Of a stretch of DNA of 64,000 nucleotides, positions 1 to 64,000 are shown one piece after another; the first letter of the stretch is position 1, and the number at the start of each line of letters is the position of its first letter. A program made the position numbers and the translations under genes. The notes under the pieces were generated by a model. The model was not told the DNA's origin. It was given only the letters and a program-made list of their open reading frames with translations, and searched no databases. The stretch is from NCBI RefSeq assembly GCF_003258365.1, contig NZ_QHKM01000005.1:248001-312000 (forward strand). Direction: 5' to 3'. Source of the stretch: Hymenobacter edaphi. Its GTDB lineage: Bacteria; Bacteroidota; Bacteroidia; Cytophagales; Hymenobacteraceae.

Positions 1-240
1 TCTTTGTCAGCAAGCTTAAATAAGCCTGAATCGGAACCTCAAGCGTCTTTGGGAAGCTTATGCAGAAAAATCAACGGCTACTAGCTGGCAGTGACGTAGT
101 TTAGCCCCCGGCGCGGGCGGGTGGGCCGGCAGCGGCCGGGGGCCCCGCTGCAAATTCGCCTGCGCCGAACTGCACCTGAACGCGTAGCTTTACGTACGAG
201 AAGAGTCATTACCCGCCGGCAGAATCCTATTTTGAACCTG

Positions 241-1518
241 ATGAACCGCCTCCGTCGTTTCGCCCCCGGCAACTGCATCGGGCTGCTGCTCGGTTTGCTG
301 CTGCTGGCCGGCGCTGCGCAGGCGCAAACGCCCGACACCGTCCGCAGGCCCAAACCCATCCGCGACGTTACCCTCGACAACATCGACGTGGCGCCCGGCG
401 CAGTGGACACCAAGGGCTGGCTGCTACTCAACCAAGACATTGCCATTGAGCTGGACGGGGCCGTACAGAACCTCTACAACTTCAAGTACGACAAGGCCGA
501 GCGGCAATTCCGCTCCTTGCGCCGGCGCTACCCCAACCACCCCATGCCCTACTTCCTGATGGGCCTGAGCACCTGGTGGAAAATCGTGCCGACCAACGTG
601 CAGACCAAGCTGTACGACAAGCCCTTCTACGCCTACATGGACACGACCATTGCCAAGGCCGAAGCCCTGTACGAGAAGGACAGCAAGAACTACGAAGCCT
701 GCTTTTTTCTTTCCGCCGCCTACGGCTTTGCCGGCCGCCTGCAGGCCGAGCGCGGCAGCTGGCCCAAGGCCACCGTCAGCGCCCGGCGGGCCCTGAAGTA
801 CCTGGAGCTAAGCCAGGAAGCCAACGGCCTGAGCCCCGAGTTTTTGTTCGGGCAGGCGCTGTTCAACTACTACGCCGTCTGGATTCCCGACAACTACCCG
901 CTGCTTAAGCCGGTGCTGCTGCTCTTTCCGAAGGGCGACAAGCAGCGGGGCCTGCAGCAGCTGCGCAACGTGGCCGACAACGGCGTGTACGTGGGCCCCG
1001 AGGCCAAGGTATTCCTGATGCGCATCCTCAACAACGAGGAAGGCAACCCGGTGCAGGCCATGCCCATTGCGCGCAACCTGGCGGCCAAATACCCCGACAA
1101 CGGCTACTTTCAGCGCTTCTACGCCCTGCTGAGCTTCAACGAGGGCGAGTTCAAGGACTGCGAGCGGGTGAGCCGCGAAATCCTCGATAAAATCAACCGC
1201 GGCATGCCCGGCTACGAGGGCATCAGCGGGCGCTACGCCACCTATTTCCTGGGCTGGCTGATGCAGAACAAGTATAAGGACCAGGCCAAGGCCAAGGACT
1301 ACTACCAGCGCTGCATCGTGTTTTCGGAAAGCACCGAGGACACCCGCGGCGGCTTTTACCTCTACGCCAACCTGAACCTGGCCCGCATGGCCGACAAGGC
1401 CGGCGACATCAAGGAAGCCCGCCGCTACTACACCGAAGTGGCCGACATTGCCGACAACAAATCGGCCAACCAGAAGGAGGCCAAGGCCTACCTGAAAACG
1501 CACAAGCTGAAGAAGTAA
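241..1518 (+). CDS. Exported tetratricopeptide-repeat protein
   Basis: A 425-residue protein. The frame is open further upstream, but ATG 241 is preferred because it begins a clear signal peptide: basic MNRLRR, then a Leu-rich core, then AGAAQAQ with cleavage near residue 29. The mature part is almost all helical and has recurring TPR-like units, for example around NFKYDKAERQFRSLRRRYP and later segments rich in Tyr, Ala and Leu. It probably acts in the periplasm as a protein-interaction scaffold. No enzymatic motif was seen and the partner is unknown. The stop codon is followed after one base by the left arm of an inverted repeat (1520-1680). Confidence in the gene is high; its function is not known. 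Confidence 0.85.
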   Translation: MNRLRRFAPGNCIGLLLGLLLLAGAAQAQTPDTVRRPKPIRDVTLDNIDVAPGAVDTKGWLLLNQDIAIELDGAVQNLYNFKYDKAERQFRSLRRRYPNHPMPYFLMGLSTWWKIVPTNVQTKLYDKPFYAYMDTTIAKAEALYEKDSKNYEACFFLSAAYGFAGRLQAERGSWPKATVSARRALKYLELSQEANGLSPEFLFGQALFNYYAVWIPDNYPLLKPVLLLFPKGDKQRGLQQLRNVADNGVYVGPEAKVFLMRILNNEEGNPVQAMPIARNLAAKYPDNGYFQRFYALLSFNEGEFKDCERVSREILDKINRGMPGYEGISGRYATYFLGWLMQNKYKDQAKAKDYYQRCIVFSESTEDTRGGFYLYANLNLARMADKAGDIKEARRYYTEVADIADNKSANQKEAKAYLKTHKLKK

Positions 1519-1519
1519 G

Positions 1520-1680
1520 GTAGCGCGCACGTTCAGTTCGCGCCCCCGGGACGTGCGTCGTTGCGGGCGCCAGCGGTGCTGCCCTTTCCGAAGCACGCGC
1601 ACTGGTCACGACGCCCCGGCCCGGCTCACTGTGCCCGCTGCGGGTCGCTCCGAAATACGCGAACTGAACGTGCGCGCTAC
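1520..1680. repeat. Inverted-repeat pair, GTAGCGCG family, copy 1
   Basis: The 23-base arm at 1520-1542 and the arm at 1658-1680 are perfect reverse complements, separated by 115 bases. The arm starts GTAGCGCG and ends AGTTCGCG. It matches the arms at 53305-53402 at 21 of 23 positions, so this is a dispersed family. The left arm begins one base after the stop codon of the TPR gene. The spacer contains no gene. This pair accounts for most of the gap 1519-1730. Confidence 0.85.
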
Positions 1681-1730
1681 GGCCCTGCCTTGCGGCGTCG
1701 TACCTTGCGGGCGTTTAGCCCCTGCCCGCC

Positions 1731-2348
1731 ATGCCGCAACGCATCCTCCAGGACCTGCACGAGGTCAATTTCACCGCCATCGACTTTGAAACGGCCACCG
1801 AGCGGCGCGACAGCGCCTGCTCCATCGGGCTGGTGCGGGTGCAGGGCGGCGAAATCACGGCCACGCACCAGTACCTGATCCGGCCGGTGGAGCTGCGCAT
1901 GGCCCCCATGAACCAGCGCGTGCACGGCATTTCGCTGCAGCAGGTGCTCACGGCCGCGCCCCTGCCCGAGCTGTGGCCGCTGCTGCAGCCCTTCGTCGAG
2001 GGGCAGCTGGTGGTGGCCCACAACGCGCCCTTCGACGTGAGCGTGCTCGAACACTCCCTGCGCGCCTACGCCGTGCCGGTGCCCGACTTCCACAGCCTGT
2101 GCTCGGTGAAGCTGATGCGCGCCAGCCACCCCGGCTTGGACTCCTACCGCCTCAACGCCCTGGCCGCGCACTTCGGCCTCACCCTGAACCACCACGACAG
2201 CCTCTCCGACGCCGTGGCCTGCGCCGAGCTGGCCATCCGCGCCCTGCGCAGCGGCCACCCCTTCCGCTGGGCCCTGAAGCAGCGCGAGCTGACCAAGGGC
2301 ATCGGCAGCGCCAACAAGCCGCGGGTGGCGCGGGCGTGGCGGTGGTAG
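1731..2348 (+). CDS. DnaQ-like 3'-5' exonuclease (DEDDh)
   Basis: A 205-residue protein with the three exonuclease motifs of the DnaQ/RNase T superfamily. ExoI is DFET (D18, E20), ExoII is HNAPFD (about 97-102), and ExoIII is H155-x4-D160 within HDSLSDA. The H-x4-D spacing assigns it to the DEDDh class, with two-metal hydrolysis of 3' ends of DNA or RNA. It is a stand-alone exonuclease domain with a short basic C-terminal tail. It lacks the polymerase or GIY-YIG domains fused in longer relatives, and it could equally be an epsilon-like proofreading or oligonucleotide-trimming enzyme. The cytoplasm is expected because no signal peptide is present. Confidence 0.85.
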   Translation: MPQRILQDLHEVNFTAIDFETATERRDSACSIGLVRVQGGEITATHQYLIRPVELRMAPMNQRVHGISLQQVLTAAPLPELWPLLQPFVEGQLVVAHNAPFDVSVLEHSLRAYAVPVPDFHSLCSVKLMRASHPGLDSYRLNALAAHFGLTLNHHDSLSDAVACAELAIRALRSGHPFRWALKQRELTKGIGSANKPRVARAWRW

Positions 2349-2513
2349 TAAGCTACTGCTACTTACAAGGCGTCGTTTTAAGTGCGGCCGGATCAATCTT
2401 CGCGACTTTACTCGGCTCGCAATTGCGCCTGCATGGCTCACTCCTTCCAGTTCGCTCAGAACGCTAATACCGAAAGAACCATTGGCGCCACGGACAGCAT
2501 TCAGTACGTCTAT

Positions 2514-2897
2514 ATGTGGTTCTTCAACCAAGCCGCCCGGGCCACGGAGCCCGACGCAGCTGCCGTTGCTCTGTGCCGGCATTACAGCTCAGAAGTAGCC
2601 AACCGGCGCACTTCCTGCCTGGATTTGCGCCTCGGGGAAGTAATGCAGTCCGCCAGTTTGCGGACCTGGTATCTGCGCAATCTTGCGCAGATGGCAGTAG
2701 ATTTTGACGATTCCGGTGAGGCAGTGGACAACGACTACCTGAACGCCATTTCGGAGCTGCGTACCCATTATGCCCGGCCAATACCCACGAATAAGCTCAA
2801 GAACCTGCTGAACGATATTCAGTGGATTCTGGCCGTGCCCGGCTCCCAGCCTTCCGACGACTTCGTGTGGTTCGAAGATGCGTTGCCGCAACCTTGA
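2514..2897 (+). CDS. Hypothetical protein
   Basis: A 127-residue protein from ATG 2514. The frame is open upstream, with another ATG at 2433, so the start is uncertain. Composition is ordinary for a soluble protein, with acidic and aromatic residues and no signal peptide, membrane segment or recognisable motif. It begins MWFFNQAAR and ends FEDALPQP. Base composition around it is lower in GC than in its neighbours, which could mean a recently acquired or fast-evolving gene. It converges on the outer-membrane gene, with only 21 bases between the two stops and no obvious terminator hairpin. No family was recognised. Confidence 0.5.
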   Translation: MWFFNQAARATEPDAAAVALCRHYSSEVANRRTSCLDLRLGEVMQSASLRTWYLRNLAQMAVDFDDSGEAVDNDYLNAISELRTHYARPIPTNKLKNLLNDIQWILAVPGSQPSDDFVWFEDALPQP

Positions 2898-2918
2898 TTG
2901 CAGTAACCCGCGCCAACC

Positions 2919-5900
2919 CTAAAACAGCACCGCCGCCTGCATCCGCCCGGTGTGAATCACGTTCAGCCCGTTGGGCTTGCGGCCGTCGTAGCTGAGGGTG
3001 ATGTTGAGGCCGTTGCTGAGGCGCTGCTCCAGGTTCAGGTTCCAGGTCAGGTTGTTGCCGGGGCGCAGGGCCTGCAGGATTTCCAGGCCCACCACGGAGC
3101 TTTCGGTGCCCTTGAAGCCCACGCGCACCAGGCTGGCGGTACCGGAAAGGGTGCGCTTGCCCACCTGGCTCACGCGGGTTTCCACGCTCAGCTCGTCGAA
3201 CACGCCGCGGGCCAGCGGGGTGCCGGGGTCGGGCGTGAGGCGCAGGGTGTTGCGCTTGGTGGTGCGGTGGTAGCTGCCGGTGAAGCGCCAGATGCCGGTG
3301 GGCTGGTAGCTCAGCTCGGGCTGCAGCTCGTACTGCTCCAGCAGGAAGTTGCGTTCGGCCAGGTAGCTGCTGCGGTTTTCGCGGATGCTGCGGGTGCCCG
3401 CGAGGCGGCTGGTGAGGCCCGTGGTGAGGGTGCGGCGCAGCAGCAGGCCCTGGCTGGCGAGGTTGCGGGTGTCGGAGCCCTGGGCCAGCAGGGTTTTCTG
3501 CTGGGTTTGCTGCACCGTCAGCTCGGCGCCGAAGATGGGGTTGGAGCGGTTGAAGTAGAGCGTACTGCGCAGCAGCTTGCTCAAAGACAGCAGCTGCTGG
3601 TCGGCGGTCTGGTAGGCGAAGGGGTTCAGGCGGGCCAGCAGGTCGCGCTCGGTGGTGCGGCGGTCCAGGTTCACGGTATTCACGGCGCTGAAGCGGGCGG
3701 CCACGGCGCGCCAGCCCTTGGCGTCGCGCCACTGGCGCGGGGCGCCCAGCGTGAGGCGGTAGGCAAAGCGGTTGGTAAAGGCCGTGACGTAGGTATCGGT
3801 GAAGAGGTAGACCTTGATGTGGGTGCGGTAGACGGCGTCGGGCGTGGCGGCTTCGAGGAACTCCTCCTTGTCCTGGCGGTTGTTGCCGTTCAGGTCGCCG
3901 GCGTAGTAGTGCGTGCCCTGGCCCTGCTGCCCGGCGGGCACCGGGATGAACACGTAGTCGCGCTTCGGCTCCCGGCCGGTGGCCACGTTGTAGGTCAGCT
4001 CGGAGCGCAGCTGGCCCTGCAGCAAGGCCACGTTCCAGCCCAGCTGCCCGAGGGCGGTGCGCTGCCGGGCCGAGTCGCGGGCGGCCAGGTCGCGGTAGGT
4101 AGCCAGCAGGCTCAGGTCCTGGTATTTGCCCAGCTTGGTGCTGAGCTGCCCCTGCCAGGTCTGGGCCCGGCCGCGCTGCTGCAGGGTGCGCAGGTCGGCG
4201 GCGGGCGTCTGGTCGCGGCGGAAGGTGTAGTCGAGGCGGAACTTGGTTTTGGCGCTGTCCTGGCTGGTGAGGAACAGCGCGTGCTCGTCGAAGTAGTTGG
4301 CGGTGGAGAGCGAGTCGCCGGAGGGCAGGCGCACCCGGTTTTTGTCGAAGCGGTAGGCGTAGCCGGGCAGCACCGGGCCGCGCAGGTAGCGCACGGCCGC
4401 CTCGCCGCGCGTCCAGGAGCTGCGGCGGCGGCCAGCATCGGCGCCGAGCAGAAACAGGGAGCCGCGCAGCTCCACGTCGCCCACGCGCTGGGCCGCGTCC
4501 AGCCAGTGCTGCACCCCGCTGACCTCCCCGGCCCGGTAGCGGCGGCTCACGCGGTAGTTGATGCTGTTGTTCACGTCGCGCACTAGGCCCAGCGAAAAGT
4601 TGAAGATGTTGTCCTCGCGCGAGATGCGCCCGCCAGTGGCATTGCTCTGCTGGGTGGCCGCGGTGCTCCAGTTGCGGTCAAACTCGATGTCGCGGTAGCG
4701 GTCGATGGGCGCGAAGCGGCGGCTGGTGTACTCGTAGTCCAGGGCCGAGCGGAGGCGGTAGCCCTGCAGCTGCCCGGCCAGGCCGGCGCGGCGGGCGTAG
4801 GCCGGGCGGCCGTCGGCCAGGCGGTAGCTGCTCAGCCCGCCCCCGATGGGCCGGCCCTCCATCACGTAGCCGATGCGCATGGCCTGGCCCTCGTCGGCCT
4901 CGGGCGAAAAGCGGTTCAGATCGAGCTTGGAGGAGGCCAGGTCGACAAACACCGTGGTGGTGGAATCGACGCGGAAGCTGGCGCCGGCCGACACGACCTG
5001 CTTTTCCAGCGGCGTGGGCAGCAGGCGCTCGGGCCGGTAGCGCCCCTGCGAGATGCCGCCCACCGGGGCCACAAACTCGTAGACGCGGCCGTTGGCGTTG
5101 ACCCGCGTGGGGTCGGTGCTCAGCACGTAGTCGGCCCCGCTGGCGCCCTGGCCCACGTCGGTAAAGCGCACGTTGTACACGCCGCGGGTGGAGTCGGTGA
5201 GCAGCACGTAAATCCAGCGGGTGGCGCCGGTGCCCGCGTCGGTGAAGCGCACGCGGTTGTACTGAATCTGGCGCCGGTCGTAGGCCACCGAGTCAGCGCC
5301 GCCGGTCACAGCCAGGCCCACGTTGTCGCCGATGTTGCGCAGCAGGGTGCGGTCGGCATCGGTCAGCGAGAGGTTGGGCGAGTTGTCGGGGTTGTCGGCT
5401 TCGCGGTAGTAGTTGGCGTGCACCTGCAGGCGGCCGGCCTCCTGGTAGTGGTTCAGGTGGTAGAGCGAGCGGGCGTAGTTGAAGTCGGAGTACTCGTAAT
5501 CGACGCGGAGGCGCGAGTTGCGGGTAATCAGGTGGCGGGGCGAAAACGTCAGCTCGGCGGTGTTGTAGTCGATGACGTAGTCGTTGTCGAAGCCACGCAC
5601 GAGCAGGCGGCCGTCGAGGTACACCCGCTCGGAGTTGGCCAGGATGATGATGAACTGCTCCCCATTGGGCCCGCGCAGGCGGTAGGGCCCCTGCACGTTC
5701 TCGATGGGCTCGACGGTGACGCTGGCAAACTTGCCCTTGGCCACGCCCGCCGCCACGGTGGTGGAGCTGCGCACCGCCCCGCCCAGGGCTCTTTCCAGCC
5801 GCGTGGGCGTGCTGCTGGCCGTAACGGTCGTCACCGGGTTATTGGCCGGCGAGCCGCCCGGAATGCCCGACAAGGCCCCCGGGTACGGCGGCACGCCCGG

Positions 5901-6788
5901 GCTGCCGGGGCCGATGGGAATGGGGTTGAGCGGATTGGGCAGCAGGGCTCCGGGCGCGGCCGTGGTGGCGCCGAGCTGCTGGCCCAGAAACAGGTCGCCG
6001 GCGGCGCCCTGCACGTTTTTGTAGAAGCGCAGGAAGTAGTCGGGCTTGTTGCGCAGCACCACGTCGCCGGCGGTCAGGGCCCAGCGGGGGTGCGTCAGGG
6101 TGACGTAGATGCGGTCGAATTCCTGCAGCTGCTGGGTGTTGCCCTCGGGCTGAAAGGGCACGTTCTGGTCGCTGATGGCGGCCGTCAGGTTGATTTTGTC
6201 GGTGAGCTTGCCCTCCAGCTGCAGGTTCAGCGCCGAGTTGACGAACACGTTCTGGGCGTTGCCGAAGGAAATGCCGCGGGTCAGCGAGCCGGTTTTGTTG
6301 ATGCCCGGCGTGGCCAGAATCTGCTCCTGCCGCCCTAGGTCGGCGTAGCCCGTAAACGGCCGGCTCTCGAAGCTGAGCGAGTCCATGAGGCTGCGCGGGC
6401 GGCGGAAGCGCGGGGCCGCCAGCCGCACCGGCAGCACCCGGTAGCACACCAGCACCGAGTCGGGCCGGTTGGTGGGCAGGCGCAGATCGGGCTGGCCCGG
6501 CTCGGGCGAAGCCACCCGGCTGCTGGGCCAGAAGATGCGGTACCGGTCGCGCCGGGCGTCGTAGGCCACGCTGCGCCCGTCCGTCGACACCGAGGAGGGC
6601 ACCACCGTCAGCGTATCGGCCAGGCTGAACTCGGTGGTATCACGCCCGGCGGGCACGCGCACCCACGCGCAGCGCCTCGACGAAGGCACCGCGCCCGGCC
6701 GCACCTGCGCCCGCACGCCCACGGCGCCGCCCGCCAGCAGGACCAGCAAGAGCAGGGAGCAAACAATCAGGCGTAAGGAATACGGCAT
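2919..6788 (-). CDS. Large outer-membrane beta-barrel protein
   Basis: A 1289-residue protein from ATG 6788. The frame is open upstream, but this start gives a proper signal peptide (MPYSLRLIV, a Leu-rich core, cleavage near VRAQ). The body alternates polar and hydrophobic residues with many Tyr, Arg and Asp, as in long outer-membrane barrels. The chain ends in Phe (AAVLF), the usual BAM recognition signal. Residues about 269-344 are a Pro/Gly/Ala/Thr-rich low-complexity linker between barrel-like parts. After it comes a conserved-looking block, GPYRLRGPNGEQF, then RVYLDG and DNDYVIDY. No TonB box or plug was seen, so it is not obviously a TonB receptor. The role may be in secretion or surface assembly, but that is inference only. 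Confidence 0.75.
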   Translation of the reverse strand: MPYSLRLIVCSLLLLVLLAGGAVGVRAQVRPGAVPSSRRCAWVRVPAGRDTTEFSLADTLTVVPSSVSTDGRSVAYDARRDRYRIFWPSSRVASPEPGQPDLRLPTNRPDSVLVCYRVLPVRLAAPRFRRPRSLMDSLSFESRPFTGYADLGRQEQILATPGINKTGSLTRGISFGNAQNVFVNSALNLQLEGKLTDKINLTAAISDQNVPFQPEGNTQQLQEFDRIYVTLTHPRWALTAGDVVLRNKPDYFLRFYKNVQGAAGDLFLGQQLGATTAAPGALLPNPLNPIPIGPGSPGVPPYPGALSGIPGGSPANNPVTTVTASSTPTRLERALGGAVRSSTTVAAGVAKGKFASVTVEPIENVQGPYRLRGPNGEQFIIILANSERVYLDGRLLVRGFDNDYVIDYNTAELTFSPRHLITRNSRLRVDYEYSDFNYARSLYHLNHYQEAGRLQVHANYYREADNPDNSPNLSLTDADRTLLRNIGDNVGLAVTGGADSVAYDRRQIQYNRVRFTDAGTGATRWIYVLLTDSTRGVYNVRFTDVGQGASGADYVLSTDPTRVNANGRVYEFVAPVGGISQGRYRPERLLPTPLEKQVVSAGASFRVDSTTTVFVDLASSKLDLNRFSPEADEGQAMRIGYVMEGRPIGGGLSSYRLADGRPAYARRAGLAGQLQGYRLRSALDYEYTSRRFAPIDRYRDIEFDRNWSTAATQQSNATGGRISREDNIFNFSLGLVRDVNNSINYRVSRRYRAGEVSGVQHWLDAAQRVGDVELRGSLFLLGADAGRRRSSWTRGEAAVRYLRGPVLPGYAYRFDKNRVRLPSGDSLSTANYFDEHALFLTSQDSAKTKFRLDYTFRRDQTPAADLRTLQQRGRAQTWQGQLSTKLGKYQDLSLLATYRDLAARDSARQRTALGQLGWNVALLQGQLRSELTYNVATGREPKRDYVFIPVPAGQQGQGTHYYAGDLNGNNRQDKEEFLEAATPDAVYRTHIKVYLFTDTYVTAFTNRFAYRLTLGAPRQWRDAKGWRAVAARFSAVNTVNLDRRTTERDLLARLNPFAYQTADQQLLSLSKLLRSTLYFNRSNPIFGAELTVQQTQQKTLLAQGSDTRNLASQGLLLRRTLTTGLTSRLAGTRSIRENRSSYLAERNFLLEQYELQPELSYQPTGIWRFTGSYHRTTKRNTLRLTPDPGTPLARGVFDELSVETRVSQVGKRTLSGTASLVRVGFKGTESSVVGLEILQALRPGNNLTWNLNLEQRLSNGLNITLSYDGRKPNGLNVIHTGRMQAAVLF

Positions 6789-6885
6789 AGAGCGCGGCTG
6801 GTCGGGCCACTCGACAGGGCGAAATAACGCTTGACGGCCTAACGTCGTGCCCGGGCGGAAAAATCCCGGGCGGGAAAGGGCCATA

Positions 6886-6928
6886 GGGCAAGAGTTCAGA
6901 AGGGTAAGAGTTTGGGAGGGTAAGAGTT
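6886..6928. repeat. Short tandem repeat, GGGTAAGAGTT units
   Basis: Three copies of an 11-base core GGG(T/C)AAGAGTT occur at 16-base steps (6886, 6902, 6918). They lie between the start of the outer-membrane protein gene and the stop of the histidine kinase gene. Just upstream, CCCGGGCGG occurs twice (near 6850 and 6865). No gene is seen in 6789-6974. Confidence 0.6.
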
Positions 6929-6974
6929 GATTTTCACTTCTTCCACTCACAAACTTCTAGACGCTTCATCTCCT

Positions 6975-9900
6975 TTACCCCGGCGCCTGCGGCAGCTCGA
7001 TAAAGAATGTGGTGCCCTCCCCTACTACCGTCTCAAACCACACCTGGCCGCCGGCGCTTTCGATGCCGCGCTTGGCCACCGCCAGCCCGATGCCCGAGCC
7101 GGTTTCCTTGGTGGTGAAGTTAGGCCGAAACACCTTGTCGCGTACGTCCTCGTCGATGCCGCTGCCGTTGTCCTGGATGCTGATGCGCACGGTGCCGGGC
7201 GCGGGCAGCTCCACGCGGGCGTGCACCTCGGCGGTGCGGTCGGCCGGAATGGCCTGCAGCGCGTTCAGCAGCAGGTTGTTGAAGGTGCGCACCAGCAGGT
7301 TTTCATCGGCAAAGACGGTGGCTTCCTCGGCACCCGGTCCTACTTCCAGCTGCACGTGCTGGTGCAGGGCCACGCAGCGGCGCAGCACCTGGGCAATGGC
7401 CAGCCGCTCGGGGCGCATGGCGGGCAGGTTGGTGAAGTTGGAAAACGAGGTGGCAATGTCGGTGAGCACGTCGATCTGGGTGATAAGCGTCTGCGAGATG
7501 CGGCCGATCATTTCCTCCAGGTTGCCGCGCTTCTCGGTAAGGGCCCGCTGCAGAAACTGCAGGCTGAGCTTCATGGGCGTAAGCGGGTTCTTGATTTCGT
7601 GGGCCACCTGCCGGGCCATTTCGCGCCAAGCGGCTTCTTTTTCCTGCATGGCCAGCTCCTGCTTGCTGTCCTCCAGCTTGTGGAGCATGGTGTTGTACTC
7701 GCGCACCAGCAGCCCCAGCTCGTCGTTCGACTCGTAGGCCAGCGGCTCGTTGTTGCCCGTGAGCGTGGTGTGGCGCAGCTTTTCGGTGATGAGCTTGAGC
7801 GGGCGCGTGAGCACCCGCGTAGCCACGAAGGTCAGCAGCAGGAAGCCGATGAACATCACGGTGAAGATGTTCAGGATGGTGGTCGTCAGCTCGGTGAGTT
7901 TGGTGTTCAGGTCCTTCTGCGAATCGAAGAACGGAATGCCCACGTAGCCCAGCACCGCGCCCGCGCCCGGCGAGGCCGACTGCGCCCGGATGGGCAGGTA
8001 GAGCGTGTTGAACTGCAACGAACCGGTCCGCTCGGTGAGCAGGATGCGCGGCTGCCCGCGCTCGGCCAGGGCCACCACGGCTTCGGGGTTCATCAGCGTG
8101 CTGATCAGGCCGGCCTCGAAGATGAGCGGCTGGCTGCTCACCACCAGCTCGCCGCGGGCGTCGTAGAGGTTGAGGTCAGTTTCGGTCAGGGCCGATACGT
8201 TGTCGACCAGCTGGCCCAGGCGGCCGCGGCTGGTGGAGTCGGCCAGCAGGCCGCGCTGACGCAGGATGCTGGCCTGGGCCAGCTGCCCGCGCCGCTCGTA
8301 GCTGCGGCGCAGGTCGCGCTTGTAGCTGTCGGTGAAGAGGCTGGCGGTGGCCAGGCTCACCACCAGCAGGGTGGCCAGGATGCCCACCGTCATAAACAGC
8401 TGAATCTTGGCCGAGAAAGTGGTGCGGAACCAGCGCCGCCGCGGATTGCGCAGGGCAAACAGCAGCAGCAGCACGAAGCCTCCGCCCAGCAGGTGCAGCA
8501 AAAACCAGAACGAGAAGTTGGCCAGCCACTCGGCCGCCGCGTAGGTGGGCGTGCTCACCACCACGGTGCGCTGCTGCGGCCCCTTCACGCCAAAATGGTG
8601 GGCACCGCTCAGCACCAGCCCGTCGGCGTACAGGCGCGGGTCGCGCAGGGCCGCGGCGGGTAGCTCGTTCACGTAGTCGAAGTCGCCCTCGCTGTACACC
8701 AGGCGGCCCTTTTCGTAGCCGGCATAGCTCAATTCATTGCCCAGGCCGGGCTGAAAGTACTTCTGGTCCACCAGCAGCTCGGGCACCACGCTGTTGGCGG
8801 TGAGCTTCTTCAGGGTCAGCTCCAGCAGCACGGTGGCGGTGTTGCCGGCCACGGTGGGCACCGGCACGAAGGCCACGTAACGGCGCGAGTCGAAGAAGGT
8901 GCTGCCGTGCACCAGGTAGAGGTCGGGCAAATCGGTGGGCGTGGCCTGGCGCAGCAGCTGGGCCCGCGTGGCGGCCAACGACAGCACGCCGTCGGCTTCG
9001 TTGAGCGGCTGGCCCTGCCCGTCGAAGAGGCTCACGCGCACGTCGTACTTATCGAAGTGGCCCCGCAGGTAGTACTTGGCAATCTTCTGGCGCACTACGT
9101 CCTGGCTGGCGAAGCGGTTGGCCAGGCGCGTGCGAATGACGCCGTCGGCGGCAATGTCGTGGGCGCGCTCAGCCAGCAGAAACTCGCCCTGCAGGTCGTT
9201 ATCCACGAGCAGGTTGCCGGCCAGGCGCTGCTTGTTCTGAATGAGCTGCTCTTTGAAGTGCTGGTACAAGGCCAACGAGCCCACGCTGGCGCTCAGCCCC
9301 AGCATCAGAAACAGGAACACCACCACCCGAAACGGCAGCACCCCCGCCAGCTGCCGCAGCGAGGCCACGCGCAGCACCAGGAAGAACAGCAGCGCCAAGC
9401 CCAGCAGCACTACGGTGGTTTCGCCCAGGGCCAGGCCCACCGGCAGCACCAGCAGCGTGGCCGCCCCCAGCACGAGCAGGCGCACCGGCTGCGGCTCGGC
9501 GGGCACGGCGGCCAGGTACAGCTGCGTGAGCAGCCAGAAGCCGATGAAGTAACTACCAGAGTGCAGCACAACGGCCAGACACAGCAGCAGCTTGAAGCCC
9601 GAGAACTGGATGCTCTGCGACACGTCGAGCACCAGCTGGGAGTTGCTCACCGAGCTGAGGTAAAACGAGTACAGCATCAGCAGCCCGCCGAAAAAGCTCA
9701 GGCCGGCCGCGCTGGCCACCACCATGCGCCCCGTGCGCCCGGGCACGCGGCGCACGTAGCGCGCCATCCCGTAGCGCCGAAACAGCAGCAGCGCGTACCA
9801 GGCAATGATCAGCAGCAGGGCCGCATTGATGAGCAGGTCGCCAAGCGAGGGCGACACCCACGAGGCGGCGTACAGCTTGGGGTCGAACAGGGGCAGCTCG

Positions 9901-10670
9901 ATGAAGGCGAAGGGCAGGTTGAAATGCAGCAGCACCGCCCGAAAAAACGCCAGCGGCAGCACCACCGCCGCCGCCCCGGCCCAGGGCTGCCGGCGCCGAA
10001 ACAGCCGCCGGGCCCAGGTCAGCCAGGCGGCCACGTAGAGCACGGTGCCCAGCAGCAGCAGGGCCAGCGGCAGGTACTTGCCGGTGATGGGGTCGGGCTG
10101 CAGGCTGCGCAGCGAGAAGAGGTAGTGCCCGTCGTGCGAAAACAGCTGGGGCAGGCTGCGATTGTTCTGGGCATTCGGCACCAGGCTCACGTCGAGTCCC
10201 TTGAAGAGCACCCGGCCGCCTTCGCGCAGGTAGCGGTTGCTGATGCCGTACTTCCGCCGCAGGGGCACGTAGCTCAGAATAACGAAGGGCCCCGCCGGCC
10301 GCCGGATGGCCAGGTAGCTACCGAAGCGCATTTCCACCAGCTTGTCGCGGAAGGGCTGCCCGAGGTTGGCCACTTCCGGCCGCATGATGTGCTCCGACCA
10401 GTACAGCAGCTGCCCGTCGCGAAACACGAAGGTGGGGTAGGCAGCGGCCTGGAGCGTGGCGAAGCTGCCCTGGCCGCGCAGCAATTGCACGGCCAGCGTC
10501 TCCACATCGTGCTCGGCCCGCCGCTCGGCTGCCGTCAGCTGCTGCTGCAGCCGGGCCACATCGGTGCGCACCAGCACGCCGGGGGCGGCCGCGTGGTTGC
10601 TCAGGTAAGCTCCCAGAAAACACAGCAAAGCCAGCAGCAACAGCCCCAGCGGCAGAAAACGCTTGGTCAC
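6975..10670 (-). CDS. Large polytopic sensor histidine kinase
   Basis: A 1231-residue protein from GTG 10670; a TTG at 10745 is the only longer alternative. The N-terminus is a membrane segment (about 6-22), then an extracytoplasmic region, then several membrane segments mid-protein, a second sensor stretch, and a membrane segment leading to a HAMP-like region (TRVLTRPLKLITEKLR). The C-terminal 226 residues are the kinase. The H-box AHEIKNPLTPMKLS has its phosphorylatable His near 1024, followed by an N-box (NNLLLNALQ), a G1 box (DNGSGIDED) and a G2 box (GSGIGLAV). The H-box with PLTPMK resembles NtrY-type kinases. No response regulator is adjacent, so the partner and signal are unknown. It is an integral inner-membrane protein. 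Confidence 0.85.
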   Translation of the reverse strand: MTKRFLPLGLLLLALLCFLGAYLSNHAAAPGVLVRTDVARLQQQLTAAERRAEHDVETLAVQLLRGQGSFATLQAAAYPTFVFRDGQLLYWSEHIMRPEVANLGQPFRDKLVEMRFGSYLAIRRPAGPFVILSYVPLRRKYGISNRYLREGGRVLFKGLDVSLVPNAQNNRSLPQLFSHDGHYLFSLRSLQPDPITGKYLPLALLLLGTVLYVAAWLTWARRLFRRRQPWAGAAAVVLPLAFFRAVLLHFNLPFAFIELPLFDPKLYAASWVSPSLGDLLINAALLLIIAWYALLLFRRYGMARYVRRVPGRTGRMVVASAAGLSFFGGLLMLYSFYLSSVSNSQLVLDVSQSIQFSGFKLLLCLAVVLHSGSYFIGFWLLTQLYLAAVPAEPQPVRLLVLGAATLLVLPVGLALGETTVVLLGLALLFFLVLRVASLRQLAGVLPFRVVVFLFLMLGLSASVGSLALYQHFKEQLIQNKQRLAGNLLVDNDLQGEFLLAERAHDIAADGVIRTRLANRFASQDVVRQKIAKYYLRGHFDKYDVRVSLFDGQGQPLNEADGVLSLAATRAQLLRQATPTDLPDLYLVHGSTFFDSRRYVAFVPVPTVAGNTATVLLELTLKKLTANSVVPELLVDQKYFQPGLGNELSYAGYEKGRLVYSEGDFDYVNELPAAALRDPRLYADGLVLSGAHHFGVKGPQQRTVVVSTPTYAAAEWLANFSFWFLLHLLGGGFVLLLLFALRNPRRRWFRTTFSAKIQLFMTVGILATLLVVSLATASLFTDSYKRDLRRSYERRGQLAQASILRQRGLLADSTSRGRLGQLVDNVSALTETDLNLYDARGELVVSSQPLIFEAGLISTLMNPEAVVALAERGQPRILLTERTGSLQFNTLYLPIRAQSASPGAGAVLGYVGIPFFDSQKDLNTKLTELTTTILNIFTVMFIGFLLLTFVATRVLTRPLKLITEKLRHTTLTGNNEPLAYESNDELGLLVREYNTMLHKLEDSKQELAMQEKEAAWREMARQVAHEIKNPLTPMKLSLQFLQRALTEKRGNLEEMIGRISQTLITQIDVLTDIATSFSNFTNLPAMRPERLAIAQVLRRCVALHQHVQLEVGPGAEEATVFADENLLVRTFNNLLLNALQAIPADRTAEVHARVELPAPGTVRISIQDNGSGIDEDVRDKVFRPNFTTKETGSGIGLAVAKRGIESAGGQVWFETVVGEGTTFFIELPQAPG

Positions 10671-10767
10671 GAACGGGTAGCGGGGTCGGGCGAGTAGTGG
10701 TGAGGTCAAGGGCCTGCTGCGGAGAGTAGGCCCGGCAATAAGCAAAAATGCCGCCAGCAGGCGGCAT

Positions 10768-11127
10768 TTAAACGCTCGGATGATTTACGCGGCGCTGGGC
10801 CGCCGTCGGGTTTCGCCAGATGCTGCCGAAATCGTAGAGCATCAGGGCGCGGACGTAGCGAAACAGCGGCGGCGTGAGCAGAATCAGGCTGGCTACCACG
10901 CTCACGTACACCCAGGTCGAAGGATCCTGGCCCGGTAGGTAGGTTACCGGCCAGGCCGTAGCTGATGTACAGGGCGCCTCAGCAGAAGCCGGTTTCAGGC
11001 TCGTAGTGCTACCCGCATGCCGCGCAGTTCTCGGGCATCCCGTCGAGCTCCGTCAGGCTCCAGGCCGAATGCATGCATACCGGCCCCGCAGGGCAGCAGC
11101 GCCAGCCCCGCCGGCGAAGCTGCTGGT
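10768..11127 (-). pseudogene. Decayed DUF983 gene
   Basis: The two halves of a DUF983 protein can be read on the minus strand, but not in one frame. The N-terminal part reads HSAWSLTELDGMPENCAACG, then TAG (11009-11011), then HYEPETGFC, then TGA (10979-10981), then GALYISYGLAG. Both stops replace residues where the family normally has an amino acid; at the TGA a Trp fits. The frame then shifts, and the C-terminal part reads LPGQDPSTWVYVSVV to MLYDFGSIW, ending at TAA 10768. The first CxxC zinc-ribbon half also looks damaged and no start codon is evident. It directly follows the small CxxC membrane gene of the oxidase cluster. Two stops, a frame change and an apparent internal deletion make this a pseudogene, barring sequencing error. 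Confidence 0.8.
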
Positions 11128-11391
11128 TTAGCGGGCCTCCGGCGCCGGCTGCCGCTTGCGGCGCACGTTGCGGTACCAGAAGAAGGCCACCGTGCCGCCC
11201 AGGATATAGGGCGCGGCCATCATGTAGAGGATGCCCTTGTTCAGGCCCGAAATATCGTAGCCGTCTTTCTCGGTGCGCGAGGCTTCTACGTTGGTTTTGC
11301 AGAGCGTGCACTGCGCCAGGCTCGGGCGCGGGCTCAGGGCCAGCAGCAGCAAAAAGCACAACGGCAGCAGCGCGGTCAATGTCTTTTTCAT
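11128..11391 (-). CDS. Small exported membrane protein with CxxC motif
   Basis: An 87-residue protein from ATG 11391, where a signal peptide begins (MKKTLTALLPLCFLLLLAL). Cleavage is near SLAQ, immediately before CTLCK, so the CxxC pair would sit at the mature N-terminus in the periplasm. A single membrane segment (LYMMAAPYILGGTVAFFWY) and a short basic tail follow. It is the penultimate gene of the oxidase assembly set, after sco and DUF420. This placement suggests, without proof, a thiol or metal-handling assembly factor for cytochrome oxidase or cytochromes c. No named family was recognised. Confidence 0.75.
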   Translation of the reverse strand: MKKTLTALLPLCFLLLLALSPRPSLAQCTLCKTNVEASRTEKDGYDISGLNKGILYMMAAPYILGGTVAFFWYRNVRRKRQPAPEAR

Positions 11392-11490
11392 ACCTCTTTC
11401 AACAGCTTCAGGGGGACAGAGTTCCGGTTTTTTGCTTGTCGGTCCGGTGTCCGTTTCAACAATACGCAAAGCAGGGCTTCGCGCTACTAC

Positions 11491-12054
11491 CTAATGCGCG
11501 TAGTACGGCGCAATCATGAAGTACACGATGACGCCCGTCACCGATACGTACAGCCAGATCGGAAACGTCCAACGGGCCAGGCGGCGGTGTCGGGCAAACT
11601 GGTTGGTCAGGGCAAAATACAGGGTGAAGAGCACCAGGCCCACCGTCACGGCCGCCAGCACGATGTGCGTCAGCAGCAGGAAGTAGTAGATGCCCCGGAT
11701 CAACCCTTCCCCGCCGAAGCGAGTGGTTTCGGCTTGCGAGTGATACACCACGTACGACACCAGAAACACGGCACCCAGCACGAAGGCCGTGCCCATGGCC
11801 GCCCGGTGCTTCACCACGTCCTTGCGGCGGATGAAGTAGTAGCCCAGCAGCAGCATCAGGGCCGTCAGCGAGTTCAGCCCGGCGTTGACGGCCGGCAGAA
11901 AACTCACGTCGGCCCCCTCGATGCGGAACACGTTGGGGAAGTAGTAGAGCACCGCCACTGCCACCGGAATGATCAGGCCCAGGGCCAGCATCCCGATTTT
12001 GTAGGCGCGCGGCGTGGCCGGAGCCGAGCTCAGACCCGCGTTATTCGTGGTCAT
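11491..12054 (-). CDS. DUF420 membrane protein (CtaM-like)
   Basis: A 187-residue integral membrane protein with about five hydrophobic segments. It has conserved-looking His and Tyr positions such as VKHRAA, VVYHSQ, LLTHIVLA and FARHRRLARWTFP. It belongs to DUF420, the family of Bacillus YozB and Staphylococcus CtaM, which are needed for active heme-copper oxidase. Its start overlaps the end of the sco gene by 14 bases, showing tight co-expression. The family assignment is by sequence pattern; a role in maturation of the adjacent aa3 oxidase is inferred from context. Confidence 0.8.
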   Translation of the reverse strand: MTTNNAGLSSAPATPRAYKIGMLALGLIIPVAVAVLYYFPNVFRIEGADVSFLPAVNAGLNSLTALMLLLGYYFIRRKDVVKHRAAMGTAFVLGAVFLVSYVVYHSQAETTRFGGEGLIRGIYYFLLLTHIVLAAVTVGLVLFTLYFALTNQFARHRRLARWTFPIWLYVSVTGVIVYFMIAPYYAH

Positions 12055-12715
12055 AGGTGTAAAGCAAAATGCGGATTTCGGTCATCAGCCGGTCGATTTC
12101 CTTCGGGTCCATCCCGTCGTACACGCCCCGGATGTGCTTGTCGCGGTCGACGAGCAGCAGGCGCTGGCTGTGCACCAGGCCGGGCGTGCCGGCAATCATG
12201 GCCGGGCCGGGCGCCGTCACCTTATATTCCTGCACGGCCAGGCGGTTGATGCTGTCCTTGGGGCCGGTCAGGAAAAACCACTTGTCGGGCAGGGCGCCGT
12301 ACTGCTTGGCGTACTCGGCCAGCACCGCTACCGAGTCGTGCTGCGGATCGACGGTGTAGGACACCAGCTTCACCCGCGGCTCCTTGCGGTATTTCTCCTG
12401 CACGCGCTGCAGCTGCCCGTTCAGCCGGGGGCACACTTGCGGGCAGGTGGCAAAGAAAAAGCTGGCCACGTACACGTCCCCGTCGAGGTCGTGCTGGCTC
12501 AGCCACTGGCCCGACTGCGTCTGCAGGCGAAAATCACCTACCCGGTGAAAAACCGTATCGCGCTGCCACTTCCCCCCTACCTGCGTGGAATCCACACGGT
12601 CCGGGTAGTAAGTAGGCAGCGCGAAATGGTTGGTACCAAACCCGTACAGGAAGAAAAAAGCCAGTACGGGCGCAAGCAGCAGGAGGCCCAGGATCAAAAC
12701 CTGTTGCGGCCTCAT
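12041..12715 (-). CDS. SCO1/SenC-type copper chaperone
   Basis: A 224-residue protein with an N-terminal membrane anchor (about 6-25) and a periplasmic thioredoxin-like domain. The copper-binding motif CPQVC (C91, C95) and the distal His (H182 in GLVHSQR) are all present. It delivers copper to the CuA site of cytochrome oxidase subunit II, or keeps its cysteines reduced. It lies two bases after the subunit IV gene and overlaps the DUF420 gene, which supports a dedicated oxidase-assembly role. Length and motif spacing are typical of bacterial SCO proteins. Confidence 0.92.
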   Translation of the reverse strand: MRPQQVLILGLLLLAPVLAFFFLYGFGTNHFALPTYYPDRVDSTQVGGKWQRDTVFHRVGDFRLQTQSGQWLSQHDLDGDVYVASFFFATCPQVCPRLNGQLQRVQEKYRKEPRVKLVSYTVDPQHDSVAVLAEYAKQYGALPDKWFFLTGPKDSINRLAVQEYKVTAPGPAMIAGTPGLVHSQRLLLVDRDKHIRGVYDGMDPKEIDRLMTEIRILLYTYDHE

Positions 12716-12717
12716 GT

Positions 12718-13068
12718 TTAGTGAGCGGCGCCGAAGATGGCTTCGCCCACGGCGCTGCCTTCGGTAATCAGGGCCACCAGCAACCAGACCAACAGGGCCA
12801 TCGGCACCAGAATCGACCAGATCAGGCCCTTGGTTTCGTGGCGCAGGTGCATGAACTCGGCCACGATGAAGAAGGCCTTGAAGATGGTCAGGATGATGAA
12901 GATGCTGTTGCGCAGGGTGCTGGCATCCATCGTAAAGGCCAGCAGGAATTCGAAGGCGGTGATGCCCACAATCCAGGCCAGGGCCTTCAGAATCGGCTTG
13001 ACGTTGGCTTTGCCGTGCACGGCGTGGCCGTCGGCGGTGTACTCGTGTTCGGGAGCGTGGTGAGCCAT
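12718..13068 (-). CDS. Cytochrome c oxidase subunit IV
   Basis: A 116-residue protein. The start is taken at ATG 13068 (MAHHAPEHEY), because the upstream extension is translated from a repeat (13081-13162). A His-rich N-terminal tail is followed by three membrane segments (about 30-48, 60-82, 88-108), with EFMHLRHE at the end of the second. This is the pattern of small subunit IV proteins of bacterial aa3/caa3 oxidases. It is co-directional with the subunit III genes and sco. Confidence 0.85.
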   Translation of the reverse strand: MAHHAPEHEYTADGHAVHGKANVKPILKALAWIVGITAFEFLLAFTMDASTLRNSIFIILTIFKAFFIVAEFMHLRHETKGLIWSILVPMALLVWLLVALITEGSAVGEAIFGAAH

Positions 13069-13080
13069 GAGCGGTGATAT

Positions 13081-13162
13081 GGTGAAATGGTGAGTGGTGA
13101 GTTGATGAAGCAGGGAGCGTCGCACGACAAACTCACTAGTTCACCAACTCACCATTTCACTA
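13081..13162. repeat. Inverted-repeat pair, GGTGAGTTG family
   Basis: GGTGAAATGGTGAGTGGTGA (from 13081) is mirrored by CAACTCACCATTTCAC (ending 13161), about 40 bases further on. The right arm ends two bases from the subunit III stop and the left arm lies 12 bases upstream of the subunit IV start. The same GGTGAGTT core recurs at 60893-60946 and 61585-61630. Confidence 0.75.
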
Positions 13163-13163
13163 A

Positions 13164-13931
13164 TCAGATGAGGTAGAAGAAGGTGAAGACGAACACCCAC
13201 ACCAGGTCTACAAAGTGCCAGTACAGACCGATTTTCTCGATCATCTCGTAGTGGCCGCGCTTGTGGAAGGTGCCGTTGGTGGTGGCGATGAAGGCGTACG
13301 TCAGCAGGCAGAGGCCCGAGAATACGTGGGTACCGTGGAAGCCGGTGATGAAGAAGAACAGGTCGGCGAAGAGCACCGGGCCGTATTCGTTTACCTGCAG
13401 GTTAGCGCCGTACACCGTCGAGCCGTCCGCCATCAGCAGGCCGTGGTCGGAACCGGTGATAAAGTGCGTCCACTCCCAGGCCTGGCAGCCAAGGAACATG
13501 CCGCCGAACAGCAGCGTCCACAGCAGCCACTTCTGCACGTCGTTCTTGTCCATGCGGTGGCCCGCCTCTACGGCTAGTACCATCGTCACCGACGACACAA
13601 TCAGAATCATGGTCATCAGGGCCACGAAGGCCAGCGGGATGTCCATGCCGTGCAGACCGGGGAAGGAGTTGAATACCTTCTCAGGAATGGGCCAGTAGGC
13701 CGAGCTGAATTTGAAGTCGGCGGCGGTGCCCGTGTAGGCAAGGTGGCGGTGACGCACCATGCCGTAGGTGGTCAGGAACGCTGCGAACGTGAAAGCATCC
13801 GACAGCAGGAAGAACCACATCATCAGCTTACCATAGCTGACCTTGAAGGGTTCGTTACCGCCGTCCCAGGTGCCGCTACGCGGAGCTTCGTAGGACGCCG
13901 AGTTCGTCAGCGTCGTGGTCGGGTTGGCCAT
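13164..13931 (-). CDS. Cytochrome c oxidase subunit III (first copy)
   Basis: A 255-residue membrane protein of the COX3 family. It starts MANPTTTLTN and has a segment MMWFFLLSDAFTFAAFL typical of the first subunit III helix. Later features are WEWTHFI, a GFHGTHVFSGL helix and a C-terminal GLYWHFVDLVWVFVF. The helix bearing GxHGxHV and the terminal WHFVDxVW are family signatures. It is a structural subunit of the aa3 oxidase. It is followed by subunit IV and preceded, 22 bases away, by a second shorter COX3 protein, so the complex is encoded with two subunit III-like polypeptides. Confidence 0.92.
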   Translation of the reverse strand: MANPTTTLTNSASYEAPRSGTWDGGNEPFKVSYGKLMMWFFLLSDAFTFAAFLTTYGMVRHRHLAYTGTAADFKFSSAYWPIPEKVFNSFPGLHGMDIPLAFVALMTMILIVSSVTMVLAVEAGHRMDKNDVQKWLLWTLLFGGMFLGCQAWEWTHFITGSDHGLLMADGSTVYGANLQVNEYGPVLFADLFFFITGFHGTHVFSGLCLLTYAFIATTNGTFHKRGHYEMIEKIGLYWHFVDLVWVFVFTFFYLI

Positions 13932-13953
13932 AAGGAGCGGAAAAAAGGCGAAA

Positions 13954-14541
13954 TCAGTGGTTCAAAAGTAGGAACAAATACAAGTACAACCAAAGCCCGC
14001 CGAGGAAGTGCCAGTAGATGGTGCCGTTGGTCATGGCCATCATCTGGCGGGAGTGGATTTTGTAGCGGAAGGCCTTTAGCAGCAGTATCGTCAGGAAGAT
14101 CAGGCCAGTAACCAGGTGAAACCCGTGTACGCCCGTGAGCACGTATACGAACGAGCCCGCCGGATTGCTGTCGGCCCCGCCGAAGAAAATCTTGTTTTGC
14201 ACCAGTTCGCCCCACACTTGGTACTGCCCGATGAGGAAGGCCACACCCAGTGCAAAGGTGACGACCAGCAGCGCTTTTACGCGGCCGATTTCGTCTTTGC
14301 GGGCCGCAAACCACGCCCACTGAATCGTCGCGCTGCTCAGCAGGATGATGACCGTGTTGATGAGCATGCCGGTGGGCATGTCAAATTCCAGCCAGTTGCC
14401 CTCGCCCCGGCGCACGATGTAGGCGCTGGTGAAAGCGGCAAACATCATGGTGATGCTGATAATCATCAGCCAGAGCAGGAAGCGCAGCGGGTGCACGTTC
14501 AGCGCCACCTGCTTATTATTCAAAGACTCGGAAGGATGCAT
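13954..14541 (-). CDS. Cytochrome c oxidase subunit III (second copy)
   Basis: A 195-residue COX3-family protein with five predicted membrane segments. It carries LTGVHGFHLVTGL and the terminal TIYWHFLGGLWLYLYLFLL. It is shorter than the downstream copy because the segment between the early helices is reduced. Tandem short and long subunit III genes are common in this type of oxidase cluster. It lies between ctaB and the longer copy, on the same strand. Confidence 0.9.
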   Translation of the reverse strand: MHPSESLNNKQVALNVHPLRFLLWLMIISITMMFAAFTSAYIVRRGEGNWLEFDMPTGMLINTVIILLSSATIQWAWFAARKDEIGRVKALLVVTFALGVAFLIGQYQVWGELVQNKIFFGGADSNPAGSFVYVLTGVHGFHLVTGLIFLTILLLKAFRYKIHSRQMMAMTNGTIYWHFLGGLWLYLYLFLLLNH

Positions 14542-14554
14542 GTTGATTGTTCTG

Positions 14555-14616
14555 TTGAATGGCTAAATGGCTGTCGTTTCAGAACGGTTAACAATTTAAC
14601 CGTTAAGCCATTCACC
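14555..14616. repeat. Nested inverted repeat between ctaB and subunit III gene
   Basis: TGAATGGCTAAATGG on the left is mirrored by TAAGCCATTCA on the right. Inside lies a hairpin with arms AACGGTTAA (14583) and TTAACCGTT (14596). It ends about eight bases before the ctaB stop codon. It could weaken or terminate readthrough between the two genes, although no T-run follows. Confidence 0.6.
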
Positions 14617-14623
14617 CGTTTGC

Positions 14624-15487
14624 TTACATTTTGTCGAGGACCAGGGCTATCTGCACGATGGGCAGGTAGAGAAACGAGCCGAACATGATGCGCATAGCCG
14701 CTTTCTTGCTAACCGTGCGCATCAGGTAAAAGGTCTGCATCAGGAACAATACCCCGCAGATGGCGGCCACCATCGGGTAGATGTGGTTGGTCATGCCGAA
14801 GTAAAACGGCAGCAGGCTGAGCGGAATCAGAATCAGGGTGTAGGTCATGATCTGAAAGGCCGTGCGCAAATCCTTGCCGCCGGCCATGGGCAGCATCTTG
14901 AAGCCGGCTTTGTGGTAGTCCTCGTCGAGCACCCAGGCAATGGCCCAGAAGTGCGGAAACTGCCACATAAACTGAATGCCGAACAAGATCCAGGCCTCCT
15001 GGGTAATCATGCCGGTAGCGGCTACCCAGCCAATCATGGGCGGCAGCCCGCCCGGAATGGCCCCCACGGCCACGCAGATCGGCGAAATGCGCTTGAGCGG
15101 GGTATAGATGAAGCCGTACAGGATCAGCGAAAGCAACGAAATGGCAGCCGTCAGCGGGTTGAAATACAACCCGAGCAGCAACAGCCCCGCCAAGCCCGTG
15201 ATTACCACGAATATCCAGGCTTCCGGCACGGAAATCACGCCCGTGGGCAGCGGCCGCTTGGCCGTGCGCTTCATGAGCCGGTCGAGGTCTTTTTCGTAAA
15301 TCTGGTTGATGGTGTTGGCCGAGCCCGTGACGAGCATGCCGCCCAGCATCACCAGAATAGCCCCGACCCAGTGCATGCGCCACGCAAACTCGTGCTGGCC
15401 CAGCATGTAGCCGATAGCCGCCGAAAAGGCCACTGTCAGCGACAGGCGGAACTTGAGAAGTTGGAAATAGGCCCTGGCCTTGATCAT
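14624..15487 (-). CDS. ctaB: Protoheme IX farnesyltransferase (heme O synthase)
   Basis: A 287-residue polytopic UbiA-family prenyltransferase that attaches a farnesyl group to heme B to make heme O. The signature NQIYEKDLDRLMKRT carries the Asp-rich catalytic motif and is followed by KRPLPTG. A second conserved block lies near YTPLKRISP and GGLPPMIGW. ATG 15487 (MIKARAYF) is chosen over the in-frame TTG nine bases upstream. It is 52 bases downstream of ctaA, the next step in the pathway. A minus-strand TAACTTTG sequence overlapping the ctaA stop could be an internal promoter, but no matching upstream box is seen. Confidence 0.93.
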   Translation of the reverse strand: MIKARAYFQLLKFRLSLTVAFSAAIGYMLGQHEFAWRMHWVGAILVMLGGMLVTGSANTINQIYEKDLDRLMKRTAKRPLPTGVISVPEAWIFVVITGLAGLLLLGLYFNPLTAAISLLSLILYGFIYTPLKRISPICVAVGAIPGGLPPMIGWVAATGMITQEAWILFGIQFMWQFPHFWAIAWVLDEDYHKAGFKMLPMAGGKDLRTAFQIMTYTLILIPLSLLPFYFGMTNHIYPMVAAICGVLFLMQTFYLMRTVSKKAAMRIMFGSFLYLPIVQIALVLDKM

Positions 15488-15539
15488 CAGCAGCAAAAAC
15501 AGTCAAGCCGGCCGTTCGGCTCCAAATCGGGCCGCAAAG

Positions 15540-16622
15540 TTACGCAACAACGGCCGGAAACCGGGCTGTGCGGCTGGCTTTTAGCGCCTGCCGATAGCGC
15601 ACCAGCAGCAGAAACTGCACCCCAAACAACAGCGTGCCCAGCGTGAGGTGAACGGGCTGCGCCGCGGCGGGCATGGCAAAATACGCCAGCAACAGCCCCG
15701 CCAGGATTTCCAGGCCGATAACGACCATCGTGGCCGTAGCCAGCCGGCTGAGCGACGCCACGCCGGTCTGGTATAGCTTCAGGGTGACGAAGAGGTTCAC
15801 CAGCAGCAGCAGCGCCGAAAAAACGCGGTGCAGCGTAAACGCGCCACCGAGCTGCGCGACCCACTGCTCCCGGTGCAGGTAGTTCAGCCCGAAGGCAATC
15901 ATGTCGATATCCTCCCGGACCTGCGTGCCCACCACAATCTGCCCGAACGTGAGCAGCACCAACACCACCAGCCCGATGGTCATACCCGGCGCCAGCGGCG
16001 CCGCTGGCGGCTCGCGCAGCGGCGCCTTATCGGCCCGCACCAGGGTCCAGATCAGCAGCGCCACCAGCACCAGCGCCAGGGCCATGTGAATGGTCACCAT
16101 CACCGGCAGCAGGTTGGTCGATACCACCAAGGAACCCAGCCAGCCCTGCACGCCCACGGTGATAAAGCTCAGCACCGCCACCCAGAAGATGGCCGGGTCG
16201 CGGCGGCGGTAGGGCCAGGCGGCCAGCACCGTGGCGAAGATGAACACGCCAATCAGCGCACCGGTGAGGCGGTTCAGGTACTCAATCCACGTTTTGGTCG
16301 GGTTGAAGTCGGTTTCGATGTACTGGGTGGGGTGCGCGAAGATGTTGGCAGCCACCTCTGCAAACCCAAGCTTGCTGAGGGTCTTGGCCAGCCGCTCGTT
16401 CTTGGCCACGCGCTGGGCCGTGTACACCTCCTTGTAGTTGGGCGGCAGCTGGCTGACATCCGTGGGCGGCACCCACTGCCCGAAGCACTTGGGCCAGTCG
16501 GGGCAGCCCATGCCGGAGCCGGTGCTGCGCACGATACCGCCGACCAGGATAAGCACGTACACGGCCACCACCGTCAGCGTTGCCGTCGCACGAAAGCGAC
16601 GGGCAAAAGCAGGTATTTCCAT
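15540..16622 (-). CDS. ctaA: Heme A synthase (COX15/CtaA family)
   Basis: A 360-residue membrane protein from ATG 16622 (MEIPAFARRF). Longer in-frame starts would run through the terminator into coxA. About eight membrane segments are present. The first loop holds GGIVRSTGSGMGCPDWPKCFG, with the paired Cys typical of the family, and His residues occur near helix ends (HMALALVLVA, FTLHRVFSALLLL). It oxidises the C8 methyl of heme O to give heme A for the aa3 oxidase. It is the first gene of the second segment of the respiratory cluster, directly downstream of the coxA terminator. Confidence 0.92.
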   Translation of the reverse strand: MEIPAFARRFRATATLTVVAVYVLILVGGIVRSTGSGMGCPDWPKCFGQWVPPTDVSQLPPNYKEVYTAQRVAKNERLAKTLSKLGFAEVAANIFAHPTQYIETDFNPTKTWIEYLNRLTGALIGVFIFATVLAAWPYRRRDPAIFWVAVLSFITVGVQGWLGSLVVSTNLLPVMVTIHMALALVLVALLIWTLVRADKAPLREPPAAPLAPGMTIGLVVLVLLTFGQIVVGTQVREDIDMIAFGLNYLHREQWVAQLGGAFTLHRVFSALLLLVNLFVTLKLYQTGVASLSRLATATMVVIGLEILAGLLLAYFAMPAAAQPVHLTLGTLLFGVQFLLLVRYRQALKASRTARFPAVVA

Positions 16623-16680
16623 CAGAGTTTCCAACAGCGTTTCGCCCCGCAAAGGTCCGACGGAAACGGCTGAAAAAGAA

Positions 16681-16708
16681 GAAGGAGCCCCTTTTTTGGG
16701 GCTCCTTC
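16681..16708 (-). terminator. Intrinsic terminator after coxA
   Basis: A perfect 11-bp stem (GAAGGAGCCCC with its complement) has a six-base loop. On the minus strand it is followed by a T-rich tract. It lies 24 bases beyond the coxA stop and before ctaA, so it should end or attenuate the act-coxBA transcript. Confidence 0.85.
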
Positions 16709-16731
16709 TCCAGAGGTTTGTCCGTTCAGGA

Positions 16732-18591
16732 CTATTCCATTTCTTTTTCGTACGGCAGGTTCGACGAAACGGTCTGCGAGTACGGAATGTGCTGCGGAAT
16801 GAAGTCTTCGGGCGCACCGGGCTTGCTGTAGTCGTAGGGCCAGCGGTACACGGCGGGAATGGCGCCGGGCCAGTTACCGTGGCCGGGCTCCACCGGCGTC
16901 GTCCACTCCAGGGTCGTCGAGTTCCAGGGGTTTTCCGTAGCGCGGCGGCCGCGGAAGATACTGTACACGAAGTTGAAGAGGAAGATGAACTGCGCGAAGA
17001 ACGCCATGATGGCGGCAATCGAGATGAACGTGTTCAGGTCCCCGAACTGGTTGAACGACTCATAAGCCGTGTAAGCGTAGTAGCGGCGGGGGAAGCCGGC
17101 AATACCCACGTAGTGCATCGGCAGGAACACCAAGTAAGCAGCCAGGATGGTCAGCCAGAAGTGCACGTAGCCGAGCTTCTCGTCCATCATGCGGCCGAAC
17201 ATCTTGGGGAACCAGTGGTATACCCCGGCGAACATGCCAAAGAAGGCGGACGAACCCATTACCAAGTGGAAGTGAGCTACCACGAAGTAGGTGTTGTGCA
17301 TCTGAATGTCCAGCGCCGCGTTGCCCAGGATGATACCCGTCAGACCGCCCGACACGAACAGCGACACGAAGCCGATAGCAAACAGCATGGCGGCGGTGAA
17401 GCGGATGTTACCGCGCCAGAGCGTGGCCAGCCAGTTGAAGGTCTTCACGGCCGAAGGCACAGCAATAATCAGCGTCAGGAACATAAACACCGACCCGAGG
17501 AAGGGGTTCATGCCGGTTACGAACATGTGGTGAGCCCACACAACGAACGAGAGCAGCGAAATACCGATCAGCGAGCCAATCATGGCGCGGTAGCCGAAGA
17601 TGGGCTTGCGGGCATTCGTGGCCAGTACTTCGGACACGATACCCATGGCGGGCATGATTACGATGTACACCTCGGGGTGACCCAGGAACCAGAACAGGTG
17701 CTGGAACAGGATGGGCGAACCACCCACGTGGTTCAGCGCCTCACCACCGATGTAGATGTCGGACAGGAAGAACGAGGTGCCGAACGAACGGTCGAAGATC
17801 AGCAGCAGCGCCGCCGAGAACAGTACCGGGAAGGAGAGCAGACCCAGGATGGCCGTCAGGAAGAACGACCAGATGGTCAGCGGCAGCTTGGCCATCGACA
17901 TGCCGGCCGTGCGCAGGTTGATGATGGTGGTGATGTAGTTCACCCCACCCAACAGCTGCGACACAATGAACAGCGCCATCGATACCAGCCACAGCGTCTG
18001 GCCGGCGCCCGAGCCGGGAATGGCCTGGGGCAGGGCCGACAGCGGCGGGTAAATTGTCCAGCCAGCGGATGCGGGGCCGGTTTCGAGGAACAGCGAGATA
18101 AACATGATAACGCCGGCCACGAAGAAGAACCAGAACGAGAGCATGTTCATAAAGCCCGAAGCCATGTCACGGGCCCCCACCTGCAGCGGAATCAGGAAGT
18201 TCGAGAACGTGCCCGACAGACCTGCCGTCAGTACGAAGAACACCATGATGGTGCCGTGCATGGTCACCAGGGCGAGGTAGAATTCGGGATTGAGCTTACC
18301 GCCTTCCACCCAGCGGCCCAGCAGCGGCTCCAGCCAGGTCAGCTGCGCCTCGGGCCAGCCGAGTTGAATGCGGAACAGCGTCGAAAGCGTGGCACCGATG
18401 AATGCCCAGACAATGCCCGAAATCAGGAACTGCTTGGCAATCCACTTGTGGTCTTGGCTGAAGACGTACTTGAACAGCCAATGCTGGTCGTGGTGGTCGT
18501 GCTCGTCGTGGTGGTCACCGGCGGCGTGGTGTTGCACGTGCGGCGCTTCCTGCGCGTGGGCCCCGCCCGTCGGAATATTAGTTGCAGCCAT
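16732..18591 (-). CDS. coxA: Cytochrome c oxidase subunit I (aa3 type)
   Basis: A 619-residue protein, the catalytic subunit holding heme a and the heme a3-CuB centre. Seen: a His-rich N-terminus (HDHHDEH-like), about twelve membrane helices, the FLGHPEVYIVIMP segment that supplies the CuB His and the cross-linked Tyr, the WAHHMFVTG pair of CuB His ligands, and the VAHFHLVMG heme-ligand helix. Presence of the Tyr in HPEVY places it in the A-type oxidases. It is 24 bases downstream of coxB and ends 24 bases before a hairpin terminator. Length and motifs match complete family members. Confidence 0.96.
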   Translation of the reverse strand: MAATNIPTGGAHAQEAPHVQHHAAGDHHDEHDHHDQHWLFKYVFSQDHKWIAKQFLISGIVWAFIGATLSTLFRIQLGWPEAQLTWLEPLLGRWVEGGKLNPEFYLALVTMHGTIMVFFVLTAGLSGTFSNFLIPLQVGARDMASGFMNMLSFWFFFVAGVIMFISLFLETGPASAGWTIYPPLSALPQAIPGSGAGQTLWLVSMALFIVSQLLGGVNYITTIINLRTAGMSMAKLPLTIWSFFLTAILGLLSFPVLFSAALLLIFDRSFGTSFFLSDIYIGGEALNHVGGSPILFQHLFWFLGHPEVYIVIMPAMGIVSEVLATNARKPIFGYRAMIGSLIGISLLSFVVWAHHMFVTGMNPFLGSVFMFLTLIIAVPSAVKTFNWLATLWRGNIRFTAAMLFAIGFVSLFVSGGLTGIILGNAALDIQMHNTYFVVAHFHLVMGSSAFFGMFAGVYHWFPKMFGRMMDEKLGYVHFWLTILAAYLVFLPMHYVGIAGFPRRYYAYTAYESFNQFGDLNTFISIAAIMAFFAQFIFLFNFVYSIFRGRRATENPWNSTTLEWTTPVEPGHGNWPGAIPAVYRWPYDYSKPGAPEDFIPQHIPYSQTVSSNLPYEKEME

Positions 18592-18615
18592 CAGAAAAGC
18601 GTGCGTTAGGTTACG

Positions 18616-19689
18616 TTAGAGGGCGGCCTGAGCCTTTTCCGTCGCAGCAGGCGCAGCCGTGGTAGCGGCGGGCACCTCTTCAATCACCGGCGTCTTCTTG
18701 TTCTTGAAGGCCGCCAGTACGTCGGGGTTCTGTTCAGCAAACGACTTCTGCTGGGCGTACCAAGCTACGTAGTCGTCCGGTTCTTCCACGATGATGGTCG
18801 ACTTCATAGCGAAGTGACCACGGCCGCAGATCTGGTTACAGGCAATTTCGTAGTTGAAGTTCGGGTTGCCCGTCTGCGCCCGCATTTCGTCGGTCGTCTT
18901 GGTCGGGATAAACCAGAACTTGGTCGGCATGCCCGGCACGGCGTACATCTGCACCCGGAAGTGGGGCGAGTACACCGCGTGCAGCACGTCGCGCGAACGA
19001 ATGTGCAGCAGCACCGGCACGCCTTTCGGTACGTGCACCTCACCGGCGGTGAAGTCGTCGAGGCTACGCTGATCGTTCAGGTTGAAACCGAATTCGTTGG
19101 TCGCGTCGATCAGGCGGTAGTTGATCGGGCCCAGCTTACCGTCGCGGCCGGGGTAGCGCACGAGGAAGTTGAACTGCTTGCCCATGATTTCGAGCTCGAC
19201 CGAGTTGGCCGGGGCCGGACCCATGATGTTGGTCCACTCCTTCCAGCCGCCGAACACCAGACCTGCCATTACGATGGCCGGAATAACCGTCCAGATAACT
19301 TCGATCTTGTTGTTGTGCGAGTAAAAGAAGGCGCGGCGGCCTTCGCGGTACTGGTACTTGTACGAGTACACGAACAGGGCCACTTGCGTCAACACGAACA
19401 CGATGCCAATGATGATCATCGTAATCCAGAACATGCGCTCCGTGTGGAGACCATGCACCGACGCAATCGGCGGGTTCATTTTGTCGAAGTTGGCGATGAA
19501 GGAGTAGGCGAAAGCCGCCATACCGACCACCATGAATACCAACATCAAGATGGCATTTACCCGGTTGCTGAGGCCAATTTGGCGCACGTAGCTACCCGAG
19601 AAAATGGAAGTGAGAATCTGGAGCCGGAACAGGAGGCCGAAAACGACCAGCAGAAGCACCAGCGCCAGCAGGATACCGAGAGCAATCAT
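18616..19689 (-). CDS. coxB: Cytochrome c oxidase subunit II
   Basis: A 357-residue protein with an extra N-terminal hydrophobic segment (3-23), then two membrane helices (about 45-64 and 88-110), then a periplasmic cupredoxin domain. CuA ligands are present: H237 (DVLHAVYSP), C284, C288, H292 and M295 in CNQICGRGHFAMK. The C-terminal tail is low complexity (PAATTAAPAATEKAQ). No fused cytochrome c domain follows, so this is aa3 rather than caa3, and electrons must come from a separate cytochrome c or directly from complex III. It lies 43 bases after actF, suggesting co-transcription of both complexes. Confidence 0.95.
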   Translation of the reverse strand: MIALGILLALVLLLVVFGLLFRLQILTSIFSGSYVRQIGLSNRVNAILMLVFMVVGMAAFAYSFIANFDKMNPPIASVHGLHTERMFWITMIIIGIVFVLTQVALFVYSYKYQYREGRRAFFYSHNNKIEVIWTVIPAIVMAGLVFGGWKEWTNIMGPAPANSVELEIMGKQFNFLVRYPGRDGKLGPINYRLIDATNEFGFNLNDQRSLDDFTAGEVHVPKGVPVLLHIRSRDVLHAVYSPHFRVQMYAVPGMPTKFWFIPTKTTDEMRAQTGNPNFNYEIACNQICGRGHFAMKSTIIVEEPDDYVAWYAQQKSFAEQNPDVLAAFKNKKTPVIEEVPAATTAAPAATEKAQAAL

Positions 19690-19732
19690 TAGTTGTACGT
19701 TGTGAAAGTCAGTCGTCCGAACAGCGCGAAGC

Positions 19733-21064
19733 TTACGTGGTGTGATGCACGCTTTCCTCCACGAAGGGGTGATTTACCGGTACCAGCGAAGCTTGCGACA
19801 GGCGCTTGGTCATCAGCAGCAGGAAGCCGCCGAGGAACACGAGGCCCGTGCCAATCTCGATGATAAACCCGCTGTCGCCCTGAAGCGTTCCGGGCATGAT
19901 CATCATGTAGAAGTCCAACCAGTGGCCGATCAGCACCGCCGTCGCCACAATCTTGAGCATGATCATCTGACGCTTGGCGTCGCGGGTCATCAGCACCAGG
20001 AAGGGGAAGGCGAAGTTGATGATCAGGTTGAAGAAGAACAGCCAGGTGTACTTGCCATCAAAACCGCCGAGGCGCTGGTTGAAGTACACAGCTTCTTCCG
20101 GCAGGTTGGCGTACCAAATCAGCATGAATTGCGAGAACCATACGTAGGTCCAGAAGATGCTGAAGCCGAACATCAGCTTGCCCAGATCGTGCAGGTGGTT
20201 GGCGTTCAGGAAGCGCAGGTAACCGGCTTGCTTCAGGTAGATGGCCGTCAGCAGGATGCCGGCAATGCCCGATACCCACCACGAAGCGAAGACGTACCAG
20301 CCGAACATGGTCGAGAACCAGTGCGTGTCAATCGACATCACCCAGTCCCAGGCCGACATCGACGACGACACGGCGTAGAGCACCAGGAACATGGCCGATA
20401 CGTTGATGCTCTTGTCCCAGAAACCGGTACCACCGATCTGGTCTTCCTGCAGCGACAGGTCGCGCAGGCGCTTGGAGAAGAACCACCAGATGGCGATGAA
20501 AATCACCATGCGGGCTACGTAGAAGCCCAGGTTCAGGAAGCCGGCTTTACCGGCGATGATAGCGTCGTAGTTCGGCGAGGCCGGATCCATGATGCCTTCG
20601 GTACGCCAGTGAAACAGGTTGTGGCCGCTGGCGAAGAAGACAATCAGCATGATAACGCCACCGGGCAGAATCCAGGCGCTGAAGGCTTCGGCAATGCGGC
20701 GGACCATGATGGACCAGCCGGCGTAGGCTACCGTGTGAATAGCGACGAACACCGTGCCGACGGCCGAGATGCCGAGGAAGAACACGTTGCTCTGCCAGAG
20801 CGAAGCAAACAGGCGGCGCAGCCAGATGGGGGCATGCTCCCCACCGTGGGCCGAAGCCCCGGCGCCGTGCTCAGCGGCGGCTCCGTGGGCCGCGCCGGCT
20901 ACTTCGTGGTGACCCGCGCCCCAACCCATGGCCGAGGCAATCAGACCGATGGCCATCAATACGACCCCGGCGACGATGAACAGGATGAACCGACGACGAG
21001 CCGAAGCGGACAGCTCCAGGAACTCCGCCGAAATCGGCTCATGATGATGATGCGTTGCTGCCAT
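19733..21064 (-). CDS. actF: Alternative complex III subunit ActF
   Basis: A 443-residue integral membrane protein with about ten hydrophobic segments, related to ActC and NrfD-type quinone-interacting subunits. A His/Ala/Gly-rich stretch occurs after the first helix (about 45-80). Typical pieces are WSIMVRRIAEAF, WDWVMSIDTHWFSTMFGWYVF and WFSQFMLIWYANLPEE. Together with ActC it forms the membrane core of the quinol:cytochrome c oxidoreductase. It starts three bases after actE and is followed by coxB. Confidence 0.92.
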   Translation of the reverse strand: MAATHHHHEPISAEFLELSASARRRFILFIVAGVVLMAIGLIASAMGWGAGHHEVAGAAHGAAAEHGAGASAHGGEHAPIWLRRLFASLWQSNVFFLGISAVGTVFVAIHTVAYAGWSIMVRRIAEAFSAWILPGGVIMLIVFFASGHNLFHWRTEGIMDPASPNYDAIIAGKAGFLNLGFYVARMVIFIAIWWFFSKRLRDLSLQEDQIGGTGFWDKSINVSAMFLVLYAVSSSMSAWDWVMSIDTHWFSTMFGWYVFASWWVSGIAGILLTAIYLKQAGYLRFLNANHLHDLGKLMFGFSIFWTYVWFSQFMLIWYANLPEEAVYFNQRLGGFDGKYTWLFFFNLIINFAFPFLVLMTRDAKRQMIMLKIVATAVLIGHWLDFYMMIMPGTLQGDSGFIIEIGTGLVFLGGFLLLMTKRLSQASLVPVNHPFVEESVHHTT

Positions 21065-21066
21065 AA

Positions 21067-21789
21067 TTACTGAGCCGAGCCGTTACGAGCCTGGTCGCCC
21101 TGGCCCGGGGTTTCCGAAGCCTTGTCGGCTTGCGCCTGACCGAGCGGAGCGGTGTTTTCAGGATTGGTTTTCTCCGAAGGTTGGAGGTCCGATTGTGCCA
21201 GTTCACTCACGCCATCGGGGCCTTTGCCCTTCTGCAACACGCGAACGTACATGGCAATCTTCCACCGCTCCTCGGGGTTGACCTGCGAGCCGTGCGGCAT
21301 CATGCGGCCTTTGCCCCACTGGATGACGTGGTAGATGTGACCATCGTTCATGGTGGCGTAAGCCCCCGTGGCGTAGTTCGGAACGCCTTTGAACTTCACC
21401 CCTACCGGGCCCTGACCGTCGCCCTGCTCACCGTGGCAGTGCTGGCAGTTACGGGTGTAGAGGACTTTGCCTTCTTCAAGGTTGGCCTTGGTGTAGCGCA
21501 GCGGATTGCGAAGCACGCGCTCCGCAATACCCACGCTGTCCTTGCCGACGTGCGAGAAGTAGTTGAGCTTACCGCGGGGCACCGTGCCCACCGCCGGGGT
21601 GCGCTCGTTGATACCCATCGGGTTCACCGTGTTGGCATCAACTTGGCGCAGCGGGTCGTACGGGAGCGACTCGTACATCTGCGGCGCGTATTCCAGACCG
21701 GGGTTGTTGGCGTCGTTGCAGGCCGTAGTCAGCACCGAAGCAAACAGAATGGCCGAAGCCTGGACGCCGTATTTAAAGGAGTGCGTCAT
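21067..21789 (-). CDS. actE: Alternative complex III monoheme cytochrome c subunit ActE
   Basis: A 240-residue lipoprotein. The signal peptide ends in VLTTAC, with the lipidated Cys at 24. One heme-binding CQHCH (115-119) and a later Met-containing loop (GRMMPHGSQV) define a class I cytochrome c domain. The last 45 residues are low complexity and charged. It carries electrons from the ActAB iron-sulfur/heme module toward the oxidase on the periplasmic side. Its ATG overlaps the actD stop by one base, an arrangement that supports translational coupling. Confidence 0.93.
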   Translation of the reverse strand: MTHSFKYGVQASAILFASVLTTACNDANNPGLEYAPQMYESLPYDPLRQVDANTVNPMGINERTPAVGTVPRGKLNYFSHVGKDSVGIAERVLRNPLRYTKANLEEGKVLYTRNCQHCHGEQGDGQGPVGVKFKGVPNYATGAYATMNDGHIYHVIQWGKGRMMPHGSQVNPEERWKIAMYVRVLQKGKGPDGVSELAQSDLQPSEKTNPENTAPLGQAQADKASETPGQGDQARNGSAQ

Positions 21790-22313
21790 TATTCTTTGGT
21801 CATTTCTTTCTCGTTCACTTCGGAAGCCCCGTTGGCACGCAGCAGCTGGGTCAGGTTGCCCAGATCGGAATCTTCCTTGAGCTCGATGGCCATGACAAAC
21901 TTGTCGTCGGTCGAGCGCACATCCATCACCGGCACTTTCATCCGGGGATAGAGGCCGCTGATGGTGTAGAAGGTAATCACCATGCCGTGGCAGCAGAAGA
22001 GTACCGTCAGCTCGAAGGACACCGGAATGAACGCGGGCAGACCAATGTGGGGCTTGCCACCGATAATCATCGGCCAGTCAAACCCCAGCATGTAAATCTG
22101 CATCCACAGCGCAAACGACAGGCCGCACATGCCATAGAAGAAGGCGGCAATCGGCAGACGGGAGCGTTCGATACCCAGCGCGTCGTCGATGCCGTGCACC
22201 GGGTAGGGCGAGAAAACGTCGTAGATTTTTACGCCGGCAGCACGGACGTTCTCAATGGCGTGCAGGAGCACGTCTTCGTCCTCGAAGATGCCGAGCGCGT
22301 AACGCTTAGTCAT
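21789..22313 (-). CDS. actD: Alternative complex III subunit ActD (DUF3341)
   Basis: A 174-residue protein with an N-terminal soluble part ([19 protein letters not shown]), two membrane segments (about 58-80 and 96-117), and a C-terminal soluble part containing [21 protein letters not shown]. This is the DUF3341/ActD pattern. It is a non-catalytic membrane subunit of the complex. It overlaps actC by eight bases and actE by one base. Confidence 0.92.
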
Positions 22314-23760
22314 GCTTGTTGTAGTTTACGGGGGCGGAGGCAGGAGCGCCGGTGGGGCGGTAGGCCGACTGTTGGGCGCCCGTGTTGGGGCCACCGTAGG
22401 TCGGACCGTTGTCCACACCGTATTTCAGGATCGATTTTACTTCGGCCATGTTAATCACGGGGAAGAACTTGGCGAAGAGCAGGAACAGGGTGAAGAACAG
22501 ACCCAGCGTACCCACGTAGATGCCGATGTCGATGATGGAGGGCGAGAACATAGCCCAGCTCGACGGCAGGTAGTCGCGGTGCAGCGACGTTACGATGATT
22601 ACGAAGCGTTCGAACCACATCCCGATGTTCACGATGATCGACAGAATGAAGGTCATCGGAATGCTGTAGCGCACGCGGCGGATCCACACCAGCTGGGGCG
22701 AAATCACGTTGCAGGTCATCATCGACCAGTAAGCCCACCAGTAGGGTCCCGTGGCGCGGTTGATGAAGGCGTACTGTTCAAACTCCACCTGCGAGTACCA
22801 GGCGATAAAGAACTCCGTGATGTAGGCCACACCCACGATGGAGCCCGTAATCATCATGATTTTGTTCATCAGCGCGATGTGCTCGAGCGTGATGTAATCT
22901 TCCAGCTTGAATACCACGCGGGTGATGAGCATCAGCGTGAGTACCATGGCGAAGCCGGAGAAGATAGCGCCGGCCACGAAGTAGGGCGGGAAGATGGTCG
23001 TGTGCCAGCCCGGTACCACCGAGGTAGCAAAGTCCATCGATACGATGGTGTGTACCGACAGTACCAGCGGCGTCGAAACACCAGCCAGAATCAGCGACAC
23101 CGTTTCGTAGCGCGACCAGTGCTTGGCACCGCCCTTCCAGCCGAAGCTCAGCAGGGCGTAGGCGCGGCGGGCGATGGGGCCCTTGGCACGGTCACGAATG
23201 GTAGCAAAGTCGGGCACCAGACCGGTGTACCAGAACACCAGCGACACCGAGAAGTAGGTCGAAATAGCGAATACGTCCCAGAGCAGCGGCGAATTGAAGT
23301 TCACCCACAGCGAGCCGAACGTGTTTTGCAGCGGCAGCACCCAGAATGCGAGCCAGGGGCGGCCCATGTGCAGTACCGGGAACATGGCCGCGCAGATTAC
23401 GGCGAAGATGGTCATGGCTTCGGCCGCGCGGTTGATGGAGGTCCGCCACTTCTGGCGGAACAGCAGCAGTACGGCCGAAATCAGAGTACCGGCGTGGCCG
23501 ATACCGACCCACCACACGAAGTTGGTGATGTCCCAGGCCCAGTCAACGGTTTTGTTCAGACCCCATTCCCCGATGCCGTACCACAGCGTGCGGTATACCG
23601 AGTAGAGGAATACACCAAGGAAAAACAGGGCGACGCTCAAGGCGGCCATCCAGCGGATGTTCGGCTTGGCCTCCACCTGGCGGCACACGTCCTCGGTGAC
23701 GTCGTGGTACGTCTTCCCGCTGGTTACGAGCGGTATGCGTACAGGCGAAACGTGCTGCAT
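22306..23760 (-). CDS. actC: Alternative complex III quinol-binding subunit ActC (NrfD-like)
   Basis: A 484-residue membrane protein of the NrfD/PsrC family with about ten helices. It begins [12 protein letters not shown] and contains [20 protein letters not shown], where the His/Gly region lies near the predicted quinol site, and later [19 protein letters not shown]. It oxidises menaquinol and passes electrons to the ActB iron-sulfur clusters. It sits 28 bases after actB, and its C-terminus is low complexity ([13 protein letters not shown]). Confidence 0.94.
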
Positions 23761-23788
23761 ATTGGTTGGTTAATTGGTTCGTGTTGAC

Positions 23789-26700
23789 TTAGGCGTTGTG
23801 GGGCTCGGCCTTTTTCTCGGCTTTCTCCACCTCAGGCGCGAAAAACTCGCTGGTGGCGCTGTTACGGATCTTGGTCAGGTACGTAACGTTGGGCTGCGTA
23901 TTCACGGCATCGAGGACTTTGAAGCCCCGCTCGCCGTCTTCGCGGCGCCAGATCTGGGCTACGCGCGAGTTCGGGTCTTTCAGGTCGCCGAACACGATGG
24001 CCTGCGTCGGGCAAGACTGGGCGCAGGCGGTTACCACCTCGCCGTCGACCGGGCGACGCTTCTGCTTTTTGGCTTCGAGCTTGCCGAGCTGAATGCGCTG
24101 CACGCACATCGAACACTTCTCGATAACGCCGCGGGCGCGCACCATCACGTCGGGGTTCAGCACCATGCGGCCCAGGTCGGTGAACATATGGCCGTTCACG
24201 CTTTCGAACTTCTCGTTGGAGTAGTACGAGAACCAGTTGAAGCGACGCACTTTGTACGGGCAGTTGTTGGCGCAGTAGCGGGTGCCCACGCAGCGGTTGT
24301 AGGTCATCTGGTTCAGACCTTCGGTGCTGTGGGTGGTAGCCAGTACCGGGCACACCGTTTCGCAGGGGGCGTGGTTGCAGTGCTGGCACATCATCGGCTG
24401 GAAGATAACCTGCGGGTTGTCCGAGGGGTCTTCCATCAGGGCGTAAGTCGACAGCTTGCCCTTGTCCTCAAAGGAGTCTTTGTGGGTTTCCGAGCTGTAG
24501 TAGCGGTCGATACGCATCCAGTGCATCTCGCGGCGGTTGATAACCTCCTGCTTGCCGACCACCGGAATGTTGTTTTCCACCTGGCACCCTACCACGCACG
24601 AGCCGCAGCCAATGCACGAGTTCAGGTCGATGGCCATGGCCCAGTGGTGGTTCTTGTACTCGTAGTCCTGCCACAGCGAAACCTTGCTGGGTTTCTCCAG
24701 GCCTTCCGGCGTGGCAATCTTGTCGTACTCGGTTACCTCCTTGGGGTTCTTAATGTACTGCTCCAGCGTTGCGACCTGCACCACCGGCTTGCGGTCCATG
24801 ATGGTGTGGTGGGTCTGCGTCTGGGCCAGCGGCTCGCGCGAACCGGTGGCTTCAATCGTCGCCGTAGCAACGTAGTTCAGAGCGTTGTCGGCCAGCGACA
24901 CCAGCGGGAAGGCGTTGGCGCCTACTTTGTCGGCCACCATGCCCGCTTTGGTGCGGCCGTAGCCGAGGGCAATGCCGATGGTGCCCTGCGCCTGACCCGG
25001 CTGGATCAGCACCGGCAACTCCACCGATTTGCCGTTGGCGGTTACTTTCACCACGTCGCCCTGCTCCCAGCCTTTCTCTTTGGCCATGGCGCGCGGCACC
25101 GTCACGTAGTTGCCCCAGGTAGCTTTCGATACCGGGTCGGGCAGTTCCTGCAGCCAGGGGTTGTTGGCTTCCGAACCGTCGCCGAGGCCTACTTTCTCGT
25201 AGATGGCCAGCTCGATACCGCCGGTTTTGGCCGTCGGAGCCGTAGCCTGACCAGCCGGGGCCAACTGCGCGGCCGGAGCCGGCAGCAGCGTACCCGTAGC
25301 TACACCGTCGTGCACGGCCTTGTCCCAACCGGCCTGGAAGTTACCGCCCAGGATACCGCGCCAGTTGTTGCGCAGGTAGTTGTAGTAGGTGTTGGGGTTG
25401 CCGGCCCAGGTCAGCAGGCTTTCCTGCGCCTGACGAGTCTTGAACAGCGGCGTGATTACCGGCTGCGAGAGGCTCAGCGAGCCACGCTTGGGTTCGTAGT
25501 CGTTCCACGACTCCATCCAGTGGTGGTCGGGGCACTGGTACTGGCAGAGCGCGCCGGTTTCGTCGGCCGTGTGGTTGAACGAAATCGACACCAGGCCTTT
25601 GTTGGCCAGCGCTGCGGCGACTTTGTCACCCATCGGGTGGTCGTACACCGGGTTGGCGTGGTAGAAGATAACGGCGCCGTAGTTGCCGATACCATTCACG
25701 AAGTTGGCCATGCGCTGGTCGTCGCCCTGACGCACGTACGAGGGAGCGGCGGCGTTGATGGCGGCCGTGCCCAGCGAAGCGTTGATGGCGGCTACCAGAG
25801 CCTGTACGTTGGCGTCGTTCGAGCCCGAAACCACCAGACCGCCGTTGCCGGCCGCTTTCAGTTCCGAGGCAGCCAGGTACAGCGCGTTGGCCATGATATC
25901 CTTTTTCGGATCGGCCGGCTTGGCGGGCATGGTGCCGCTCACCACTGCGTTGTACAGCTGCTGGGCGATGGTGCCCATCTGCGAGGGTTTAACCGCGGCG
26001 CGTACGTCGGCGTTGGAACCCGTCAGCGACATGTTCGTCTCGAACTGGATGTGGCGCGACATGCTGCGCTTCTCCGACGAAACCTTGCGGTTCACGATGT
26101 ACTGCGCGGCGTACTCTACCGGCGAAATCCAGGTGCCGAGGAAGTCGGCACCCAGGCTCACGATAACCGAAGCCTTGCTGAAGTCGTAACCCGGCACTAC
26201 ACCACCATTGGCGCGCAGCAGGGCCGACACCGAGTTGGCGTCGTACTGCACGTGCTCCACGCCCGCAAAGCGGCCCGCGAAGTCGGCAATGGCGCGCTTG
26301 GTGCTCGGGCTGATAATCGTGTGCGACACGATGGCAATGCGGCCGGCCGAAGCCAGACGCGTGCGGATTTCCTGGTCGACTTTATCCTTGTCAGCCGCCT
26401 TGCCGTTGATGGCAAACGACTGCAGGCGGGCGCCGTCGTAGAGGCTCAGCACCGAGGCTTGGGCGCGGGCCGAAAGACCACCGCGCGTAACCGGTGACTC
26501 GGGGTTGCCTTCGAGCTTGATCGGACGGCCTTCGCGCGTCTTCACCAGCACGCTGTTGTAGTCCTGACCGGTGAAGTAGGTCGAGGCGTAGAAGTTGGCA
26601 ATACCCGGATCAACCTCTTCGGGCTTGTTCAGGTACGGAATGGCTTTGCGCACCGGCGCCTCGCAGCTGGCCAGCGTAGCAGCAGCCAGGCCGAAGCCCA

Positions 26701-26857
26701 TCAGCTTGAGGAAGTCGCGGCGCGGAGCTACCGTATCGTCCGACGAGGGACGGCTCTCCTTCATGGGGATGCCGAACTCGCTCAGGGCGTTATGCAGAAA
26801 CTCCGGCGAGTTTTCGAGCTCCTCGATTCCCTTCCAGTACTTAGGCGACTCTTGCAT
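23789..26857 (-). CDS. actB: Alternative complex III iron-sulfur subunit ActB
   Basis: A 1022-residue protein from ATG 26857 (MQESPKYWKG). A Tat-type motif RRDFLKLMGFG (46-56) is followed by a hydrophobic run. Residues about 90-700 form a molybdopterin-oxidoreductase-like domain which in this family is thought to lack the cofactor. The C-terminal ferredoxin domain starts with C748-x2-C-x2-C-x3-C and has further Cys sets near 824-836, 856-866, 915-918 and 945-949. That matches three [4Fe-4S] clusters plus one [3Fe-4S] cluster (the CVGTRYCANNC segment). It accepts electrons from ActC and passes them to ActA hemes. It follows actA. Confidence 0.95.
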   Translation of the reverse strand: MQESPKYWKGIEELENSPEFLHNALSEFGIPMKESRPSSDDTVAPRRDFLKLMGFGLAAATLASCEAPVRKAIPYLNKPEEVDPGIANFYASTYFTGQDYNSVLVKTREGRPIKLEGNPESPVTRGGLSARAQASVLSLYDGARLQSFAINGKAADKDKVDQEIRTRLASAGRIAIVSHTIISPSTKRAIADFAGRFAGVEHVQYDANSVSALLRANGGVVPGYDFSKASVIVSLGADFLGTWISPVEYAAQYIVNRKVSSEKRSMSRHIQFETNMSLTGSNADVRAAVKPSQMGTIAQQLYNAVVSGTMPAKPADPKKDIMANALYLAASELKAAGNGGLVVSGSNDANVQALVAAINASLGTAAINAAAPSYVRQGDDQRMANFVNGIGNYGAVIFYHANPVYDHPMGDKVAAALANKGLVSISFNHTADETGALCQYQCPDHHWMESWNDYEPKRGSLSLSQPVITPLFKTRQAQESLLTWAGNPNTYYNYLRNNWRGILGGNFQAGWDKAVHDGVATGTLLPAPAAQLAPAGQATAPTAKTGGIELAIYEKVGLGDGSEANNPWLQELPDPVSKATWGNYVTVPRAMAKEKGWEQGDVVKVTANGKSVELPVLIQPGQAQGTIGIALGYGRTKAGMVADKVGANAFPLVSLADNALNYVATATIEATGSREPLAQTQTHHTIMDRKPVVQVATLEQYIKNPKEVTEYDKIATPEGLEKPSKVSLWQDYEYKNHHWAMAIDLNSCIGCGSCVVGCQVENNIPVVGKQEVINRREMHWMRIDRYYSSETHKDSFEDKGKLSTYALMEDPSDNPQVIFQPMMCQHCNHAPCETVCPVLATTHSTEGLNQMTYNRCVGTRYCANNCPYKVRRFNWFSYYSNEKFESVNGHMFTDLGRMVLNPDVMVRARGVIEKCSMCVQRIQLGKLEAKKQKRRPVDGEVVTACAQSCPTQAIVFGDLKDPNSRVAQIWRREDGERGFKVLDAVNTQPNVTYLTKIRNSATSEFFAPEVEKAEKKAEPHNA

Positions 26858-26994
26858 GTGTGTATGGGTACTTAGGGACTGCGCGGTGACGTATAAGCGG
26901 CCGTCACAGGGCCCAAGTTTTTCTCTGTTTCGACGTGAAAGCGGAACGGGAGGCGCCGAGCTAGGCCAGCGCCTCCTGAGTTCCAATCAACCTA

Positions 26995-28326
26995 TTAGTA
27001 GTGGCACTTCGAGCATTCGGTGCCGCCGTTCGACGACACGGTGAACGGAGCGCCGGCGTTAGCCTCGTTGTGCAGCTTCACCAGGTTGTCGTAGTAGCCG
27101 TTGCCCTTGGTGTTGAGCGGCGTCTCGCGGTGGCAGTTGATGCACCAGCCCATGGTCAGGGCCGAGTACTGGTACACCACGTCCATGTTCTGGATCGGAC
27201 CGTGGCAGGTCTGGCATTCGATGCCACCAACTTGCGTGTGCTGCGAGTGGTTGAAGTAAGCCAGGTCCGGCAGGTTGTGGATACGCACCCACTGGATCGG
27301 CTGCTGCCGCTGAATAGCGCGGTAGATTTTCTTGATTTCCGGCGAGGTCGTCTTGATCTGCGAGTGGCAGTTCATACAGATGTTAGCCGACGGAATGTTA
27401 GCCGACTTGCTCTTGTACACCGAGGTGTGGCAGTAGGCGCAGTTGATCTGGTGCTCCCCGGCGTGCAGCTTGTGCGAGAAGGCAATGGGCTGCGCGGGCT
27501 GGTAGCCCTGGGTCAGGCCCACGGCCATAATGCCCTGGATGGATTCGTAAAGGACAACCAGCACGAACAGCGTGCCCACGATGCCTTTGAACCAGCCCGA
27601 CTTGAGGACACCCATCCAGTCGGTTTTCTGGTCCAGAATTTCCACGTCGCGGCCGTCGAGGTCCTTGCGGCCCCGCAGCACGTCCTTCATGATGTTGGCG
27701 ATGATAACCAGCGTTACCACCAGCACAATTAGCACCACAATAAGGACGATGAGCACCACGTTGACGTACTTGCCGGAAGCGGCGTCGTCACCAGTAGTCG
27801 GTGCTTGGCCATCAACGGCAGGCGTGCCGCCGTCAGTCTTTGCAGTAGCACCGCCGCCCTTGCCTTCCTCCGACTTCACGTAAGCCACGATGGAGGTGAT
27901 TTCGGCGTCGCTCAGCGCGAAGCTGGGCATCTGCTGCTTCTGGTACTCGTTGAAGATTTTCACCGCGTACTCGTCGCCGCTGGCTACCATCTTGCTGGAG
28001 TTCTTCACCCATTTGATGATCCAGGGCAGCGGGCGGCGCTTGTCGATGCCGGACAGGGCCGGACCAACGACCACGTCGTTGACGGCGTGGCACTGGGCGC
28101 AGTTGCCTTTAAACAGGGCGTCACCGGCGGCTATGGCCTCGGCGCTGCCAGCTCCGGCGGCGCTGCCAGCGGCTGCCGCGGGGGCAGCAGCGGCCGTGGC
28201 CCCGGGCGTCACACCTTCTTTGCTCACCGTGGCGGCATCCTGCGCGGCCACTTGGCCGACGGCAGTAAACGTCAGGAACAGAGCAAGAAGCCAGTGTGAA
28301 AAAGAGCGTAGTCGGTAGCTACTCAT
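26995..28326 (-). CDS. actA: Alternative complex III multiheme cytochrome ActA with fused cytochrome c domain
   Basis: A 443-residue protein. Signal peptide about 1-29, then an Ala/Gly linker, then a monoheme domain (CAQCH at 76-80, candidate Met ligand in QQMPSF). A linker and two hydrophobic segments (about 187-210 and 247-266) follow, then five more CxxCH motifs at 296, 317, 371, 395 and 438. The last heme motif ends one residue from the C-terminus. The usual ActA is pentaheme with one membrane anchor, so this one has an N-terminal cytochrome c fusion. It is the first gene of the operon and is preceded by a strong promoter match (28373-28403). Confidence 0.93.
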   Translation of the reverse strand: MSSYRLRSFSHWLLALFLTFTAVGQVAAQDAATVSKEGVTPGATAAAAPAAAAGSAAGAGSAEAIAAGDALFKGNCAQCHAVNDVVVGPALSGIDKRRPLPWIIKWVKNSSKMVASGDEYAVKIFNEYQKQQMPSFALSDAEITSIVAYVKSEEGKGGGATAKTDGGTPAVDGQAPTTGDDAASGKYVNVVLIVLIVVLIVLVVTLVIIANIMKDVLRGRKDLDGRDVEILDQKTDWMGVLKSGWFKGIVGTLFVLVVLYESIQGIMAVGLTQGYQPAQPIAFSHKLHAGEHQINCAYCHTSVYKSKSANIPSANICMNCHSQIKTTSPEIKKIYRAIQRQQPIQWVRIHNLPDLAYFNHSQHTQVGGIECQTCHGPIQNMDVVYQYSALTMGWCINCHRETPLNTKGNGYYDNLVKLHNEANAGAPFTVSSNGGTECSKCHY

Positions 28327-28372
28327 TGCAAAACGTGCTGGAAAAACGTAAAAGCAGCGTGCTTTAGGGCCA

Positions 28373-28403
28373 CAAATGTAGCCTAGGAACGCCAGAGAAC
28401 AAA
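28373..28403 (-). promoter_or_regulatory. Promoter of the act-cox operon
   Basis: On the minus strand, TTTG (28403-28400) is followed after exactly 19 bases by TACATTTG (28380-28373). This matches the Bacteroidota housekeeping consensus TTTG-N19-TAnnTTTG. The start codon of actA lies 47 bases downstream of the -7 box. No other candidate as good was seen in the gap. Confidence 0.75.
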
Positions 28404-28666
28404 CCAGGCTGGCTAATTTTCGGCCTATTCCATCTACTTAGAACGATTCTAAAAAAACCTATTATACACCTTATTATAATAACAAATGCTGCTGCGTGCA
28501 GGCGGAACCAACTCCGAAACATCCAACTGCTCATCAATTCTCCGGCTTGCTTTCGTCATGCTCCTCCCTACGCGAAGCGCAGATTGCGGGTTGAAAGTCA
28601 ATTGCTTGCCAAACCAGTTCAGGGAAATATTTCTTGGCAACCGGTCGGTCGAATTGGTAAAAGCCT

Positions 28667-28674
28667 TACCTTTG
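28667..28674 (+). promoter_or_regulatory. Probable -7 box for rpsF-rpsR-rplI
   Basis: TACCTTTG matches the Bacteroidota -7 consensus TAnnTTTG and lies 42 bases before the rpsF ATG. No convincing TTTG box was found 19-21 bases upstream, so the call rests on one element. Confidence 0.45.
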
Positions 28675-28716
28675 CCGGCTCATTCATCGTCTCACTTACT
28701 TTTTCTCTGTTCCGCA

Positions 28717-29091
28717 ATGGCTAACAGAAACTATGAGACCGTCTTCGTACTGACGCCCGTCCTCAACGACGCGCAGGTTCAAGAGACGATCGAGAAGTTC
28801 ACGCAGGTGCTTAAGGAAAATGGCGCCGACCTCCTGAATACGGAAAACTGGGGCTTGCGCAAGCTGGCCTACCCGATTCAGAAAAAATCGACCGGGTACT
28901 ACTACCTGGTAGAATTCACCGCTCCGGCTGGCGCAATCGACGTGCTGGAACTGGCTTACCGCCGCGACGAGCGGGTAATCCGCTTCCTGACCACGGTGCT
29001 CGACAAGCACGCCGTGGCTTACAACGAGCGTCGCCGCAAGGGCGAACTGAACTCGCAGAAAGCAAAGCAAACCGAAGCCGTAGCCCAGTAA
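28717..29091 (+). CDS. rpsF: 30S ribosomal protein S6
   Basis: A 124-residue protein. ATG 28717 (MANRNYETVFVLTPV) is the family start; the frame is open upstream but reads through the promoter. It contains NWGLRKLAYPIQKKSTGYYY and a typical C-terminal helix region ending in a charged tail. It binds S18 and 16S rRNA in the platform of the small subunit. It is the first gene of a conserved rpsF-rpsR-rplI operon, with a four-base gap to rpsR. Confidence 0.97.
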   Translation: MANRNYETVFVLTPVLNDAQVQETIEKFTQVLKENGADLLNTENWGLRKLAYPIQKKSTGYYYLVEFTAPAGAIDVLELAYRRDERVIRFLTTVLDKHAVAYNERRRKGELNSQKAKQTEAVAQ

Positions 29092-29094
29092 CCG

Positions 29095-29346
29095 ATGAGC
29101 CTCGCTAACGAACGCATCCACAAGCAGGAGCAGCGCACCAAGTACTGCCGCTTCAAGAAAGCTGGCATCCGCTACGTCGACTACAAAAACCCGGACTTCC
29201 TGCTGAAGTTCGTGAACGAGCAGGGCCGCATTCTGCCCCGCCGCATCACGGGCACCAGCCTGAAATTCCAGCGCAAAGTGGCTCAGGCCGTGGCAAAAGC
29301 CCGTCACCTGGCCCTGATGCCCTACGTGGCTGACCAGCTGAAATAG
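29095..29346 (+). CDS. rpsR: 30S ribosomal protein S18
   Basis: An 83-residue protein with the S18 core: [16 protein letters not shown], then [12 protein letters not shown], then a basic helix [18 protein letters not shown]. It pairs with S6 on the 30S platform. It is complete and sits between rpsF and rplI. The single Cys after the N-terminal basic stretch is common in Bacteroidota S18; no zinc-ribbon set is present. Confidence 0.97.
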
Positions 29347-29375
29347 TCCATTACCCTTAACGACGACTCCGCAAG

Positions 29376-29819
29376 ATGGAAGTTATCCTGAAAGACGACG
29401 TAAAAGGCCTGGGCTATAAGAACGACGTCGTAACGGTAAAGCCCGGCTACGGCCGCAATTACCTGTTGCCCCAGGGTCTGGCCGTAGTAGCCGACAAGAC
29501 CAACAAGAAAATCGTAGCTGAAAACGTACGCCAGGCGTCGCACAAGGCTGACAAGATCAAAGGTGACGCGCAAGGCCTGGCCGACCGCATCGGTGACCTG
29601 AGCATCGACATCCCCGCCAAGGTGGGTGATTCGGGCAAGATCTTCGGCCGCGTGACCACGCTGCAGATTGCCGAAGCGCTGAAAGCCAAAGGCTTCGACG
29701 TAGACCGCAAGCGCATCAGCCTTGACTCGGACCCCTCGAGCGTAGGCGAGTACACTGCCAGCATCGACCTGCACCGCGAGGTGAAGCACAAAATCCGCGT
29801 AAACGTGGTTGCTGAGTAA
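29376..29819 (+). CDS. rplI: 50S ribosomal protein L9
   Basis: A 147-residue protein with the N-terminal L9 domain (MEVILKDDVKGLGYKND, then KPGYGRNYLLPQGLAV), a long central helix and a C-terminal rRNA-binding domain (GKIFGRVTTLQIAEAL). It is complete and typical in length. It is the last gene of the ribosomal operon and is followed by an intrinsic terminator 27 bases after the stop. Confidence 0.97.
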   Translation: MEVILKDDVKGLGYKNDVVTVKPGYGRNYLLPQGLAVVADKTNKKIVAENVRQASHKADKIKGDAQGLADRIGDLSIDIPAKVGDSGKIFGRVTTLQIAEALKAKGFDVDRKRISLDSDPSSVGEYTASIDLHREVKHKIRVNVVAE

Positions 29820-29846
29820 TCAGCGGCTATTTGTACGCCTTCGAAA

Positions 29847-29871
29847 AGCCCTGCCTTCCCCGGCAGGGCTT
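29847..29871 (+). terminator. Intrinsic terminator of the rpsF operon
   Basis: A 9-bp perfect stem (AGCCCTGCC / GGCAGGGCT), extended by A-T pairs, with a loop TTCCCC, followed by a run of T residues. It lies directly downstream of rplI. Confidence 0.9.
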
Positions 29872-30043
29872 TTTTTGTCTTATAAGCCTTAGCTTGCGTA
29901 GGCGGAAGCGCGTACGCTGCTTTATCTGCAACCCGCCCCGGCGGTGCCGCTGGCCCTTGGCCGCGTCGGCGCCGCATTTGGCCTTCCGCCTGCCGTTGCG
30001 TAGGTTGGCTGCCGGGTTGCCGCCGCCAGGACTGTTTTTGCTA

Positions 30044-32275
30044 ATGTTTCGCACTGAATTATCCCTTCGACCCGCCGCGCAGCCCCTCTCCCAGGGGGCG
30101 CGGGTACTCACCATCGGGTCGTGTTTCTCCGACGTCATCGGGGACCAGCTGGCCGGCCACAAGGTCCGGACGCTGGTCAACCCGTTCGGTACTGTTTTCA
30201 ACCCGCTGGCCGCCGCGCGGCTGCTCCGCGCCGTGGCCGGTGAGGACACCGACTGGCAGCAGCACCTGGTGGAAGCCCGGGGCCGCTGGCAGAGCTATGA
30301 CCTGCACGCCAGCGTAGGCGCCGACTCCCCTCCGGCCCTGCTGGAGCGCATCGAGGAAACCGTGCGCGAAACGGCCGCCTTTGCCCGCCGCGCCGACGTG
30401 CTGGTGTGGACGCTGGGCACGGCCTTCGCCTACCGGCTGCGCGACACCGGTGAGGTGGTCAACAACTGCCACAAGGTGCCCGCCGACCGCTTCGAGAAGG
30501 AGCTGCTGACGGCGGAGGAAATCGTATCGGCCGTGACGGAGGCGTATGCCCTGCTGCGGCAGCAGAACCCGCAGCTGCGGCTGGTGCTGACGGTGAGCCC
30601 CGTGCGGCACCTGAAGGATACGCTGCCGCTGAACGCGGTCAGCAAATCGGTGCTGCGGGTGGCCTGCCACTACCTGAGCGAGCTGCTGCCCGGCGCCTCT
30701 TACTTCCCGGCCTACGAGCTGCTGCTGGATGATCTGCGCGACTACCGCTTTTACGGGGACGACATGATTCATCCCTCCAACGCGGCGGAGCAGTACGTGT
30801 GGGAGAAATTCACCGGAGTCTACTTCGAGCCGAGCTTCAAGCAGTTTGCGCAGGAATGGAAGGGCATTCAGCGGGCGCTGAACCACCGGCCGCTGCACGA
30901 GGGCGCGCCGGAACACCGCGAGTTCCTGGAGCAAACCCAGCGCCGCCTTGAGCTGCTGTTGCGCCAACACGTGGACGTGCGCCTGGAGCTGCTCGACGTG
31001 CAGGACCGGCTCAACGCGCTGCCGACCCCGCTGCCGCCGGCGCAATCGGAGGATGTGGACGACGGGGAGGAACGCATCGACGTGGGCTACGAAGACGCCG
31101 CCCTGCGGCCCGCCGCCCCGAAGGCGGTGGAACCCACGGAGGAAGTGCCGCCGAAAGTAGCCGAGCCGACCTGGGCGGAAATCCTGTCGGCGGAGGAAGC
31201 CGACGACGAAGCGGATGACGAGGACATCGACGAGGCAGTAAGCGGCAACGAAGCCGAGGCCGCCCTGCCGGGTGAGCCGGGCGCCGGCAAACGCCGCAAA
31301 CGCAAGCGCGGCGGCCGTAAGCACAAGAAAAAGAACCGCTCGGCAGCGGAAGAAGCCGCGGCAGCTGGCGTTGAGGGCGCTGACGCGGCCTTCAGCACGA
31401 GTGCGCAGGCCGAATCGGCCGAGCTGCTGCCTGCCCCGGAAAGTGCGGCTACTGCCCCGGCTACGGTACCCGAAGCGGTAGCAGCAGTGGAGCCGGCATT
31501 CGACGCGGCTGAGCTGCTGGAACCGGAGCCGCCGCTGCCGCCGGTAGAGCTGCCCGCGGCCGATGCCCCTACCCTCTCTTCCGCCGCCAAGCGGCGTAAC
31601 CGCTCGAAGCGAAAAAAACCTGCGCTATACGCTGATCAGCCGGCAGTTCCTTCGCCGGAGCTACCCGTTCTCACGCCGGGTCCGGCTGCGGAGCCGGAAG
31701 CAGTCGTTGTTCCCGTGCCCGCAGAAATGGCGGCCGTTGAGAAGCCGATTGTTGCGGAGCCGACCTTTGCCGAGCCGATATTGGTAGAGCCCACGGCGGA
31801 ACCGGCAGTCGTAGCGCCCGCGGAGGCAGCGCCGACTACTGGAGCCCCGCAGGACGCAGCTTCAGCGGCCCCGGAAACGGCTGAAGGCCCGGCGCCCGGC
31901 GCCGGCACGCCACCGGCCAAGCGCCCGCGCCCCAGCCGCAGCCCGCGCAAACCCAGCAAAGCCACGTCGGCTGTGGATGCCACCGTGGCTGCCTTGCCGC
32001 TGCCTGAGGCCCCCGAGCCGCCGGCGTTGCCTGCTCTTCCCGAGCCCGTGGCGGCCGAACCCGCCTCCGCGGAATCGGCCACGACGGCCCCGGCTCCTCG
32101 GCGGAAAGCAGCCCCGCGCCGCAAGCCGGCCGCTAAAGCGGCCTCGACTCCGGCTCCGGCTCCGGCCGCGCCGGAACCGGCGCCAGCAGCACCAGCCGCC
32201 GAAGCGGCCCCGGCCGCGCCGAAAAAACACAGCCGCCCGCCGCGCCGCAAGCCCGACGAGCCCGCCGCCAGCTAA
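30044..32275 (+). CDS. GSCFA-domain protein with long disordered tail
   Basis: A 743-residue protein from ATG 30044; upstream extension of the frame crosses the rplI terminator. Residues about 10-330 are a GSCFA domain: LTIGSCFSDVIGDQ near the N-terminus, NPFGTVFNP, and DDMIHPSNAAEQYVWEKF near its end. The family is common in Bacteroidota and resembles SGNH-type hydrolase folds, but its reaction is not established. Residues about 370-743 are low complexity: acidic first, then a basic block (KRRKRKRGGRKHKKK), then long Ala/Pro/Glu-rich and Lys/Arg-rich stretches. The tail looks intrinsically disordered and may bind RNA or DNA, which is inference. It has its own terminator. Confidence 0.85.
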   Translation: MFRTELSLRPAAQPLSQGARVLTIGSCFSDVIGDQLAGHKVRTLVNPFGTVFNPLAAARLLRAVAGEDTDWQQHLVEARGRWQSYDLHASVGADSPPALLERIEETVRETAAFARRADVLVWTLGTAFAYRLRDTGEVVNNCHKVPADRFEKELLTAEEIVSAVTEAYALLRQQNPQLRLVLTVSPVRHLKDTLPLNAVSKSVLRVACHYLSELLPGASYFPAYELLLDDLRDYRFYGDDMIHPSNAAEQYVWEKFTGVYFEPSFKQFAQEWKGIQRALNHRPLHEGAPEHREFLEQTQRRLELLLRQHVDVRLELLDVQDRLNALPTPLPPAQSEDVDDGEERIDVGYEDAALRPAAPKAVEPTEEVPPKVAEPTWAEILSAEEADDEADDEDIDEAVSGNEAEAALPGEPGAGKRRKRKRGGRKHKKKNRSAAEEAAAAGVEGADAAFSTSAQAESAELLPAPESAATAPATVPEAVAAVEPAFDAAELLEPEPPLPPVELPAADAPTLSSAAKRRNRSKRKKPALYADQPAVPSPELPVLTPGPAAEPEAVVVPVPAEMAAVEKPIVAEPTFAEPILVEPTAEPAVVAPAEAAPTTGAPQDAASAAPETAEGPAPGAGTPPAKRPRPSRSPRKPSKATSAVDATVAALPLPEAPEPPALPALPEPVAAEPASAESATTAPAPRRKAAPRRKPAAKAASTPAPAPAAPEPAPAAPAAEAAPAAPKKHSRPPRRKPDEPAAS

Positions 32276-32281
32276 TCAGTC

Positions 32282-32307
32282 AAACCCGGCCCCACGCGGC
32301 CGGGTTT
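32282..32307 (+). terminator. Intrinsic terminator after the GSCFA gene
   Basis: A 10-bp perfect stem AAACCCGGCC / GGCCGGGTTT with a six-base loop, followed within a few bases by a T-run. It begins seven bases after the GSCFA stop. Confidence 0.8.
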
Positions 32308-32365
32308 ACTGTTTTTACGGCATTGCTCGTACCAGCTTTGCCTTATCTGCCTTGCCCCGCTGCTC

Positions 32366-34420
32366 ATGACTACTACCGCCCAGCCCAACCGCCTCGCTCA
32401 CGAATCCAGCCCCTACCTGCTGCAGCACGCGCACAACCCCGTCGACTGGTTTCCCTGGGGAGAGGAGGCACTGAGCCGGGCCCGCGCCGAGCAGAAGCCG
32501 ATTCTGGTCAGCATCGGGTACGCGGCCTGTCACTGGTGCCACGTGATGGAGCGCGAGTCGTTTGAACACGAGCAGATTGCGCGGGTGATGAACGAGCGGT
32601 TTGTGTGCATCAAGGTGGACCGGGAGGAGCGGCCTGATGTGGACCAGGTCTACATGGACGCCGTGCAGGCCATGGGCGTCGGCGGAGGGTGGCCGCTGAA
32701 CGTGTTTCTGACGCCCGAAGCCAAGCCTTTCTACGGGGGCACCTACTTTCCGCCGCGGCAGTGGTTTGAGCTGCTGCAGCAGGTGTCCAACGCCTACGCC
32801 TCGGCGGAGCACCGGCCGGCGCTTGACAAGTCGGCGGAGGATTTTGCGCGGGTGCTGCGGGCCAGCGACCTGGAGAAGTACGGTGTGCAGACGGCGGCCG
32901 CGGGGTTGTCGCGCCGCCAGTGGCAGAAGCTGCTGGGCAGCCTGGAAAAACGCTTTGATACCACGCTGGGCGGCACCGGCAAGGCCCCGAAGTTTGCTAT
33001 GCCCGTCATCTGGCGCTTTCTGCTGCGCGCCCACGCGCTGACCGGCAACCACGCCGCACGCCGCCAGACCGAGCTGACGCTGCGCGAAATGGCCTGGGGC
33101 GGCATCTACGACCAGGTTGGCGGCGGTTTTGCGCGCTACTCCGTGGATGCCGAGTGGCTGGTGCCCCACTTCGAGAAGATGGCCTACGACAACGGGCAGC
33201 TGCTCAGTCTGTACGCCGAAGCCTATCAACTCAGCCAGGACGAGCTGTACCGCGACGTGGTGGCCCAGACCGTGGCCTGGCTGCGGCGGGAGCTGACCAG
33301 CCCCGAGGGCGGCTTCTACGCCTCGCTCGACGCCGACAGTGAGGGCGAAGAGGGCAAGTTCTACGTCTTCACCCTCGACGAGCTGCGCGCGGCCCTGGGC
33401 GACGAAGCCCCGCTGGCCGCCGACTACTACCACTGCACGGCCGTGGGCAACTGGGAGCACGGCCGCAACATCCTGCACCGCCGCCACTCCGACCACGACT
33501 TTGCCCAGGCCCACCAGCTCACGCCCGGCGTGGTGGCCGAGCTGGTGCAGGGCTGGCGTGAGCAGCTCCTCTCCTACCGCAGCCAGCGCGTGCGCCCCGG
33601 CCTCGACGATAAAATCCTGACCGGCTGGAATGCCCTGCTGCTGCGCGGCCTGGTGGACGCCTACCGTGCCTTCCACCAGCCCGACTACCTGCAGCTGGCC
33701 TTGCAGAACGCCGAATTCATCGAGCAGAACCTGCGCCGGGCCGGCGGCGGGCTGTGGCGCACTACCAAGCATGGCCGCGCTACCATCCCGGCGTTCCTGG
33801 AAGACTACGCCCTGCTCATCGACGCGTACACGGCGCTCTACGAAGCCACCTTCACCGAGAGCTGGCTGCAGCGCGCCCGGGAGCTGACCGAGTACGTGCT
33901 CCGGAACTTCCACGACCCGACCGAGCCCCACTTCTTCTACACCGACGCCACTGCCGAGGCGCTGATTGCGCGCAAAAAGGAGCTATTCGACAACGTAATT
34001 CCCAGCTCCAACTCCATCATGGCCCACAACCTGCTGCGCCTGGGCACCCTGCTCGACGTAGCGCAGTGGCGCGAGCGGGCCGCCGCTATGCTGGCCGCCG
34101 CGCAGGATCTGACCGTGAAAGAGCCCCAGCACCTGGCCGGCTGGGCGTCGTTGTACCTGAGTTTGCTCGCCCCCCTAGCCGAAGTGGCTATTGTCGGGCC
34201 GGAGGCGGAGGAATTTCGGCGGGAACTGAGCCGCCACTTGCTGCCCAATGCTGTGCTGGCGGGCACCACCGCGCAGAGCGAGTTGCCGCTGCTGCAGGGC
34301 CGCGGGGCCGTCGGTGGGCAGACTACCATCTACGTGTGCTACAATCACGCTTGCCAGCGGCCGGTAACAAGCGTGGCCGAGGCCCTGGCGCAGCTGCAGG
34401 CGGCCAAGCTACCGGAATAA
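32366..34420 (+). CDS. Thioredoxin-domain protein of the YyaL/SPATA20 family
   Basis: A 684-residue protein. The N-terminal DUF255/thioredoxin-like domain contains [19 protein letters not shown] and the redox-like motif CHWCH (C55, C58). An (alpha/alpha)6-barrel-like region follows, with [21 protein letters not shown] and YDNGQLL typical of the family. The length is normal for full-length members. The biochemical role is not established; a sugar-epimerase-like barrel fused to a thioredoxin fold is the usual description. It is cytoplasmic, with no signal peptide. Just after the stop lies an inverted-repeat pair. Confidence 0.9.
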
Positions 34421-34439
34421 ACCCGCGAACCTGCGCGTC

Positions 34440-34565
34440 GTAGGCCCGTGCCATAGCGCGGGCTTCGTTGAACGGTGACGCTGGACGGCTCCTCCAAAAC
34501 GTTACTCGCCTCAACGACGCGAACGGAGACGTAACCACGAGGCCCGCGCTATGGCGCGGGTCTAC
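34440..34565. repeat. Inverted-repeat pair, GCCATAGCGCGGGC family
   Basis: Arms of 28 bases at 34440-34467 and 34538-34565 are reverse complements at 25 of 28 positions. Each arm is itself nearly palindromic around CCATAGCG. The left arm starts 20 bases after the stop codon of the thioredoxin-domain gene. The 70-base spacer shows no gene. It occupies most of the gap up to the priA promoter. Confidence 0.8.
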
Positions 34566-34679
34566 AAGAGGTTACAACGACCTGACCCGTTGCAACATGC
34601 TGAAATAGCCATGCTTTCATGCGGTAACTGACTGCCGGGTATCCCTGTTATCAGCGGATCATCACTGCCATCTGCGGTC

Positions 34680-34687
34680 TATCTTTG
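34680..34687 (+). promoter_or_regulatory. Probable -7 box of priA
   Basis: TATCTTTG fits TAnnTTTG exactly and ends 21 bases before GTG 34709. A TTG codon at 34685 that would lengthen priA lies inside this box, so the box also decides the start. The -33 element is not clear. Confidence 0.55.
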
Positions 34688-34708
34688 TGGTTCGCCGCCT
34701 GCCCTACC

Positions 34709-37276
34709 GTGTCCCAGACTCACCTCTTTGCCCTTCCTGCCGACGAGCCCAGCGCCGCGCCTGCGGACCGCGTCACGTTGTTTGCCGACGTGGTGCTGCC
34801 CCTGCCGCTGCCCAAGCTCTACACCTACCGCGTGCCCTTCGAGCTGAACGACCAGGTCGTCATCGGCGGGCGGGTGCTGGTGCAGTTCGGGGCCAAGAAG
34901 ACGCTGAGCTGCATCGTGGCGGCGGTGCACGAGACGCCGCCCAAGGACTATCAGGCCAAGTACATCCTGGAGTTTATCGACGACGCGCCGGTGGTGACGC
35001 AGCCCCAGCTGAAGCTGTTCCGCTGGATTGCCGACTACTACCTCTGCACCCTCGGCGAGGTCATCAACGCGGCCCTGCCCTCGGCCCTGAAGCTCAGTTC
35101 GGAGTCCCGGGTGCAGCTGCACCCGCAGTACCTCTCCGAAGGCACGCCCTACCCGCTGACGGAGCAGGAAGAGAAAATCGTGGCCGCGCTGGGCGCGGGT
35201 GAGGACAAGGTGGAAGGCAAGGCGCTGACGTTTTCGGAGGTCGGCGAAATCCTGGAAATCAACTCCTTCCACAAGGTCATCAAGTCGCTGATTCAGAAGG
35301 ACGTTATCTTTCTGTTCGAGCATATTGCCGATAAGTACGCGCCTAAGGTGGTGAAGAAAGTGCGCCTGGCCCACCATTTCGTGGCCGAGGCGGCGCTGGA
35401 AGGCTTGTTCGAAGGCTTGGCCGCGAAGCCCAAGCAGCTCGACGTGCTGATGCGCTACATTCAGCGCGTGCCGGTGTACCAAAACGAGCACCTCAACCAC
35501 GGCGGTATTGAGAAAGCGGCGCTGACCAGCAGCCCGCACCTCTCGCCCTCGGCCGTCAACACGCTCATCAAAAACGGCGTGCTGGAGCAGTTCGACCAGA
35601 TTGTGTCGCGCTTTCCGCTCGATGAAAACGACCGGAATCAGATGCCCTTCCAGCTCAGCGAAGCCCAGACCGCAGCTCGCGACCAGATCATGGACTCGTT
35701 TGGGCAGAAGGACATCACGCTGTTGCACGGCGTGACGGGCGCGGGCAAGACGGAAATCTATATCGACCTGATCCGCTCGGCGCTGGAAGGCGGCGGGCAG
35801 GTGCTCTACCTGCTGCCCGAAATTGCCCTCACGGCCCAGATTGTGACTCGCTTGATGCGGGTGTTTGGCTCGCGCCTGGGCGTGTACCACTCGAAGTTCT
35901 CCGACAACGAGCGGGTGGAAGTGTGGAACGGCGTGCTGTCGGGCCGCTTCCAGGTGGTGGTGGGTGTGCGCTCGGCCGTGTTCCTGCCCTTCGACAACCT
36001 CTCGCTCATCATCGTCGACGAGGAGCACGAATCGAGCTACAAGCAGTACGACCCGGCCCCGCGCTACAACGCCCGCGAGGTGGCGCTGATGATGGGCACC
36101 TTCCAGGGCGCCAAGGTGCTGCTGGGCTCGGCCACGCCGTCGGTGGAAACCTACTACCAGTGCCGCGCCGGCCGCTGGGGTTTGGTTTCGCTCACCAAGC
36201 GTTTCGGCGAAGCCGGCCTGCCCGACATCGAGCTGATTGACACCCGGCGCAATGCCCAGGCGGGCCAGAAAAAGCCCACCCACCACTTCACGCCCGAGCT
36301 GACGGCCGCCATCGAGGGCAAGCTCAGCCAGGGCGAGCAGGTGATTCTGTTCCAGAACCGCCGCGGCTACTCCCCCTTCATCAGCTGCCTGGACTGCGGC
36401 TGGATTCCGAAGTGCAAGAGCTGCGCGGTGAGCCTCTCGTACCACAAGTTCGCCCACGAGCTGCGCTGCCACTACTGCGGCCACCACGACCAGATGCCGC
36501 GCGAGTGCCCGGCCTGCGGCTCCCGGGCCATCAAGGCCATCGGCTTCGGCACCGAGCGCATCGAGGACGACCTGAAGCTGATGCTGCCCGACGCCCTGGT
36601 GCAGCGCATGGACCTGGACACGACCCGCGCCAAAAACGCCTACCAGCAGATCATCAGCGACTTTGAACAGCAGCGCACCAACGTGCTGGTGGGCACGCAG
36701 ATGGTCACGAAAGGCCTGGACTTCGGCAATGTGAGCCTGGTGGGTATTATCAACGCCGACAGTATCATTCACTACCCCGATTTCCGGGCGCACGAGCGGG
36801 CCTACCAGATGTTTGTGCAGGTGAGCGGCCGGGCCGGGCGCAAGGGCAAGAAGGGCAAGGTCATCATCCAGACCGGCGACCCGCAGCAGCAGATTTTCGA
36901 GAAGGTGATGCGCAACGACTACGTAGCCTTCTACGAGTACGAAATTGCCCAGCGCCGCGAGCATATGTACCCGCCGTTTGCCCGCGTCATCAAGCTCACG
37001 GTGAAGCACGTGGAGGAGCGCGTGGCCCTCGACGCGGCCGTGCGCCTCACCCAGGAGCTGGTGGAGCGCCTGGGCCGCGACGCCGTGCTGGGGCCCGAAG
37101 CGCCCTACATCTTCCGCATCCGCAACTTCTACCTGCAGGAAATTACCATCAAGCTCAGCCGCGAGCATACCGTGCTCAAGCACGCCAAAGCCCAGATTCT
37201 GGAGGCGCTGAACCTGATGCGCGACGACAAGGACTTCCGGCAGGCCCGTTTCGTGGCCGATGTGGACCCGATGTAA
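34709..37276 (+). CDS. priA: Primosomal replication protein N' (helicase)
   Basis: An 855-residue protein from GTG 34709. The N-terminal DNA-binding part is followed by a winged-helix region, then a superfamily 2 helicase core: Walker A GVTGAGKT (about 341-348), the DEEH box (about 437-440), and GSATPS. An inserted zinc domain has eight Cys in four CxxC pairs (about 560-603, CLDCG, CKSC, CHYC, CPAC). The C-terminal half contains GTQMVTKGLDF and VSGRAGRKG. It restarts stalled replication forks by loading the replicative helicase. All motifs are intact and the length is slightly above the E. coli protein. It ends with a strong terminator. Confidence 0.95.
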   Translation: MSQTHLFALPADEPSAAPADRVTLFADVVLPLPLPKLYTYRVPFELNDQVVIGGRVLVQFGAKKTLSCIVAAVHETPPKDYQAKYILEFIDDAPVVTQPQLKLFRWIADYYLCTLGEVINAALPSALKLSSESRVQLHPQYLSEGTPYPLTEQEEKIVAALGAGEDKVEGKALTFSEVGEILEINSFHKVIKSLIQKDVIFLFEHIADKYAPKVVKKVRLAHHFVAEAALEGLFEGLAAKPKQLDVLMRYIQRVPVYQNEHLNHGGIEKAALTSSPHLSPSAVNTLIKNGVLEQFDQIVSRFPLDENDRNQMPFQLSEAQTAARDQIMDSFGQKDITLLHGVTGAGKTEIYIDLIRSALEGGGQVLYLLPEIALTAQIVTRLMRVFGSRLGVYHSKFSDNERVEVWNGVLSGRFQVVVGVRSAVFLPFDNLSLIIVDEEHESSYKQYDPAPRYNAREVALMMGTFQGAKVLLGSATPSVETYYQCRAGRWGLVSLTKRFGEAGLPDIELIDTRRNAQAGQKKPTHHFTPELTAAIEGKLSQGEQVILFQNRRGYSPFISCLDCGWIPKCKSCAVSLSYHKFAHELRCHYCGHHDQMPRECPACGSRAIKAIGFGTERIEDDLKLMLPDALVQRMDLDTTRAKNAYQQIISDFEQQRTNVLVGTQMVTKGLDFGNVSLVGIINADSIIHYPDFRAHERAYQMFVQVSGRAGRKGKKGKVIIQTGDPQQQIFEKVMRNDYVAFYEYEIAQRREHMYPPFARVIKLTVKHVEERVALDAAVRLTQELVERLGRDAVLGPEAPYIFRIRNFYLQEITIKLSREHTVLKHAKAQILEALNLMRDDKDFRQARFVADVDPM

Positions 37277-37301
37277 CTGCTTAGGATTTAATAAGCTGAA
37301 C

Positions 37302-37337
37302 GCCCCCGGGCCCTACCTCTTTGGTCGGGCCCGGGGC
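37302..37337 (+). terminator. Intrinsic terminator of priA
   Basis: GCCCCCGGGCCC pairs with GGGCCCGGGGC with a single bulged base and a loop of about 13 bases, followed by TTTTT. It lies 25 bases after the priA stop. Confidence 0.85.
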
Positions 37338-37549
37338 TTTTTGTATTAAAAAACTCACCGCTTATTTCGCCAATTTCAGGCCTTGCCGTGGCCCCATCCC
37401 CCTTTTATGTGATATAAACTTTAATTCAATCATGGTTTAACGTGCAATATTTCATTCTATATTGCCCCCAAGTTTTGGTAACTCTACCAGCTAAAATTGA
37501 CTTAACGGCTTTTTCATTCCTCTTTTTCTTCCCTTTCCAACCACATCCA

Positions 37550-38173
37550 ATGCGTAAGTTCTCCTCCCTTTTCGCCACCGCTCTGGCCGTTGTCACCCTC
37601 GCTTCGTGCAGCAAGGAAAGCTACACGTTCCGTAACGCGGCGCCCTACGGTGCCACCTACACCGCCGCGGTAAAGGCTGAACCCGTAACCGAAACTGCTG
37701 CTCCGGCCGCCGAAGCCGCTGCCCCCGCCGCCGACCTGACGGCCTCGACCGCCGCCGCTCCCGTAGCCGCCAAGCGCCACACGGCCCGCACCTACGCCGC
37801 CCACACGCAGGCCGCCAAAGCCTCGTCGGTAGCCGAAGCCAAAGCCGCCCCGACGCGCGCTGAAATCAAAGAAGCCAAGGCTACGCTGAAGGCTATGCAC
37901 AAAGCCGCCAAGAAGGCCAACGCCGCTTCGCCGATGGCTTCGGGCAAAAGCCAGCTGACCGCTGCCCTGCTCTGCTTCTTCCTGGGCGGTCTGGGCGTGC
38001 ACCGCTTCTACCTGGGCTACACCGGCCGCGGCATCCTCTACATTGCCCTGGCGGTTACCAGCTTCCTGATCATCCCGGCCATTGCCCTGTTCGTGCTGGT
38101 TATCATCGACTTCGTGCGCATCCTGACGGGTGGCCTGCAGCCGAAGAACGGCAGCTACGCCAAAACCCTCTAA
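37550..38173 (+). CDS. TM2-domain lipoprotein
   Basis: A 207-residue protein from ATG 37550, where a lipoprotein signal begins (MRKFSSLFATALAVVTLASC, lipidated Cys at 20). Residues about 40-125 are Ala/Thr/Lys-rich low complexity. The C-terminal part is a TM2 domain: KSQLTAALLCFFLGGLGVHR, then FYLGYTGRGILYIAL, then a second hydrophobic helix and DFVRILTGG. TM2 proteins are small membrane proteins of unclear function in bacteria. A lipidated N-terminus joined to a polytopic C-terminus would tether both ends at the inner membrane. A small inverted repeat (GCAATAT / ATATTGC) lies about 90-105 bases upstream in an A/T-rich leader. Confidence 0.8.
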   Translation: MRKFSSLFATALAVVTLASCSKESYTFRNAAPYGATYTAAVKAEPVTETAAPAAEAAAPAADLTASTAAAPVAAKRHTARTYAAHTQAAKASSVAEAKAAPTRAEIKEAKATLKAMHKAAKKANAASPMASGKSQLTAALLCFFLGGLGVHRFYLGYTGRGILYIALAVTSFLIIPAIALFVLVIIDFVRILTGGLQPKNGSYAKTL

Positions 38174-38192
38174 GGTCCCGCACCTGACCCAA

Positions 38193-38228
38193 CAAAAAGC
38201 CCCGGCTGCACTGGCAGCCGGGGCTTTT
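38193..38228. terminator. Bidirectional terminator between facing lipoprotein genes
   Basis: A perfect 16-bp stem with a four-base loop (ACTG), A-run on the left and T-run on the right. It sits between the converging genes at 38173 and 38248 and can act on both strands. Confidence 0.92.
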
Positions 38229-38247
38229 TGCTTGTAATTGGGCTGGC

Positions 38248-38814
38248 TTACACCTGCTCCAGCAGCCAGAGCACCAGCAGCACGATGCCGATGATGATGG
38301 CAATGGTGCCGAGCACGCCGAAGATGGCGTTGATACCCGAAAACAGCGCCAGAATCAGGCCAATGGCCAGCAGGATGATACCCAGGCGCAGGTGGCTGCT
38401 CTGGGCCTGCGCCTGCTCGACGGAAGCCGTGTTCTGGTGTTTTTTCAGCTGGGTCTTGGCGGCCAGCTTCTCGGCCTTGTGCAGCATTTTCTTCACCAGC
38501 ACCTGCTGCGCGAAGCTCGGCTTGACGCTCGACCGGGCCGGGGCCACGGCTGCTACCGACTTCGTTGCGGCGGCCGGAGCGGCGGGCTCCGCAACGGGGG
38601 CAGCGGCCACGGCGGGGGCAGCGGGTTGCTCAGCGACAGGTGCTACCGCGGCCTCAGGCTGGGCCGCCGGGGTCACGCGCACGGCCGTGTGGGTTTCGTG
38701 GTAAGAGCTGGTTTTGGGCAGCATGGCGTAGTCGCCGCGGCCGCAACCGGTGAGGGCCAGGGCAACCAGCGCGGCGCTGGCCAGCTGGCCAAACAGGTGG
38801 GCAAAGTGTTTCAT
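38248..38814 (-). CDS. Ala/Pro-rich lipoprotein with C-terminal membrane helices
   Basis: A 188-residue protein with a lipoprotein signal (ALVALALTGC, Cys at 24). A variable linker very rich in Ala, Pro and Val follows (about 45-95), then a Lys-rich helix (VKKMLHKAEKLAAKTQLKK). The end is a strongly hydrophobic segment (LGIILLAIGLILALFSG, then IIIGIVLLVLWLLEQV). Overall order resembles the facing TM2 lipoprotein: lipid anchor, Ala/Pro linker, Lys-rich helix, C-terminal helices. No TM2 motif or known family was recognised. Confidence 0.75.
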   Translation of the reverse strand: MKHFAHLFGQLASAALVALALTGCGRGDYAMLPKTSSYHETHTAVRVTPAAQPEAAVAPVAEQPAAPAVAAAPVAEPAAPAAATKSVAAVAPARSSVKPSFAQQVLVKKMLHKAEKLAAKTQLKKHQNTASVEQAQAQSSHLRLGIILLAIGLILALFSGINAIFGVLGTIAIIIGIVLLVLWLLEQV

Positions 38815-39010
38815 CTGGAAAAAGGAAAGGAAGTGAATGAAAGGCGCTGTCAGCAGTGCTACGGCCGCAAATTATAAACGGACGAACGAAACCGCTCGTC
38901 GGCGGCGTTGGCAGGCCATACGACGCGGACGACTTCAGGGTTAATCCAATGCCGCGAACGTACTCGGCATGTGCGCTGTTAGCCCAATGCCGCTTTCTTT
39001 GCATTCACCT

Positions 39011-39784
39011 ATGCTCATCCCGTTCCGATTTCGCCTGCCAGTGGCTTTGCTGGCGCCGGCCCTGGCTTTGTCGTGCACCCAAACGCCCATTGCGGAAAGC
39101 AACGCGGGCCTGGCCGCCCAGCGCCGGCTGGGGGCTGCTCCCGACACCGCCGGCTACCAGCGCAAAGCCCCGCAGGACCCCAACGGCATCGGCAAATACT
39201 ACATGGGCCGGCAGATTGCCCACGTGATGGGCCACGAAGCCGCGCCCTGGCTGGAGCGCTCCGACCGCCAGCAGCAGGAAGGCACCGACGTGCTGCTGCG
39301 CAACCTGCGCCTGAAGCCCACCGACGTGGTGGCCGACCTCGGCGCCGGCACCGGGTACTTCTCGTTCCGCATGAGCCAGCTGGTGCCGCAGGGCAGGGTG
39401 CTGGCCGTAGACATTCAGCCCGAAATGCTCGACAAGGTGCGCGCCGCCAGCGCCGAGCGCAACATCACCAACGTGGAGCCCGTGCTCGGCACCGTGCGCA
39501 ACCCCAATCTGCCCGCCGGCAGCCTCGACCTGGTGCTCATCGTGGACGCCTACCACGAGTTTGACCACCCGCGGGAGATGATGCGCGCCGTGCGCAACTC
39601 TCTGAAGCCCGGCGGCCGCGTGGCCCTGGTGGAGTACCGCGCCGAAGACCCCGAGCTGCACATCAAGCGCATCCACCGCATGAGCGAGGAGCAGGCCCGC
39701 CGCGAGCTGGAAGCCGTCGGGCTGAAATTTGTGGAGAACAACAAGTCCCTGCCGCAGCAGCACCTGCTGATTTTTCAGCGCTGA
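39011..39784 (+). CDS. Exported SAM-dependent methyltransferase-like protein
   Basis: A 257-residue protein from ATG 39011. The first 20 residues look like a signal peptide or loose lipoprotein signal (RLPVALLAPALALSC). The rest is a class I methyltransferase fold: motif I VADLGAGTGYFS, an acidic residue after strand 2 (VLAVDIQPEM), DLVLIVDAYHEF and LKPGGRVALVEYR. The C-terminal strands are complete. If the signal is real the enzyme acts outside the cytoplasm, where no SAM source is known, so either the start is misplaced or the domain has another role. It stands alone, followed by an inverted-repeat pair. Confidence 0.8.
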   Translation: MLIPFRFRLPVALLAPALALSCTQTPIAESNAGLAAQRRLGAAPDTAGYQRKAPQDPNGIGKYYMGRQIAHVMGHEAAPWLERSDRQQQEGTDVLLRNLRLKPTDVVADLGAGTGYFSFRMSQLVPQGRVLAVDIQPEMLDKVRAASAERNITNVEPVLGTVRNPNLPAGSLDLVLIVDAYHEFDHPREMMRAVRNSLKPGGRVALVEYRAEDPELHIKRIHRMSEEQARRELEAVGLKFVENNKSLPQQHLLIFQR

Positions 39785-39801
39785 CCGCAACGGCCGCGCC
39801 G

Positions 39802-39990
39802 GCCGTCATTGCGGGCGAAGCGCGGCCGTCGTTCCTCTCGCGGTACAACGGAACACTTGGCACTAACTCAAAACGGCAGAACCCTAAACCAGAGTGACTG
39901 GGTATTGGGCGCTGCCGTTTTCGGTTGGGAGGTATTGGCTCGGCGGTGCTACCAGCGGAAGGATTGCTTTGCTTGGCTCGCAATGACGGC
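39802..39990. repeat. Inverted-repeat pair, GTCATTGCGAGCGAAGCG family, copy 1
   Basis: Arms of 25 bases at 39802-39826 and 39966-39990 are reverse complements at 20 of 25 positions. Inside is a second inverted pair, AAAACGGCAG (39870) and CTGCCGTTTT (39912). The left arm starts 18 bases after the methyltransferase stop. The arm sequence is shared with the element at 51603-51886. Confidence 0.8.
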
Positions 39991-40014
39991 GGGGTAAACC
40001 GTGCGTCGCGTGGC

Positions 40015-40022
40015 TACCTTTG
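40015..40022 (+). promoter_or_regulatory. -7-like box immediately before queA
   Basis: TACCTTTG fits TAnnTTTG and ends six bases before the queA ATG at 40029. If used, the transcript would be leaderless or nearly so. It overlaps an alternative ATG at 40020, which is therefore unlikely as the start. No -33 box was seen. Confidence 0.4.
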
Positions 40023-40028
40023 CGGGCC

Positions 40029-41255
40029 ATGAGTACCCCTGCCGATCCACGCCTGCTCTCCATCCTGGATTACACCTACGCGCTGCCCGCCGAGCGCATT
40101 GCCCCGGCGCCCCTGCCCGACCGCGACGCCTCGCGCCTGCTGGTGTACCGGCAGGGCGAGCTGGCCGACCACCGCTTCCGCGAACTGCCCACCCTGCTCC
40201 CGCCCGACGCGCTGCTGGTCTTCAACAACACCAAGGTGGTGCGGGCCCGGCTGTACCTGCACAAGCCCTCGGGCGGGCAGATCGAGCTGTTTTGCCTGGA
40301 GCCGGTGGCCCCGCACCGGGCCATCGAGCCGGCCATGCAGCAAACGGCGGAATGCACCTGGCGCTGCCTCGTGGGCAACGGCAAGCGGTGGAAAACCGGG
40401 CCCGTACAGGTCAGCTTCACCACCGCCGACGGCCAGCCGGCCACCCTGGAAGCCGAACGCGCGGCCGCCGAGGAAGGCAGCTCGCTGATTCGCTTCCGCT
40501 GGCAGCCGGCCGAGCTGCCGTTTGCGCAGGTGCTGGCCGGCGCGGGCCGCCTGCCGCTGCCGCCCTACCTCGGCCGCCAGGCCACCGACGACGACGACGA
40601 GCGGTACCAGACCGTGTACGCCGCCCACGACGGGGCCGTGGCCGCTCCTACCGCCGGTCTGCACTTCACCCCCGCCGTGCTGGCCGAGCTGGCCCGGCGC
40701 GGCATCGCCTCGGCGCAGCTGACCCTGCACGTGGGGGCGGGCACGTTTCAGCCGGTGAAGGCCGGGCGCATGGCCGAGCACCCCATGCACGCCGAGCCCA
40801 TCAGCGCCACGCGGGCGGTGCTGCGGCAGCTGCTGGGCCACGCGCCGCGCCCGGTCATTGCCGTGGGCACCACCAGCCTGCGCACCCTCGAAAGCCTGTA
40901 CTGGCTGGGCTGCCAGGTGGTGCGCGGCGGCAGCCTCAGCGGGCAGGTGCAGCAGTGGGAACCGTATCAGCCTGGGGCCGACGTACCCACCGCTACCGCC
41001 CTGCAGGCCTTGCTCGATGAGCTGGAGCGCCGCGGCGACGACACGGTGCAGGCCAGCACCCAGCTGCTCATCGCGCCCGGCTACCGTTTCCGGGTGGTGC
41101 AGGGCCTCATCACCAACTTCCACCAGCCCGAAAGCACCCTGCTGCTGCTGGTGGCGGCCCTGCTCGGCCCCGACTGGCGCCGCGTGTACGACCACGCCCT
41201 GCAGCACGACTACCGCTTCCTCAGCTACGGCGACAGTTCGCTGCTGCTCCCCTAG
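40029..41255 (+). CDS. queA: S-adenosylmethionine:tRNA ribosyltransferase-isomerase
   Basis: A 408-residue protein of the QueA family. It transfers and isomerises the ribosyl moiety of SAM onto preQ1 in tRNA to give epoxyqueuosine. Seen: YALPAERIAPAPLPDRDASR near the N-terminus, LLVFNNTKVVRARL, a central YQTVYA and APTAGLHFT block, VGAGTFQPVKA, and GLITNFHQPESTLL. The segment between motifs is variable and somewhat longer than in E. coli. It is cytoplasmic and complete. No other queuosine gene is in the window. Confidence 0.93.
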   Translation: MSTPADPRLLSILDYTYALPAERIAPAPLPDRDASRLLVYRQGELADHRFRELPTLLPPDALLVFNNTKVVRARLYLHKPSGGQIELFCLEPVAPHRAIEPAMQQTAECTWRCLVGNGKRWKTGPVQVSFTTADGQPATLEAERAAAEEGSSLIRFRWQPAELPFAQVLAGAGRLPLPPYLGRQATDDDDERYQTVYAAHDGAVAAPTAGLHFTPAVLAELARRGIASAQLTLHVGAGTFQPVKAGRMAEHPMHAEPISATRAVLRQLLGHAPRPVIAVGTTSLRTLESLYWLGCQVVRGGSLSGQVQQWEPYQPGADVPTATALQALLDELERRGDDTVQASTQLLIAPGYRFRVVQGLITNFHQPESTLLLLVAALLGPDWRRVYDHALQHDYRFLSYGDSSLLLP

Positions 41256-41372
41256 CCCGCCTATCAAATGAAGTTTTGCTGAATGCGCGCTCCGGGAGGT
41301 TCGTTTCAGCATCCTTCGCCCCGGCCGCCCGTAGAAGGCAGGTCACTTAACTCCTGACCTCAACCTCCCAGT

Positions 41373-41672
41373 ATGAAAAAGCTCATGATGCTGGCCGCCG
41401 TGGCGCTGACCAGCGTGGCAGCCCAGGCCCAGAATACGCCGACGCAGAAAACGGAAGTAGACGTGCGCGAAAACGGCACGGTAAAAACCGAAACCACCAC
41501 CCGCACCGGCCGCACCAAGGCCGGCCAGAAAATCGACAACACCGGGCAGGACGTAAAATACGCCGGCAAAAAGACCGGTCACGCCGTGAAGCGCGGCGCG
41601 CAGAAAACCGGCCAAGCCGTGAAGAAGGGCGCCAAGAAAGTCGGTAACAAAGCCGAGGACGTAGTAGACTAG
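41373..41672 (+). CDS. Small Lys-rich exported protein
   Basis: A 99-residue protein with a signal peptide (MKKLMMLAAVALTSVAAQAQ). The mature part is hydrophilic with Thr/Glu first and then a basic tail of degenerate repeats of about 10-11 residues: KKTGHAVKRGAQ, KTGQAVKKGAK, KVGNKAEDV. It would be periplasmic or surface-bound with high positive charge. No family was recognised. It is followed by a 17-bp perfect bidirectional terminator. Confidence 0.75.
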   Translation: MKKLMMLAAVALTSVAAQAQNTPTQKTEVDVRENGTVKTETTTRTGRTKAGQKIDNTGQDVKYAGKKTGHAVKRGAQKTGQAVKKGAKKVGNKAEDVVD

Positions 41673-41695
41673 GCCACCGCCTAAGCCGATAAACG

Positions 41696-41733
41696 CAACA
41701 AGCCCCGCCGGAGCATTCCGGCGGGGCTTGTTG
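41696..41733. terminator. Bidirectional terminator
   Basis: A perfect 17-bp stem starting CAACAAGCCCC, with a four-base loop GCAT. It lies between the converging small exported protein gene and the M14 peptidase gene. Confidence 0.88.
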
Positions 41734-41750
41734 CTGGCAGGGGCTGGGGC

Positions 41751-44351
41751 TTACTGGCCCACGAAGAACACGGCGTTGCTGAACAGCAGTTTGCCCGCGT
41801 GCCAGAAGCCGCGGAACAGCGGGTTGTCGCCGAGGTAGATAACCTGGCCGCGGCCCAGCTCCTGCACGCCCATGACCACCGTATCGGAGAGCTTGCGGCG
41901 GGCCTGGCTGCCGGTGAAGCCCGCGGCGGCCTGCCCCTTGCGCAGCACGCCCACGTTCCAGCTGCCTTCGCCGAGGTACTGGTAGTTCAGCGGATTGCGC
42001 ACCAGGGCGTAGTAGGTGTCGCCGTAGCCGAAGGCCAGCGGGTGCGAGTTGTCGAGCTGCACGGGGTACACGCTGCCCTGCACCAGCTCCTGCAACGACT
42101 CCCGCTCGGCGGCGGCGTAGCGGCGCAGCTGCCGGGCCGGGTCGGGCTTGCGGGTGCGGGTGGTGTCGGCGCCCTTGGCTTTCAGGGCGAAGTCCTTTTT
42201 GCCGGCCAGGTAGCTCATGGCGCCTTCCAGGGCAATGAGGCGGCCGCCGGCGCGCACCCAGGTCTTGAGGTTTTCCAGCTGCCGCTCGGGCAGGGCATCG
42301 GCGTAGTTGCCGTCGGGCAGAATGAGCACGTCGAACTTCGTCAGGGGCACCGAGGCGAAGTAATCGGTGCCGAGCACGGTGACGGGGTAGCCCAGCTGCT
42401 GCTCGAAGAAGTGCCAGACTTCGCCGAAGGCCGAGGCATCGACGCCGGCGCCGGCCAGCACGGCTACGCTGGGGCGCCCCACGCTGTGCACGTTGCTGGA
42501 GCCCAGGTCCGAGCCGGTGGTGGCGAAGCCGGTCTGCACGGCCGTCAGCTCGGCGCCCACCGAGTCGGCCAGCTGGCGCACCACCGCGTCGAAGCGGCGG
42601 GCCAGGCCCTCGTTGTTGCCGCGGGTAACGATGAGCGCGCCGGGCTGAAACTTGCGCCCGCCGGCCTCGAACGGCTGGTAGGCCACCCGCACCCGAATCT
42701 GGCGCTGCAGCAGCGCCGCCAGCAGCCGCGCGTCGCGCAGCGAGTTCCAGCGGGCAATGTAGGCGTAGGGTTTGTCGGTTGTCGGCTGCGAGTTGTCAGT
42801 TGTCAGTTTGGGAACCAGTTGCGGGTTGACCGCTGGCGAATTGGCCTTCTGCTTACTGACAACTGCCAACTCTTTTCCTGCCAACTTCGAAACAAGCGCG
42901 TAGCCCTGCAGGCCGTAGGCGTAGGGCAAGGACCAGGACGTAATGTCGTAGGTCAGCGAGTCTTCCAGGGCCGATTGGGGCTCGAACAGCACCTTCACCA
43001 GCGTCGATTTGGGCTGGTACATGCTCACCACCAGGTCCTGGGGCTGCAGGGTCACGGCCTCGCGCTTGCCGGTGGCGTAGTTGTAGGCGTTGGTTTTCTG
43101 CTTCTGGCCCAGGTAGCCAAACTCGATCTGCTGCTGACGCAGGTACTCTTCCAGCGGTGCCAGCCGCTCGGCCGGGCCGCTCACTACGAAGCTCTTGTAC
43201 TGCCCGCGCGGCTTTTGGCGGGCATCGGCGTAGTACTGCCCGAATTCCTTCAGCAGCTCCCCCTGGTGGTCGGCAGCGGCGCGGATGGTGGCCCAGCTGG
43301 CGGCGTGGTGGTGGGCAATGCGCTGGCTGAGCGTGAGCGTGTCGCCGTCCGACTTGATGTAGCGCACCCCGGCCCGGCCCGAGCCGCCCTGCTCGTAGGT
43401 CATGCCGATGGCCCCGTTGAACGACGGCCAGGTGTCGCCGTAGCTGGGCGCGAAGAGGTCGTAGGTTTCGCGGGTGAAGTACAGCCAGCCGTTCCGGTCG
43501 AAGGTCTGGCGGTTGTAGTCGCCGATGCGGTTCTGGAACTGGCGCTGGTAGGCCGTGATGTCCTCGTGGAAGGGCTTGGCCGCGGGCGAGAAGTAGTACG
43601 GTGCGTCCGGGCTCATCTCGTGGAAGTCGGCGTGCACCTGGGGCAGCCACTGGTTGTAGAGGGCAATGCGCTGCTGGCTTTCCCGCTGCGTTTGCCAGGC
43701 CCAGTCGCGGTTCAGGTCGAAGAGGTAGTGGTTGTAGCGCCCGCCGGGCCACGGCTCCCGGTGCTCCCAGCTCAGCGGGGCGGCGTTGGTGGGCGCGGCG
43801 GCCACGCGGCCGTACCACTGCACGTACCGCTCGCGCCCGTCGGGGTTTACGCAGGGGTCGATGAGCAGCACCACTTTGTCGAGCAGGGCCTGGGCGTCGG
43901 CGTTCTGCGGATTGGCAAAGTCGTAGAGTACCTGCAGCACCGCCTCCGACGACACGGCCTCGTTGCCGTGCACGTTGTAGCTGAGCCACACCACGGCGGG
44001 CTGGTCGGCTTCGGGCAGGCCGGCTTCCAGGCCGGTGCGGCGCAGGTTGCTGCTACGGATGGCGTCGAGGCGGGCCAGATTGCGGGCCGAGGCCACCTGC
44101 ACCACTTCCAGCGGGCGGCCTTCGTAGGTGCGGCCGTAGGGCTGCACGCGCAGGCGCTCGGGGTAGAGCCGGGCCAGGTAATCGGCGTAGCGCAGCACGT
44201 CGGCGTGGTAAGTGAAGCGGCTGCCGAGGGCGTAGCCCAGAAACTCGGCGGGCGTCTGGGGCGCGGCGGCCGTCTGGGCCTGGGCGGGCGCCGCCAGCAG
44301 GGCCAGCGCCAGGGCAGCGGCTGGCAACAGGCGCGGGAATGGTCGGAACAT
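41751..44351 (-). CDS. Exported M14-family zinc carboxypeptidase
   Basis: An 866-residue protein from ATG 44351, where a signal peptide begins (MFRPFPRLLPAAALALALL, cleavage near AQAQ). Zinc ligands are in YNVHGNEAVSS (H128, E131), with a further His downstream in PQVHADFHEM. The catalytic Glu is likely in GMTYEQGGSG. The M14 domain covers about residues 30-340; the rest is a long accessory region including a Rossmann-like GLPDG-type segment. Residues about 494-526 (VVSKQKANSP to DNSQPTTDK) are translated from an intergenic-type repeat that sits in frame in the gene. It is a periplasmic or secreted peptidase. A TACTTTCG sequence 41-48 bases upstream is a possible -7 box. Confidence 0.88.
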   Translation of the reverse strand: MFRPFPRLLPAAALALALLAAPAQAQTAAAPQTPAEFLGYALGSRFTYHADVLRYADYLARLYPERLRVQPYGRTYEGRPLEVVQVASARNLARLDAIRSSNLRRTGLEAGLPEADQPAVVWLSYNVHGNEAVSSEAVLQVLYDFANPQNADAQALLDKVVLLIDPCVNPDGRERYVQWYGRVAAAPTNAAPLSWEHREPWPGGRYNHYLFDLNRDWAWQTQRESQQRIALYNQWLPQVHADFHEMSPDAPYYFSPAAKPFHEDITAYQRQFQNRIGDYNRQTFDRNGWLYFTRETYDLFAPSYGDTWPSFNGAIGMTYEQGGSGRAGVRYIKSDGDTLTLSQRIAHHHAASWATIRAAADHQGELLKEFGQYYADARQKPRGQYKSFVVSGPAERLAPLEEYLRQQQIEFGYLGQKQKTNAYNYATGKREAVTLQPQDLVVSMYQPKSTLVKVLFEPQSALEDSLTYDITSWSLPYAYGLQGYALVSKLAGKELAVVSKQKANSPAVNPQLVPKLTTDNSQPTTDKPYAYIARWNSLRDARLLAALLQRQIRVRVAYQPFEAGGRKFQPGALIVTRGNNEGLARRFDAVVRQLADSVGAELTAVQTGFATTGSDLGSSNVHSVGRPSVAVLAGAGVDASAFGEVWHFFEQQLGYPVTVLGTDYFASVPLTKFDVLILPDGNYADALPERQLENLKTWVRAGGRLIALEGAMSYLAGKKDFALKAKGADTTRTRKPDPARQLRRYAAAERESLQELVQGSVYPVQLDNSHPLAFGYGDTYYALVRNPLNYQYLGEGSWNVGVLRKGQAAAGFTGSQARRKLSDTVVMGVQELGRGQVIYLGDNPLFRGFWHAGKLLFSNAVFFVGQ
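42779..42872. repeat. In-frame inverted-repeat insertion, AGTTGTCAGTTGTCAG family
   Basis: GAGTTGTCAGTTGTCAGT at 42790-42807 is matched at 17 of 18 positions by the reverse complement at 42855-42872. The left flank continues GTTGTCGGCTGC. The whole element is within the M14 peptidase coding sequence and keeps the frame open. The same repeat type fills the comB-gcvT gap (63124-63221). Confidence 0.75.
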
Positions 44352-44459
44352 GAACGGTCGGAAGGGTAAATCGTCCCCGTGAGCGGGCCAGCGAAAGTAC
44401 AACGTCGGCCCGCATCCGGACTACACTTGCCCCGGCTTCGGCCGCTGGCCTTTTCCCAC

Positions 44460-44604
44460 TACCTATATCGAGGGTCAGAAAGTCGAAATCGAGGGTCAGA
44501 CCCTCGATTTCGAACCATGTCAGCCCGATTTCGAGGGTCTGCCCCCAGAAATCGGGGGGCAGACCCTCTGCCCCTCAATTTCGAGGGTCGCCCCCCGATT
44601 AGCC
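44460..44604. repeat. Cluster of GAGGGTC hairpins
   Basis: TCGAGGGTC and its complement recur about seven times. One perfect 14-bp hairpin has arms at 44483-44496 and 44500-44513. A second has arms at 44533-44546 (GAGGGTCTGCCCCC) and 44555-44568. The cluster ends directly at the stop codon of the small gene at 44605, and no gene is seen in 44352-44604. Confidence 0.8.
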
Positions 44605-44868
44605 TTACTCCTGCGGCAACGCGCCGGCTTGCCCTGGCTCCGCGGGCTTCTCTTTGATCTGGTACAGCACACTTTCGGCCACGCCCCGCCCGAACAAACT
44701 CAGGCCGGCGTTGAACACGCCCAGCGCCAGCGTGCCGGCGGCCACCCACTGCGTCGTCGGCTCGCCGTTGCGCTTCATCTCGGAGGCCCACTGCACCAGG
44801 CAGGTGCCGAAGCCGACTACAATCAGCCCGCTCGGGGCAAACAACAACCATTTGGATTTGTGCGTCAT
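44605..44868 (-). CDS. Small two-helix membrane protein
   Basis: An 87-residue protein from ATG 44868 (MTHKSKWLLFAPSGLIVVGFG). Two hydrophobic segments lie at about 7-26 and 41-61, followed by a charged C-terminal tail (YQIKEKPAEPGQ). It is divergent from the acidic protein gene at 45017. No family was recognised. Coding is supported by the membrane-protein pattern and by a start near a divergent promoter region; the evidence is moderate. Confidence 0.6.
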   Translation of the reverse strand: MTHKSKWLLFAPSGLIVVGFGTCLVQWASEMKRNGEPTTQWVAAGTLALGVFNAGLSLFGRGVAESVLYQIKEKPAEPGQAGALPQE

Positions 44869-45016
44869 CGAGCAACAACTGTAAAGGGAACAATCAGTGG
44901 CCCGCACCGGGCGGCGCGGGCCTCTGACGTACGACAAAACCCGGCCGGCCGATGCCCCGGCCGCCGAGCTGCCGGCATTTGCGTTCTTTTGCACTTCTAT
45001 CTGCCCCCTCCTGCCG

Positions 45017-45487
45017 ATGTCCGCTACCCTGTTTCAGCAGCTGCTGCACGCCGCTTTCCGCCAAGACGCCCCCGCCCTGCTGCCGCCGGCCGATCTGCAC
45101 GCCTACCAGGAGCTGCAGCGCGCCCCGGCCCGCGAGCAGGGCTTCCGCTTCGAGCGGGTGCGCCTGCTGGTGGCCATGAGCCTGATGAAAGCCCTGGCCG
45201 ACCTCGGCGACCATGACGAAAGCCGGCAGGTGCAGCAGGTGCTGCACCGGGCCCTCACTGCCCAGAGCATCGAGCAGATCGACGCCATCATCACCAAGGA
45301 CGCGCGGCACTTCGAGCGCCTCTACACCGACCTGTACGTCAACGACGAGGGCGAGCAGCTGCTGCACCTCTTCGAGCGCACCCTCGACGCGGACACCATG
45401 CCCGCCATGGACGCCGTCATTCAGGAAGCCAGCGACCTGATCGACGCGCTGGATTTCGACGCTCCCCACGAGGACGACGAGGAGTAA
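45017..45487 (+). CDS. Hypothetical acidic helical protein
   Basis: A 156-residue protein from ATG 45017 (MSATLFQQLLHAAF). It is helical and strongly acidic at the C-terminus (DAPHEDDEE). It has paired patterns such as RVRLLVAMSLMKALADLGDHD and EGEQLLHLFERTLDAD. No signal peptide or membrane segment is present, so a cytoplasmic location is likely. The family is unknown. The ending at a strong terminator and codon use like its neighbours support a real gene. Confidence 0.7.
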   Translation: MSATLFQQLLHAAFRQDAPALLPPADLHAYQELQRAPAREQGFRFERVRLLVAMSLMKALADLGDHDESRQVQQVLHRALTAQSIEQIDAIITKDARHFERLYTDLYVNDEGEQLLHLFERTLDADTMPAMDAVIQEASDLIDALDFDAPHEDDEE

Positions 45488-45508
45488 CGCTCCGCCGCTT
45501 TTCCACGC

Positions 45509-45544
45509 AAAAGGCCGCTCCGGAAGCTTCCGGAGCGGCCTTTT
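45509..45544. terminator. Bidirectional terminator, perfect palindrome
   Basis: An uninterrupted 36-base palindrome centred on AAGCTT, with A-run on the left and T-run on the right. It separates the acidic protein gene from the converging susD gene. Confidence 0.9.
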
Positions 45545-45565
45545 TTGGGCGGCAGCAGCGCGCGG

Positions 45566-46996
45566 CTAGTAGCTCGCGTTCTGCCGCAGGGCCGTATTTA
45601 CGTTGAGTTCCCGCTGCGGAATGGGCAGCACCAGGCGCGGGCTGTTGCTGGGCACGGTCACCGTCGAGCCGTCGGTGGCGGCGTACACCAGCGGGTTGCC
45701 GCTGCGCTTGATGTCGTGCAGGCGGAAGCCCTCGGCGGCAAACTCGCGCTGCCGCTCGTCGAAGATGTCCTGGCGGGTCAGGGTGGTCAGCTCCGAGGCG
45801 CCCGAGCGTTGGCGCACGGTGTTCACGTCGTCGAGGGCCCCGGCCACGTCGCCGGCCACGAAGCGGCCTTCGGCCCGAATCAGGTACATCTCGGCCAGGC
45901 GGATGACGGGAATGTTCTGCCCGTAGGCCGTCCACTTGCCCGAGCGCAGCTGGTTGTCGGGGCGCGAAGGTCCGTCGCCCACGTAAATCAGCTTGCGGGT
46001 GAGGCCGTAAGTGAGCGAGTCGGTGCCGCGGGCGTCGCTGTCCTCGTACAGGTTCACCAGCCCGCCCACGATGCGCACGTCGCCGCGGCCCAGCTGGCCG
46101 ATGTTGGCGTAGAACGTGGCCAAGCCGTTGTTGGCGGTGCCGGCGTTGTTCTGGTCGTTCTGCTGAATCTCAAACAGCGACTCCGGGGAGTTGCGGTTGC
46201 GGAACACCGCCGCCAGCGTCGGCGACAGGGCCTTGCCGCTGTTGTCGATAACGTCGGCCGCCTGGGTGGCGGCGGCGGCGTAGTTGCGCTGCTGCAGGTA
46301 CACGCGGGCCAGCAGGGCCTCGGCCGTGTACTTGGAGGCACGAGTGCCGTTGTCTTCGGGCAGCAGCCGGATGGCGGCCTGCAGATCGGTAATAACCTGG
46401 GCGTACACCTGGGCCACGGTGGCGCGGGGCACGTCGGTATCGGCCTGCTCCAGGGCTTTGTTGGCCGTCAGGCTGATGGGCACGCCCAGATCAGTGGCGG
46501 CGGTGGCCGCGTCGTACTGCGGGGCGTAGAGGCGCACCAGCTCGAAGTGCATATCGGCGCGCACGAAGCGGGCTTCGCCCTCGTACTGGGCCTTCAGGTC
46601 GGCGTCCGACACCACGCCCAGCGCGTCAATGACCAGGTTGGCCTGGTTGATGGCCTGGTAAGCCAGGCGCCAGGTGCTTTCGGCCAGACCGTTGAGCGAG
46701 TTGGTGGTGCGGTTCTGCAGGTCGCGGTAGGTGGTGAAGGAGCCCTGCCAGGTCACCATGCCGTTGCCGCCCAGGATTTCCGGAATCACCAGCAGCTGGG
46801 TGCCGTACAGGGCCGGGTCGTCGAGCTTGGCGTAGAGGCCCACCACGGCGCTGCCCACTTTGTCGGCGTTGTTGAGCGCCGTCGTCGCGTCGACGGACTG
46901 GCGGGGCTGCAGGTCCAGCTGGTCTTTGCAGGCGCCCAGGCCCAGTGTGAGGCCCAGCGTGAGCAGGGCGGCGGAGCGGGAGAATATCGTTTTCAT
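45566..46996 (-). CDS. RagB/SusD-family surface lipoprotein
   Basis: A 476-residue lipoprotein (signal ending LGLGAC, Cys at 23) with the SusD core: CKDQLDLQPRQSV at the mature N-terminus, AYQAINQANLVIDAL, then GEARFVRADMHFELVRLY with the TPR-like helices of the family. A C-terminal segment contains YLIRAEGRFV. It is the surface glycan- or peptide-binding partner of the SusC channel gene 19 bases upstream. No catabolic enzyme or regulator gene is adjacent, so the substrate cannot be predicted. Confidence 0.92.
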   Translation of the reverse strand: MKTIFSRSAALLTLGLTLGLGACKDQLDLQPRQSVDATTALNNADKVGSAVVGLYAKLDDPALYGTQLLVIPEILGGNGMVTWQGSFTTYRDLQNRTTNSLNGLAESTWRLAYQAINQANLVIDALGVVSDADLKAQYEGEARFVRADMHFELVRLYAPQYDAATAATDLGVPISLTANKALEQADTDVPRATVAQVYAQVITDLQAAIRLLPEDNGTRASKYTAEALLARVYLQQRNYAAAATQAADVIDNSGKALSPTLAAVFRNRNSPESLFEIQQNDQNNAGTANNGLATFYANIGQLGRGDVRIVGGLVNLYEDSDARGTDSLTYGLTRKLIYVGDGPSRPDNQLRSGKWTAYGQNIPVIRLAEMYLIRAEGRFVAGDVAGALDDVNTVRQRSGASELTTLTRQDIFDERQREFAAEGFRLHDIKRSGNPLVYAATDGSTVTVPSNSPRLVLPIPQRELNVNTALRQNASY

Positions 46997-47015
46997 ACGG
47001 GTAGTTGCGTCAGAA

Positions 47016-49988
47016 TTACAGGCCCAGGTTCACGCCGATGATGAAGGTCTTGCTCAGCGGCGGCGTGTAGAAGTCGTGGCCGAGCACGTAGTTGGCTCCG
47101 CCGAAGGTGGCGGTGTTGACTTCCGGGTCGTAGCCGTCGTAGTTGGTGATGGTAAACAGGTTCTGGGCCGACACGTAGATGCGCGCCGACTGCAGGTAGC
47201 CCTTCTTGCTCAGCTCGGCGGGCACGGTGTAGCCCAAGGTGAAGTTTTTGCCGCGGAAAAACGAGCCGCCCGTCACCCAGCGCGACGATACCTGCGTGCC
47301 GTTGCCCTCGTAGAGGCGGGCCTGCGGTACGCTGGTGATGTCGCCCGGCTTCTGCCAGCGCTTCAGCTGGTCGACGGTCTGGTTGTCGAAGTAGTCCCCG
47401 TTCACGGCTTGGTAAACCCCGGCCGTGTTGTAGATGTCGTTGCCGTACACGAACTGGCCCAGGGCGCTGAAATCAAGCCCTTTCCACGACACGGTGGTGT
47501 TCAGGCCGCCGGTGTACTGCGGGTTCGGGTTGCCCACCTTCTGCTGCACGGCCTGGGCCGGGTTGTTGGTGGTGCCGCCGTCGGCGGTGTAGTAGAGTGC
47601 GTCGCCGTTGGCCGCGTCCACGCCGGCGTACTTGCGGCCCCAGAACACGCCGATGGGCTCCCCTTCGCGCACCTGCGCCAGGGTGTTGCCGCCGGCAATG
47701 ATGGGCTCCACCAGGTCGGTGATTTCGTTGCGGTTGAACGAGATGTTGCCGCCCACATTCCACTTCACGGCCTTGTCCACCACGAGCCCGTTCAGCGCAA
47801 TTTCCAGGCCGCGGTTGCGCAGCTTGCCCACGTTCTCGGTCACCACGCTGTAGCCGCCGGTGTAGGGCAGCTGGCGGTTGAGCAGCAGGTCGCTAGTGTT
47901 TTTCTGGTACACGTCCACCTCGCCGTTGATGCGGTTGTTGAGGAAGCCGAACTCCACGCCCAGGTCGGTCTGGGCGGTGGATTCCCAGGTCAGGCTGGGG
48001 TTGCCGATGCTGGTGGTGGGCGTCACGCCCGCCTGGTCGGCGTAGAAGATGGCCGAGTAGAGGCTGCGCGAGGAGTAGTTGCCGATTTCGGCGTTACCCG
48101 TCACGCCGTAGCTGGCGCGCAGCTTCAGGAAGTTCAGCACCTTGTTGTCCTGCAGGAAGCCTTCCTCCGACACCACCCAGCCCAGCGAACCGGCCCCGAA
48201 GGTGCCGTAGCGGTTGGCGCTGCCGAAGCGCGAGGACCCGTCGCGGCGCACGCTGCCCGACACGAGGTACTTGTTGCGGTACGCGTAGTTGAGGCGCCCG
48301 AAGAAGGAGATAAACGAGAATTCGCTCAGCAGGGAGCCGCTGCCGGCCGTTTTCACCGCCGCGCTGCTGATCTTGGTAAACTCCGGGTTCGGGAAGCCGC
48401 GCCCTTCGGCCGAGGTCTGCTGGGTGGCGGAGCGCTGGAACGAGAAGCCCAGTAGCGCGTCGACGGTGTGGTCGTCGGCTAGCGTGCGGTTGTAAGTGGC
48501 CGTGTTGTTGGTGGTGTAGTTCACCACCTGCACCTGGTTGGAGTAGCCGTAGCCGGTGTTGCCGCCGTCCTGGGTGCCGGCGGCGCGGTACAGGTCCTCG
48601 TTCAGGTTCAGGAAGTCGGCGCCGGCCTCGGTGCGCAGCGTCAGGCCCTTCACCGGTTCGTAGCTGAGGAAAGCCGTGCTGAAGGAGCGGTAGTTGCCGG
48701 CGCGGTTGCGGCCGTTTTCCTGGTCCAGCAGGTTGTTGTAGTACAGCGTGGCCTGGTTCAGCAGCCCCGTGGTGGGGTCGTACTTGGGCTGCAGCGGGGG
48801 CAGCGCGTTCAGCTGCACCGGGTTGGAAAACGCGTTGTCTTCCGATACCCGGTCGTTGACGGAGCGCGTCAGCGAGAAGTTCAGCCCAACCTTGAAGTTG
48901 TCGCGGATGGAGTGGTCCAGGTTCAGACGTGCCGAGCCGCGGCGGTAGCGGTTGCCGATGATGATGCCCTTCTGGTCGTTGTAGTTGGCCGAGAGGTAAA
49001 AGCGCGTCTTGGCGTCGCCCCCGCTCACGTTGAAGTCGTACTGCGCCACGTGGCCGCGGCGCAGCGCGGCGCCGGCCCAGTCGGTGTCGGAGGTCGAGTT
49101 GTAGTCGATGCCGTTTTCCTCGAAGGCGTCGGCCGGGTTGGTGTAGCCAACGTTGGTGGCGGCCTCGGCAAACAGCTCCTTGTACTGGGCCGCGTTCAGA
49201 AACTTGCGCGTCTTGGTAGCCGTGCTCGTGCCCACGTAGTAGCCCACGTTCACCTTGGTCAGGCCCTGGCGGCCCTTCTTGGTCGTCACCAGAATCACGC
49301 CGTTCGACGCGCGCGAGCCGTAAATGGCCGAGGCCGAGGCATCTTTCAGGATGCTGATGCTCTCGATGTCGTTCGGGTTCAGGTCGGCCAGCGGGTTCAG
49401 CGGCTCGGTGTCGGAGCTGGCGTCCTGCGAAGTCACCGGAATGCCGTCAATCACGTACAGCGGCTGGTTGGAGGCCGTCACCGACGATGAGCCGCGCACC
49501 CGGATCTGCAGGCCGGCGCCCAGCTTGCCCGACGTCTGGCTGATGTTGACGCCCGGCGTGCGGCCCTGAATGGCCTGCTCGAAGCTCTGCACCGGCACGT
49601 TCTCCACTTCCTTGGTGCTGATCTGCGTCACCGAGCCGGTCAGGTCGGCCTTGGACTGGCTGCCGTAGCCCACGATGACGGTTTCGTTCAGCAGGGTCTG
49701 GTCGCTCTGCAGCTTGATGGCCAGCGTGGTTTGCTCGCCCACTACCACCTGCTGGGTGGCAAAGCCGATGCTGCTGATGACCAGCGTGGCGCCCGGCTGC
49801 ACGGTCAGGCGGAAGTTCCCGTCGGCGTCGGTGCTGGCGCCGTTGTTGGTGCCGCGCTCGAGCACGGTCACGCCCGGCAGCCCGGTGCCGTCGGCCACGG
49901 CGGTTACCCGGCCGCTCACGGAGCGCGTCTGGGCTACCACCGTCACCGGCGCCGCCAGGGCCAGGGAGAGTAGAAATTTGTGTTTCAT
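47016..49988 (-). CDS. SusC/RagA-family TonB-linked outer-membrane transporter
   Basis: A 990-residue protein from ATG 49988 (MKHKFLLSLALAAPVTVVAQ signal). Order: a carboxypeptidase-regulatory-like domain (about 24-95), LNETVIVGYGSQSKADLTGS, a plug (QAIQGRTPGVNIS, RVRGSSSV, PLYVIDGIP), then a long 22-strand barrel ending GVNLGL. It imports oligomers captured by the SusD partner using TonB energy. It is first in a two-gene operon with susD, with a long A/T-rich upstream region. It is complete. Confidence 0.94.
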   Translation of the reverse strand: MKHKFLLSLALAAPVTVVAQTRSVSGRVTAVADGTGLPGVTVLERGTNNGASTDADGNFRLTVQPGATLVISSIGFATQQVVVGEQTTLAIKLQSDQTLLNETVIVGYGSQSKADLTGSVTQISTKEVENVPVQSFEQAIQGRTPGVNISQTSGKLGAGLQIRVRGSSSVTASNQPLYVIDGIPVTSQDASSDTEPLNPLADLNPNDIESISILKDASASAIYGSRASNGVILVTTKKGRQGLTKVNVGYYVGTSTATKTRKFLNAAQYKELFAEAATNVGYTNPADAFEENGIDYNSTSDTDWAGAALRRGHVAQYDFNVSGGDAKTRFYLSANYNDQKGIIIGNRYRRGSARLNLDHSIRDNFKVGLNFSLTRSVNDRVSEDNAFSNPVQLNALPPLQPKYDPTTGLLNQATLYYNNLLDQENGRNRAGNYRSFSTAFLSYEPVKGLTLRTEAGADFLNLNEDLYRAAGTQDGGNTGYGYSNQVQVVNYTTNNTATYNRTLADDHTVDALLGFSFQRSATQQTSAEGRGFPNPEFTKISSAAVKTAGSGSLLSEFSFISFFGRLNYAYRNKYLVSGSVRRDGSSRFGSANRYGTFGAGSLGWVVSEEGFLQDNKVLNFLKLRASYGVTGNAEIGNYSSRSLYSAIFYADQAGVTPTTSIGNPSLTWESTAQTDLGVEFGFLNNRINGEVDVYQKNTSDLLLNRQLPYTGGYSVVTENVGKLRNRGLEIALNGLVVDKAVKWNVGGNISFNRNEITDLVEPIIAGGNTLAQVREGEPIGVFWGRKYAGVDAANGDALYYTADGGTTNNPAQAVQQKVGNPNPQYTGGLNTTVSWKGLDFSALGQFVYGNDIYNTAGVYQAVNGDYFDNQTVDQLKRWQKPGDITSVPQARLYEGNGTQVSSRWVTGGSFFRGKNFTLGYTVPAELSKKGYLQSARIYVSAQNLFTITNYDGYDPEVNTATFGGANYVLGHDFYTPPLSKTFIIGVNLGL

Positions 49989-50402
49989 AGGACTGGGCAA
50001 ACGAAGCCCCGATTTGGTGAGTGTAAAGCGAATTTAGCAACTGAAATACATAAGCGCTTTTCGTTGCCGCTTTGGCAATATTTTTAATCAAATCTTAATA
50101 AGACCTCTAGTACAAAAGCAGTTACGTCGTCGCACGGGTAGTATGCATGCCGTCTTATAGTTAGCTTCCTCCAAGACGTGGATTATTACCAAAATCCTAC
50201 CGCTGGCCCGCGTTTTGCAGCCCGCGCTTTTTTGGTTCGCCGGTGGGCGGCACCGGCACCGCGCGCCGGCCAGGGCGGTGTTTGCAGCGCCGGTTTGCCG
50301 GGGCATTGCAATTGGCCGCCGCTCCTGCCTACCTTTACCCAATCCGGGCGCCGGATTCCGGCATTTGGCCGCTCCGCGCCTGCGTGGCCAACATTCGCTT
50401 TA
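49989..50402. other. Divergent intergenic region susC / RNase D
   Basis: A 414-base gap. 50030-50110 is A/T-rich and likely holds the susC promoter; TAAGATTTG on the minus strand (near 50088) is close to a -7 box but has three spacer bases. The right half is G/C-rich. TTG (50306-50308) followed after 21 bases by TACCTTTA (50330-50337) is a weak promoter candidate for the RNase D gene. No small gene, RNA or repeat was recognised. Confidence 0.4.
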
Positions 50403-51590
50403 ATGGCTGAAATTCAATACCTCACCACGCCCGCGGCCATTCGAGACGCCGCGGCCTGGCTGCATACCCAACCCCGCCTCGCCGTCGACCTGGAGTTCGA
50501 CGACATGCGCCACCACTACGGGCGCAACCTGGCGCTGATTCAGATTTACGACGGGCAGACCGTGTTTCTGCTCGACCCGGTGCCCCTGACCAACCCCGGC
50601 GAGGAGCTGGCCCCGCTCTGGGCCGTGCTCGGCGACGCGGCCGTGGAAAAGGTGTTTCACAGCTGCAAGTCCGACATTCTGCTGCTCGACGAGCTGTACG
50701 ACGTGCGCGTGCGCCGCATCACCGATACCAGCGTGCTGCACACGCTGCTGGCCGAGTCGGACAACAACATCTCGCTGGGCCGCCTGATTCAGAGCGAGCT
50801 GGGCATCGAGGTGGACAAGGGCGAGCAGAAATCCAACTGGCTGAAGCGGCCACTGACGGAGGCGCAGAAAATCTACGCCGCCAACGACGTGCTCTACCTG
50901 CTGGAGCTGGCCGACCGCCTCATCGTCAAGCTGGAAGCCCTGGGCCGCCTGCACTGGGCCAGCGAGGAAAACCTGGCCCTGGAAGACGTGCGCTACACCC
51001 GCGACGAGCGGCCTTACCTGCGCATGGCCAGCAAATACCGCATCCTGCCCCAGGAAATGCCGCTGTTCCGCGACCTGTACCTGCTGCGCGACAAAGTGGC
51101 CCAGGAACTGGACCGCCCGCCCTACATGGTGTTCAGCAACGACCGGCTCTCGGAGCTGGTGCGCGACACCCCGCGCAGCGCCACCGACTGGAAAGCGGCC
51201 CGCGGCCTGCACCCCGAGCTGAAGCGCCCGCCGTTCTTCGATCAGCTGCTCACCTTCTCGCCCGACAACTTCGTGGCGGTGCCCGAGCCGCCCCTGCCCG
51301 CCGAGGCGCGCCGCTTTCCGTTCCGCCGCCGCCTCAACGGCGACAAGGCCGCCCAGGCCGACGCCCGCGAGCAGTTCTTGATGGGCCTGAAAAGCGCCGT
51401 GTCGCAGGATCTGAACAGCTACGTGGCCAACCTGGTCCTCTCCAACCGCCTCATTGCCGACATCATCGAGCTGGGCGCCGACGCCGCCCTGCGCCCCTGG
51501 CAGCAGCAGATCCTGCGCGACGTGACGCAGGCCCGCGGCCTTGATTACGGCTTTATCGCCCAGCCCTTCCCCTGGGCCACGCAGCGGTAA
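50403..51590 (+). CDS. rnd: Ribonuclease D
   Basis: A 395-residue protein from ATG 50403 (MAEIQYLTTP). The N-terminal DEDDy exonuclease domain has D29 and E31 (AVDLEFDDM), the second Asp in FHSCKSDILLL, and the final Asp in YAANDVLYLLELAD with the preceding Tyr. The C-terminal half contains HRDC-like helices (VFSNDRLSELVRDTP). It trims 3' ends of structured RNAs such as tRNA precursors. The long upstream open frame is rejected because it has no RNase D homology. An inverted-repeat element with a terminator follows. Confidence 0.9.
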   Translation: MAEIQYLTTPAAIRDAAAWLHTQPRLAVDLEFDDMRHHYGRNLALIQIYDGQTVFLLDPVPLTNPGEELAPLWAVLGDAAVEKVFHSCKSDILLLDELYDVRVRRITDTSVLHTLLAESDNNISLGRLIQSELGIEVDKGEQKSNWLKRPLTEAQKIYAANDVLYLLELADRLIVKLEALGRLHWASEENLALEDVRYTRDERPYLRMASKYRILPQEMPLFRDLYLLRDKVAQELDRPPYMVFSNDRLSELVRDTPRSATDWKAARGLHPELKRPPFFDQLLTFSPDNFVAVPEPPLPAEARRFPFRRRLNGDKAAQADAREQFLMGLKSAVSQDLNSYVANLVLSNRLIADIIELGADAALRPWQQQILRDVTQARGLDYGFIAQPFPWATQR

Positions 51591-51602
51591 ACGGCTCGGG
51601 TA

Positions 51603-51886
51603 GCCGTCATTGCGAGCGAAGCGCGGCAACCGCAGGAAGCCGTAGCCAATCCTTCCTTTCGCGGCACAACGGCCCAACACGCACCAAACGAAAGCATAGC
51701 CGCCCGAAACTGACATCTGCAGTTTCGGGCGGCTGTGCTTTTATCCGGACGGTTTTTGGCTAGCAGTTATTCACCCTGCGGCCCGTTGTTCAAGACCAGT
51801 TGCGTCCCTGCCAGGGTTGGCGCTGAGCCTCAGGACCGATTGGCTACGCCTTCCTGCGGTTGCCGCGCTTCGCTCGCAATGACGGC
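51603..51886. repeat. Inverted-repeat element with internal terminator, GTCATTGCGAGCGAAGCG family, copy 2
   Basis: Arms of 49 bases at 51603-51651 and 51838-51886 are reverse complements at 48 of 49 positions, 186 bases apart. The inner part carries a strong hairpin (51691-51741). The first 25 bases match the arms at 39802-39990. It starts 13 bases after the RNase D stop and ends 31 bases from the aceA stop, filling the convergent gap 51591-51916. No gene is seen in the spacer. Confidence 0.9.
51691..51741. terminator. Terminator hairpin inside the inverted-repeat element
   Basis: A 22-bp stem with one mismatch (arms 51691-51712 and 51720-51741) and a seven-base loop, A-run before and T-run after. 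It can end both the RNase D and aceA transcripts. Confidence 0.8.
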
Positions 51887-51916
51887 CGGTGTTACCGTCA
51901 CCGGCTGCACCTGCTG

Positions 51917-53203
<1,287 letters not shown>

Positions 53204-53304
53204 GGTACTTGGAGTTTTGGGTTGTGGAAAAGGGGACTGAAAGGGCAAAGGCGTAGCGGCCGAGGCTTTTTTGGAGCATCGGAGCAGGGAGCCGGCAAGG
53301 AGTA

Positions 53305-53402
53305 GTAGCGCGAACTTTCAGTTCGCGTAGCTCAGAACAACGGCTGTTCGAGCAGGGCAACGATTGATGTTCGGGGATACGCGAACTAAAAGTTCGCGCT
53401 AC
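53305..53402. repeat. Inverted-repeat pair, GTAGCGCG family, copy 2
   Basis: Arms of 25 bases at 53305-53329 and 53378-53402 are reverse complements at 24 of 25 positions. Each arm is also a palindrome (CGCGAACT / AGTTCGCG around three bases). The right arm overlaps the aceB stop codon (53399-53401). Matches the arms at 1520-1680. Confidence 0.85.
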
Positions 53403-55024
53403 AGCCGCTCGTAGGCGGGCAGCGTGAGGAAATCGGCGCAGTCATCGGCCAAGACCAGTTGGTCGAGCAGGTGCAGGGCCGGGCGGTACAGCGCGGCGTA
53501 GGGCTCCTCCCCTACCTCGCGGCGCAGCTTGGCTACCACCTCTTCCAGCAGCGCGCGGTAGAGTTCTGGCGTGACGGGGCGGCCGTCGGCCAAGGCCGTT
53601 TCGGGCGTGTGCAGCCACTGCCAGAGCTGCACCCGGGATATTTCGGCGGTGGCGGCGTCCTCCATCAGGTGGTAAAGCGGCACGCAGCCGTTGCCGCCCA
53701 GCCAGGCGCCGAGGTAGCGCAGGGCCACGTCGAGGTTCTGGCGCAGGCCGACTTCGGTAATCGTGCCCTCGGGCGCCCGCAGCAGCTCGGCGGCGGTGGG
53801 CAGCGGCTCGGAGCTGCGCGGCTTGCCGATCTGGTTCGGGCCGGGCATCAGCTCATCGAAGACCGCCCGGGCAATGGGCACCAGCGCCGGGTGGGCCACC
53901 CAGGTACCGTCGTGGCCGAGGCGGGCTTCGCGCAGCTTGTCCAGGTGCACCTTGTCGAGGGCAATGGCGTTTTCGGCGGGGTTGTCCTTGATGGGAATCT
54001 GCGCGGCCATGCCGCCCAGAGCGTGCACGCCGCGCCGGTGGCAGGTGTCGATGACCAGACGCACGTAGGCGGCCATGTTGGGCACGGTCATGGTCACCTG
54101 GGCGCGGTCGGGCAGCCGGAATTCGGGGCGGGCGCCGAGGGTCTTGATGTAGGAGAAAATGTAGTCCCAGCGGCCGCAGTTCAGCCCGGCCGAGTGCTGC
54201 CGCAGCTCCCAGAGGATTTCGTGGGTTTCAAACACGGCCGGCAGCGTCTCGATGAGCACGGTAGCCTTGATAGTGCCCTTGGGAATCTTCAGCGCCCACT
54301 GCGCCAGCTCGAACACCTCGTTCCACAGCCGGGCTTCGAGGTGACTTTCCAGCTTGGGCAAATAGAAATACGGCCCGGTGCCCCGCGCCAGCAGCTCGTG
54401 GGCGTTGTGGAAGAAGTACAGCCCGAAGTCGAACAAGGCGCCGCTGATTTCCTCGCCGTCGATGAGCAGGTGCTTTTCATTCAGGTGCCAGCCGCGGGGG
54501 CGCACCAGCAGCACCGCGGGCCGTTCGGTAAGCCGGTACGTGCGCTGCGGTGTTTCAAGCGTGATGCTGCGGCGCACGGCGTCACGCAGATTCAGCTGGC
54601 CCTGCACCACGTTCGGCCAGGTCGGGGCGAGGGAATCCTCGCAGTCGGCCATGAAGGTGCGGGCGCCGGAGTTCAGGGCGTTGATAACCATTTTCCGCTC
54701 CGTCGGGCCGGTTATTTCCACGCGGCGGTCCTGCAGATCGGCCGGCAGCGGCGCCACCTGCCAGTCCGACTCGCGCAGCTGGGCCGTTTCGGGCAGAAAA
54801 TCGGGCAGGCGGCCGGTGGCAAACTCGGCCCGGCGCTGCTGCCGGCGCCGCATCAGCTCCTGCCGCCGCGGTTCAAAATGGCGGTGCAGCTCGGCCAGAA
54901 AGGCCAGCGCGGAAGGCGTCAGGATTTCGGCAAACGTGTGGGTATACGGCCCGAGCACTTTCACGCGCTCGGGGCAACGGTACTCGGCACTTACTGCAAC
55001 GAGCGGCTGGTCAATGGTTTCCAT
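53399..55024 (-). CDS. aceB: Malate synthase A
   Basis: A 541-residue protein from ATG 55024 (METIDQPLVA). An ATG at 55072 is rejected because it overlaps the promoter -7 box. Blocks seen: MADCEDSLAPTW (metal and substrate region), LLVRPRGWHLNEKH, ATVLIETLPAVFE, GRWDYIFSYIK, and the C-terminal LTLPAYERL. It condenses glyoxylate with acetyl-CoA to malate. The stop codon lies inside a repeat arm. It is divergent from a RamB-like regulator and upstream of aceA. Confidence 0.95.
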   Translation of the reverse strand: METIDQPLVAVSAEYRCPERVKVLGPYTHTFAEILTPSALAFLAELHRHFEPRRQELMRRRQQRRAEFATGRLPDFLPETAQLRESDWQVAPLPADLQDRRVEITGPTERKMVINALNSGARTFMADCEDSLAPTWPNVVQGQLNLRDAVRRSITLETPQRTYRLTERPAVLLVRPRGWHLNEKHLLIDGEEISGALFDFGLYFFHNAHELLARGTGPYFYLPKLESHLEARLWNEVFELAQWALKIPKGTIKATVLIETLPAVFETHEILWELRQHSAGLNCGRWDYIFSYIKTLGARPEFRLPDRAQVTMTVPNMAAYVRLVIDTCHRRGVHALGGMAAQIPIKDNPAENAIALDKVHLDKLREARLGHDGTWVAHPALVPIARAVFDELMPGPNQIGKPRSSEPLPTAAELLRAPEGTITEVGLRQNLDVALRYLGAWLGGNGCVPLYHLMEDAATAEISRVQLWQWLHTPETALADGRPVTPELYRALLEEVVAKLRREVGEEPYAALYRPALHLLDQLVLADDCADFLTLPAYERL

Positions 55025-55065
55025 CGGGTTCAGGGTTGTGGTTGTGGATTGGGAAAGCAGTGGAT

Positions 55066-55109
55066 CAAACATACATCAGCGAATAATATTAATCAAGCGA
55101 ATTTTCGCT
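55066..55109 (-). promoter_or_regulatory. aceB promoter with candidate operator repeats
   Basis: On the minus strand TTG (55096-55094) and TATGTTTG (55073-55066) are 20 bases apart, close to the consensus. AGCGAA occurs at 55078-55083 and 55096-55101, 18 bases apart, and TTCGCT at 55104-55109 forms a palindrome with the second copy. The repeats cover the spacer and the -33 box, a position suited to repression by the divergent regulator. The operator role is inference. Confidence 0.6.
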
Positions 55110-55232
55110 AAAAGATAAAAATTAGCAGAAAGCAGGTTTTTCACTTAGCTCGTTGGATAATGCTTTTCTTTGCTGACAGCGCGCCAGCGGCCTTTTTGCC
55201 AAGCAGTCCGCAACGCGAAAAATTTTCCCGCT

Positions 55233-56708
55233 ATGCTTACCCACACCCAGGTTGTCCGTCTGATTTTTGGCTTGAAGCTGCGGCAGCTGCGGCAGGAGCA
55301 GGGCCTCACCCCGGCGGCGCTGGCCCAGGCCGTCGACGTGTCGGTGTCGTACCTGAATGAGATTGAGAAGGGCAAGAAGTACCCCAAGGCCGACAAGGTT
55401 CTGGCCTTTGCGCGGGTGCTGGGCGTGAGCTACGACGAGCTGATTTCCCTCAGCCTGGGCAAGAAGCTGGCCCCAGTGTCGGAGCTGCTGCAGTCGGAGG
55501 TGCTGCGGGAGTTTCCGCTGGACATGTTCGGCCTCGACCCCAGCCGGCTGATCGAGCTGATTTCGGACGCCCCGACGCGGGTTATGGCCTTCATCAGCAC
55601 GCTCTGGGAGCTGGCCCGCAACTACGAGGTGCGGCAGGAACACTTTTACCTGGCCGCGCTGCGCTCCTACCAGGAGATGCACGACAACTACTTCGACGAC
55701 CTGGAAGACGCCGTGCGCAGCTGCGTGGCCCGCTTCCGCCTGCGCACCGACGCGCCCTTCGACCTGCACCAGCTCGAAGACCTGCTCGGCCAGGAGTACC
55801 ACTACCTCATCGACCGGCACGAGCTGGGCGCGCACCCGGAGCTGGCCCGGCTGCGCTCGGTGCTGCAGCCCGCGGCCCGGCGCCTGCTGCTGCGGCCGGG
55901 CCTCACGCGGGCGCAGGAGGCGTTTATCCTGGGCCGGGAAGTAGCCTTCAACTACCTCGGGCTGAAAGACCGGCCCTACACCAACGTGCCGGCCGTAACG
56001 CCCGGCTCCTTCGAGCAGGTCCTGAATCATTTCCGGGCCTCCTACTTCGCGGTGGCCCTGCTGATGGAGGAAAGCCAGCTGGTGGCCGATCTGCAGGCGT
56101 TTTTCTCCTACCCGCGCTGGAATGCGGCCCTGCTGCTGGGCCTGCTCACCCGCTACGAGGTGACGCCCGAAATGCTGCTGCAGCGCGTGACCAACCTGCT
56201 GGCCCGGCACTTCGGCATCGGCAGCCTGTTTTTCCTGCGCTTCGATCAAGACACGGCCGGCGGCTTTCAGCTGACCAAGGAGCTGCACCTCTCGCGCCTG
56301 CACAACCCGCACGCCAACGAGCTGCAGGAGCACTACTGCCGCCGCTGGGTGAGCTTGTGGCTGATGGAACAGTCGCGGCAGTCGGGCAGCCCGGGCCTGC
56401 GCGTGGCCGCCCAGCGCAGCCGCTACTGGCAGACCACCGACGAATACCTCTGCCTCACCGTGGCCCGCTTCGACGCCTCGGGCCACGCCAGCAGCGTAAC
56501 GGTGGGCTTGCCCGTCGACGACAACCTGCGGCAGAAAGTGAAGTTCCTCGACGACGACAGCATTCCGGTGCGCTGGGTGAATGAAACCTGCGAGCGGTGC
56601 TCCATCCTCGACTGCGAGGTGCGCGCCGCCCCGCCGGTCGTCATCGAGCGACGGCAGCAGCAGCAGCAGCTGGCCGAAGCCGTGCAGCGGCTGATTCAGG
56701 GGCAGTAA
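55233..56708 (+). CDS. RamB-like XRE-family regulator, probable regulator of the glyoxylate bypass
   Basis: A 491-residue protein from ATG 55233 (MLTHTQVVRL). N-terminal helix-turn-helix at about 8-62 (LRQEQGLTPAALAQAVDVSVSYLNEIEKG). A central region corresponds to the IrrE-like domain, but the usual HExxH is replaced (ILGREVAFNYL). The C-terminal part has a Cys pair region, NETCERCSILDCEV. This is the architecture of RamB/short-chain fatty-acyl regulators, and Corynebacterium RamB controls aceA and aceB. Divergence from aceB-aceA and repeated sites in the shared region support the same role here. The effector and sign are not shown by sequence. Confidence 0.85.
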   Translation: MLTHTQVVRLIFGLKLRQLRQEQGLTPAALAQAVDVSVSYLNEIEKGKKYPKADKVLAFARVLGVSYDELISLSLGKKLAPVSELLQSEVLREFPLDMFGLDPSRLIELISDAPTRVMAFISTLWELARNYEVRQEHFYLAALRSYQEMHDNYFDDLEDAVRSCVARFRLRTDAPFDLHQLEDLLGQEYHYLIDRHELGAHPELARLRSVLQPAARRLLLRPGLTRAQEAFILGREVAFNYLGLKDRPYTNVPAVTPGSFEQVLNHFRASYFAVALLMEESQLVADLQAFFSYPRWNAALLLGLLTRYEVTPEMLLQRVTNLLARHFGIGSLFFLRFDQDTAGGFQLTKELHLSRLHNPHANELQEHYCRRWVSLWLMEQSRQSGSPGLRVAAQRSRYWQTTDEYLCLTVARFDASGHASSVTVGLPVDDNLRQKVKFLDDDSIPVRWVNETCERCSILDCEVRAAPPVVIERRQQQQQLAEAVQRLIQGQ

Positions 56709-56919
56709 GACAGCAGCTTGGAGGACTGTGGGTGCTTACTACGGCCTTGCGGCGCTTTGGCGGAGGTTTGGATTAGCAGAATAGCTGTGAAAAATCCGTT
56801 TCGCGGCGGCGCTTCACCCACCCGGCTGCCTGCAACGATAGTGCTACTCCGAGCCGCTGTGCTCAAGTCGTAGTAGCACCGCGCCGTATCTTCGCCTTTC
56901 CACCACCCACCTAGCCTGC

Positions 56920-57990
56920 TTGTCCGCGCCCCTCTCCCCCACGCCGCGCCGCCGCTGGCCGCGCATCCTCGCCGCCGTGCTGCTGCCCTTGCTGGTGCTG
57001 GGCGGAATCGGGCTGTACGGGGCGTGGCGGGTGCTGTGGCGGCCCAACGTGGCCGAGTCGGCTGAGGGGCCGGCGTACCTGTTTATCCGCACCGGCGACA
57101 CGTACCAGAACGTGCTGCTGACGCTGCAAAAGTTCGAGCTGCTGCGGGAGCCGGCAACCTTCGACTGGCTGGCCCGGCGGCGCGGCTACCCGCAGCGGTT
57201 GCGCCCCGGCCGCTACCGCCTGGATTTTGACCTCGGCAACGAAGCCCTGCTCGGGCGGCTGATGCGCGGGGAGCAGGACACAGTGGATTTCGCCCTCGAT
57301 GCCTTCAAGTACAAGCCCCAGCTGGCCCGGCAGCTGCAGCGGCAGCTGGAAGCCGATTCGACCAGCCTGCGCGTGCTGCTGAACCGGCCGGAGTGGCTGC
57401 AGCAGCGCTACGGCGTGGATACCACGGCCGTGCTGACGCTGTTCATTCCCGGCCACTACCGTCTGCTCTGGAACACCTCGGCCCAGGGTTTTATCGACAG
57501 CATGGCCGCCCAGCACCGGCGGTTCTGGACGGAAGTGCGACGCAAGCGGGCCGATTCGCTGCAGCTCACGCCCACCGAGGTGCACGTGCTGGCCAGCATC
57601 GTGCAGCGCGAAACGGCCAAAAAGGAGGACAAGCCGCTGATTGCTGGAGTGTACCTGAACCGCCTGCGCCGCGGCATGAAGCTGCAGGCCGACCCGACGC
57701 TGCTCTGGGCCATCGGCAACTTCGGGGTGCGGCGGGTGCTGAATAAGGACAAGCTGGTCGACTCGCCCTACAACACCTACAAGCACAAGGGCCTGCCGCC
57801 CGGGCCCATCACCTCCGCGAATCGGCAAAGCCTGGACGCGGTGCTCAAGCCCGCGGCGCACGACTACCTATTTTTCTGCGCCCAGGCCGGCGGCAGCGGC
57901 TACTCCGACTTCGCCGCCACCTTCGCCGAGCACAAACAGAACGCCCGCCGCTACCAGCGCTGGCTCGACAGCCTGAACATCAAGCGCTGA
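56920..57990 (+). CDS. mltG: Endolytic murein transglycosylase MltG
   Basis: A 356-residue protein with TTG start (56920). Cytoplasmic basic tail, one membrane helix (about 14-34), a LysM-like part (RTGDTYQNVLLTL) and the YceG catalytic domain. The catalytic Glu is E231 in ASIVQRETAKKED. Further blocks are GVYLNRL, LQADPTLLWAIG and SPYNTYKHKGLPPGPI. It cleaves nascent glycan strands to set their length. TATCTTCG 26-33 bases upstream resembles a -7 box. It is followed by an inverted-repeat pair. Confidence 0.92.
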   Translation: MSAPLSPTPRRRWPRILAAVLLPLLVLGGIGLYGAWRVLWRPNVAESAEGPAYLFIRTGDTYQNVLLTLQKFELLREPATFDWLARRRGYPQRLRPGRYRLDFDLGNEALLGRLMRGEQDTVDFALDAFKYKPQLARQLQRQLEADSTSLRVLLNRPEWLQQRYGVDTTAVLTLFIPGHYRLLWNTSAQGFIDSMAAQHRRFWTEVRRKRADSLQLTPTEVHVLASIVQRETAKKEDKPLIAGVYLNRLRRGMKLQADPTLLWAIGNFGVRRVLNKDKLVDSPYNTYKHKGLPPGPITSANRQSLDAVLKPAAHDYLFFCAQAGGSGYSDFAATFAEHKQNARRYQRWLDSLNIKR

Positions 57991-58021
57991 TTATCGGGCA
58001 GGCATTCTGCGCCCGCACGAT

Positions 58022-58115
58022 GTAGAGACGCATAATTGCGTCTCCTCGGCCGCGCCGTTTGGAAATCATTCACACGTTAGTCGTTCAACGACGAGACGCA
58101 GGGCTGCGTCTCTAC
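58022..58115. repeat. Inverted-repeat pair, GTAGAGACGC family
   Basis: Arms of 27 bases at 58022-58048 and 58089-58115 are reverse complements at 22 of 27 positions. Each arm is itself a hairpin (GAGACGCA / TGCGTCTC). It sits between the converging mltG and acyltransferase genes, 32 and 10 bases from their stops. Confidence 0.8.
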
Positions 58116-58124
58116 CCCGGCCAT

Positions 58125-59204
58125 TCAGGCGTTGACGGGCTGCGGTTTGGCAGCGGCCGGTTTCGTCAGGAAACGGCGTTTTAGCCAGGCGCGCACGGGC
58201 TCGTCGTAGAGCTTCAGGGCGGCCCAGGCCAGCAGCAGGGCCACGGCAAACAGCGCGGCGGCTACGGGCAGGGCCTGCTGGGGCGTGGGCTTGGTTTTGG
58301 CCACCCAGCCGATGTAGAGGTAAATCAGCGGGTAATGGGTGATGTAGAGCGGGTACGAGAGGTCGGCCAGCCATTTGCACAGCTTCGCCCCGGCGCCACC
58401 GACTTGCCCGCCGGCGCCCAGGGCCACAATCAGCGGGAAGGCCAGGATGATGGTGGCGGCTTCGTAGAGCCCGTTGTTGGGAAAGTACGGCAGGCAGAAC
58501 AGCAGCGTCAGCAGAGCGGCGCACACGGGGAAGGCGTACGGAATGCGTAGCAGCCGGCGGGAGCGAAACAGCAGCAGCCCGGCGAAAAACGGGTAGAGCA
58601 TCCGCACGATGGCAAACCAGAAGTTGCTGTGGCCCCAGCCGCTGGCCACGTGGCCGTTCTGCACGGCAGCCCAGGTGAGGGCCCCGGCGCTGAGCAGCAC
58701 CAGCGCCCAGAGGCCGCCCCGCCCCAGCCGGCGGCCGACGAGGGCGTAGAGCGCGTTGGCCAGGTACTCCTGCAGCAGGGACCAGAGTGGGCCGTTCAGG
58801 GAGTGGGTTTCACCCCAGCTGCGCAGGTCGGGGGCGGGCAGCAGCGTCAGGGTGAGCAGGGCCACGCCCAGCAGCTTCCAGGGGCCGGCCTGCGCAGCGC
58901 CGGTGCCGAACGGGTCGAGCCAGAAGCAGACCGCGCCGATAATCACGCTCAGCACAATGAGCGGGTGCAGGCGCGTCAGGCGGATTTTGGCGAAGTCCCA
59001 GACGTCCATCTGGCCCCACCGGTCGTCGTAGGCGTAGCCCACCACGAAGCCCGAGAGCAGGAAAAAGAAGTCGACGGCGAGGTAGCCGTGGTGAATGGGG
59101 TGCAGGGCGAAGTTGGTCTGGTGCGCCTCGAAGAGGTGGAACACCACCACCAGCAGGGCCGCGACGCCGCGCAGGCCGTCCAGAATCGGGTAATGAGGCT
59201 TCAT
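58125..59204 (-). CDS. Acyltransferase family 3 membrane protein
   Basis: A 359-residue protein from ATG 59204 (MKPHYPILDGLRGVAALLVV). The family motif LDGLRGVAALLVVVFHL holds the catalytic His, followed by VDFFFLLSGFVVGYAY and RLTRLHPL. About ten membrane helices. It would transfer acetyl or other acyl groups onto a cell-surface polymer or lipid carrier. The in-frame upstream extension has no family match. The substrate is unknown. Confidence 0.9.
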   Translation of the reverse strand: MKPHYPILDGLRGVAALLVVVFHLFEAHQTNFALHPIHHGYLAVDFFFLLSGFVVGYAYDDRWGQMDVWDFAKIRLTRLHPLIVLSVIIGAVCFWLDPFGTGAAQAGPWKLLGVALLTLTLLPAPDLRSWGETHSLNGPLWSLLQEYLANALYALVGRRLGRGGLWALVLLSAGALTWAAVQNGHVASGWGHSNFWFAIVRMLYPFFAGLLLFRSRRLLRIPYAFPVCAALLTLLFCLPYFPNNGLYEAATIILAFPLIVALGAGGQVGGAGAKLCKWLADLSYPLYITHYPLIYLYIGWVAKTKPTPQQALPVAAALFAVALLLAWAALKLYDEPVRAWLKRRFLTKPAAAKPQPVNA

Positions 59205-59372
59205 TCGCAAAGGCAACGGGGAGGCAGATACTCCCGGCCTGCCGCAACTGCCGACCGCCGGAAAGCGGCAAGCTACTGGTCCCCGACGAGCGAAAACAGC
59301 GCAACAATCATTCTGGCGCATATTTTCCGACCGAGCAGCGCGTCGTCCGGCACTTAACAACCCAGCCCCGCG

Positions 59373-60890
59373 CTACTGCGGCAGCCGGATCAGGCGTAGC
59401 TGCACCGAATCCTGGGCGGCCTGCTGCTGGCGCTGCAGCGTGGCCTGGTAGCCGAGACCGGTAAACTCGGAGTGCTCCAGGTACAGCAGCGGCGAAGTGA
59501 GGGCCGGCTCGGGCCAGGCGGCCACGGCGGGCAGGCGGCGCAGGGAGTCGAAGCCCGGCACGCCGGCCACGCGGTAGTAGTCGTCGAGCAGCACGTACTG
59601 GTAGCCCTGGCGGCGTAGCGCGGTCAGCTCGGCGGGGGTTTTGGCTGCTTCGGCCCGCAGGCCCAGCGGCGCCGCTACCGGCAGCAGCGCCGGGCCCACG
59701 GTGGTAGCCACCGGCGCGTGGCCGTGCTGCTGCAGCCAGCGGGCCACCAGCGGGTAGCGCGTGGGCAGGTAGGCGTAGATGTAGCGCTGCACCTGCCAGC
59801 AGTTGTAGCCCACGGCGGTCAGCAGCACCAGCAGCGCCACCGGCCGCGCCCAGCGCGTGAGCAGCAGCACCAGCAGCGCGTACATGGGCAGGTAGCCGAA
59901 CAGCAGCCCCCGCGGCGCCTTGATCAGCAGCGACATGCCTACCAGCGTCAGGACGGCCCACACCAGCAGGTAGGTGGCAATGGACCAGGGCCGGCGCCGC
60001 AGACCGCCGCCGAACCAGACCAGCGCCGCCGCCAGGGCCGGCAGCAGCGGAGCTTCGAAGTCGAGCAGGTAGCGCAGGTAATAGGCAAAATCGACCTGCA
60101 CGGTGGTGCGGCGCCCGGCGGCATTGGCGGCGGCCGGCAGCATGATGACGAAGAACACCGCCGGCCAGCGGTACACCGGCACCCCCGACACCAGCCAGGC
60201 CAGCAGGCCGAGCACCACGAACGGCGCGGCCAGCACCAGCAGCACCCGCCACCAGTTGCCCCGACGCCAAGCCAGCCCGTCGGCCTGCAGCAGCTCCAGC
60301 ACGACCAGAATGGGCCCCGTGAGCAGAAACTTATAATTAACGCTCAGGCCCAGGGCCAGCACCGCGGCCGTGCGCAGCAGGTTCGCCCGGGTGGGCTGCT
60401 GCAGCCGCTGCCAGTGCGTGCGCAGCAGCAGCGCGAGCAGCAGCAGGCTCATGGAGCTCATGGTGAAGTCGCGGCCGGAAAAGGTTAGGAACACCGAGGA
60501 GCCGGCCAGCAGCGTCAGCAGGGCCGTTTCGGGGCCGGGCAGGCGGGCGGCGCGGGCTACCCAGTCGGCAAACAGGCCTAGCGCCGCCACGCCCAGCAGG
60601 GCGTTCAAAGCCAGGAAGACGCGGTAATCGGTGCTGAGCCAGGTGACGGGCGCGTAGAGCAGGTAAAACGCCGGGCTGCCGTGGTGGAACAGGTGCCGCA
60701 GGTCGAAGTCAGCTACTTCCCTGATGATCTGCCAGTTGCGCACCGAGTCGTAGTCGGGCAATGCCGCCTGATGCAGGCGCCAGAGCCGCAGCCCGGCCAC
60801 CAGCAGCAGCGCGGGCAGCAGCCAGCGGCGCTGAGCGGCGGGGGCTACGGCGGGCAGCGGAAGCTCAGACGGCAAAGGCAGCAGGGACAA
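59373..60890 (-). CDS. GT-C-type membrane glycosyltransferase-like protein
   Basis: A 505-residue protein with about ten membrane helices. The first loop has DYDSVRNWQIIREV with an acidic residue in the position usual for polyprenyl-phosphate-sugar-dependent GT-C enzymes, then HHGSPAFYLLY. A C-terminal soluble part contains LLDDYYRVAG. The start is uncertain: TTG 60890 is preferred. A TTG at 60950 would add about 20 residues encoded by an 8-bp tandem repeat, giving Thr/Ser/Pro/His-rich sequence. No ATG fits. Family call is by topology and motif; the donor and acceptor are unknown. Confidence 0.75.
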   Translation of the reverse strand: MSLLPLPSELPLPAVAPAAQRRWLLPALLLVAGLRLWRLHQAALPDYDSVRNWQIIREVADFDLRHLFHHGSPAFYLLYAPVTWLSTDYRVFLALNALLGVAALGLFADWVARAARLPGPETALLTLLAGSSVFLTFSGRDFTMSSMSLLLLALLLRTHWQRLQQPTRANLLRTAAVLALGLSVNYKFLLTGPILVVLELLQADGLAWRRGNWWRVLLVLAAPFVVLGLLAWLVSGVPVYRWPAVFFVIMLPAAANAAGRRTTVQVDFAYYLRYLLDFEAPLLPALAAALVWFGGGLRRRPWSIATYLLVWAVLTLVGMSLLIKAPRGLLFGYLPMYALLVLLLTRWARPVALLVLLTAVGYNCWQVQRYIYAYLPTRYPLVARWLQQHGHAPVATTVGPALLPVAAPLGLRAEAAKTPAELTALRRQGYQYVLLDDYYRVAGVPGFDSLRRLPAVAAWPEPALTSPLLYLEHSEFTGLGYQATLQRQQQAAQDSVQLRLIRLPQ

Positions 60891-60892
60891 TG

Positions 60893-60946
60893 GGTGAGTT
60901 GGTGAGTTGGTGAGTTGGTGAGTTGGTGAGTTGGTGAGTTGGTGAT
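60893..60946. repeat. 8-bp tandem repeat GGTGAGTT
   Basis: Six exact copies of GGTGAGTT (60893-60940), then a partial unit. AATCACCAACTC at 61112-61123 is the inverted counterpart, just before the dtd start. The array lies in the divergent region between the glycosyltransferase-like gene and dtd. Confidence 0.9.
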
Positions 60947-61140
60947 TCAACGGGCCCGGGTGGCGCGCAGGAGCCTGCTATAAATGGACAGGAGGCGCCA
61001 ATCAGCGCCGGGCCTGCAGTCGGCCGGCGAAGATGGGCATTTGTGCCGTTTCTTTGCGCCGATTCGCCGATCAGCGGCCTCGCACCAGAGTGTGTTCCGC
61101 CTGATTCGCCAAATCACCAACTCACTAAATCCTCCCCGCC

Positions 61141-61581
61141 ATGCGCGTCGTTGTGCAGCGCGTCACGGAAGCTTCGGTTACCGTCGACGGCGAAATTACC
61201 GGCCAGATCGGGCCCGGCCTGCTGGTGCTGGCCGGCTTCACCCACGCCGATACCGCCGCCGAGCTGGACTGGATGGCCCGCAAGCTGGTGCAGCTGCGCA
61301 TCTTCAGCGACGCCGACGACAAGATGAACCTCTCGGTGCAGGACACGGGCGGCGACCTGCTGGTGGTCAGCCAGTTCACCCTGCTGGCCGACGCCCGCAA
61401 GGGCACCCGCCCCAGCTACATCCAGGCCGCCCCGCCCCCGGTAGCCATTCCGCTCTACGAGGAGTTCGTGCGCCAGCTCCAAGCCCTGCTCGGCCGCCCC
61501 GTCGCCACCGGCCGCTTCGGCGCCGACATGAAAGTGCGCCTGCTCAACGACGGCCCCGTGACCATCATTTTAGAGCGGTGA
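61141..61581 (+). CDS. dtd: D-aminoacyl-tRNA deacylase
   Basis: A 146-residue DTD protein. MRVVVQRVTEASVTVDG opens the fold, SQFTL is at 77-81, and GPVTI is near 138-142; the last two form the active site that excludes L-aminoacyl groups. It hydrolyses D-aminoacyl- and glycyl-tRNA(Ala) mischarging products. Complete and typical in length. It is followed 69 bases later by a MazG-like gene, with an inverted repeat between. Confidence 0.95.
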   Translation: MRVVVQRVTEASVTVDGEITGQIGPGLLVLAGFTHADTAAELDWMARKLVQLRIFSDADDKMNLSVQDTGGDLLVVSQFTLLADARKGTRPSYIQAAPPPVAIPLYEEFVRQLQALLGRPVATGRFGADMKVRLLNDGPVTIILER

Positions 61582-61584
61582 ACT

Positions 61585-61630
61585 GGTGAGTTAATGTTCA
61601 ACTCGCCTACGCCAGAACATTCAACTCACC
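61585..61630. repeat. Inverted repeat between dtd and mazG-like gene
   Basis: GGTGAGTTAATGTTC (61585-61599) is mirrored by GAACATTCAACTCACC (61615-61630) with one extra base. It begins three bases after the dtd stop. Same GGTGAGTT core as at 60893. Confidence 0.75.
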
Positions 61631-61650
61631 ACCTCACCATTTCGCCACTT

Positions 61651-61977
61651 ATGACCATCGAACAAGCCCAGCAGACCGTCGACCAGTGGATCAAGACCAC
61701 GGGGGTGCGGTATTTCAACGAGCTGACCAACCTGGCTATGCTCACCGAGGAAGTCGGCGAGGTGGCCCGCATCATCGCCCGCCAGTACGGCGAGCAGTCC
61801 TTTAAGCCCTCCGACCGCGACAAAGTGCTGGCCGACGAGCTGGCCGACGTGCTGTTCGTGGTCATCTGCCTGGCCAACCAGACCGGCGTCGACCTGACCG
61901 AGGCCCTGCAGCGCAACCTGGAAAAGAAAACCCAGCGCGACGCCGACCGGCATAAGCAGAACGAGAAGCTGCACTAA
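61651..61977 (+). CDS. MazG-like nucleotide pyrophosphohydrolase
   Basis: A 108-residue all-helical protein from ATG 61651 (MTIEQAQQTVDQW). The MazG/NTP-PPase metal motif is present as LTEEVGEVARIIA and, in the next helix, DELADVLFVVICLA. Single-domain members cleave NTPs, often non-canonical ones, to NMP and pyrophosphate. The gene runs on the same strand as dtd. A minisatellite begins one base after its stop codon. Confidence 0.9.
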   Translation: MTIEQAQQTVDQWIKTTGVRYFNELTNLAMLTEEVGEVARIIARQYGEQSFKPSDRDKVLADELADVLFVVICLANQTGVDLTEALQRNLEKKTQRDADRHKQNEKLH

Positions 61978-62325
61978 CCGGGAGGCCCCTCCGCTGCACC
62001 GCCCCCCGGTCGGCTGCAGCCGAATGCCATCCGGCTACAGGATTTTGCCATTCCGGTGCAGCCGGATGCCATTCTCCAGCACCGGTTTGCCACCCGGCTG
62101 CACGGATTTGCCATTTCGGTGCAGCCGGATGCCATCCGGCTACAGGGTTTTGCCATGTTGCTGCACCGGAATGCCATCCGGCTGCACCGGAATGCCGTTC
62201 GGCTGCAACCGGATGGCATTCCGGTGCAGAGTACCCCCGGTCGGCTGCAGCCGGATGGGGTCCGGTACAGCGGCGGGGCCTCCCGTGCAGCCGACCGGGG
62301 TCGGCTGCACGGGAGGCCCCGCCGG
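61978..62325. repeat. Degenerate 21-bp minisatellite
   Basis: About a dozen degenerate 21-base units built from GGATGCCATCCGGCTGCACC-like sequence fill the region. Because the unit is seven codons, long frames stay open on both strands: minus-strand translation gives heptads such as CSRMASG, CTGMAKS and CSRMAFG. The ends carry GGGAGGCCCC and GGTCGGCTGCA sequences that recur in the hairpin at 62275-62320. I do not call a protein here. 62326-62385 shows nothing further. Confidence 0.8.
62275..62320. terminator. Perfect 22-bp hairpin, possible terminator of converging genes
   Basis: Arms 62275-62296 and 62299-62320 are perfect complements with only two bases between them. No T-run follows on either strand, so a role as a classical terminator is doubtful. 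It lies between the MazG-like gene and comB, which converge. Confidence 0.5.
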
Positions 62326-62385
62326 CGCTTGTGGGCGGGTGCCACCCGCCAGCCCCGTATGCCCTAACCTGTCACGCGTTACCTG

Positions 62386-63117
62386 TTACCTGTCAGCCAA
62401 ATTGACCAGCCGGTCCTCGCGCCAGATGGGCAGCGTGGCCGGGTATTCATCCAGGCGCAGGCAGAACGCGAAATCCTGGTGGGCTTCGAGGTGATTGAGC
62501 CGGCGCACGTGCGCCGACTGCAGCAGGTAGCCTTCCAAATCGGGCTTGGCCTGTTGCCAGAGGTGCAGGGCGGCCAGCGTCGCGTCGGAGCTGCGCACGT
62601 CGAACGCATCGGCCAGGCGCTCGGCCAGGGCGCCGCCGAACACGGTGTCTTCGAGGCAGAACTGGCCCTTCCAGCCGGCGCACACCACCAGCACGTCCTT
62701 CTGCTGCCGGCGGGCGAAGTCGGCCACGGCCTGCAGGTTCAGGAAAGCGCCGATAACGACGGCATCGGCCCCGAGGGAGCGGCGCAGGGCCTGGGTGCCG
62801 TTGGTGGTGCTGATGGCCACGGCCCGGCCCCGCGTTTCGAGGGCGCTGCCCGGCAGGTAGCCGAAGGGCGAGTTGCCGAGGTCGAAGCCTTCGGCCTGCA
62901 CGCCGTTGCGCTCGGCGGCCGTCAGGCAGCCGTGCTGCCGGCCCAGGGCGGTGCATTCGTCCAGCTCGGCCGTGGCAAACACGTGGGTCACGCCGTTGGC
63001 CAAAGCCGTGACGATGCTCGACGTGGCCCGCAGAATATCCACGATGACGGCCACGCGGCCTTCGAGCTGGTAGAGCGGCAGCAGCTCCGGGGAGAAACAG
63101 ATGTCGACGGAGGGCAT
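62386..63117 (-). CDS. comB: 2-phosphosulfolactate phosphatase-like protein (ComB family)
   Basis: A 243-residue ComB-family protein. Seen: VAVIVDILRATSSIVTAL near the N-terminus, a conserved ERNG block after LTAAERNGVQAEGFDLGNSP, TTNGTQAL, and CAGWKGQFCLEDTVFGG. The family enzyme removes phosphate from 2-phosphosulfolactate in coenzyme M synthesis. Bacteria without coenzyme M often carry homologs, so the true substrate here may differ. It is 108 bases downstream of gcvT on the same strand. Confidence 0.88.
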   Translation of the reverse strand: MPSVDICFSPELLPLYQLEGRVAVIVDILRATSSIVTALANGVTHVFATAELDECTALGRQHGCLTAAERNGVQAEGFDLGNSPFGYLPGSALETRGRAVAISTTNGTQALRRSLGADAVVIGAFLNLQAVADFARRQQKDVLVVCAGWKGQFCLEDTVFGGALAERLADAFDVRSSDATLAALHLWQQAKPDLEGYLLQSAHVRRLNHLEAHQDFAFCLRLDEYPATLPIWREDRLVNLADR

Positions 63118-63123
63118 GTCTTT

Positions 63124-63221
63124 AGTTGCCAGTTGTTAGTTATGAGTTGTCAGTAGGCAGTAAAAACAGTTGCCAGCTGCCGGCCCTGGAGCCTGACAAC
63201 TGGCAACTGTCAACTGACAAC
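63124..63221. repeat. Inverted-repeat pair, AGTTGTCAGTTG family
   Basis: AGTTGCCAGTTGTTAG and GAGTTGTCAG on the left (63124-63152) are mirrored by CTGACAACTGGCAACTG and CAACTGACAAC on the right (to 63221). The right end is five bases from the gcvT stop. It fills the comB-gcvT gap and is related to the in-frame copy at 42779-42872. Confidence 0.75.
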
Positions 63222-63225
63222 CCTG

Positions 63226-64000
63226 TTACTCCTCCGTGCCTTTCACGAAGGGCAGCTTGGTGACGGTGGCGGGCAGGTTCTTGCCGCGCACCTGCACGAA
63301 AATCTTGCTACCGGGCTTGCTCAGCTCGGTTTTCACGTAGCCCAGGCCGATGCCCTTGCTCAGGCTCGGCGACTGGGTGCCCGAGGTGACCTCGCCCACC
63401 GGGTTGCCGTTTTCGTCCACCAGCTCGTAGTGGGCGCGCGGAATGCCGGGGCCGTCCATCAGGAAGCCTACCAGCTTGCGCGTGACGCCCTGCTCCTTCT
63501 GCTTGGCCAGCTCCTGGCTGTTGACGAAGTCCTTGGTGAACTTGGTAATCCAGCCCAGGCCGCCTTCCAGCGGCGAGGTAGCGTCGTCGATGTCGTTGCC
63601 GTAGAGGCAGAAGCCCATTTCCAGGCGCAAGGTGTCGCGGGCGCCGAGGCCAATGGGCTTCAGGCCGAAGGGCTTGCCGGCTTCCAGGATCCGGTTCCAG
63701 ATGTCCACGGCCGCCTCGTTCGGGATGTAGAGCTCGAAGCCGCCCGCGCCGGTGTAGCCCGTGGCCGAGATGATGACGTTCGGGTGGCCGGCGAAGGTGC
63801 CCTGCACGAACGAGTAGTACGGAATGCTCGCCAGGTCCACGTCGGTCAGCGGCTGCAGCGCCTCGGCAGCTTTGGGACCCTGCACGGCGAAGAGGCTGGT
63901 TTGGTCGGAAATATTCTCCATCTCCGCCCCGTAGGCCACGTTGTGGCGCTGAATCCAGTTCCAGTCCTTCTCGATGTTGGAGGCATTGACGACGAGCATG
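63226..64000 (-). CDS. gcvT: Aminomethyltransferase of the glycine cleavage system (partial)
   Basis: The C-terminal 258 or so residues of GcvT; the 5' part lies beyond the window. Seen: [23 protein letters not shown], the folate-binding block [14 protein letters not shown], and [18 protein letters not shown]. The C-terminal domain contains GPGIPRAHY and [13 protein letters not shown]. It transfers the aminomethyl carbon from lipoyl-GcvH to tetrahydrofolate, releasing ammonia. No other gcv gene is visible here. Confidence 0.95.

Follow-up and report, generated by a model that had tools for sequence, protein, structure and literature searches.

A predicted AGCGAA palindromic operator at aceBA, a deep Bacteroidota branch of ScfR-type regulators, and candidate gluconeogenic targets in relatives

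In the window, the whole stretch of 64,000 nucleotides of Hymenobacter edaphi DNA that was analysed (G000:C39:248001-312000), the glyoxylate-bypass genes aceB and aceA lie on the minus strand and the gene of a regulator, P0001, is divergent from them (Table 1); the earlier note had described the regulator as divergent from aceB. The aceB promoter carries an AGCGAA palindrome with a further half-site outside it. Sequence comparison gives good support to this operator and to P0001 being a deep variant of the ScfR kind, and the regulator very probably reads the palindrome; the set of sites found in relatives makes up a candidate gluconeogenesis regulon. Taken as a whole, the best explanation, and in our judgement a probable one, is a ligand-switched regulator of aceBA that serves as a gluconeogenesis regulator across the group.

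Table 1. Genes, predicted regulatory elements and regulator domains. Positions are those of the window, except for domains, where residues of P0001 are given.
Feature	Position	Strand	Basis or remark
Regulator gene (P0001, 491 aa)	55233..56708	+	Family searches, fold, profile match
aceB, malate synthase A	53399..55024	-	TIGR01344, 776 bits (cut-off 594.5)
aceA, isocitrate lyase, downstream of aceB	51917..53248 (start codon provisional)	-	NF011645, 754 bits (cut-off 562)
Core operator (predicted), palindrome AGCGAATTTTCGCT	55096..55109	.	Centre 55102/55103, about -41.5 from the expected aceB transcription start
Outer half-site AGCGAA	55078..55083	+	18 bp from the inner copy, inside the aceB -33/-7 spacer
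Right-hand outer half-site, degenerate (TTAGCA for TTCGCT)	55122..55127	-	Possible, weak
aceB -7 box TATGTTTG (TAnnTTTG)	55066..55073	-	Resembles the Bacteroidota -7 box
aceB -33 TTG, probable	55094..55096	-	One base common to the inner half-site
XRE helix-turn-helix, N-terminal	residues 12-73
Degenerate IrrE-like domain			Without HExxH
GAF-like/C-terminal region			C369 and C453-x2-C456-x4-C461

Direct copies of AGCGAA begin at 55078 and again 18 bases on at 55096; an inverted TTCGCT begins at 55104 and forms AGCGAATTTTCGCT together with the inner direct copy. This agrees with the layout over the aceB spacer and -33 region given in the earlier note. The arrangement is beyond chance: among 20,000 dinucleotide shuffles of 55026-55232, 1 contained a hexamer of whatever sequence that formed a 6-2-6 inverted repeat and recurred exactly 18 bp outside it. 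The hexamer AGCGAA was not enriched in the window as a whole (31 found, 33.8 expected), and this count carried no weight in the argument. On the aceB strand, TATGTTTG (55073-55066) and the TTG (55096-55094) are 20 nt apart; the 55078 copy sits in this spacer and the 55096 copy overlaps the TTG by one base. The available part of PMC6847099 gives the Bacteroidota promoter consensus as TTTG/TANNTTTG; in Flavobacterium johnsoniae its T falls at -12 and its G at -5, and G at -9 is almost never found. The aceB box has G at -9, which speaks against a perfect box. If numbered by that consensus, the palindrome would be centred near -41.5 at aceB, with the outer half-site in the spacer. Translation of aceB probably starts at ATG 55024, with which the left edge of the region in the earlier note is consistent; an ORF start at 55072 is unlikely because that ATG falls within the -7 box. 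In the aceB-aceA interval (53300-53410), two inverted repeats with the pattern GCGAAC...GTTCGC were seen by eye, possibly a repeated mobile or REP-like element.

Elsewhere in the window's own genome, no place was found within one mismatch of the 16-mer palindrome, and above pckA the best match still had 3 mismatches of 12 fixed bases. A site with two mismatches (C28:183952), just before a 275-aa ORF in what looks by eye like a ribosomal-protein cluster, was judged to be chance. The aceB site alone is therefore evident in this genome, and the wider regulon is a claim about relatives.

The operator is conserved at aceB. The palindrome AGCGAAWWTTCGCT occurs once per genome in 8/8 genomes of the genus, always at the aceB site (reversed-pattern control, 0). 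Among 58 relatives, 23 orthologs of the regulator were found; aceB adjoins 17 of them, and all 17 have the palindrome, so that the motif check upstream of aceB and the regulator suggested in the earlier note came out in favour of conservation. Without adjoining aceB, one of six orthologs (L015) has the palindrome, and the other five show no AGCGAA within 320 bp upstream. In a second set of 80 named loci, aceB adjoins 42, and the core GCGAANNTTCGC was found in 39 of these; it was also found, at most 270 bp above the regulator, in 21 of the 38 loci without adjoining aceB, four of which contain less than 600 bp of upstream sequence. The 59 aceB-adjacent loci (17/23 and 42/80) thus include 56 with the core, L072, L107 and L112 being without it.

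After two repeats were dropped (L039 of L002, L042 of L011), the remaining 54 aceB operators were reduced to 50 at below 85% identity. This non-redundant set was picked by GCGAANNTTCGC, so its core letters are conserved by construction, while the outer half-site and the -7 box are independent of the picking. Of the 50 operators, 35 have the outer half-site GCGAA at -18 and 6 have it at -17; an exact right-hand TTCGC stands at +17 in 9 operators and at +18 in another 2. In the -33 TTG region, C, A and A occupy offsets -9 to -7 in 66, 60 and 90% of operators. Flavobacteriales-like orthologs (19 loci) mostly have AGCGAACGTTCGCT, and some have AGCGAACGTACGCT or one end altered. Those loci of Saprospiraceae and their kin that are without aceB retain the core 26-61 bp upstream of the regulator gene, frequently in the form TGCGAA..TTCGCT and beside unlike neighbours.

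Across genomes, the palindrome follows the regulator. In a survey of 292 genomes of the order, the regulator and the exact palindrome were each found in 133 genomes and both in 121; the palindrome was present in 121/133 genomes with the regulator versus 12/159 without it (Fisher's test, p = 1e-52). Stratified over the eight families having both states, the odds ratio was 90 (p = 1.6e-25), kinship among loci being allowed for by family only in these tests. A reversed-pattern control matched in 14/292 genomes. In a phylum survey of 395 genomes, the looser pattern AGCGAANNTTCGCT was found in 58/70 genomes with the regulator and, as a high background, in 68/325 without it. In seven genomes (L236, L239, L243, L244, L253-L255) the regulator lies elsewhere, yet the palindrome is at aceBA. 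Site positions were listed in part, and the sites fetched for inspection comprised 64 non-regulator sites from regulator-bearing genomes and 8 of 13 sites from regulator-less ones; 7/8 of the latter lay inside ORFs, and 3/64 of the former overlapped an ORF of at least 120 aa. None of the eight sites from regulator-less genomes was near aceBA, pckA, fbp or pyc. Some genomes have two or three regulator copies (G158, G239, G256). In Hymenobacter sp. BRD67 (L062), the length of the regulator match is not divisible by three, its frame looks broken and it reads without the cysteine motif; neither the exact palindrome nor an aceA match was found in that genome.

Of the 64 sites, 39 fell beside recurrent targets (39/53 when a Neolewinella genome with its 11 sites is left out): 18 at pckA, in 18 genomes, 7 at fbp, 6 at pyc, and 8, from 7 genomes, at an aceBA pair that does not adjoin the regulator. 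This looks like a candidate gluconeogenesis regulon across the relatives. At four loci with the palindrome, pckA is itself divergent from the regulator (L053, by Pfam; L054, L056 and L064, by likeness to L053), and at L105 a pckA-like gene is divergent from the regulator without the palindrome. In all eight Hymenobacter genomes that have the regulator and no adjoining aceBA, L062 with its broken-looking frame among them, no aceA was found at E 1e-60; therefore the regulator is not bound to the bypass in that group. Control of the glyoxylate bypass, as the earlier note framed it, fits the sites on the aceB promoter but is too narrow for the relatives, whose sites extend to pckA, fbp and pyc.

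Other neighbours are no more than possible targets: ilvD (3 genomes with 4 sites in all, of which two are 484 and 570 bp away), and, with one site each, gap, a glutamate synthase gene, glutamate dehydrogenase, citrate synthase, a TonB receptor and a cation efflux gene. Further single sites are at L257 and at L238, where the gene has no family match. Two fba sites (L193, L200) are stem-loop-like, could be terminators and were not counted. In the Neolewinella genome (L218-L227 region), a few of the 11 palindromes adjoin fatty-acid oxidation genes: acyl-CoA dehydrogenase (L218; weak likeness at L226) and 3-hydroxyacyl-CoA dehydrogenase/enoyl-CoA hydratase. Its other neighbours include an E1 dehydrogenase component, a 4Fe-4S protein and a lysine-decarboxylase-like gene.

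The promoter geometry differed between targets. TAnnTTTG was found within 62 bp of the palindrome in 39/50 aceB operators (shuffles: mean 1.8, maximum 7), and in 36 of these 39 its TA was 27-29 bp from the palindrome centre. The distance was likewise 27-29 bp in 7/7 fbp sites, and 29-30 bp in 7/8 unlinked aceB sites. The pckA sites formed three groups, at 24-29 (4 sites), 45-48 (8) and 56-57 bp (6). None of the six pyc sites has TAnnTTTG; four (L205, L209, L247, L249) have TAGCTTG at 28 bp, where a -7 box would be expected, which may point to another sigma factor. Three of these boxes fit the TAnnTTGY class in the accessible portion of PMC9723704. A promoter-side outer half-site was present at 48/58 aceB sites, 7/8 of the unlinked ones included, versus 1/31 other sites. 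Many activators bind with their centre near -41.5 or near -58 to -69, and the predicted centre near -41.5 at aceB and fbp would be such a position.

We infer that the ligand-bound regulator would activate aceBA from the palindrome, and that the ligand-free or tetrameric regulator would also hold the outer half-site in the spacer and keep aceBA off. By analogy with Paracoccus RamB and Mycobacterium tuberculosis PrpR (MtPrpR), the activating form on the palindrome may be a dimer, to which a tetramer would add the spacer half-site and so shut aceBA. In many relatives, the same palindrome would put pckA, fbp and pyc under the regulator and thereby bring gluconeogenesis under its control. A more specific proposal, which may equally well hold or fail, is that of a widespread Bacteroidota acyl-CoA-sensing gluconeogenesis regulator, untied from the bypass in the Hymenobacter lineages that keep it without aceA. 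Its operator code would read the palindrome alone, near -41.5 or at about -58 to -60 and -69, as activation (fbp, pckA), and the added spacer half-site as an extra off-state at aceBA.

The spacer position of the outer half-site, kept in 41/50 aceB operators, is as compatible with a plain repressor as with a switch. A purely local repressor would, on sugar, sit over the aceB spacer and -33 region and come off on acetate, the pckA, fbp and pyc sites being incidental; the single site in the window's own genome agrees with this, as does the repression of icl1 on glucose by M. tuberculosis RamB (PMC3420887, in excerpt). We nevertheless consider it unlikely, since it leaves aside 18 pckA, 7 fbp and 6 pyc sites in other genomes. 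Moreover, in 14/18 cases the pckA site is 45-57 bp upstream of the -7 box, too distant to act by simple occlusion, and the eight Hymenobacter genomes without adjoining aceBA keep the regulator without aceA.

The protein has features of an ScfR-type regulator. In P0001, REVAF stands where HExxH would be expected in the IrrE-like domain (by eye), and no HExxH was found anywhere in the protein. The loss remarked on in the earlier note is thus real, but it is not special to P0001: the motif was absent from all 121 ortholog rows (P0001 included, some genomes entered twice) and from the seven out-of-phylum proteins examined, and MtPrpR is described without it in the part of PMC6765138 available. P0001 and its orthologs consequently lack the zinc motif of IrrE/ImmA metallopeptidases, and the Pfam M78 match (PF06114) of P0001 reached 21.9 bits against a cut-off of 22. 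C369, C453, C456 and C461 are invariant across 23 aligned rows; CxxCx4C was found in 120/121 ortholog rows and C[RK]xW in 119/121. These four cysteines are putative 4Fe-4S ligands of the ScfR type.

The AlphaFold model of P0001 (mean pLDDT 78, pTM 0.65; weak at 98-133, 356-368 and 463-471) had MtPrpR as its best whole-domain fold match (Foldseek, 6cz6, E 5.2e-9). In structural alignment MtPrpR was again the top match (Z 22.4, 293 residues aligned, rmsd 5.4), and the match to 6cyy/6cz6 spans model residues 137-487. A sequence search of solved structures with P0001 returned nearly all helix-turn-helix matches and no PrpR.

The conserved cysteines also bear on iron or Fe-S cluster state as the main signal, with carbon control secondary; the authors of the MtPrpR structure suggest that its cluster may sense iron (PMC6765138, in excerpt). 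This is quite improbable, given that the recurrent targets aceBA, pckA, fbp and pyc are carbon-metabolism genes and that the MtPrpR cluster resisted oxidants, reductants and a chelator and supports CoA binding (same excerpt). A further reading, in which the palindrome is bound by some other protein and the divergent ScfR-like gene plays no part, is hardly credible: the exact palindrome is missing from 12/133 regulator-bearing genomes of the order, but its presence follows the regulator within families, Saprospiraceae-type loci keep the core 26-61 bp above the regulator whatever the neighbours, and the half-site TTAGCGAA differs in a single letter from the PrpR box TTTGCgAA (PMC3420887, in excerpt).

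Sequence and model together place the preferred ligand-switched regulator as a deep Bacteroidota branch of the ScfR (PrpR/RamB/MccR/PccR) family. P0001 has the helix-turn-helix, the IrrE-like domain and the GAF-like/C-terminal fold of MtPrpR, as well as C-x2-C-x4-C and the GAF-like cysteine. A profile comparison with five canonical ScfRs aligned 416 columns (hhalign, probability 99.9, E 1.5e-31), the three C-terminal cysteines being in register. The Pfam ScfRs family PF09856 has no match in P0001 or in the window's genome. In 16/395 phylum genomes a protein narrowly passes it; 19/20 loci fetched from these genomes are 36-43% identical to P0001, and two such loci, scanned over shortened ranges, scored 21.1 and 19.5 bits (cut-off 24). 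Against the NCBI RamB model NF038139, P0001 scored 44.8 bits over residues 13-283, with a cut-off of 700 and 856.1 bits for the Nocardia yardstick (L284). Of the RamB-like control proposed in the earlier note, a RamB-type regulator divergent from aceBA and conserved AGCGAA sites on the promoter are supported; P0001 falls outside the NCBI RamB model.

In a tree of 32 proteins, the 25 from Bacteroidota lie on one side of a long-stemmed branch (support 98/98); with only seven out-of-phylum proteins, all from plasmid-collection records, any placement of root and sister group would be provisional. The earlier note had offered parallel origin or transfer. This clade and the presence of the regulator in 70/395 sampled phylum genomes do not support recent transfer from Actinobacteria, as far as seven outside proteins can tell. 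L281 (Arthrobacter) and L283 (Nonomuraea) are XRE/IrrE-like regulators adjoining aceA (L281 also aceB); they form a third clade, without a Pfam ScfRs match and without CxxCx4C. On the Persicobacter plasmid pPP3 (L287, NZ_AP025295.1), aceA, aceB and the regulator occur together, and a hypothetical gene separates aceB from the regulator.

Little seems to have been mapped of the way Bacteroidota change over between sugars and acetate or fat, and a search of titles and abstracts of the open-access literature found no paper on this regulator in the phylum. The usual profiles, Pfam ScfRs and NCBI RamB, both miss P0001. The analysis provides a motif searchable in any Bacteroidota genome, a short list of candidate targets and a testable mechanism. 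It also ties one regulator family to the same bypass in Actinobacteria, Proteobacteria and Bacteroidota through deep, separate branches, and in different relatives either aceBA or pckA adjoins the regulator gene.

Among the closest parallels is RamB of Paracoccus denitrificans, a class 2 ScfR divergent from malate synthase and isocitrate lyase (PMC10370305, in excerpt); RamB, which the earlier note gave as known from Actinobacteria, is thus not only actinobacterial. It has two near-identical boxes with an 18-bp spacer, passes from tetramer to dimer with CoA esters, appears to be an activator on acetate and a repressor on succinate, and is predicted to have a CoA pocket and a 4Fe-4S cluster (same excerpt). 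P0001 shares its gene order and family. Unlike the Paracoccus system, the Bacteroidota operator is built on a 6-2-6 palindrome to which an outer half-site is added, relatives have further sites at pckA, fbp and pyc, and the Bacteroidota proteins branch apart from those ScfRs of Proteobacteria and Actinobacteria that were sampled, in a tree that is without Paracoccus RamB itself.

With MtPrpR, P0001 shares the fold, CxxCx4C plus a GAF-like cysteine and the lack of HExxH; in MtPrpR, CoA is bound next to the 4Fe-4S cluster, under a lid stiffened by it (PMC6765138, in excerpt). PrpR differs in controlling the methylcitrate cycle and icl1, and identity in the structural alignment is 17%. Its two 8-bp boxes, TTTGCAAA and TTTGCgAA, are adjacent in the part of PMC3420887 available, whereas the Bacteroidota boxes TTAGCGAA and TTCGCTAA are two bases apart. 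The RamB model NF038139 is matched in the XRE helix-turn-helix and the middle domain, and the bypass link is common to both, although the score is far below that of Nocardia and the cut-off. Cra/FruR, CcpN and CggR are carbon-flux regulators of other phyla, from unrelated protein families and with other ligands; like them, the Bacteroidota regulator would tie gluconeogenic genes together.
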